From: a virus
IMG/VR virus record: IMGVR_UViG_3300017762_000063
Coordinates: 1 to 26,803 of that record
Direction: 5' to 3' (one strand)
DNA length: 26,803 bases
Positions 1 to 26,803 of the stretch are shown piece by piece. The translations under genes were made by a program, and so were the position numbers. Position 1 is the first letter of the stretch. Every line of letters begins with the position of its first letter. The notes beneath the pieces are model-generated. The model was given only the letters and a program-made list of their open reading frames with translations. It did no database searches and was not told the origin of the DNA.

Positions 1-309
1 CTTTGACGTTGTACAGAGGTACACTGCCCGATCCATATCAGCCTTGCGAATGTAAACTTCAAAGTCTTTACGTTCTTCGTGGTCTACCTTCATTATGCGG
101 TTTGGTGACGAGAATTTTATGTTTCCCCAAGCCTCATCAAATACCTCGACCTGGTAATACTTCACATCACTGCGAGCATTAAACAAAGACATATCGGCGC
201 GAACTACGCCAGCAACGTGAGAGGGTCGAACCTCTGGATATGCAGGTGTCATATCATGTGCCGCCACTGGCGCAGCAAGACAGAGAGATATGCAGGCTCT
301 AATTAGCAA
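1..309 (-). CDS. Exported pilus-chaperone-like protein, 3' end cut by window
   Basis: I read an open frame of 103 codons running off the left edge. It starts with a basic-hydrophobic signal peptide (LLIRACISLCLAAPVAAHD), so the product should be periplasmic or outer-membrane. The mature part contains V-x-A-D-M-S-L-F-N-A-R, then Y-Y-Q-V-E-V-F-D, then P-N-R-I-M-K-V, then F-E-V-Y-I-R and Y-L-C. This alternation of beta strands resembles the first Ig-like domain of chaperone-usher pilus chaperones (FimC/PapD type), although the family's conserved Arg/Lys subunit anchor cannot be placed with certainty. No ATG is available. TTG at 309 overlaps the end of the pilin-like gene upstream, and another TTG lies 15 bases further up; neither has a good ribosome binding site, which suggests coupling to the upstream gene. 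The frame and signal peptide are clear. The chaperone assignment is an inference from strand pattern and neighbours. Confidence 0.5.
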   Translation of the reverse strand, partial: MLIRACISLCLAAPVAAHDMTPAYPEVRPSHVAGVVRADMSLFNARSDVKYYQVEVFDEAWGNIKFSSPNRIMKVDHEERKDFEVYIRKADMDRAVYLCTTSK

Positions 310-790
310 TGCATTCTGCCACAACAAGGGCGGTGTATGTGCCGCCGGGGAATGGTTTGCTGACGCCATACACCGCTTCGCTTTCAGTCTTAAACCAAGT
401 TGATCCCGCAAGAGTTAGACTGAAGTTTGTGGTGCTGCCCACAACTGTTTTTGCTGATTCGTAAGCTGACATGCCCGAAACAGAGGTTTGGTGGACTGAG
501 GTTGATCCGGTCCAAGTCACAGTGTCATTAAGTGTGGGTGACGAGCTAAACGAGGTAGGGTGTGTAATCTTTGCGGTGTAATAGTCGGCCAACGCCACAT
601 CATAGCGAACAACAGGCACAACGCCTGCACTAGCAGCGGCGGTGGTCAGCTTGTCCGCCGTAGGGTTGCCGTACACACCGACAGTATCCGTTGTGATAAC
701 GCAGCGAGCCTCAACCGTGCCGTTGATGTTCACGTTGTTTGCAAGTGCCGGAATCGCTGCACAAGACAGAACAAGGGTCAAATATTTCAT
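299..790 (-). CDS. Exported pilin-like protein (spore coat U-like subunit)
   Basis: This 163-aa protein has a signal peptide (MKYLTLVLSCAAIPALA) with probable cleavage after ALA. The mature N-terminus, N-V-N-I-N-G-T-V-E-A-R-C-V-I, followed by V-G-V-Y-G, matches the start of spore-coat-U/archaic pilin subunits (strand, Cys, then FG-like turn). A second Cys lies near the C-terminus (VVAECIAN) and could pair with the first. The C-terminal G-G-T-Y-T-A-L-V-V is also typical of such subunits. The middle is rich in Ser/Thr, as in beta-sandwich surface proteins. I chose the ATG at 790 because GGAG sits six bases upstream and the preceding gene stops just before it; an ATG at 802 lies inside that gene. 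The chaperone-like gene follows immediately. It could instead be an unrelated Ig-like virion decoration protein. Confidence in the gene is high and in the family moderate. Confidence 0.55.
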   Translation of the reverse strand: MKYLTLVLSCAAIPALANNVNINGTVEARCVITTDTVGVYGNPTADKLTTAAASAGVVPVVRYDVALADYYTAKITHPTSFSSSPTLNDTVTWTGSTSVHQTSVSGMSAYESAKTVVGSTTNFSLTLAGSTWFKTESEAVYGVSKPFPGGTYTALVVAECIAN

Positions 791-791
791 G

Positions 792-1664
792 TCAATCTCC
801 ATACTGGCTTTGCACCATTTGCTCGTGAAGCAATTGTTGGGCCAAGTTGTTCCTCAGTGCCTTTTTGTTATCTGGCAAATCAACCTCTGTCAAAATATTG
901 ACATCCCCATAAGCTCCCCCTCCTATGCTTGTACTATAATACATGGCGATATTGGTTTGCAAATTGATCTGGTTTATTAGATCAGATTGACCTTGAGCTT
1001 GAGTAAGAGTCAGCGCATTAGCCGAGGCCATGAGGCCCATCTCCAGGCGTGTCTCCTCTTCCTCTTCATCCTCTTCCATAATTAGATTACCATCCGCATC
1101 ATATTTAAATTCGGTCTCGTCTTCTAAAATCTCGGCTACCGTTTCATCTTCCAGCGCATCATATACCTCAACCTCAATGACAGGCGGCGCAGGTTTGACG
1201 TAGTTTGGACAGTTTGGGTCTAGCTGCGGGTCGTAGCAGGGATCGAAGCGGTAACTGTAAATCACAACAGGGTCGATCACTTCGCCTGTACCTTCGACAT
1301 CAATTGAGCCATCGCCCCAAAGAGCCGCCGGGACGTAAGGCAAGGAAAACTGTTTGGTGATTGTGTTGCCGGGGACACCTGACCAATCATCCGTCTCGCT
1401 AAACGTGTAGCCCGTGCCATCGGCATTGCCGTTGCGAATATGCACCTTCATTGCATCGTCGGCGTTTTTAACCGTGCTGTATCTGTAGATGAGGCCGTTT
1501 ACGTCTAGGCCATCTTGTGAAGGAAGCACCGACCCCATGGACCAAGACAGACCGCTTGCAGCGGCATTGCCTGTGACCCCAAACACATAGGGATCAGAGT
1601 AGCAGCAGGAGGCCCAGAGCGCCGAGCACAGCGCCGATCCCAATAGTTTTGGAGTCTTGTGCAT
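792..1664 (-). CDS. Exported acidic phage protein of unknown function
   Basis: A 290-aa protein with an N-terminal hydrophobic signal (KLLGSALCSALWASCCYSDP). Beta-rich sequence follows, with W-S-M-G-S-V-L-P near residue 42, D-D-W-S-G-V-P-G near 92 and a Cys-rich turn C-Y-D-P-Q-L-D-P-N-C-P-N-Y. A Pro/Glu-rich section then leads into a very acidic run around residues 197-208 (M-E-E-D-E-E-E-E-E-T-R), and the helical end closes with A-Q-Q-L-L-H-E-Q-M-V. From memory this layout matches a family present in marine cyanophage and other marine phage genomes with no assigned function. The ATG at 1664 has AAGG eight bases upstream. The first 71 bases overlap the end of the previous gene in another frame, so the signal peptide is overprinted on that gene's C-terminal hydrophobic segment. 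Location is probably periplasm or outer membrane. I cannot assign a function. Confidence 0.75.
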   Translation of the reverse strand: MHKTPKLLGSALCSALWASCCYSDPYVFGVTGNAAASGLSWSMGSVLPSQDGLDVNGLIYRYSTVKNADDAMKVHIRNGNADGTGYTFSETDDWSGVPGNTITKQFSLPYVPAALWGDGSIDVEGTGEVIDPVVIYSYRFDPCYDPQLDPNCPNYVKPAPPVIEVEVYDALEDETVAEILEDETEFKYDADGNLIMEEDEEEEETRLEMGLMASANALTLTQAQGQSDLINQINLQTNIAMYYSTSIGGGAYGDVNILTEVDLPDNKKALRNNLAQQLLHEQMVQSQYGD

Positions 1665-2145
1665 CAATCAAACCTTCTATAGCCCCACGTTGCATTTCTG
1701 GCGCAGGGTCTTTGTTGGCTTCCATCTCCCAAGCGGTTTTAGCCGCATCGCCAATCAATCCATCCTTAGGGCATGGGGTTCCAGCGTTCATCATCGCGTC
1801 AAACACACGCTCATCTTGGCACATCACAGACACCGCCGCCACTTTCATGCCCATGTCGTACATGGTTTTGGCGTTCTTCAGTTTTTCGCAGTTCATGTCG
1901 CGCACAGTGCGGCCAGCAGAAATGCCTAGTATCTGTGTCTGGACTGCGCCAGCCACGCCAACAGTGCAAAGATCGCTGTTGCTCGCGCTAATTTGTGGGG
2001 AGATAGCAGAGGGCGGCGGCGAATTGACCGTTGTGTCCATTGTACCGCTGCTTGTGACCGTACTTTCGCTCTTCACTACGTCACTGTCTTGCGCAGTCGC
2101 GGCACTTCCTGCAAGCGCAATGGCTATAGCTAAAAGAAACCTCAT
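1594..2145 (-). CDS. Exported, C-terminally anchored phage protein of unknown function
   Basis: This 183-aa protein has a classic signal peptide (MRFLLAIAIALAGSAATAQ). A Ser/Thr/Pro-rich stretch follows (about residues 20-55), then a conserved-looking globular part with A-G-A-V-Q-T-Q-I-L-G-I, M-N-C-E-K-L-K, M-Y-D-M-G-M-K-V-A-A-V-S-V-M-C-Q-D and G-T-P-C-P-K-D-G. It has four Cys in the mature part. The last 16 residues are fully hydrophobic and end in G-L-L-L-L-L with no basic tail. From memory, proteins with this core occur in many marine phages without known function. The ATG overlaps the holin-like gene's stop (ATGA). With an exported N-terminus and a hydrophobic C-terminus just after a holin-like gene, a role at the envelope (lysis accessory, receptor or exclusion) is possible, but nothing in the sequence decides it. 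Confidence 0.75.
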   Translation of the reverse strand: MRFLLAIAIALAGSAATAQDSDVVKSESTVTSSGTMDTTVNSPPPSAISPQISASNSDLCTVGVAGAVQTQILGISAGRTVRDMNCEKLKNAKTMYDMGMKVAAVSVMCQDERVFDAMMNAGTPCPKDGLIGDAAKTAWEMEANKDPAPEMQRGAIEGLIDAQDSKTIGIGAVLGALGLLLLL

Positions 2146-2342
2146 CCCATCTTCGTCAGGACTGCAAGCAAGAGTGCAATGATAGAACCTGTGGTTGCAA
2201 TCATGATACCTTCCATGCGCTTAACGCGGCTGAACAGATCTTTGAATTGGATCTTAACTTCTGTCTTGATAGCGATAATTTCTTTCTCAAGGCTATCAAT
2301 GCGATCATGCGCAGATGCTATTGTACGTTTGTTCATTACCAT
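2142..2342 (-). CDS. Holin-like protein, coiled coil plus one membrane segment
   Basis: A 66-aa protein with the layout of XhlA/haemolysin-type phage holins. The N-terminal heptad-like amphipathic helix covers about residues 10-42 (A-H-D-R-I-D-S-L-E-K-E-I-I-A-I-K), with a basic patch S-R-V-K-R-M-E-G. One C-terminal transmembrane segment follows (M-I-A-T-T-G-S-I-I-A-L-L-L-A-V-L), ending in T-K-M-G. Proteins of this form accumulate in the inner membrane and help release endolysin. Two ATGs are available, two codons apart; GAG lies seven bases before the second (2336). It sits between tail-associated genes and the exported cassette, a normal place for a holin in phages of this type. No endolysin is seen beside it, so the lysis role rests on architecture alone. 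Confidence 0.6.
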   Translation of the reverse strand: MVMNKRTIASAHDRIDSLEKEIIAIKTEVKIQFKDLFSRVKRMEGIMIATTGSIIALLLAVLTKMG

Positions 2343-2345
2343 TCT

Positions 2346-2615
2346 CTACTCTGGCTTCGTGGGCCATGTGATGTCAATTGGAAAGCCAGACTGATCTGTG
2401 ATGTCACGGAGAGCCTGACGATATGCTGTCTGCTCTGCGGTCATCGTGCGGTCGGATGTAGCCCACCAGTCTGTTTCTGATATAAGTTGGTCTCTCATTC
2501 TTCGCATACTTTGGGCGTCAAAGCTGCTATCAGAAGTTTTAGCAAGAAACTCTTGTGTTTCGTCTTCTGTAAGACGAATTTTCTCTCCATCTACTATTTT
2601 ATAGTAAGTCATCAT
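2346..2615 (-). CDS. Tail-assembly-chaperone-like protein (Phage_tail_APC type)
   Basis: The 89-aa product ends with the pattern R-D-Q-L-I-S-E-T-D-W-W-A-T-S-D-R-T, then Y-R-Q-A-L-R-D-I-T and G-F-P-I-D-I-T-W-P-T-K-P. This is the hallmark of the small tail-fibre-associated family annotated as phage tail assembly chaperone (PF16778, named from memory): RD..L..tDW..lsD, YRqaLRDi, gfP..i.WP..P. The N-terminal third (Y-Y-K-I-V-D-G-E-K-I-R-L-T-E-D-E) looks like the usual small beta module. AAGGA lies before a pair of ATGs; either could be used. The position just after the fibre genes fits a helper of fibre or host-recognition protein assembly. The exact biochemical role of this family in podoviruses is unproven. 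Confidence 0.65.
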   Translation of the reverse strand: MMTYYKIVDGEKIRLTEDETQEFLAKTSDSSFDAQSMRRMRDQLISETDWWATSDRTMTAEQTAYRQALRDITDQSGFPIDITWPTKPE

Positions 2616-2624
2616 AAGTTCCTT

Positions 2625-3236
2625 TTATCCAATGTCATTTGCGCCATACAAAATAAAGTCTCCTTGGTTAATGGTGTTAGTGCTATTTCCATCAAACTTT
2701 ATTTTGTTAACCCTGTTAGTAAAAGACTCTAACCAATAGTGCGAAAACTCCTCACTGTTGGTCTGAATCTGGCTTATCGAAAGTGCGTTGTTCCAAGGCA
2801 CCTTCCAAGAGTTAAAGGCTGTCATTATAAAAGGCCCATTGCTGTCGTTCATTTTGAGATGAAAGTCAAAATAAGCATGAAGCTTACTGGTCGATTGATT
2901 GGTTGCGTCAGGCTTAAAGCTTTCGTACCACGTTATAGAACTTCTTGATGAACCATCTTGTCGATAATACTGTGTAGAATAAGAAGAGCCATTGTTTGTG
3001 GAAAGATAACACTGCCCAGTAACATAAGTGCCAGTAGCCCTATTAAAAAAGGGGTCTTTAACTATTAACCTATATACATCGTATCCAGTTGGCAAAGAAA
3101 TTTCAACCTGTGAAACCGAACTTGTTACGTTTGTTTCTGATATAAACTTCCAAAAACCACCTCCAGCACCACTCGCAATGTTTACAAGGTTTCTGCTGTC
3201 ATCAATAACGGTTGTGCCGTTCACCTTAATCGCCAT
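2625..3236 (-). CDS. Probable tail-fibre-associated / receptor-binding protein
   Basis: A 203-aa protein beginning M-A-I-K-V-N-G-T-T-V-I-D-D-S-R-N-L-V-N-I. That is a short trimerising or virion-attachment motif I know from many marine phage tail-fibre and tail-adhesin proteins. The remainder is beta-rich and Ser/Asn/Tyr-rich, with Trp and aromatic clusters (S-I-T-W-Y-E-S-F, S-W-K-V-P-W-N-N, S-H-Y-W-L-E-S-F) and a C-terminal G-D-F-I-L-Y-G-A typical of jelly-roll carbohydrate-binding ends. There is no signal peptide, so export would be as part of the virion. A GGAAGG motif lies about ten bases before the ATG. Its place between fibre genes and the assembly-chaperone-like gene supports a host-recognition role. 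No enzymatic motif is visible. Confidence 0.6.
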   Translation of the reverse strand: MAIKVNGTTVIDDSRNLVNIASGAGGGFWKFISETNVTSSVSQVEISLPTGYDVYRLIVKDPFFNRATGTYVTGQCYLSTNNGSSYSTQYYRQDGSSRSSITWYESFKPDATNQSTSKLHAYFDFHLKMNDSNGPFIMTAFNSWKVPWNNALSISQIQTNSEEFSHYWLESFTNRVNKIKFDGNSTNTINQGDFILYGANDIG

Positions 3237-3266
3237 CTTCGTGTCCTTCCACTATTAGCTTTTAGA

Positions 3267-3569
3267 TTACCAAGGAACCCCGGCAGTCGTAGTCGGGTTC
3301 AACTCAGCGTTGATCTTGTCTGCAATCGCCTGTTCGATGTCAGCGCGAACCACAGTGTTCCAGACCCAAGCAAGCACAGCGTCTTGCGTTAAGTCAGCAA
3401 ATGCAATGAAGTCAGAGGCAGATGCGTCAGGTGTCCATGAGGTTGTCCCGTATGAGGAAGCTGTGGCCTCTCCATCAACGCCCTCACAGCGCCAGTGCGA
3501 TACTGTCACGCCACCATCTGCGGTGTTGCGCTCAAGTTCTGCGATAGTCCATGTGTAAGTTACAGCCAT
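3267..3569 (-). CDS. Conserved small phage protein next to the tail fibre
   Basis: The 100-aa product starts A-V-T-Y-T-W-T-I-A-E-L-E-R-N and carries G-G-V-T-V-S-H-W-R-C-E-G-V-D-G. A long amphipathic helix follows (W-V-W-N-T-V-V-R-A-D-I-E-Q-A-I-A-D-K-I-N-A-E-L), and the protein ends in P-T-T-T-A-G-V-P-W. The Y-T-W-x-I start and P-W end match a family of about 100 aa found beside tail fibres in marine phages (DUF7936 by my recollection). AGGAG is placed seven bases before the ATG, and the gene begins two bases after the fibre gene ends. A structural or chaperone role for the fibre is plausible from position, but the function is unknown. Confidence 0.6.
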   Translation of the reverse strand: MAVTYTWTIAELERNTADGGVTVSHWRCEGVDGEATASSYGTTSWTPDASASDFIAFADLTQDAVLAWVWNTVVRADIEQAIADKINAELNPTTTAGVPW

Positions 3570-3571
3570 GT

Positions 3572-6500
3572 TTAGTCTCCTAGTTTAGCTTCTAATGCTT
3601 CAATGCGAAGCTGTTGTTCTTTGATTGCTTCGATAAGCACGGCCACCATGTTGCCATACTTGACCGACTTGATGCCTTCGTCATTGGTGCTGACTACATC
3701 TGGCAGTACAGCTTCTACTTCCTGAGCAATGACACCTATCTCTGATCCACCGTTCTCCAGCCAATCGAATGAGACACCACGCAGGGACGTAACGGCGTCC
3801 AGAGAGCCGCTGAGTGTCTCTACGTTGGTCTTGAGTGTGGCGTCTGAAGTGGTGTTGAAGTTGGCTGCGTTAGCTGTGCCAGACAGGTAGAGGTCTTTGA
3901 AGCGGTATGAGCCTGTTCCTAGATCAACTGCACTGTCAGAGTTTGCGCCACCACGTCTTGGCGTAATGCTTCCGCCAAAACTTAAACCTGACCTGTTTGA
4001 TGATGTTGCTTCAACGATAAGGTTAGTAGATGCGTTCCCAATACTTCCCACAACACTATCTTGCGCTGCGAACGAAACTATTTCTCCGTCATTTGTTCTG
4101 CGATTTAAAGAAAGCGGAGTATTGCCATCACGAACAAAGCTGCCTAGCCCACCAAAAATATTGCCACCAGCCGTGGTTGAAGATGTACTCGTCTTACCCA
4201 CCAGTAAGTTACCGCCAGACTGTGAATTTAATAGTAAAGTTGAGCCATCTAATTTTAATTCAGTAAAAGCATTAGCCGCATCATTTACCGCTTGAATGGC
4301 TGCATGTGTTTCTTGCTGTATACGGATATTATCATCAGTCGCACATCTTATATATAAAGGTGAACTGTTAGGGTTGCTTGTGGTTCTTATTGAAAGTCCC
4401 TCCGCACTACTGTCCCAGAAAAACTTTGGCGTGGTGCCTGTGTCCTCGTAGAAGCTGATGTCGCCGTTGGATAAGACAGTAAGTCTATCTGTGTTATTAC
4501 TACGAATGTCTAAGTCGTGAGCAGTTGTTGTTCCAATAACACCTGTATTATTCCCAGATTTAAGTACAGTGGTTGTTGTGTTTGTAGTGTCTGTTACTTC
4601 AATTGTAGGGGCATCAGCATTTGATAGTGTCAGCCCATCACTGGTCAAAGTCCCATTGATGTCACACCCGCTACTGGTGGTGGCGAGTTTGGGGCTATTG
4701 CTATAAAATAGTGTCGCTACACCTGCAACAGACTCAAATGAAGTTGCATTACCTGCTGCGTTTAAAACATAGAAATTATCCGCTTGGAGCTTTAAGTTTC
4801 CAGTCCCGCTTTCGGTTATACGACTATTATCCCCATCATGGTAAATCTGCAAATCAGACCCAGCACCAAAGATGGCTTTGTCGTTGTCGCCGAAGGACAG
4901 ATTACCCGTCATGCTATCGCCAGTGACCGCAACAAAGTCTGTGGCTGCGGCGGTGGCTGCTGTGCCAAGTCCGAGGTTTGTGCGGCCAGCAGAAGCAGAG
5001 GCCAAATCAGACAGGTTGTTAGCAACAAGCAAAGCGCCTGAGAGAGAAGCGTAAGCAGCAACCCACTGGCTTCCCTCATAGACCTTCATTACATCGTCTG
5101 TGGTATTAAAGTAAAGCGCCCCGGAAACCAATGCGTTACCGTCATTATCTACTGTAGGATCGGACGCCTTGGCACCCAAATACCTGTCATCAAAGTTATC
5201 CAGAGCAGCAAGCGCCGCATCCTTTGCGGCTTCAGATGCCGTGGCAGAGTTTGCGCTTGCAGTTGCGGATGTTGCCGCCTCTCCAGCTTTTGTCGTTGCA
5301 ACGCCAGCCTGCGTGGTGGCTGTGGACGAACTTGTCGATGCGCTAGATGCGCTTGCAGATGCAGAAGATGCACTAGCAGCGGCGTTGGTCTCAGCGGTTT
5401 CGGCATTAGTCTCTGCGGTTTCAGCATTGGTCTCCGCAGTTTCAGCAGCATTCTTACTGGCCAAAGCCGATGCAGCATTTGCGTTTGCATTCTGGATGTC
5501 AGTAATGTTGGTTGCGTTAGTATTGATCGACGTAATGTTTGTTGCGTTTGTATTTACATTGGCAATGTCTGTCGCAACAGTAGTTACATTTGCGCTTACT
5601 CCTGCAACGGTTGTTACGTCACTGCTAACACCCGCAACCGTATTTACGTTCGCCTGGATTCCGCTAACAGTATTAATCTTGGTCTGATCGGATGTTGTTG
5701 GTGTAGTGCGCAGCCAAGAAGTTGTGCCAAGGTCATACACCTTTGTTACATTATTTGTTGTGTCGAAATAAAGCGCGCCGTCAATTAAAGCATCACCATC
5801 GTTATCTAGCGTAGGGTCACTAGATTTAGATCCTAAATAACGATCATCAAAGTTATCGTATACAGTTTCAGCAGAAGACTGCGCGGCTTCCGCTGCTGCT
5901 TGCGCTGTTTCCGCATTAGCCTCGGCGGTTTCGGCGTTGGTCTCTGCGGTTTCTGCTGCTGCCTGCGCAGTTTCTGCCGCTGCCTTAGCGGCTTCCGATG
6001 CCGTCTGTGCAGTTTGAGATGCTGTTTCGCTTGCTGCCGCATTTGTGGCAGATGTCGCTGCCGATGCTGCATCAACAATTAAGTCATATTTTGCGCTGTT
6101 GGCATTGGTCGTGAGTGGCTGTGCGCCACTAGATGTGTGCGCAGTGTTTACAATAAAAATGTTGTTAGTGCTTGTATCTTTTACAATGTCCCGAACAACA
6201 TAGGCAGTTGCCGTGGCCCAATCACCTTGGAAAGTGCCAAGCTCTTGAGTAACAGCCAGATCACCAGAACCGTCAAACGAAAAGACCTTGTTTGCCCTAT
6301 CAGACGCAGAGATTACAAACTCAGAACCAGAAAGCACGTTTGTTCGAGAAGCCTTGATTGCTCGGCCTAGCTGTTCATCGTGTTGTTGCACCATAAACGT
6401 CAATTTGTCTAAGCTGTCTTCTAGTGATCCAGCAGGAAATGGATCGTTAGCAACTAAATCTAGACCTTGCTCTAAGTCCATTTCGCGCAAGATAACAACA

Positions 6501-6730
6501 GTAACGCCAGAGGCCGGCGCCGTGCCAAACACTACGTTGCCGCCGCTTGCAGACCCAACACCTGTAACAGTGTAATTGGTTGTAATTGTTTGCACGGTTT
6601 CTGTGCCGTTGCTAGCTCGAAGAATAACCGTTAGATCATCTTGGTCAAAAATTTTAAAGCTATAGGCAAAAGTTGTAAGGGTTCCGTTACCACTGTAGCT
6701 TACCCGGTTTGTGCTGTTTGATACCGTCAT
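3572..6730 (-). CDS. Tail fibre: T7 gp17-like N-terminus, S74 self-cleaving chaperone
   Basis: This 1052-aa fibre is modular. Residues 1-130 match the T7 gp17 N-terminal virion-attachment domain (Y-S-G-N-G-T-L-T-T-F-A-Y-S-F, then L-R-E-M-D-L-E-Q, then E-D-S-L-D-K-L). Alanine-rich coiled-coil segments follow at about 221-290 and 405-515, built of ETAETNA-type heptads. Each is followed by a copy of a module starting N-F-D-D-R-Y-L-G and containing G-A-L-Y-F. Between them are short N-V-N-T-V-A-G-V repeats. The C-terminal 95 residues form an intramolecular chaperone/endosialidase (peptidase S74) domain, with Ser962-Asp963 and Lys967 in S-D-A-T-L-K-T-N, then I-G-V-I-A-Q-E-V-E and K-Y-G-N-M-V-A-V-L-I-E-A-I-K. 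In this family the Ser/Lys pair releases the chaperone after trimer folding. The ATG overlaps the preceding stop (ATGA). The receptor-binding part probably lies at about 600-950. Confidence 0.92.
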   Translation of the reverse strand: MTVSNSTNRVSYSGNGTLTTFAYSFKIFDQDDLTVILRASNGTETVQTITTNYTVTGVGSASGGNVVFGTAPASGVTVVILREMDLEQGLDLVANDPFPAGSLEDSLDKLTFMVQQHDEQLGRAIKASRTNVLSGSEFVISASDRANKVFSFDGSGDLAVTQELGTFQGDWATATAYVVRDIVKDTSTNNIFIVNTAHTSSGAQPLTTNANSAKYDLIVDAASAATSATNAAASETASQTAQTASEAAKAAAETAQAAAETAETNAETAEANAETAQAAAEAAQSSAETVYDNFDDRYLGSKSSDPTLDNDGDALIDGALYFDTTNNVTKVYDLGTTSWLRTTPTTSDQTKINTVSGIQANVNTVAGVSSDVTTVAGVSANVTTVATDIANVNTNATNITSINTNATNITDIQNANANAASALASKNAAETAETNAETAETNAETAETNAAASASSASASASSASTSSSTATTQAGVATTKAGEAATSATASANSATASEAAKDAALAALDNFDDRYLGAKASDPTVDNDGNALVSGALYFNTTDDVMKVYEGSQWVAAYASLSGALLVANNLSDLASASAGRTNLGLGTAATAAATDFVAVTGDSMTGNLSFGDNDKAIFGAGSDLQIYHDGDNSRITESGTGNLKLQADNFYVLNAAGNATSFESVAGVATLFYSNSPKLATTSSGCDINGTLTSDGLTLSNADAPTIEVTDTTNTTTTVLKSGNNTGVIGTTTAHDLDIRSNNTDRLTVLSNGDISFYEDTGTTPKFFWDSSAEGLSIRTTSNPNSSPLYIRCATDDNIRIQQETHAAIQAVNDAANAFTELKLDGSTLLLNSQSGGNLLVGKTSTSSTTAGGNIFGGLGSFVRDGNTPLSLNRRTNDGEIVSFAAQDSVVGSIGNASTNLIVEATSSNRSGLSFGGSITPRRGGANSDSAVDLGTGSYRFKDLYLSGTANAANFNTTSDATLKTNVETLSGSLDAVTSLRGVSFDWLENGGSEIGVIAQEVEAVLPDVVSTNDEGIKSVKYGNMVAVLIEAIKEQQLRIEALEAKLGD
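5068..5201 (-). repeat. Second copy of the NFDDRYLG fibre module
   Basis: This stretch encodes N-F-D-D-R-Y-L-G-A-K-A-S-D-P-T-V-D-N-D-G followed by G-A-L-Y-F-N-T-T and K-V-Y-E-G-S-Q-W. It repeats the module encoded at about 5722-5857, with conserved residues at most positions but diverged bases. Each copy directly follows an Ala-rich coiled coil, so the unit duplicated is coiled coil plus module. This points to internal duplication or recombination in the fibre shaft. Confidence 0.7.
5382..5444 (-). repeat. Three tandem 21-bp units in the fibre coiled coil
   Basis: The units at 5382-5402, 5403-5423 and 5424-5444 share the form gc(a/g)tt(a/g)gtctc(a/t/c)gc(a/g)gtttc(a/g) and encode three copies of the heptad E-T-A-E-T-N-A on the minus strand. 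Looser copies occur again around 5900-6000 in the first coiled coil. Such in-frame repeats can expand or contract and so lengthen or shorten the fibre shaft. Confidence 0.8.
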
Positions 6731-9700
6731 CGTTTACCACTTTCTTTAAGCTGTTCAACCTGCTGATATGCTTGCCGCATGTTTGCATATTTTGGGTTTT
6801 CAAGCAACGCTAGGAAACCCGCCTCTATAAAATTCTGGTTTATTTTACGAAGCTCGTTTACTTTTACTTTATCTGGAAGGCCTTGATATTCTCTAGATCC
6901 AGTAAAAGCCATGATTGTTTGCCTGAAATCTAATACTCCGAACCCTGGCCTGTTAAGTGTGATTTCATTTTTTGCCAAATTAACTAAATCGGATTGCATG
7001 CCGTAGCTAAGTTTGATCTGGCCCATTTTCTGTGGGTTGGTCAAAGGCCACTTGTTTGTTATGCGCTGCAATCGAATAAGCTCTTTTTCATAGTCTTCCA
7101 GCTCATCGCCGCGCTTTAATCGAAGGCCTGATATGTTGCTAAACAACGCGGCGCCTGGGTTTGCAGCAAAGCTAAATTCGTCCGATCCTTTTGCGTTGCC
7201 TAGTGTATCATAGACAACAGCGTTTAAGTCTTGCTCATCCCGAATGAAGCTGTCCTTGGATTGTAGCGCGCTAATCTCTGTAACGTATTCACGAAACTTT
7301 GTTCCCAAATCGCCCTTGGGTGTGCCGACAATAGCGTAGTTTGGCGTCCCGTCTGCAAGCGGGTATGCAAAAGATTCGTTTCCATCTTCGTCAATGACAG
7401 TCTTTGTTACATCTTCAATTGTATAATATTCAATGTCTTCTCTTGGCTTAACCCTTGTCGGATCAGCAAGGCGAGCAAACATGCGCTGCAATGAGCTGAG
7501 TGGGTTTGGAACGCCAATTGGGCTTGCGCTTTCTGCGTAGCTGCGTGAAATCTTAGCCGCATCATAACCATCCATAAACGCAGTCACATCAGCAATCCCT
7601 TGCAACATGGGCAGTTCTTTATAATAATCTATTGTCGATAAAACCGCTGCCTGCAAATAGTTTTGCTGCAACTCAGGATCGCTTGTCATGTTTGCTCTTT
7701 GAACAGCGTCAGCCGTAATTGCGAGTAACCCGCCAACAGGCTCAAACCCTTGGAAGCTTACATACATTAAAGGGCCATTTGGAGCGCCGAAAGGATCGTA
7801 AAGCGGCATATCCTCTGGGAACCCTTCGCCCTTTAAGACAAAGCTGTAAGGTTGCCATCCAGGCGGCAAGGCGTCCCGAGACTTTTGATCGCTTGGCATG
7901 CCGCCGGTGATGCGGCCATCCTGTGCGTATTGTGATGTCTGAAACATAACCGCACTTCCAACAATGTATCTGCCAGCGGCAAGCTGATTCGCGCGAGGCC
8001 CGTTCTTGCCACGCAAGTCTGTTATGGATTTGGTAGGCATGCCTGGGACATATTCCATTGTGCGCAGCAACGCATTCGTTGGAGCTGTAACGAATGGCAT
8101 GATAAACCGGCCAAGCAGTGTGCGCTGCAATTTTCCAGCAACCTCACCGAAAGTTCCTAGATCAGATTGCAGCGTATCAAATTTTGCCTTGTAATTTAAA
8201 TCGTCTGCAACAGAGCCTGGATCGAGCAGCATCATGCCGGCCTCATCCAAAGCCTCTTGTTCGGTCATTCCTTTGCGCAATGCGTGTTGATAGCGCCTGT
8301 TTATAGATGTGTAAAACTCACCACGTTGAGAAATGGTTTTCGTAAACTCATCTGCCGAAAGCAACAAACGAAATGGTATCCGCATCCGCTTGCCCAGCTC
8401 ATCAAGAGATCTGCCAAAGAAACTGCTGTCAGACCCAGAAGTAGCTGCGTAATTTTCAATATCTAACTTGCTTGCTCCAGACGGCATTTCAGTCCGCCAA
8501 GCAATTGACGCCGCTTTCATTGCGTCACCCCAGGCATCCGACCATCCTTTCAGCCGGAGAAGAGCGTCTTCCATGTAAACTTGATCTTCACTGATAGGCA
8601 TATACGCTTCGCCAAAAGGCTTGCGCGCTGCTCGGACAACACTGCCATACATGCCGGCCATCACTTCAGTTGGAAGCTGGAACAACATAAAAGAGGTAGT
8701 GCCAATCACGTTTTTCATCTGAGTGGCCGGTGATGACAACAAGCCAGCCAAATAAGCCTCATGCACCATCTGCTTTGTTTTGGCGTACTTGCCAACATTG
8801 GCAACAGCGTTCACGCCCTGCAAACCATTTTCTTTTGCAGATTTTAACAAAGCAAAAGCCAATGCATCTGTGGCCCCAGCGTCTCCGCTTTCCGCAAGCA
8901 GCCTTTTAGCCTCTTCGCCAAAGCGAGTTGCGTCTAGCTCACCGTCAACTCGAATCTGGAATGATTGCAATGCCCGAGCCGCTTCTGTCTGAGCGCCCTT
9001 GAGCTGCAATTGAATACCGCTGTGAATGGCAAGCTGCCTGCGAAACTTTAGTCGAACATCAGCACCAGCGCCTGTTTTGATTAGCGTTGCCAGCTCTTCA
9101 AGCTTCGTCGCACTTCTTACAAGAAGCTCCCGAGATGCAACAAACATCTCTGCCGTCATGCCGCCTTCGCCTATTCTGCGAGTGAGAAGGCTGCGCGTTA
9201 GGCCGATCTCATCAGCAACCAGCCCCGCAGCAACTCTGGCTGTTTCTGTATTAGAAATCTTGCCTCTTGTTATGGTTGCTGTCTCGCCCTTAAAATTTTC
9301 ACCAATTGCCGTAATTATAGCCAAGACATCGTCAGAGGTGTCAATGTAATCAAAATTAAAGTCACCGCCATCTTGCAGGGATTTAACATTGTTCTTTTTC
9401 ACATCAAGGCGACTTAGAACTGCTTGGGCGGCCTCATCAGAAGCAGTGCCTGTTTCGGGCTTAAAGCCTCTAACCTCTGCATTAAGAGCTGCTTGAGCAT
9501 CCTTAGCAACATTAGTTGCTGCCAGCTCTGCCTCGGCAGCGTCATCAGCCAAAGCAGTTTGCGCGTCTTGCAGCACATTTGTTGGCGCCTCTTCACCAAT
9601 CCCAGGCGCTTTGAGGCCTCGCTCTTCAAACTTTGCCACGCCTTCTGGGCTAAGAACTTGGCCGGCTAAGGCGCGCTTGGTTGCGCTTTCCGAAAAAGCA

Positions 9701-10014
9701 CCCTGATCTGGAACTAAGCCTGCTTCTTGCGGAGTTGGCATGCGAGGGGCGACAGTTGGATCAAACGCCGGCGTTGCCGCAATTTCGTCAGGCGTCATCA
9801 CACGCGCGGCTTCAGGGCCAACAGGCTTAGGCTTAGGCGGCGTAGGACGCACACTTGGATCAAGCTTGTTAAGAAGTTTGAACAACTCGCCAACTCCTGC
9901 GACCTGCACACCTTCTTGCTCTGGGCCTTGGGCAAACTCAGTTGGCTGACCAACCGCAGTGATGCGCTGCTTGGCTTCTTGCTCTTGTGCCACTTTGTTT
10001 GGATCAAATGCCAT
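6727..10014 (-). CDS. Large internal virion (ejection) protein, polyvalent-protein type
   Basis: A 1095-aa protein that occupies the position of the largest ejection protein of T7-like phages (T7 gp16). The N-terminal 200 residues are Pro/Ala-rich and disordered, with a doubled T-N-V-x-x-D-A-Q-x-A-L motif at about 145-181. A helical domain spans about 200-420. The centre resembles the large polyvalent-protein-associated region of phage internal proteins: A-Y-L-A-G-L-L-S-S-P-A-T-Q-M-K-N-V at about 420, with a hydrophobic segment to about 460, then A-I/W-R-T-E, F-R-L-L-L-S-A-D-E-F-T-K and L-G-R-F-I-M-P-F-V-T-A-P-T-N. No lytic transglycosylase motif was found. It is expected to pass into the host envelope with the DNA. 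GGAGAA lies upstream of the ATG, three bases after the previous stop, and the gene overlaps the fibre gene by ATGA. Confidence 0.75.
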   Translation of the reverse strand: MAFDPNKVAQEQEAKQRITAVGQPTEFAQGPEQEGVQVAGVGELFKLLNKLDPSVRPTPPKPKPVGPEAARVMTPDEIAATPAFDPTVAPRMPTPQEAGLVPDQGAFSESATKRALAGQVLSPEGVAKFEERGLKAPGIGEEAPTNVLQDAQTALADDAAEAELAATNVAKDAQAALNAEVRGFKPETGTASDEAAQAVLSRLDVKKNNVKSLQDGGDFNFDYIDTSDDVLAIITAIGENFKGETATITRGKISNTETARVAAGLVADEIGLTRSLLTRRIGEGGMTAEMFVASRELLVRSATKLEELATLIKTGAGADVRLKFRRQLAIHSGIQLQLKGAQTEAARALQSFQIRVDGELDATRFGEEAKRLLAESGDAGATDALAFALLKSAKENGLQGVNAVANVGKYAKTKQMVHEAYLAGLLSSPATQMKNVIGTTSFMLFQLPTEVMAGMYGSVVRAARKPFGEAYMPISEDQVYMEDALLRLKGWSDAWGDAMKAASIAWRTEMPSGASKLDIENYAATSGSDSSFFGRSLDELGKRMRIPFRLLLSADEFTKTISQRGEFYTSINRRYQHALRKGMTEQEALDEAGMMLLDPGSVADDLNYKAKFDTLQSDLGTFGEVAGKLQRTLLGRFIMPFVTAPTNALLRTMEYVPGMPTKSITDLRGKNGPRANQLAAGRYIVGSAVMFQTSQYAQDGRITGGMPSDQKSRDALPPGWQPYSFVLKGEGFPEDMPLYDPFGAPNGPLMYVSFQGFEPVGGLLAITADAVQRANMTSDPELQQNYLQAAVLSTIDYYKELPMLQGIADVTAFMDGYDAAKISRSYAESASPIGVPNPLSSLQRMFARLADPTRVKPREDIEYYTIEDVTKTVIDEDGNESFAYPLADGTPNYAIVGTPKGDLGTKFREYVTEISALQSKDSFIRDEQDLNAVVYDTLGNAKGSDEFSFAANPGAALFSNISGLRLKRGDELEDYEKELIRLQRITNKWPLTNPQKMGQIKLSYGMQSDLVNLAKNEITLNRPGFGVLDFRQTIMAFTGSREYQGLPDKVKVNELRKINQNFIEAGFLALLENPKYANMRQAYQQVEQLKESGKR

Positions 10015-10017
10015 TTA

Positions 10018-13000
10018 TTATTCTCCTAGCCGAGCTAGCTCTGCGTCTTGCGCCGCAACCGCTTCATCGTAGTCCGTAAACCTTGGCACATCAGTTGCCC
10101 CTCCAAAATATTTTGGATCGTACACATAGAATACTACATCAGGTTCGCCATTGTTGAAACGCTTAAATGTGTCTTTATCCCAACCTGGAGGAGCAAACTC
10201 ATCATTCCAAGGCAACCTTGCAACAGGTCTAAATCCAGCAGTTTCATATATTCCAGGCAGGAATGTGTCGAATGCGTCAAGCTTACGGCCTCCAGCCTCG
10301 ACTGCGGCCTGTATCATTGAGTACCCAACGCTGCCGGTTTCATTGGTGGATTGGAAGACTGCTACAATGTCTCCATCTGGCTTAATTGCAAAGCCGCTTC
10401 CGCTTTCTGTTCTAAACAAACGCGCACCGGACAGCTCTTCTGCCGACTTAATTTCGACTTGCGCCCCAAATTTATGAACCGACATTGCATTGGTCATTTC
10501 AGAATTATATTGAGAGGCGGATGTTGCAGCAGAAACTTCATTTATTCTGGGCAGGGATAGCCCTGCCTCACCATAAATCTGTTGAAGTTTCTCGTCAGGA
10601 TCTAGGCTTAAAAGCCCAGTTCCCTTAGACCCTGTTCCGCTTCCTCTGCTGTAAGGCCCGGATGCTTCGCGATCAAGGCCTGTACCTCTGCGCTGCGATC
10701 GTATGGTGCGCTTAGGGTTGCTGATGCTTCTGAACCCTGTGAGGACGCTTTCGCCTGCCGATTCATTTGCAACTTGAGCTTCATCGCCTGCTCGAACTCC
10801 TGATCGTAATCCACTTGATATTCCCTCCGCTGCTTCAGAAAATGACCCTGGGCGAGAAACTACGCCTAAGTCAGTAAATAGGTTTTGTTCATAGAACCAC
10901 AGGATTGCCTGAGTGTCCTGCTCAGATAGGCCGTCACCGCCAAGCTTGTCAATCAACCTTGACGTAAATTCTTCCATGCGCCTGCGCTCAGATTGGTTGC
11001 GAGGGCCACCCGTAATTGAGCCATCAGGATTGCGCATGTTGCCAAAGTGCCTGTTGTAGGAACGGGCAAACCACATGTCTTTTGTAGTGCCTTGGTAACC
11101 GTTAATATTTAGTGAGAACCGGCCTGTCTTGTCGCCTAAAATCATGGCGCCTAAATGCAGGCTGTCTTTTCCACCACTAAGCCCACTGGGGCCACCGCCA
11201 AGTCCTGCGGCTTTGCGCAAGTCTGTCAATTCTTTTAATGTGTGAGAAGACAGCCACCAATCAGCAAATCCTTCTGGGCCTTTAGTCTCAATCAAATGCG
11301 CAATAACTTTCATGCCAGACGCAACAGACTTTTGTTTCATCCCCCATCCAGCGCCAGGTATTCCCTCAGTAACAGCACCCGGCTGCGGTGGATCTACTGG
11401 AACCTTTCCAGTTTTTAAGAATTGCAAAAATGCTGCCGTTGCCGCTTTTGTATTGTTATTGACTTTGTTGCCGATCGATGTAGGCGCAGCAAACGCTGAC
11501 CAAATCACACGCAGTGTTTCATCATTAGCCAATGCCTCAAGGCCTGGAGTCTGCGCTAGTGTCTCAAATGTTTTCTTAACATCCGCATCATACCACCCGC
11601 GACCACTTGTGGCCTGCTCCATTTGGTAAGCGACTTCTTCTGCCGCAGCAGTTACCGCTAAATCAAAATCCTTTTCTACATTTGGATCTAGCTGCCGGCC
11701 ATGAATCTCAACGTGTTTCTCTTCAAAAAACTGAACAAGGTCTTCAACTTTTGGCTTAGACCCGCCTCTGGCTTGAGCAATTTCCGAAACTCGGTTTGCT
11801 GCGCTAGCGTTTTGCTCACCACCCTCTCTGGCCGCAACGTAAAATGCAGCATCAGGAGTTTGCGGCGCAACCAGCTTACCAGCCGCAGCAAGGCCGCGAT
11901 CTACTATAGGCCCAACAGGATTGCTAAACATTGTCGAGCCTTCTTGCGCTATGCGCTGCTCGGCCTCTGCGCCTGCTTTAATTAAATAAGGCTGTAGAAA
12001 CTTTAGGCCTTTTTTAATAAAAAAACCAAGGCCAGCGGCTTCAGTCGCGCCTGCTGCCATAAGGCCCAAGCCCATTAACCTTTCGCCGCTTCTAGGCAAA
12101 ACATTGTCTGACCCAAATGCAGAGGCGGCAGAAGATGCGGCGTCAAGTGCTAAACCCGTTGTGGCATAAAAGGGGCTGACAGGCTTGCCAAAGTTCCCAT
12201 AGTTAAACATCCTATACCCTTCTTGGATGTCCATAATACCACCGGTAACAAAGTCAAGAACGCCTACCCCTAAAGGGTTTGTTTCTCCCGTGCCAAACAA
12301 TGCGTTGCTGGTCACACTAGCCATATCTTTAAAACTGTTTTTTCTTTCTTCAATAGCCTGGTCAATAACGCCGAAATCTATTGAAGCATTACGCTGCGCT
12401 GCGTCTTGCTCTATTAGCTGTCTGGCCTTTTGGTCAGCCGCTTGAACGGCACTAGGATCACCACCTTCCAAGGCAGAAGCTCTAATTTGTGCAGCTTGCT
12501 CAATAACACTTGCGCTTATTCCCTGCTGCTCTAGCAAATCTGCGCGCAAACCTTCAATCGAAGTAAACGTCACAAAGTCAGCTACAACAGGAACCATTTC
12601 TTTAGTAAAATTAGACCCTGCCTGCCTTAGCGTAGGATCGCCCTCACCAAATACAAGGAGCGGCTCTCCGCTTGATAGCTTTTGGGTTATTTCATCTGGA
12701 GACAAAGTTAAGTCTTCCTGCGGCCCCATAAGGCCGGCAGCTTCTACAACGTCAGGTGTGTAGCCGGCAGCGTCAAAGTCTTCCATAGTTGGCATGGCGC
12801 CGGTGGCTGCTTTGCGCTCATTGGCAAAAGAAACAGCGCCCTCTATTGGGGCAGATTCCGTTGTCGGCGCCACAAGAGAAGCAGGAGCTGTCCCCATAAC
12901 CTCTGGCTGCGGCGCTGGATAGTATCTCTGAAACTCAGGTGTCTCGGGGCCAAACTCCATGCCTTCGATCAGTATAGATCTTGGAGGGTCTACCGTTTCG

Positions 13001-13191
13001 CCCTCTTCACCAATCTTTATGTACCCGCCTTGGGACATGGGCAGAAGGATGTCGTGCGTATTGGTCTCGGTGTTAAAGACGCTCTTCTTGTTCTTTTCAA
13101 TAGCAGGGTTGATGCCAGCCTCGGAAATAAGGTTAGCCTCAAGGTATTTTTCCATTTCGTAGTCGGTGTCATTTCCTAGTAAATCTGCCAT
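10018..13191 (-). CDS. Large internal virion protein with GNAT-like C-terminal domain
   Basis: This 1057-aa protein is the second giant ejection-type protein. Residues 1-170 are acidic and Pro-rich, and a hydrophobic stretch lies at about 372-392 (L-M-G-L-G-L-M-A-A-G-A). A helical domain of the kind seen in phage polyvalent proteins spans about 530-785 (G-R-G-W-Y-D-A-D-V, F-A-A-P-T-S-I-G-N-K-V, D-M-W-F-A-R-S-Y-N-R). A low-complexity linker follows at about 786-880. The end (910-1030) has F-A-I-K-P-D-G-D-I-V-A-V-F, V-G-Y-S-M-I-Q-A-A-V-E-A-G-G-R-K-L-D-A-F-D and Y-E-T-A-G-F-R-P-V. These match strands and helices of a GNAT-like acetyltransferase fold without a clear canonical CoA-binding R/QxxGxG/A loop. 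The start overlaps the previous stop by one base (TAATG). Structural context is strong; the enzymatic inference is weak. Confidence 0.7.
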   Translation of the reverse strand: MADLLGNDTDYEMEKYLEANLISEAGINPAIEKNKKSVFNTETNTHDILLPMSQGGYIKIGEEGETVDPPRSILIEGMEFGPETPEFQRYYPAPQPEVMGTAPASLVAPTTESAPIEGAVSFANERKAATGAMPTMEDFDAAGYTPDVVEAAGLMGPQEDLTLSPDEITQKLSSGEPLLVFGEGDPTLRQAGSNFTKEMVPVVADFVTFTSIEGLRADLLEQQGISASVIEQAAQIRASALEGGDPSAVQAADQKARQLIEQDAAQRNASIDFGVIDQAIEERKNSFKDMASVTSNALFGTGETNPLGVGVLDFVTGGIMDIQEGYRMFNYGNFGKPVSPFYATTGLALDAASSAASAFGSDNVLPRSGERLMGLGLMAAGATEAAGLGFFIKKGLKFLQPYLIKAGAEAEQRIAQEGSTMFSNPVGPIVDRGLAAAGKLVAPQTPDAAFYVAAREGGEQNASAANRVSEIAQARGGSKPKVEDLVQFFEEKHVEIHGRQLDPNVEKDFDLAVTAAAEEVAYQMEQATSGRGWYDADVKKTFETLAQTPGLEALANDETLRVIWSAFAAPTSIGNKVNNNTKAATAAFLQFLKTGKVPVDPPQPGAVTEGIPGAGWGMKQKSVASGMKVIAHLIETKGPEGFADWWLSSHTLKELTDLRKAAGLGGGPSGLSGGKDSLHLGAMILGDKTGRFSLNINGYQGTTKDMWFARSYNRHFGNMRNPDGSITGGPRNQSERRRMEEFTSRLIDKLGGDGLSEQDTQAILWFYEQNLFTDLGVVSRPGSFSEAAEGISSGLRSGVRAGDEAQVANESAGESVLTGFRSISNPKRTIRSQRRGTGLDREASGPYSRGSGTGSKGTGLLSLDPDEKLQQIYGEAGLSLPRINEVSAATSASQYNSEMTNAMSVHKFGAQVEIKSAEELSGARLFRTESGSGFAIKPDGDIVAVFQSTNETGSVGYSMIQAAVEAGGRKLDAFDTFLPGIYETAGFRPVARLPWNDEFAPPGWDKDTFKRFNNGEPDVVFYVYDPKYFGGATDVPRFTDYDEAVAAQDAELARLGE
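10608..10814 (-). CDS. Nested overlapping ORF inside the large internal protein gene
   Basis: A 68-codon frame lies wholly inside the 1057-aa internal protein gene, on the same strand but in a different frame. It starts with GTG at 10814, and a strong Shine-Dalgarno (GGAGGG, 10823-10828) lies eight bases upstream, better than that of many main genes here. The product is mostly helical and well composed: D-Y-D-Q-E-F-E-Q-A-M-K-L-K-L-Q-M, a Ser/Ala linker, then A-L-I-A-K-H-P-G-L-T-A-E-E-A-E-Q-G-L-R-E-L-G-F. In the host frame the same bases encode only a Ser/Gly/Arg-rich linker (residues about 793-861), and G/C dominates third positions in the nested frame's first half. This looks like an overprinted gene or a remnant of a separate one. 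No family was recognised. Confidence 0.5.
   Translation of the reverse strand: MDYDQEFEQAMKLKLQMNRQAKASSQGSEASATLSAPYDRSAEVQALIAKHPGLTAEEAEQGLRELGF
10823..10828 (-). promoter_or_regulatory. Strong internal ribosome binding site (GGAGGG)
   Basis: GGAGGG on the minus strand sits eight bases before the GTG of the nested 68-aa frame. It lies well inside the 1057-aa coding sequence, where no main-frame start is needed, so it is the chief evidence that the nested frame is translated. Confidence 0.55.
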
Positions 13192-14957
13192 TAATCGAAC
13201 AATCCTTGATTAGCGAACCTAGATCTTAGAGCTGATTTAAAAACAAAATAAGGGTTTGCAGATCTAGTTTGGCCTTCTGCGTTTAAACTGTTGTACCAAG
13301 CATCTACGGAGCCAAAAGGGTCATTAATGTCTGGAGTAAATCCCGCCAAATTTGTGCCTTCAAGAAAAGATAAATACTCAGACCTTAATTCTTCCCTATA
13401 GATAACGTCAAACTCATCTCTTTTTTTCATAGCAAACTGACGAATTTCCGCTAGCGTCATGGGGTCGCCTTCCGCTTCTCTTCGGCTAAACTCATCCCTC
13501 AAAGAAAAGTCAGCTTGCTCAAAAGCTGTTTTAGATGCCTGAGCAAGCCTGTCATCTCTTCCAATTGCCATTTCGGCATTATAACGGAAATGCAAAGAAA
13601 GCAGCTTTGAACCTACAGCAAGTCCCTCGTCAGCCTCATTTGACATTTTTGTCCGCAATGCATTGTATTGTCCTGCGTCTAAAAGACTTTTATTTGCATT
13701 AAGAAATCCAATTGTAAGCATGCCAGCTTCAGCTTGTCCGTAAAGCTCACTATGAACAAATTCACTACCTTTGCCAGCAGGTCTAAAAATAGGAGTTGCA
13801 TCAGAAACTGACATAGCATTTTCCATCGCTTCTTGCTGCGCAGGGCTGGCCCACATTTGGCGCTTTAGCCCTTCATATAAAACCACTTGAGCTTCTGATC
13901 CCGACAAGCTGCCAAAGCCGGCTCCAAAATTATCGTAAAGTGTCTTCATATCAATAGGATCTAAGACTTGCATCAGCGTAGCCTCGGAAACAGTGTCTGT
14001 GCTGTTTAGGGAAACAACAAGATTGAAAGCCTTTGTGTTTGATTTACCTATTTCCTCTTCGCGCTCATCGTCTATTTTTTCTTGAGCGGTAAAGAATGTT
14101 GAGGCCATTTGTATCGTATCTTGCACAACTGCATAGGCTTCTTCAGCCGGCACAGCCATTAACATATTTAAGACATGAGCTGGCACCCCAGAGATTCCAG
14201 ACATTTGTGTTTTATCTAGTTTGCCATTCCGAACCATATCAATTTGATTAAGAACCGATGAAAGTCCAATTGCACGACTTATGTCGTTGCCGGCATACGC
14301 AGGTATTAAATTTTTCAAAGCGTCTGACAGAACCTTCTGGCCGGCATTGGCCAAAAGATTCGGATTGACGCCCCCGTTCTTAACAGCCTGCTGGTGCATT
14401 GCCTCTAATCCAGCCTGCTCCATAGCTAGCTCATCAGATGTTATATCCAAGTATGGATTGGAAAGAAGCGAAACCTGCTGATCTTGCCTAGCTTTTATAG
14501 CAGCCTGCCTGCGCTTTTCTATTTTAAGATCAATAACTTCGCGCAATCGAAACTTAATAGGTATTTCCATTTGCTTAAAGCTGCTGTCAAAATCTTGCAG
14601 CGCGTATTTGTTTTTACCAACGGCTGATCGTAATTGCTCGTAAACACTTCGAACACCGCGTTCATATTTCATTTCGCCGTCAAAAACATTTCCAATATCT
14701 GTGCTTTTTTCAAGCTCACTGGACAGGCCCATCAAGGCCTCTTTAGCAGAAAATATTGCTTCATTCTTTTTCGTTTCAACAAGCATTTTGTAACGTGTGT
14801 TTGCATACTCCCCAACCGCCTGCGAAGCCGCTGTAAGCACACCGCCCTTTGCCAGCTCGGCCTGAACAAATGGTTGTGCGCTCATTCGAGCAGTAATGCG
14901 CGCGCCAGGGGCTTCAGAAGTTCTCTGGGCCTGCGACTTGTAAACTGGTATTCTCAT
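13191..14957 (-). CDS. Internal virion protein (T7 gp15-like position)
   Basis: The 588-aa product is almost entirely helical, charged and without a signal peptide or membrane segment. It begins M-R-I-P-V-Y-K-S-Q-A-Q-R-T, has a basic helical stretch at about 135-155 (F-R-L-R-E-V-I-D-L-K-I-E-K-R-R-Q-A-A-I-K-A-R-Q-D-Q), and ends N-P-Y-F-V-F-K-S-A-L-R-S-R-F. Size, composition and place between the small internal protein and the giant ejection proteins match T7 gp15, the middle component of the internal core that enters the cell with the DNA. Sequence similarity to gp15 itself cannot be judged by eye. The ATG has only a weak AGG upstream and starts 15 bases after the preceding gene, and its stop overlaps the next start (TAATG). 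Confidence 0.7.
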   Translation of the reverse strand: MRIPVYKSQAQRTSEAPGARITARMSAQPFVQAELAKGGVLTAASQAVGEYANTRYKMLVETKKNEAIFSAKEALMGLSSELEKSTDIGNVFDGEMKYERGVRSVYEQLRSAVGKNKYALQDFDSSFKQMEIPIKFRLREVIDLKIEKRRQAAIKARQDQQVSLLSNPYLDITSDELAMEQAGLEAMHQQAVKNGGVNPNLLANAGQKVLSDALKNLIPAYAGNDISRAIGLSSVLNQIDMVRNGKLDKTQMSGISGVPAHVLNMLMAVPAEEAYAVVQDTIQMASTFFTAQEKIDDEREEEIGKSNTKAFNLVVSLNSTDTVSEATLMQVLDPIDMKTLYDNFGAGFGSLSGSEAQVVLYEGLKRQMWASPAQQEAMENAMSVSDATPIFRPAGKGSEFVHSELYGQAEAGMLTIGFLNANKSLLDAGQYNALRTKMSNEADEGLAVGSKLLSLHFRYNAEMAIGRDDRLAQASKTAFEQADFSLRDEFSRREAEGDPMTLAEIRQFAMKKRDEFDVIYREELRSEYLSFLEGTNLAGFTPDINDPFGSVDAWYNSLNAEGQTRSANPYFVFKSALRSRFANQGLFD

Positions 14958-14972
14958 TTTAATTAGCCCAAC

Positions 14973-15488
14973 CTAGTCAAACATTCCAGAAGTATCAGCA
15001 AAGTCAGCCGCCTTCCCAAAACTGCTAATTAAACTTGATGTGCCTTGAGCGCGCAGTCCAGCAGCCTGCGCCCCACCTTCCATTCTGGAAAGCTGCGCAC
15101 TTAATCTAGCGTTTTCTTGAGAATCGTTAATTTGCTGATTAGTGACTTCGTTGTTAAAATCAATAACAGCTTGATCGTACTCAAACTCTCTAGCGTTTTG
15201 TCTGAGAACCCTTAATGGAGTCCCAACAGAAACGTCTATGCCAGCTCCGCTATATTGCGTGACAACAGAACCTTGACTTTCAGCGAAACGGAACCGATCA
15301 ACCCGCTCTTGCATAACAGCGTTTGTATTTATAATTTCTCGCTGGCTTTCCAGCAATCCAATATCACGCTCTATCAATCCAGCGTTAAATTCTCCAACAC
15401 GTTTTGCAGCCGCTGCGGCATTGTCCGCTGCGCGTTTTTCACTTAGGCCACCAATTATAGTTGCGCCTAATGTAAGAAAATCAAACAT
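14973..15488 (-). CDS. Small internal virion protein (T7 gp14-like)
   Basis: This 171-aa protein starts with a hydrophobic stretch (F-D-F-L-T-L-G-A-T-I-I-G-G-L). A long Ala/Gln/Glu-rich helix follows (K-R-A-A-D-N-A-A-A-A-A-K-R-V, then E-S-Q-R-E-I-I-N-T-N-A). Its centre has the pattern S-G-A-G-I-D-V-S-V-G-T-P-L-R-V-L, and the rest is another helix ending in a short C-terminus M-F-D. The S-G-(A/V)-x-(I/V)-x-x-x-x-G-(T/S)-P centre is the signature I associate with podovirus internal core proteins of the gp14 class, which form the first, outer-membrane part of the ejection channel. I chose the ATG at 15488 because GAGGTG lies seven bases upstream; a TTG at 15494 would be one base from that motif. 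Confidence 0.75.
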   Translation of the reverse strand: MFDFLTLGATIIGGLSEKRAADNAAAAAKRVGEFNAGLIERDIGLLESQREIINTNAVMQERVDRFRFAESQGSVVTQYSGAGIDVSVGTPLRVLRQNAREFEYDQAVIDFNNEVTNQQINDSQENARLSAQLSRMEGGAQAAGLRAQGTSSLISSFGKAADFADTSGMFD

Positions 15489-15499
15489 ACTCAATCACC

Positions 15500-17509
15500 T
15501 CACAAATCAAATGTGTTCATGCGCGGATAAAGCGCCAGAACAGTCATTGGTAGGGGCTGTGATTGCCGCACATAAATGCGATCACCTTCAACGAAACCGC
15601 CTTCAAACTCGATTTCTTTGTCTCCTGTAAATAATGGCACAGCTTCGTCCATATTCATAGAGCTGTCTCTGAAAAATATTCTATCGGCACTTGCCGAGTC
15701 GCTACCCACCTCCGCACCAACTGTCTCGTGAAACCGCACAGTGATGTCGTGAATGCGCTTTGGTTTGCCCTGGGAGGTTCCATCTTGCGACCCAGACTCC
15801 AATCTTAATGTTTGCATTTCACTTGTGTAACCAAACCCAACAGCACCCGTTGTGGCGGAAAAGTCTAACGTCACCCCGCCGCCTGAAACTGTCTTGTCAG
15901 CATGTGTGGCGCCGTTGGCTAATATTGAAAGCTCTTCGCCCTCTAAGTGATACAAGCCAGAAAGAGTTGTGGTTGCAGAGCCGGAGTAAACCAAGCCGCT
16001 GTCAACAAAGAAAGCCGCAGTAGTGTCGCTACCAAAGCCAAATGTTTTCATTACCTCAACATATTGTTTGGTCACGCCGTTGATTGTCCGCTTCACGATC
16101 ATGTAAAGCTCATCTTCACCGCTATCTGTCGGCAAGGTAACGATGCTTTCAACTTTAGCCTGACCGCCGCCAAACGCCCCGCCTATAATATGTTTGTGCC
16201 AAGCAACAATTTCTTCCTCACGGCGGTAAGTCAGACCAAGCAAAGTGCCGTCAGTGCGGCGCGCCCAGATAATGCTTTCAGGCTCTTGTTGGTACGCAAA
16301 CTCTTTTATGCCCCCTTCAGTCAGATGCTCTGACAGAATTGTAATATCAGGAGCTGCGTAGCCAGCAACATCCACTTCACCAATATAACGGAACTCGCGC
16401 ACCTTGCGCGCGCCACGCTGGGCAAAAAGTGTAACGTCAGCAACTTGGACAACCTCGCTGTCAATACAGCCATAGTTAGAATACTTGCGTATCACTGTCT
16501 GTGTTGGAGTTACCGGCCCACCATTAGTTGTCGTTAAGACATATTCGCCACCAGATGTGCCAATGTTCAAAATGCGCGTGGCGGACAGGTAGCGGATTGC
16601 GTTAACTTTGTTCGAAGCAATGGTGTAGATCAGAGCATCATTGTCAGAAGTGCCAGTGTGAAAATTTAAATAGTCAGCACTTTTAGAAAACCACAACGTC
16701 TGAGGATTGTTGTTGGTTGCCGCGAACACAAGGCGCTGCTCAAAGAACGTGACAACACTAGGGTAATTGTCAGAGCTTGTCAGTGTGGGCGTGTCGTTTT
16801 CATTAATTACCGGCGTGGCAAATGTCCAAGCATTGTGGTCGGTACGGGATAACGTGCGGACGGCGTGACTAGGATGCACTAAGTACATAACGTCCGCAGA
16901 TTGTGCAAATCGCACATCGTTTATTTGCGCAGAGGTATAAGGCGTTGCAACCTCAAAAAGCTTGTCAACACTAACGCCGGAACCAGTGTAAGTTGTAAAA
17001 CCTGTAGTATTAATGGCATTGCCAAACAAGTCGGTTAGCGTAAACGTGTTAGCGGTAGAGTTTGCAATAAGATAGTTTCGAGCAACTAGCTCGGTCATAC
17101 CACCGCCTGTGTTGTACAAGTAAACCTCATCTCCATTGGTAAGACCATGAGAACTACTTGTAAAAACGCCAGGATTAGCTTTTGTAATTCCTGAAACATT
17201 TTTTTCGCTGTCAGTAAGAACTTGCAAACCATTGCGGAAAACACGCATGTACTGATCGCCAAACTCTAGCGCGTATGTATCTGACGTTTTGAACTCAAAA
17301 GGAATTAGGCGAGTAACGTCTGAGCTGTCTTTTACCTCACCTAAGTATTCTGTACCTGGGCGCCGCGTAACGCCGCCGTGAGGCTGCACAATCATATTAG
17401 TCAGATTAGACAAGCCCTCGCGATACTTCTCAATCGTAACGCGCCCCTCAAGGCGCGGAGAAATTTCGCCGGCTGTAAATGTGCTAATCGCTGGGGCTGA
17501 TCGCGCCAT
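15500..17509 (-). CDS. Tail tubular protein B / tail nozzle
   Basis: The 669-aa product is the nozzle protein of short-tailed phages (T7 gp12 counterpart). It begins A-R-S-A-P-A-I-S-T-F-T-A-G-E-I-S-P-R-L-E-G-R, followed by Y-R-E-G-L-S-N-L-T-N-M-I-V-Q-P-H-G-G-V-T-R-R-P-G-T-E-Y. This start is diagnostic of tail tubular protein B families in marine podoviruses. The remainder is beta-rich with repeated N-x-T/S and F-A-x-S-x-D motifs (V-R-F-A-Q-S-A-D-V-M-Y-L-V-H, L-W-F-S-K-S-A-D-Y-L-N-F), as in beta-propeller nozzles. It ends L-A-L-Y-P-R-M-N-T-F-D-L. The start overlaps the tail tubular A stop (TAATG). It forms the lower tube and attaches the fibres. Confidence 0.9.
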   Translation of the reverse strand: MARSAPAISTFTAGEISPRLEGRVTIEKYREGLSNLTNMIVQPHGGVTRRPGTEYLGEVKDSSDVTRLIPFEFKTSDTYALEFGDQYMRVFRNGLQVLTDSEKNVSGITKANPGVFTSSSHGLTNGDEVYLYNTGGGMTELVARNYLIANSTANTFTLTDLFGNAINTTGFTTYTGSGVSVDKLFEVATPYTSAQINDVRFAQSADVMYLVHPSHAVRTLSRTDHNAWTFATPVINENDTPTLTSSDNYPSVVTFFEQRLVFAATNNNPQTLWFSKSADYLNFHTGTSDNDALIYTIASNKVNAIRYLSATRILNIGTSGGEYVLTTTNGGPVTPTQTVIRKYSNYGCIDSEVVQVADVTLFAQRGARKVREFRYIGEVDVAGYAAPDITILSEHLTEGGIKEFAYQQEPESIIWARRTDGTLLGLTYRREEEIVAWHKHIIGGAFGGGQAKVESIVTLPTDSGEDELYMIVKRTINGVTKQYVEVMKTFGFGSDTTAAFFVDSGLVYSGSATTTLSGLYHLEGEELSILANGATHADKTVSGGGVTLDFSATTGAVGFGYTSEMQTLRLESGSQDGTSQGKPKRIHDITVRFHETVGAEVGSDSASADRIFFRDSSMNMDEAVPLFTGDKEIEFEGGFVEGDRIYVRQSQPLPMTVLALYPRMNTFDL

Positions 17510-18114
17510 TAGAACCTCGACTCAATAAATTCACTTGCCTCTATGCGTTGTGGCGCGCCCTCAGTGCCGTCAACAAATGCGGCTTGTTTTAGCTTGTCAG
17601 AGTATTCTGCCGCCATCATTTGCTTAACAGTGTTGGAGCCAGTGATAGCGTAGCTAACTTCAAACGCTATGGCCGCTGCCAAAGTGTCAACCAGGTTTGC
17701 GTCATACTCTTGCGGGTCTGTAACCCGAGCAACATACTTAATTTTGGCAATGCCTTCGTCAGAAAGTAGCTTGCGCCCCTCAATAACAAACGCAGGGCCA
17801 CCCGTGTTGTTGAACATATTATCTTGCGGGTAAGACAAGCTTCCATTGCTAAATTCTAAAACTCTTAAACAGTATGGATTTGTTGGCAAGTTAAACTGAT
17901 TTGCATAACCAAAAGCAGGTGATTCGCTTTCTTTTGCAAGCTCCGCTCTACGCAAAAGGCAGTTCCAAGGATGCGCTCGAAACACACTATCGCGCACACT
18001 GTCAAACCTTTGATTGATTAAGCGCGCCGGTTTGCTGTTTTCTTCAAAACTTGAAATGTTGTTCGCACCCAAGCTGTTCAGCGCGTAGTTTGCAATATCA
18101 ACCGTACTGGTCAT
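17509..18114 (-). CDS. Tail tubular protein A / adaptor
   Basis: This 201-aa protein is the counterpart of T7 gp11, the ring that joins portal to nozzle. It begins with D-I-A-N-Y-A-L-N-S-L-G-A-N-N-I-S-S-F-E-E, followed by N-Q-R-F-D-S-V-R-D-S-V-F-R-A-H-P-W-N-C. The A-L-x-x-L-G / V-R-D-x-x-(L/F)-R-x-H-P-W-N signature is characteristic of this family. A later F-N-L-P-T-N-P-Y-C-L-R-V and W/Y-rich region also fits. GGAGAG is five bases before the ATG. A hairpin terminator lies in the short gap upstream, so it may be expressed at a lower level than the capsid genes. Confidence 0.88.
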   Translation of the reverse strand: MTSTVDIANYALNSLGANNISSFEENSKPARLINQRFDSVRDSVFRAHPWNCLLRRAELAKESESPAFGYANQFNLPTNPYCLRVLEFSNGSLSYPQDNMFNNTGGPAFVIEGRKLLSDEGIAKIKYVARVTDPQEYDANLVDTLAAAIAFEVSYAITGSNTVKQMMAAEYSDKLKQAAFVDGTEGAPQRIEASEFIESRF

Positions 18115-18130
18115 CAGCTCTCTCCATGTG

Positions 18131-18155
18131 AAAAGAGGGGGCGGCTAACCGCCCC
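18131..18155 (-). terminator. Hairpin with short T run after the capsid/cement genes
   Basis: On the minus strand GGGGCGG, loop TTAG, CCGCCCC forms a perfect 7-bp GC stem, followed by CCTCTTTT. The T run is short (four), so read-through is likely. Its place between the highly expressed capsid/cement genes and the tail genes suits partial attenuation. Confidence 0.6.
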
Positions 18156-18162
18156 ACTCTCA

Positions 18163-18624
18163 TTAGTCTACCACATACTTGATAGTCACCTCAATGGTTC
18201 CAGTGCCAGCAGCACCGCCCATTGTTGCAGTAACAGTCACACCATCTTCGTTGGTGTCTGTAACTGTGCCGGAGCCTAAAGCAAGTGTCGCCAAGATATC
18301 CACCTTCTGTGCGCCGGTAGATGCAGCAGCAGCTTTATAAGCAGCAGCAGCGGCAGAAACAGCAGTGCCAGCAGAATTTGTATGCGCGGCATACCCCACT
18401 GACAATGTAGTTGAGCCACCAAGAGCATCGTGTGCAAGCGAGCCTTCAAGTAAGCGCGCTCCGTCTGGTAGGACAAACATCTCAATAACGTCACCAGACG
18501 CCAAAGAAGATGCTTCGTATGTGCCATGAGCTACGCGGATACGACCGCCAAGCTCATTTGCTTTGTTCATCACGGCTGGTGTTGCGCGTGAATTAGTACG
18601 TTGTGCTGAATATACAGTAGCCAT
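18163..18624 (-). CDS. Capsid cement/decoration protein (Bbp16-like)
   Basis: This 153-aa protein lies 12 bases after the major capsid gene. It contains A-N-E-L-G-G-R-I-R-V-A-H-G-T-Y-E, L-A-S-G-D-V-I-E-M-F-V-L-P-D-G-A-R-L-L-E-G and G-G-S-T-T-L-S-V-G-Y. That pattern is typical of the small beta-sandwich cement proteins encoded just downstream of Phage_capsid_2-type capsids (Bordetella phage BPP-1 Bbp16 type). An Ala-rich helix (A-V-S-A-A-A-A-A-Y-K-A-A-A-A-S) lies near residue 95, and a beta-rich C-terminus ends I-K-Y-V-V-D. AAGGAG is nine bases before the ATG. Expected role is stabilising the expanded head at the capsid surface. The family name is from memory. Confidence 0.75.
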   Translation of the reverse strand: MATVYSAQRTNSRATPAVMNKANELGGRIRVAHGTYEASSLASGDVIEMFVLPDGARLLEGSLAHDALGGSTTLSVGYAAHTNSAGTAVSAAAAAYKAAAASTGAQKVDILATLALGSGTVTDTNEDGVTVTATMGGAAGTGTIEVTIKYVVD

Positions 18625-18636
18625 TAATCAGTCTCC

Positions 18637-19497
18637 TTATTCGCTACACGCGATTTCGACAACTTTGGATTCTTCCATCCGTGTCGCACCGACAGACTGA
18701 CAATAATAGACCTGAGTTGCGTAGGATTTATCTGCGCGCTCATCAATCCGTGCTGCTGGCTCTTTACCAATAGCGCACTTGATGCCGTCAGATGCAAACG
18801 CAATCACTTGGCGGTCAGAGTTACTATCTGTGCCTAAGCGGTTTGAAACAATAAAGTTAAAACCAACAAACGTGTTGATCTCACCCATCGCCAAAGCTTT
18901 GACAGTGTTGTAATCGCTGGAAGTTACAGTTGTGTTGTTCAACAGATCAGAAACCTGTTTTGGAGAAACAAGAATGTTGCGCGCGATAGAAGGATCTACG
19001 TTGCCACTGTCAAGGATCTCTTTAGCTTCAACCAACTTAGCAATAGTCAAACCAGCAGATCCATGTGCGATCTTTTGGGCCGATGGTAGTGCTGTAGTAG
19101 TTGAACCGTCTTTGCCTGTTGAGGCGTTGCCGAGAGCTGCTGTGATGATAACGTCATCCATTGCGCGACCCATAGCTGCGGCAGCAGCACGGCTGTAAGT
19201 GGAAGTCGGATCAACGAGCAACCGCACTTTGTCCTGATCGTCGATCAGGTCGGCATATTCATAGTCAGACATAGTAACCATACGGCGTGAATGTGGTGTA
19301 TCCACAATCGGTGTGTCCGCATGACGCGAGGTGCGCAGGACAGCGGCTGCTGATCCCACTTGGTCAAAGAAAGCTTTTTCGCCATTCACGCTTTCCACAT
19401 CTACCGCATTACGCAGCAGAGAACCCATCTGCTGTGACAGCATCTGGATGTTTGCAGAAAACTGATTGACAAAAGCTGTAGTAATTTGAGTAGACAT
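18637..19497 (-). CDS. Major capsid protein (Phage_capsid_2-like, HK97 fold)
   Basis: The 286-aa protein starts S-T-Q-I-T-T-A-F-V-N-Q-F and contains E-S-V-N-G-E-K-A-F-F-D-Q-V-G, then P-H-S-R-R-M-V-T-M-S-D-Y-E-Y-A-D-L-I-D-D-Q-D-K-V-R-L-L-V-D-P-T-S. The R-R-x-V-x-x-x-D-Y-x-Y-A-D-x-I-D-D-x-D family signature identifies a phage capsid protein of about 290 aa, without the N-terminal delta extension of the larger HK97 capsids, as expected when a separate scaffold gene is present. A-A-A-A-A-M-G-R-A-M-D-D-V-I-I and W/F-rich C-terminal strands also fit. AGGAG lies eight bases before the ATG. No frameshift site was found at its end, so no T7-like 10A/10B pair is suggested. Confidence 0.9.
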   Translation of the reverse strand: MSTQITTAFVNQFSANIQMLSQQMGSLLRNAVDVESVNGEKAFFDQVGSAAAVLRTSRHADTPIVDTPHSRRMVTMSDYEYADLIDDQDKVRLLVDPTSTYSRAAAAAMGRAMDDVIITAALGNASTGKDGSTTTALPSAQKIAHGSAGLTIAKLVEAKEILDSGNVDPSIARNILVSPKQVSDLLNNTTVTSSDYNTVKALAMGEINTFVGFNFIVSNRLGTDSNSDRQVIAFASDGIKCAIGKEPAARIDERADKSYATQVYYCQSVGATRMEESKVVEIACSE

Positions 19498-19628
19498 TTC
19501 GTCATCTCCTAGCTTCGTTACAGTTACAATTGCTGCGCGTGGTTGTCCCTAAAGGGGCCGTGCTACTGCTTGGGGCAGCTAATCCGCTTGACTCACAAGC
19601 TTGATGTCGTGGGCCTAAAGGTTATCCA
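19498..19628 (-). promoter_or_regulatory. 131-bp leader before the capsid gene
   Basis: This is one of only a few sizeable gaps in an otherwise overlapping gene block. It holds two copies of CCTAAAGG (19548-19555 and 19614-19621) and a small hairpin GCTTG-TGAGT-CAAGC on the minus strand. A direct pair TGTAAC TGTAAC lies just before the AGGAG site. I see no clear sigma70 promoter or T-tailed terminator. A promoter or RNA-processing site that raises capsid expression is an inference from position. Confidence 0.35.
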
Positions 19629-20441
19629 CTATGACATGAGCGAAAATAGTCGCTGCGCTTCCGCAACATACGCATCATGTTCTGGATGCTGCGCATCCAA
19701 ATACGGCCCGTCTTGCCGCATAACCTCTTTCAGTTGACGCTGCGCCTCTTCTGGCGTCATTATCAACTCAGTCGGTTCACCGACCAGGTTATCCTCTCCG
19801 ATCTGATCTGCCAAGGCAGAAAACATTTTTATGATTTCTGGATGGTCTCCAAGCATTCGTCCATCCGAAAGCTGCACATCCTCAAACATGTCCATGCCCT
19901 TTTCGCCCAACAGCGTCCTAGCGGCGGTCTGAGCCATTCCTATGCGCTGTTCATACGCCTGTCCAAACTCTTGCCGCAAAGCTTGCTCGGACTCATACAC
20001 GGCGCTTTCAGCTCGCTTCTGAGCCTCTGCCTTGGAGCCTTCTCCTGAATCTACAATAAACTTAGCAAGTCGATCTACCTGCCGAGGTTGTAACCCCGCT
20101 TCCCACATAGCCTGCTTGAGGCCCGAAACAGCGGCCTCGTCCATGCCATCGCCTAAATTCATCTCATACGCATCAGCATTATCTGGCCGGCCAACAGAAT
20201 TGTAAGACTCATTGTACTGGTCATCCGTCCAGCTCTTGCCAGGCTTGGCAACTTTGTCGGCGCCGATCAGACGCTGGGCATTAACATAACTTTTTGCCAG
20301 ACTCGTTGGGTCTGTAAACGTCCGCAATGACGGCTCACCTCGCAAATCTTCTGGCAAACTGTCCAAAAAACCTACTGGAGCAGCTTCTGCTCCTCCTGCG
20401 ACTTCTTGAGATCCAGTATCTTGGATTGCCTCTTCGCTCAT
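19629..20441 (-). CDS. Capsid scaffolding protein
   Basis: This 270-aa protein is acidic, Gln/Glu/Ala-rich and largely helical. It opens with M-S-E-E-A-I-Q-D and an Ala/Gly-rich tail, followed by G-F-L-D-S-L-P-E-D-L-R-G-E-P-S-L-R-T-F and S-L-A-K-S-Y-V-N-A-Q-R-L-I-G. The L-P-E-x-L-R-x-x-P-S-L and A-K-S-Y-V-N-A-Q-x-x-I-G pattern is a reliable mark of scaffolds in short-tailed phages. A long helical region covers 130-190, and the end P-E-H-D-A-Y-V-A-E-A-Q-R-L-F is helical. It sits directly before the capsid gene and overlaps the preceding gene by ATGA. Its role is to direct procapsid assembly and then leave. Confidence 0.88.
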   Translation of the reverse strand: MSEEAIQDTGSQEVAGGAEAAPVGFLDSLPEDLRGEPSLRTFTDPTSLAKSYVNAQRLIGADKVAKPGKSWTDDQYNESYNSVGRPDNADAYEMNLGDGMDEAAVSGLKQAMWEAGLQPRQVDRLAKFIVDSGEGSKAEAQKRAESAVYESEQALRQEFGQAYEQRIGMAQTAARTLLGEKGMDMFEDVQLSDGRMLGDHPEIIKMFSALADQIGEDNLVGEPTELIMTPEEAQRQLKEVMRQDGPYLDAQHPEHDAYVAEAQRLFSLMS

Positions 20442-20647
20442 TGTTTTTCCTTTTCTTCGGTCAGCATACGGACAATCAGCAGCACCGCTGCGCGCTGACC
20501 TTCATTGAATGCAGTTTCATAAGGATTGTCCGAAAACGTGGTTGTCTCATAACCAAAACGAGTTTTGAGATCCGCCATAACTATTGCACCGTCATCATTG
20601 TTAAACGTGCGCCGGTAAGCTAACTTTAAATCTTCAATCTGCTTCAT
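20438..20647 (-). CDS. Bbp19-like small phage protein
   Basis: The 69-aa product reads Y-R-R-T-F-N-N-D-D-G-A-I-V-M-A-D-L-K-T-R-F-G, then Y-E-T-A-F-N-E-G-Q-R-A-A-V-L-L-I-V-R-M-L. The Y-R-R-x-F-x-x-x-D-G-x-x-V-x-x-D-L and F-x-E-G-Q-R-x-x-V-L-x-I-x-x-M-L signature matches the small family named after Bbp19 of Bordetella phage BPP-1, typically placed between portal and scaffold, as here. Its function is not established. It overlaps the portal stop (ATGA) upstream and the scaffold start (ATGA) downstream, so the three products are probably made in a fixed ratio. Confidence 0.8.
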   Translation of the reverse strand: MKQIEDLKLAYRRTFNNDDGAIVMADLKTRFGYETTTFSDNPYETAFNEGQRAAVLLIVRMLTEEKEKQ

Positions 20648-22245
20648 TGCTCAACAGCCCCCGCAGCCTTAACCAATGGAGCAACATTTCCAGCAGCCTC
20701 TGCTGCCATCATTTCACGCTGCATGCCCTCTTGCACACGAGCTTGCTCGGCCTGCTCTCGACGAACCTGCTCAACCTCATCAGAACCCCTGATAACACGA
20801 GCAGGCAGACCCGCAGTCTCAACCAAATACTGAACCATCTTGTCGCCGTCCAAGTAATCCGTAACAGGCGCAACCTCGCTAACTTGTAGCAAAATCTCAA
20901 ACCCGCGCAGCATTGCTTGCAGGTCTGTAAGCTTCTGAGCTTTAGCAAGTGGAGAAACGTATTCAATATCAATGCTTTGGCCTTGAAGTTCTTCAGGTGG
21001 CTCTGGAAGCAAGCCAGCCCTAAGAAGTAATGCAAAAGAACGGTCGATCAAAGGCTGTAGCAACTCAGCTTGCAACCGCCCTAAGACAGGGCCAAGCAAC
21101 CGCATTTTTTCTTCGTTTCTTTGCAAAACCTCAGTGGCCGTCATATTCGCGCCTTGTCCTAACAACAACTGATCCACATAAAACGCCTGCCGGATTGCGT
21201 CTCGGCGCTGCTCTTCCATATTTAAACCTAAAGGATTGTTTGCCCCAATGTTTAAAGGCTCCAGGCGATCCCGTGTACCAGAGCGGTAGAAGTTTAGAGA
21301 ACCTGGTGTTGTGCGGACAGGCATCATAAAACCGTCATCAGGAACCATCAAAGGTGGATCAATTTGCTTTTGAGCCGCCTTGATTGTTGTTTCAGACATC
21401 TTGTTTAACATCTTAACATCAGGCAACGCAGTCATTGCCGGTGATCGGCCATAAGTCGAAACGCTGTCTTTTACAAAACGCGGACACATAAACGGAAACT
21501 CGTCAAATCCACCCTCTGAAAGCAATTCCCTATTGTCAGCCAAGTAATAAACAGACGCAACAGGCTTGTTCTTAGCTAACTTGCCAGACGCCTCTGCGCG
21601 AGGGAAAACAACGTGGACAACCTCATGCTCCTTGTAAGGATCATCTTTTAAATCTTTTTCCACCTGACGCGGCATCTTAACGCCTGGGAACTGCATAGCA
21701 ATCGCCCGAGCCGTCAGCTTGAACTTGCGATAAACAGTGTCAACCCTGCCACTAGGATCTTCACTTATACAAACCTCGGCAATGTGGCGACACGCAAATC
21801 GAAGCCCATCTTCCTCAGACTCAACGTAAAAAGACCCCGTGCCAAAAACAACCAAATCATAATACAGCTCATGGATCTCTTGCTGAAAGTTAGACCGATT
21901 AAAATGCTGGTACATTTGATCCATGCATATCTCTAACCACTCATTCGCAGCATCGTCACGCTGCAAGCCGGCGTCACGGTAACGCATTGCAAACCAAGGC
22001 GTACTAGGAGAGGTCAGCATGCCGTGCAAAGAAGACGCCAACAACTCAACAGCGTGAATGGCCGTGCCGTCAAAAATTCTTTCAGTACGCTTATCTCCCT
22101 GTGTGCGCTTTTTTGTAATGTCAGCCTTGCGAGGCAACATAAAATCAGCAAGCTCTTGCCAGTGGGACTCCCAATTGGATCGCTGGCTTTGTAAAGTCTT
22201 GTATCGCTTGTCTAAACGGGCAACTAAAGGGTTTACTTCTGCCAT
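20644..22245 (-). CDS. Portal / head-tail connector (T7 gp8-like)
   Basis: This 533-aa protein begins with L-D-K-R-Y-K-T-L-Q-S-Q-R-S-N-W-E-S-H-W-Q-E-L-A-D-F-M-L-P-R-K. That is the classic start of the T7-type head-tail connector family. It continues with I-F-D-G-T-A-I-H-A-V-E-L-L-A-S-S-L-H-G-M-L-T-S-P-S-T-P-W-F. Further family features are D-Q-M-Y-Q-H-F-N-R-S-N-F, Y-G-R-S-P-A-M-T-A-L-P-D-V-K-M-L-N and Q-I-D-P-P-L-M-V-P. The C-terminal end is Gln/Glu/Ala-rich, probably the helical barrel. Length is typical (T7 gp8, 536 aa). It starts with TAATG coupling to the small gene upstream and forms the dodecameric ring through which DNA is packaged and ejected. Confidence 0.95.
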   Translation of the reverse strand: MAEVNPLVARLDKRYKTLQSQRSNWESHWQELADFMLPRKADITKKRTQGDKRTERIFDGTAIHAVELLASSLHGMLTSPSTPWFAMRYRDAGLQRDDAANEWLEICMDQMYQHFNRSNFQQEIHELYYDLVVFGTGSFYVESEEDGLRFACRHIAEVCISEDPSGRVDTVYRKFKLTARAIAMQFPGVKMPRQVEKDLKDDPYKEHEVVHVVFPRAEASGKLAKNKPVASVYYLADNRELLSEGGFDEFPFMCPRFVKDSVSTYGRSPAMTALPDVKMLNKMSETTIKAAQKQIDPPLMVPDDGFMMPVRTTPGSLNFYRSGTRDRLEPLNIGANNPLGLNMEEQRRDAIRQAFYVDQLLLGQGANMTATEVLQRNEEKMRLLGPVLGRLQAELLQPLIDRSFALLLRAGLLPEPPEELQGQSIDIEYVSPLAKAQKLTDLQAMLRGFEILLQVSEVAPVTDYLDGDKMVQYLVETAGLPARVIRGSDEVEQVRREQAEQARVQEGMQREMMAAEAAGNVAPLVKAAGAVEQ

Positions 22246-22460
22246 TATTTTATCCCATAATTTGTCATCAATGTTCGCTTAGGTCGCGTCTTACTGTCTT
22301 TAATACCGCTAACCGAACCGCCCTGCGTCCGGCCCGCCATCTTTTGTTGCGCACGTTCCAAAGGATCAACAGTAGACTGACCTAGCAACGCAGCAGGCTG
22401 GGCGGCACTGCCACCCATAATACCTGCAATGTTGCTAAGTTTCTTTTTTTTAATAAGCAT
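22245..22460 (-). CDS. Small basic protein of unknown function
   Basis: A 71-aa protein with a run of Lys at the start (M-L-I-K-K-K-K-L-S-N), then I-A-G-I-M-G-G-S-A-A-Q-P-A-A-L-L-G, and a basic end (K-T-R-P-K-R-T-L-M-T-N-Y-G-I-K). I chose the ATG at 22460, five bases after the previous stop; a TTG at 22472 would overlap that gene. The stop shares one base with the portal start (TAATG). Small basic proteins at this position occur in T7-like phages as minor virion or tail-assembly components, but I recognise no family. Confidence 0.55.
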   Translation of the reverse strand: MLIKKKKLSNIAGIMGGSAAQPAALLGQSTVDPLERAQQKMAGRTQGGSVSGIKDSKTRPKRTLMTNYGIK

Positions 22461-22464
22461 AATG

Positions 22465-22965
22465 CTATCCAATCAATGACCGGCGGCGGCGTTTTTTCGG
22501 GTCAGCTTCATCACTCGCAAGCAAACCGCTGGGTGACGTAAGAATGGTCGATTGACTTCCTTGATTGGCAACCTCCAAGGCATCGTCTTCTGCGCCGCCA
22601 ACAGAAGTGGAAAAGTCAGTATCCCCAAACGCTGCATCGCCAGCAGCCTCAACAGCATCAGAACTAGGAGCCGACGAAACAGGCGCAGAAGCAGGAGATG
22701 GTGCTGGTGCTGAAACAACAGGCCCCGATGTAACATCGTTCTTGTCTTTCAGCATGTTTGCCATGTTTCTTTCAGCTATCTCTCTGGACCTACGACCGCG
22801 CTCGGGGAGATCTCGTTCATACACATCGTTTTTAGGCTCTAAACCTAGATCCATTTTTAAAGTAGTCAAAACGGAATTTGCCGGTTGATTCATAGTAGAA
22901 CCTTTTGGCGCGCCATTTCCGCCGCCAGTTGGATCTTTAGGCGCACTGCTAAAACAACCTGACAT
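22465..22965 (-). CDS. Probable minor virion protein, disordered, basic C-terminus
   Basis: The 166-aa product is low in hydrophobic residues and rich in Gly, Ser, Pro, Ala and Asp, so it is mostly disordered. Residues about 35-75 form a charged helical part (L-K-M-D-L-G-L-E-P-K-N-D-V-Y-E-R-D-L, then R-G-R-R-S-R-E-I-A-E-R-N-M). The end has the pattern S-T-I-L-T-S-P-S-G-L-L followed by K-K-R-R-R-R-S-L-I-G. A terminal T-I-L-T-x-x-x-G-(L/V)-x-(basic)-x-L-(I/L)-G is common in short proteins encoded near terminase and portal genes of many phages; their role is unknown. An early Cys (M-S-G-C-F) is too close to the start to be a lipobox. The ATG at 22965 shares a base with the GNAT gene stop (TGATG) and has AAAGG six bases upstream. 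Confidence 0.6.
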   Translation of the reverse strand: MSGCFSSAPKDPTGGGNGAPKGSTMNQPANSVLTTLKMDLGLEPKNDVYERDLPERGRRSREIAERNMANMLKDKNDVTSGPVVSAPAPSPASAPVSSAPSSDAVEAAGDAAFGDTDFSTSVGGAEDDALEVANQGSQSTILTSPSGLLASDEADPKKRRRRSLIG

Positions 22966-23438
22966 CACAAAACCTTTCTATACTCAGAGCCAACAGGCTC
23001 ATAACCAAACCGTTCGATCAACTTGTTAGACCTAGACATGGCAATTCCAGATGAAGTACCGCCGACTAAAAATTTAGCCTCTTTGCCAGATGCCCAGATT
23101 TCAAACATCTTTAACAACCTCAAACCAGACATGCCACCACGGCACTCAGGCAAGACATACCACAGATTTGTCTGGGCTGACAATGTTTTTGAAAAATACA
23201 AGTTATATAACCAGCCAGATATAAAACCAACTACCTTGCCGCCTCGCTCCGCAACACCCAAAAAACAATCGTCACTGCTATAAAGCCAAGACAAATGAGC
23301 AGCAAAAACAGAATCGTCAAAAGGAATATCGCTTAAATCAGTTTCTTGATGAAAGATCTTGCACATATCAAACAAAACAGCAAAATCATTACGATCCGCC
23401 AGCCTATAAGTCGATACATCACGCCGCAAATGGATCAT
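22965..23438 (-). CDS. GNAT-family acetyltransferase-like protein
   Basis: The 157-aa product has the GNAT layout: Y-R-L-A-D-R-N-D-F-A-V-L-F-D-M at about 11-25 (strand 1 and helix 1), F-L-G-V-A-E-R-G-G-K-V-V-G-F-I-S-G at about 59-75 (strands 2-4), then N-L-W-Y-V-L-P-E-C-R-G-G-M-S-G-L-R-L-L at about 91-109. The C-R-G-G-M-S-G loop stands where the family's acetyl-CoA pyrophosphate-binding R/Q-x-x-G-x-G/A lies. It ends I-E-R-F-G-Y-E-P-V-G-S-E-Y-R-K, the usual GNAT C-terminal strand pair. It overlaps the end of the large terminase by 20 bases. Similar small acetyltransferases appear in the packaging block of several marine podoviruses. Substrate is unknown; it could acetylate a phage virion or host protein. 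Confidence 0.75.
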   Translation of the reverse strand: MIHLRRDVSTYRLADRNDFAVLFDMCKIFHQETDLSDIPFDDSVFAAHLSWLYSSDDCFLGVAERGGKVVGFISGWLYNLYFSKTLSAQTNLWYVLPECRGGMSGLRLLKMFEIWASGKEAKFLVGGTSSGIAMSRSNKLIERFGYEPVGSEYRKVL

Positions 23439-24696
23439 AATCCATCACCGCCATTTTCTGAGAAACCGCCATGCGATCCCTGCTCTCTCGCAAACCAACA
23501 GCCAAATACCTAAAAGCATCCGCCGCATGGCTAGACCAATCATGGACAGGCGAAGACCTAAAGCTCCTAGTGCGCTCATTATACGCCCGGTGATACTGCC
23601 GCAAACACTCCAAACCATGTCCGCACTTCTCCCTGTCAAACCACAAACGCGGAATCAACATCTGAGCCGCATGTATGCCATCCTCAATCGGAAGCTTAGG
23701 AACAACTCTAAAATTCAAGCCCAAGTCCCAAGCAACCTCTCGCCGGCTCTTCCCAGATCCCAACTCCCGAACCTCAATGTCGTGCGGCGCATTGTGGTCG
23801 CCATACAAATAGTTCTTAGACGTTAAAATCTTGCAGTAATGAGGCAAACCCTCACCACGGGCCTCGTAAAAGTCTATCACATGTATAGCACGGCCAACCG
23901 ATTGCGTAAACCATATCGCCGTGCTGTCGCCAACGCCCAAGTCCCACCAAGTGTCAACACGAACACTCGGGTCATAAGGAACATTGGAAATCCGCCCATC
24001 CAACTGAGCAACCTCCATCTCCTTACCATAAACCGCACCAGGCACATTTGCATTCCAAGAACACTCAAATTCTTGCTGATACTGGTCATGCGTCATCATA
24101 GACTTGGCAGCGTCCAATTCCTCATCGTCCAGCAAACCAGTTTCACTCGCTTTGTAAACCGCAGCTAGCCAATCAGGATTAGAAGCAGCCTCCTCATACT
24201 TATCAAAAAAAGCATTGTGACCCTTCGGCGTCCCAACAAACACACACCAACCCTTGCGATCAGATAGCGCCGGCCTCAACACCTCGGGAAAAACATTCTC
24301 AGGCATGTCAGCAACCTCATCCATAACACAACCATCAAGGTAAATACCCCGCAAGCTGTCTGGATTCTCAGCGCCCAACAAACTAATCCTAGCACCGTTA
24401 GGCAAATCACAACGCAATTCAGTCTCGTGAAACCGAACATTCGGAATCTTGCCGGCAAACTGTTTTATATAATCCCAGGCAACATTCTTCGCCTGACGAT
24501 AGGTGGGCGCCATATAGGCATACCGGGGGTTCTCTTTCCCAGACATCAAGGCATCGCGTAAAACATGGTTGATCGCCCAAACCGTCTTGCCAAAGCGGCG
24601 GTGGCAAACAACAACGCCCCAACGCTTTTGAGACATCTCATTGTGCAACCTTAGCTGCAACTCCCTCGGCTCATAAGGAATCTCAATGTGCGTCAA
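23419..24696 (-). CDS. terL: Large terminase subunit
   Basis: This 425-aa packaging ATPase/nuclease has a Walker A-like C-H-R-R-F-G-K-T at 31-38, Walker B V-M-D-E at 124-127 and coupling motif G-T-P-K-G at 155-159. The nuclease domain begins near W-W-D-L-G-V-G-D-S-T-A (Asp252) and includes H-D-W-S-S-H-A-A-D-A-F-R-Y (Asp386, Asp393), as in the Terminase_6/RNase-H-fold group. Earlier segments R-E-L-Q-L-R-L-H-N-E and Y-A-Y-M-A-P-T-Y-R-Q-A-K are also typical. It cuts concatemeric DNA and drives it into the procapsid through the portal. The ATG overlaps the preceding stop (ATGA), and its own end overlaps the acetyltransferase gene. Confidence 0.96.
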   Translation of the reverse strand: MTHIEIPYEPRELQLRLHNEMSQKRWGVVVCHRRFGKTVWAINHVLRDALMSGKENPRYAYMAPTYRQAKNVAWDYIKQFAGKIPNVRFHETELRCDLPNGARISLLGAENPDSLRGIYLDGCVMDEVADMPENVFPEVLRPALSDRKGWCVFVGTPKGHNAFFDKYEEAASNPDWLAAVYKASETGLLDDEELDAAKSMMTHDQYQQEFECSWNANVPGAVYGKEMEVAQLDGRISNVPYDPSVRVDTWWDLGVGDSTAIWFTQSVGRAIHVIDFYEARGEGLPHYCKILTSKNYLYGDHNAPHDIEVRELGSGKSRREVAWDLGLNFRVVPKLPIEDGIHAAQMLIPRLWFDREKCGHGLECLRQYHRAYNERTRSFRSSPVHDWSSHAADAFRYLAVGLRESRDRMAVSQKMAVMDYDPFAA

Positions 24697-24965
24697 TGCT
24701 CCGTAACCCTCTTCTGATCTTTGAATATCAATATGCCGTTACTCTCAAGGATAGCCTCGTACAAATCAATGAGCAATATGGCCGACTCAATCTGCTCTGA
24801 AACGCTGCGGCCAGTTACAACCGTATCCCGCAAGGCCTCTAGGTGGCCCAGAATGGCATGCTGCGAAGGCGACAGAGTGTAAGTCAAAGTGTCTCTAGCT
24901 CCGGTGTAATATAGAGGTATAAGGGCGCGCGGTTTAGCGGGGGGTGGGGGGGCCGGTTTGCGCAA
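24693..24965 (-). CDS. Short unknown protein between the terminase genes
   Basis: The frame is up to 90 aa long and has no ATG. The longest version starts with TTG at 24965 and runs through a poly-proline stretch (R-K-P-A-P-P-P-P-A-K-P) encoded by the C7AC6 run. A well-formed helical part follows: L-S-P-S-Q-H-A-I-L-G-H-L-E-A-L-R-D, then S-E-Q-I-E-S-A-I-L-L-I-D-L-Y-E-A-I-L-E-S-N-G-I-L-I-F. No good ribosome binding site precedes that TTG. A second TTG near 24884 has GGAG eleven bases upstream. The stop overlaps the terL start (ATGA), which supports the gene's end. It could be translated by coupling or by frameshifting from the overlapping upstream ORF. No family recognised. Confidence 0.5.
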   Translation of the reverse strand: MRKPAPPPPAKPRALIPLYYTGARDTLTYTLSPSQHAILGHLEALRDTVVTGRSVSEQIESAILLIDLYEAILESNGILIFKDQKRVTEH

Positions 24966-25189
24966 AACGCATGACTAAACCGTAGTGTCATAAGAACTAT
25001 TATGTTAAATAGATCGCAAGCCATTGTTGCTGCTTTAGAATTTCTGCGCGGCTGCCATGCATTAAACGCAAACCACAAGATGTTGTGCCTACCCTGCCTC
25101 GCCGGCCTGGCGCCGAGGTGTCTCAGCATGCCGGCCTCACGCGCGTAGCTGTCAACGACAGGATGTGTTGTATACACAAGATCTAACAT
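24884..25189 (-). CDS. Short unknown ORF coupled to the small terminase gene
   Basis: A frame of 101 codons starts with ATG sharing a base with the terS stop (TGATG), the same coupling used throughout this operon, and it fills what would otherwise be a 223-bp hole in a tightly packed block. The first half looks like protein (V-D-S-Y-A-R-E-A-G-M-L-R-H-L-G-A-R-P, then N-I-L-W-F-A-F-N-A-W-Q-P-R). The second half is less convincing and overlaps the next ORF by 82 bases in another frame. The overlap contains the C7AC6 run, so the two ORFs may be one gene split by an indel or joined by frameshifting. No family recognised, and the gene itself is uncertain. Confidence 0.4.
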   Translation of the reverse strand: MLDLVYTTHPVVDSYAREAGMLRHLGARPARQGRHNILWFAFNAWQPRRNSKAATMACDLFNIIVLMTLRFSHAFCANRPPHPPLNRAPLYLYITPELETL

Positions 25190-25653
25190 CAATGCTTTGT
25201 TACTCTCTCTTCCTTTTGGTCAGGCACAACCTCAGTGGTATTGACCTCGACATCCCCACCAGCCCAACTGATTGTGAACGTCTGGGCTTGTGGCTGGTCT
25301 TCCTTCTTGTCCCTAACACCCCAAGGCATGTTCCGTGCTAGCGTCCACTTCAACGTGTCGATCTCTAACCTACGCCGCTGCACTTCTGCGTTAGCCAGCC
25401 TGTTGTCCTCGAACGCAGGAAGTGGCGAGACTGCCAAGCTGTTGATGTGGTCAGTGAAGTATTCTGATTGCATGACCCTGCCTCTTCGATAGACCTCATA
25501 CAGATCATCATCACGCAGCACGGCTTGCATGACGCCTTGATAGGTTGGCATGCCTGCTGTCTTGAGTATGTCTTTGAGTGTTTCGCCTACTGCCAGGCGG
25601 TCAGCGATCTTGTGCATCAAGTCTGCGTTGATCTTCACTGGCTTCTTTGCCAT
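25189..25653 (-). CDS. terS: Small terminase subunit
   Basis: The 154-aa product has a helix-turn-helix-like start: I-A-D-R-L-A-V-G-E-T-L-K-D-I-L-K-T-A-G-M-P-T-Y-Q-G-V-M-Q-A-V-L. It continues with Y-E-V-Y-R-R-G-R-V-M-Q-S-E-Y-F-T-D-H-I and E-V-Q-R-R-R-L-E-I-D-T-L-K-W-T-L-A-R-N-M-P. The G-x-(T/S)-L-x-x-I-x-x-x-x-G-M-P, A-R-x-x-Q-x-E-Y and Q-R-x-(K/R)-L-x-(I/V)-D-T-x-K-W signature is that of the Sf6-like small terminase family. It recognises phage DNA and regulates the large subunit. GAGGTG lies five bases before the ATG. It is the first gene after the 25688-25715 terminator, so it may start the late operon. Confidence 0.88.
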   Translation of the reverse strand: MAKKPVKINADLMHKIADRLAVGETLKDILKTAGMPTYQGVMQAVLRDDDLYEVYRRGRVMQSEYFTDHINSLAVSPLPAFEDNRLANAEVQRRRLEIDTLKWTLARNMPWGVRDKKEDQPQAQTFTISWAGGDVEVNTTEVVPDQKEERVTKH

Positions 25654-25677
25654 TTCATCACCTCATCTGTTTTTTAG

Positions 25678-25705
25678 ATCATAGCACAAAAAAGGCCCAG
25701 CGCAA
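25678..25705 (-). promoter_or_regulatory. Possible sigma70-like promoter for the packaging/late block
   Basis: On the minus strand TTGCGC (25700-25705) and TATGAT (25678-25683) are 16 bases apart. The -10 matches TATAAT at five of six positions, but the -35 matches TTGACA at only three. It lies 24 bases before the terS ATG and overlaps the terminator hairpin, so transcription stop and restart would share the same bases. No phage-specific promoter motif repeats elsewhere, so this is weak. Confidence 0.3.
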
Positions 25706-25715
25706 TTGCTGGGCC
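25688..25715 (-). terminator. Rho-independent terminator closing the early block
   Basis: On the minus strand GGCCCAGC, loop AATTGC, GCTGGGCC forms an 8-bp perfect stem, followed by TTTTTT. It lies about 60 bases after the stop of the DDDIPF protein gene and before terS. It is the best terminator in the window and separates replication from packaging genes. Confidence 0.85.
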
Positions 25716-25776
25716 AGTTGTTGAGTGTTGAGCTGTGGAAACAGGTGGAAGCAGCTCAACGGGCAATTACTTTCTA

Positions 25777-26364
25777 TCAGAATGGAATGTCATCATCAAA
25801 CACTTTCGTCCTTGCTCGGATGTCAATCACCTCTGCGGCTGGGAATGATTCTTTGACTGCCTTCTCGAACTCTCCTGCTTTGTGGTCTCGGAAGTTTCGG
25901 TATGCGAGTGCCACCTCTCTGAGCGTTAGCAGCTCTAAGTCTGGCCGTTGCTCTTTGATCTTTTGCCACGACCTTCCGTCTTTCATAATGCCAAACATCT
26001 CGCCATCTAGTTCCATCTCCCAGATGTCTGTTGATGCTCTCTGTGCGCCTAGTCTTTCTGCCTCTGCATCCATTGCCTTGAGGCCTCTCACAACAACCTC
26101 TGCCCTGACCTTACATTCTTCTGGATTGTTTTCTTCGATAGCCTTGTTCATCTTTGCCATTGCAGATCCATACTTCTGCGCTGTTTCGACGCTTACCAAT
26201 TCTGGCAGCATGTCGATGCCCCACTTTGTGTCCATCTGTATTGCCAGCCGATCCATTGGGGCGATTGCATAGTCACACATGATTTTATCCTTATGGGCTT
26301 GCGGGTTGAATATTCTGTCTGCCTTCTTTTGGCGCCTTGGCCTCTTGGGCTTCTGCGTGTTCAT
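25777..26364 (-). CDS. Unknown phage protein with SSB-like C-terminal tip
   Basis: This 195-aa protein has a basic N-terminus (K-P-K-R-P-R-R-Q-K-K), a mostly helical charged middle (M-A-K-M-N-K-A-I-E-E-N-N-P-E-E-C-K-V-R-A-E-V-V-V-R-G-L-K) and W-E-M-E-L-D-G-E-M-F-G-I-M. It ends V-F-D-D-D-I-P-F. That last hexapeptide is the tip by which bacterial single-strand-binding proteins recruit partners (PriA, RecQ, RecO and others), yet I see no OB-fold pattern in the rest. I chose the third of three consecutive ATGs (26364), six bases after GGAG; that GGAG belongs to the last copy of the CCACAGTT-type repeat. It follows the AAA ATPase gene and is closed by a strong terminator. Possible roles are a replication accessory, an anti-partner decoy or a regulator; none is proven. 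Confidence 0.75.
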   Translation of the reverse strand: MNTQKPKRPRRQKKADRIFNPQAHKDKIMCDYAIAPMDRLAIQMDTKWGIDMLPELVSVETAQKYGSAMAKMNKAIEENNPEECKVRAEVVVRGLKAMDAEAERLGAQRASTDIWEMELDGEMFGIMKDGRSWQKIKEQRPDLELLTLREVALAYRNFRDHKAGEFEKAVKESFPAAEVIDIRARTKVFDDDIPF

Positions 26365-26372
26365 CATCATCT

Positions 26373-26527
26373 CCACAGTTAAATCACCACAGTTCCATCT
26401 AATCCACATTCCACCACAGTAGTATGTCTAATACATACAACTACTGTGGTGGAACTATCTGTGGCCTTTTCTTCCACAGTTCCACAGTTCATCCACAGTT
26501 CAGAAAAACAACTGTGGAAGTGTGGAA
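26373..26527. repeat. Cluster of CCACAGTT repeats (iteron-like region)
   Basis: Direct copies of CCACAGTT lie at 26373, 26387, 26474, 26482 and 26493; the second and third of the latter group are tandem without spacer. Variants occur at 26403 (CCACATT) and 26414 (CCACAGTA). Inverted copies or partial copies lie at 26443, 26459 and 26510, with TGTGGAA at 26521. About ten copies fall within 155 bases, far above chance. Two near-matches to the DnaA box TTATCCACA occur (26399-26407 TAATCCACA region and 26490-26498 TCATCCACA). An origin, iteron array or operator for an upstream regulator are all possible. The 3' copy overlaps the ribosome binding site of the next gene. Confidence 0.7.
26409..26454. 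repeat. Perfect 15-bp inverted repeat within the CCACAG cluster
   Basis: TTCCACCACAGTAGT (26409-26423) is matched exactly by ACTACTGTGGTGGAA (26440-26454), with a 16-base spacer containing ATGT and ACAT that can extend the stem. No T run follows on either strand, so it is unlikely to be a terminator. A dimer-binding operator or a cruciform at a replication origin fits better. Confidence 0.8.
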
Positions 26528-26533
26528 AGCGCA

Positions 26534-26803
26534 TCAAACTTCCTCCCAATTGATCCATTCACCGACCACTACGCACGGCACATCTCTTCCGCTTCGGCTG
26601 TCTCTTATCTCTGCGACTTTGAGGTTGCCTGTGCTGATCCACTTCTTGACTATTGCCTTTGCCTTGGCTTTGTCCCCTGGCTTTTCTGTGTCGAGGTCGA
26701 GCTGTTCTGCGACTGCATTGCCGATCCAGTTCTTTGCTCTGATGTCTGATCGGTATGCCTTCTCGTTTTCCTCTGCCTTGCCGACTGTTCTTTGTACATC
26801 GTA
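26534..26803 (-). CDS. C-terminus of a probable RepA-like AAA ATPase, cut by window
   Basis: The last 89 codons of a gene continuing beyond the right edge, too short of a start to appear complete. The sequence has W-I-G-N-A-V-A-E-Q-L-D-L-D, then A-K-A-I-V-K-K-W-I-S-T-G-N-L-K-V-A-E-I-R-D, then R-D-V-P-C-V-V-V-G-E-W-I. This is a small winged-helix-like end (helix, helix, V-V-V-G-E-W) that I associate with AAA-family RepA-like helicases/ATPases in alphaproteobacterial phages, where A-(E/L)-A-L-G-L-D and K-V-V-E-x-x-D-x-x-R are common. The Walker motifs would lie outside the window, so the enzyme class is not directly visible. It ends in TGA at 26534, just before the CCACAGTT repeat cluster. Confidence 0.5.
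   Translation of the reverse strand, partial: YDVQRTVGKAEENEKAYRSDIRAKNWIGNAVAEQLDLDTEKPGDKAKAKAIVKKWISTGNLKVAEIRDSRSGRDVPCVVVGEWINWEEV

Follow-up and report, generated by a model that had tools for sequence, protein, structure and literature searches.

Gene content of the locus

The window, that is, the whole stretch of 26,803 nucleotides analysed here, derives from a lytic, HTVC010P-type, T7-like podovirus of the ocean. Its major capsid protein shares 72% identity with that of HTVC034P, and the first-pass annotation was right in placing the locus in a phage genome. The reverse strand encodes terminase, portal, capsid, tail tubular proteins, internal virion proteins and tail fibre; towards the left end, these backbone genes are followed by a cassette of genes for exported proteins, designated A to F, with A to D lying in the window:

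3572..6730, reverse strand: tail fibre protein; backbone, upstream of the cassette
2346..2615, reverse strand: tail-fibre assembly chaperone (Phage_tail_APC); backbone, upstream of the cassette
2142..2342, reverse strand: small coiled-coil protein with a C-terminal transmembrane (TM) segment, like HTVC010P gp35; final backbone gene ahead of the cassette
1594..2145, reverse strand: gene A, 183 aa, exported; its conserved core contains Cys and it ends in a hydrophobic anchor
792..1664, reverse strand: gene B, 290 aa, exported, with a beta-rich front, an acidic linker and a conserved C-terminus LHEQMVQSQYGD
299..790, reverse strand: gene C, exported pilin-like (SCPU-like) subunit of 163 aa; complete ORF, ATG at 788-790 and TAG at 299-301
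1..324, reverse strand: gene D, PapD-like protein of a single domain (half-chaperone), exported; TTG start at 322-324, truncated by the window edge

Positions 1594-1664 are read in two frames, one giving the C-terminal anchor of A and the other the signal peptide of B; C and D share 26 nt, where D begins within the end of C. Relatives supply what lies beyond the left edge of the window: E and F come next, then G and H/holin-like genes, and the endolysin. In HTVC010P, the genes for tail-fibre assembly and for the coiled-coil protein are followed by the endolysin within about 300 bases, so A-F are an insertion at that point; in the HTVC010P-type backbone, the cassette lies after these two genes and ahead of the holin-like genes and the endolysin. 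Scanning positions 1-4000 of the window for promoters and terminators returned matches at chance level only.

A conserved cassette of exported proteins

Relatives of C in IMG/VR number at least 570. In 191 of 191 IMG/VR loci (about 175 different contigs, several loci sharing a contig), C has B to its left and D to its right, contig edges excepted, and the complete order A-B-C-D-E-F was seen in 149 of these loci. Adjacent genes overlap, as they would in a translationally coupled operon, with median overlaps of 71, 4, 16, 4 and 1 nt for A/B, B/C, C/D, D/E and E/F, respectively; the A/B overlap was present in all 170 loci checked for it. A hydrophobic export signal stands at the start of all or nearly all A, B, D, E and F proteins, and of C too except where its sequence is cut at the start. 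Protein A carries the C-terminal hydrophobic anchor in 33 of 33 cases, and F is predicted to consist of an N-terminal TM segment and a periplasmic coiled coil. A lipobox pattern occurs in 3 of 30 E proteins, the outer-membrane lipobox being rare across the cassette proteins, and none was found in C or D. With a complete C reading frame, signal peptides on both proteins and fixed neighbours throughout, the adjacent exported C-D pair that had first been noticed at this locus is real; the relevant unit is the six-gene cassette and not the pair. As a separate observation, the F proteins (L113, L114, L118, L120, L121, L122 and the marine loci) nearly all carry a conserved Asn-Pro-Leu motif at or close to the C-terminus, despite very divergent length and sequence.

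Three phage backgrounds carry the cassette: T7-like podoviruses, to which the window belongs; siphoviruses whose tip is lambda J-like (L015, L018, L036, L097); and myoviruses, represented by contigs of 114-220 kb that encode a contractile sheath (L027, L032, L076). Scanning of cellular genomes recovered it only in four contigs of two metagenome-assembled genomes (MAGs). One of them, the Rhodobacteraceae bin Water_Bin34 (G001), has five C copies on separate contigs, probably reflecting several phage contigs binned with the bacterium. A cellular origin, or carriage as prophage cargo, was considered and rejected, the four contigs being most likely binned phage contigs.

Further genes were observed near the cassette. 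The product of gene G (e.g., L084 7424-7723, L115 3870-4226) is a small protein that starts with an EF-hand-like, Ca-binding region and has two hydrophobic segments; the gene adjoins the lysis genes in many of these phages, roseophage CRP-207 included. In L061 (8720-9457), L076 (8322-9050) and L079 (8672-9409), a predicted lipase-like protein with a GFRGTEP motif, possibly a membrane-active enzyme, follows the cassette. L018 has, at 8692-9409, overlapping genes for a spanin pair of the Rz/Rz1 type, placed directly after the cassette and before the endolysin.

Predicted folds of C and D

The signal peptide of C is predicted to be cleaved between PALA and NN (signal peptides were called from simple hydrophobicity and cleavage motifs). 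It is followed by a 12-residue, donor-strand-like N-terminal extension and by a beta-sandwich with a closing C-terminal strand. Cys29 and Cys159 (numbered without the initiator Met) are invariant and the C-terminus carries G-G-T-Y, so that the early Cys and the late G-G-T-Y of the first description are both present. The AlphaFold2 monomer model of C, built from a 34-sequence alignment, has a pLDDT of 91.0. Foldseek against the PDB places CfaB and the PapG pilin domain at the top, then CS17, CsuA/B, Caf1 and FimG; the similarity is modest, with a best E of 3.6e-3, a TM-score of 0.42 and nothing below E 1e-3, and it counts against a pilin-like reading that Ig-like sandwiches are common. The segment ahead of Cys29 is conserved and alternates between hydrophobic and polar residues, with hydrophobic positions at -10, -8 and -4 and Gly or another small residue at -6. 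The register agrees with that in 14 SCPU pilins from genomes belonging to the same class as a Rhodobacteraceae MAG; in the monomer model, the segment forms a low-confidence coil. A motif joining the N- and C-terminal strand patterns of SCPU pilins was found in 17 of 34 marine and 6 of 7 Vibrio C proteins, compared to 0 of 1269 other ORFs and 0 of 1020 shuffles, the motif having been defined after the data were seen and its controls being independent. Searches of C against Pfam gave no match at E<=1, with no SCPU (PF05229) match in its own record and an hhalign probability of 0.8%; among PHROG families there was a weak match to phrog_25895 (7.7e-5), of unknown function. For the spore-coat-U-like subunit first proposed, chaperone-usher pilins are among the nearest solved structures, at modest similarity, and the SCPU sequence profile is not matched. 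The median dN/dS is 0.15 for C and 0.31 for D.

The end of D that the window lacks is carried by relatives of 93-95% identity, and complete D extends for ∼105 residues past the signal peptide. Complete relatives measure 122-140 aa and comprise one Ig domain; a second chaperone domain, for which a look past the left edge had been suggested, is absent. Complete D stops at the strand that would correspond to chaperone G1. The AlphaFold2 monomer model (34-sequence alignment) has a pLDDT of 91.1, and Foldseek against the PDB has FaeE, DraB, Caf1M, SafB, FimC and PapD near the top, with E from 1e-4 and TM-scores of 0.55-0.62. Some of the 34 matches below 1e-3 are MSP/VAP domains, which belong to the same PapD-like superfamily. 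Two conserved Cys of D are located on the penultimate and last strands, the strands whose Cys form the F1-G1 disulfide of FGL chaperones. Regarding sequence profiles, D gave no match to PapD_N (PF00345) at E<=1 in 14 records and an hhalign probability of 1-4%, in correct register; its best PHROG family, phrog_25455, is of unknown function and non-significant at 0.087. The earlier reading of D as a partial Ig-like chaperone is therefore upheld by the predicted PapD-like fold (Foldseek E 1e-4) and not by the PapD_N profile. Sequence searches of the PDB with C and D profiles yielded chance matches only, and predicted viral structures, when searched, nothing below 1e-3. Because profile-profile comparison joins neither C to SCPU nor D to PapD_N, we claim kinship of fold and of the likely way of working, and not of family.

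The same evidence bears on an alternative in which C and D would be structural components of the virion or associated with its tail, merely resembling pilin and chaperone folds. Both genes sit in a late structural operon, and Vibrio phages VhaS-tm and K251 have them beside head-tail genes. Assembly of tailed virions is a cytoplasmic process. Since C and D have clear signal peptides and match no structural PHROG, we consider this explanation highly improbable.

Comparison with chaperone-usher and other fibre pathways

Similarity of the C-D pair to the chaperone-usher systems of the archaic/SCPU and FGL types (CsuA/B-CsuC, Caf1-Caf1M, Saf, Dra) consists in the adjacency of an exported pilin-like and an exported PapD-like protein, in fold, modestly so for C, and, relative to SCPU pilins, in the N-terminal strand motif of C in the same register. 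Unlike these pathways, the pair has no usher, a single-domain chaperone and no sequence-family match; it is placed in a phage late operon among four unrelated exported proteins, and C differs from chaperone-usher pilins in having its Cys at the start and the very end. An usher (PF00577) above cut-off was found in 0 of 28 records, seven Vibrio phage records included, with the E. coli control positive, and the CsgG pore (PF03783) likewise in 0 of 28, the virus records searched being possibly incomplete. The usher suspected just beyond the left edge is rejected: in relatives, E, F, holin-like genes and the endolysin come next. With neither usher nor CsgG in the 28 records, the phage genes do not build a classical pilus. 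Among 115 genomes sampled from the related class, just 12 had a PapD_N-positive chaperone, so the host cannot be counted on to supply an usher.

These results weigh upon the possibility of a true surface fibre, in which C would polymerise by donor-strand exchange and leave through an unrecognised or host pore, to coat or aggregate infected cells. The donor-strand-like N-terminal extension and the pilin-like fold of C are as a fibre would have them, and another fibre pathway, curli, is already known in pelagiphages (PMC9599517). Given, however, that usher and CsgG are lacking from the records, that D has no second chaperone domain and that the host cannot be relied on for an usher, fibre formation appears improbable. 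Curli/type VIII secretion genes (CsgG, CsgF) are carried by pelagiphages, and were proposed to serve in lysis timing or aggregation (PMC9599517, PMC9004378). They resemble C-D-E in being carried by marine phages and in being related to a fibre pathway of bacteria; they differ in that the proteins are unrelated and C-D-E has no outer-membrane pore. A link of the cassette to phage curli was rejected, no CsgG being found in 28 records. Pelagiphage curli secretion, itself unrelated in sequence, is the nearest published parallel (PMC9599517, PMC9004378). In the open-access literature, to which the search was confined, no report of a phage SCPU protein, usher or PapD-like/fimbrial chaperone was found.

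Two modules, C-D-E and A-B-F

The C-D-E trio occurs by itself, without A, B and F, in Vibrio phages, each gene in about 180 Vibrio phage records and annotated as 'hypothetical protein' wherever listed. Marine C, D and E profiles match gp077, gp078 and gp079 of phage pVp-1 in order (1.6e-5, 3.8e-7, 1.3e-14), and hhalign of marine against Vibrio C, D and E gives 1.8e-8, 2.6e-7 and 2.2e-13. The pVp-1 proteins correspond to PHROG families 25895, 25455 and 37374, all of 'unknown function', which hence represent a homologous trio in the same order, differing from the cassette in standing without A, B and F. In each of seven Vibrio phages examined, a large protein of about 770-860 aa precedes the trio; in the three tested it corresponds to family phrog_10818 and is possibly a tail protein, and in most of the seven a small lipoprotein follows the trio. 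The ∼800-aa protein upstream of Vibrio C was considered as an usher and rejected, for it has no signal peptide, belongs to phrog_10818 and lacks PF00577. In pVp-1 (L178 8715-13821), the adjacent large proteins gp075 and gp076 match two parts of the 1496-aa phrog_10818, as if split.

Conversely, A and F are found in pelagiphages without C-D-E (7e-53 and 1.6e-17). In these phages, as well as in T7-like S28C10, a large exported protein occupies the place of B; pelagiphage B gave no significant profile match to B of the window. The pelagiphage protein in this place (L113 5433-6731, L121 5308-6693) has a weak CBM_4_9 match at its start and then a long acidic linker. In the window type, the two modules are merged as A-B-[C-D-E]-F.

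The A-B-F block of S28C10 lies between the tail fibre and terminase genes. This position, together with the N-terminal TM segment and periplasmic coiled coil of F, lends itself to the idea of a multi-component spanin replacement, having F as the i-spanin-like component, E or A as its partner and C-D as a bridge. F is like the Rz/Rz1 spanins in its inner-membrane TM segment and coiled coil, and in many phages the cassette shares with them the neighbourhood of the lysis module. It is unlike them in that the F representatives scanned match no spanin PHROG and the outer-membrane lipobox is rare. True pairs moreover coexist with the cassette: Rz/Rz1 follow it in L018 (phrog_739 at 3.8e-15, phrog_812 at 3.9e-12), and pVp-1 has an Rz/Rz1 pair besides C-D-E. 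Because real Rz/Rz1 are present, the cassette is not needed for outer-membrane fusion in L018 and pVp-1. Spanin substitution as a general role is therefore rejected, and we attach little probability to the replacement idea in any form.

Proposed function

From folds, export and conserved adjacency, the option that survives among those raised in the first-pass annotation is that of a domesticated beta-sandwich pair with another role; its interpretation as a whole is partly supported. In the mechanism that we propose, C would be exported by Sec and adopt a pilin-like beta-sandwich fold, and D, equivalent to the N-terminal half of a PapD-type chaperone, would complement C with its last strand, that is, by donor-strand complementation. 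As D has no second domain and there is no usher to receive C, D should stay bound to C, and the two may form a stable, permanently bound periplasmic heterodimer. The C-D-E module is envisaged as inserted into A-B-F, another exported module in which F provides a coiled coil at the inner membrane. Jointly, A to F could constitute an envelope-spanning complex that the phage makes late, at the time of its tail and lysis genes, and that would most likely act on the envelope at progeny release, accessory to holin, endolysin and spanin. That C-D is a repurposed chaperone-pilin pair in a late envelope-spanning complex that serves release or takeover of the envelope is put forward tentatively, its probability falling somewhat short of even. 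The link of the cassette to lysis genes is partial: neither large myovirus contigs nor two of the Vibrio siphophages have cassette or trio next to such genes.

Alternatively, the exported complex could alter the envelope against further adsorption or injection, providing generic superinfection exclusion or protecting progeny from debris. T5 Llp and T4 Spackle are proteins stopping further phage adsorption or injection. Llp of T5 and Rtp45 are superinfection-exclusion lipoproteins (PMC9586334, PMC12685063). They are like the cassette proteins in being exported from genes that adjoin receptor-binding or tail genes; the gene for T5 Llp lies adjacent to, and downstream of, that for its receptor-binding protein (PMC9586334). 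Every cassette product is exported, the cassette comes just downstream of the tail-fibre genes in the window and of the large phrog_10818 protein in Vibrio phages, and the small lipoprotein after the Vibrio trio also accords with exclusion. Yet Llp and Rtp45 are each one small lipoprotein, matched to a particular receptor, whereas the cassette, far bigger than known exclusion lipoproteins, comprises six proteins without a consistent lipobox. As phages with unrelated tail tips and of different morphotypes conserve it, it cannot be adapted to a single receptor, which makes the receptor-specific form of exclusion unlikely. The late-gene position, in addition, does not suggest early expression. 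We regard generic exclusion as rather unlikely, and the accessory role in release, tentative as it is, is favoured over it. After pilus, receptor-specific exclusion and spanin substitute are set aside, a late, general, envelope-located function is what remains.

Our study may have importance in suggesting, with a probability that we place close to an even chance, that tailed marine phages of three morphotypes have in common a virus-specific, multi-protein A-F envelope machine composed of two exchangeable modules, one of which would depend on a minimal chaperone-pilin pair, its half-chaperone permanently completing the pilin fold and not handing it over to an usher. Since the C-D-E trio occurs in cultivable Vibrio phages, the question is directly testable. 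If the proposal is right, a gene block that ranks among the commonest without annotation in ocean phages, represented by at least 570 sequences and present in HTVC010P-type phages of SAR11, would be an envelope machine related in fold to pili. Chaperone-usher folds would then be able to work without an usher, and a late function would be identified that every tail type needs in marine Gram-negative hosts.
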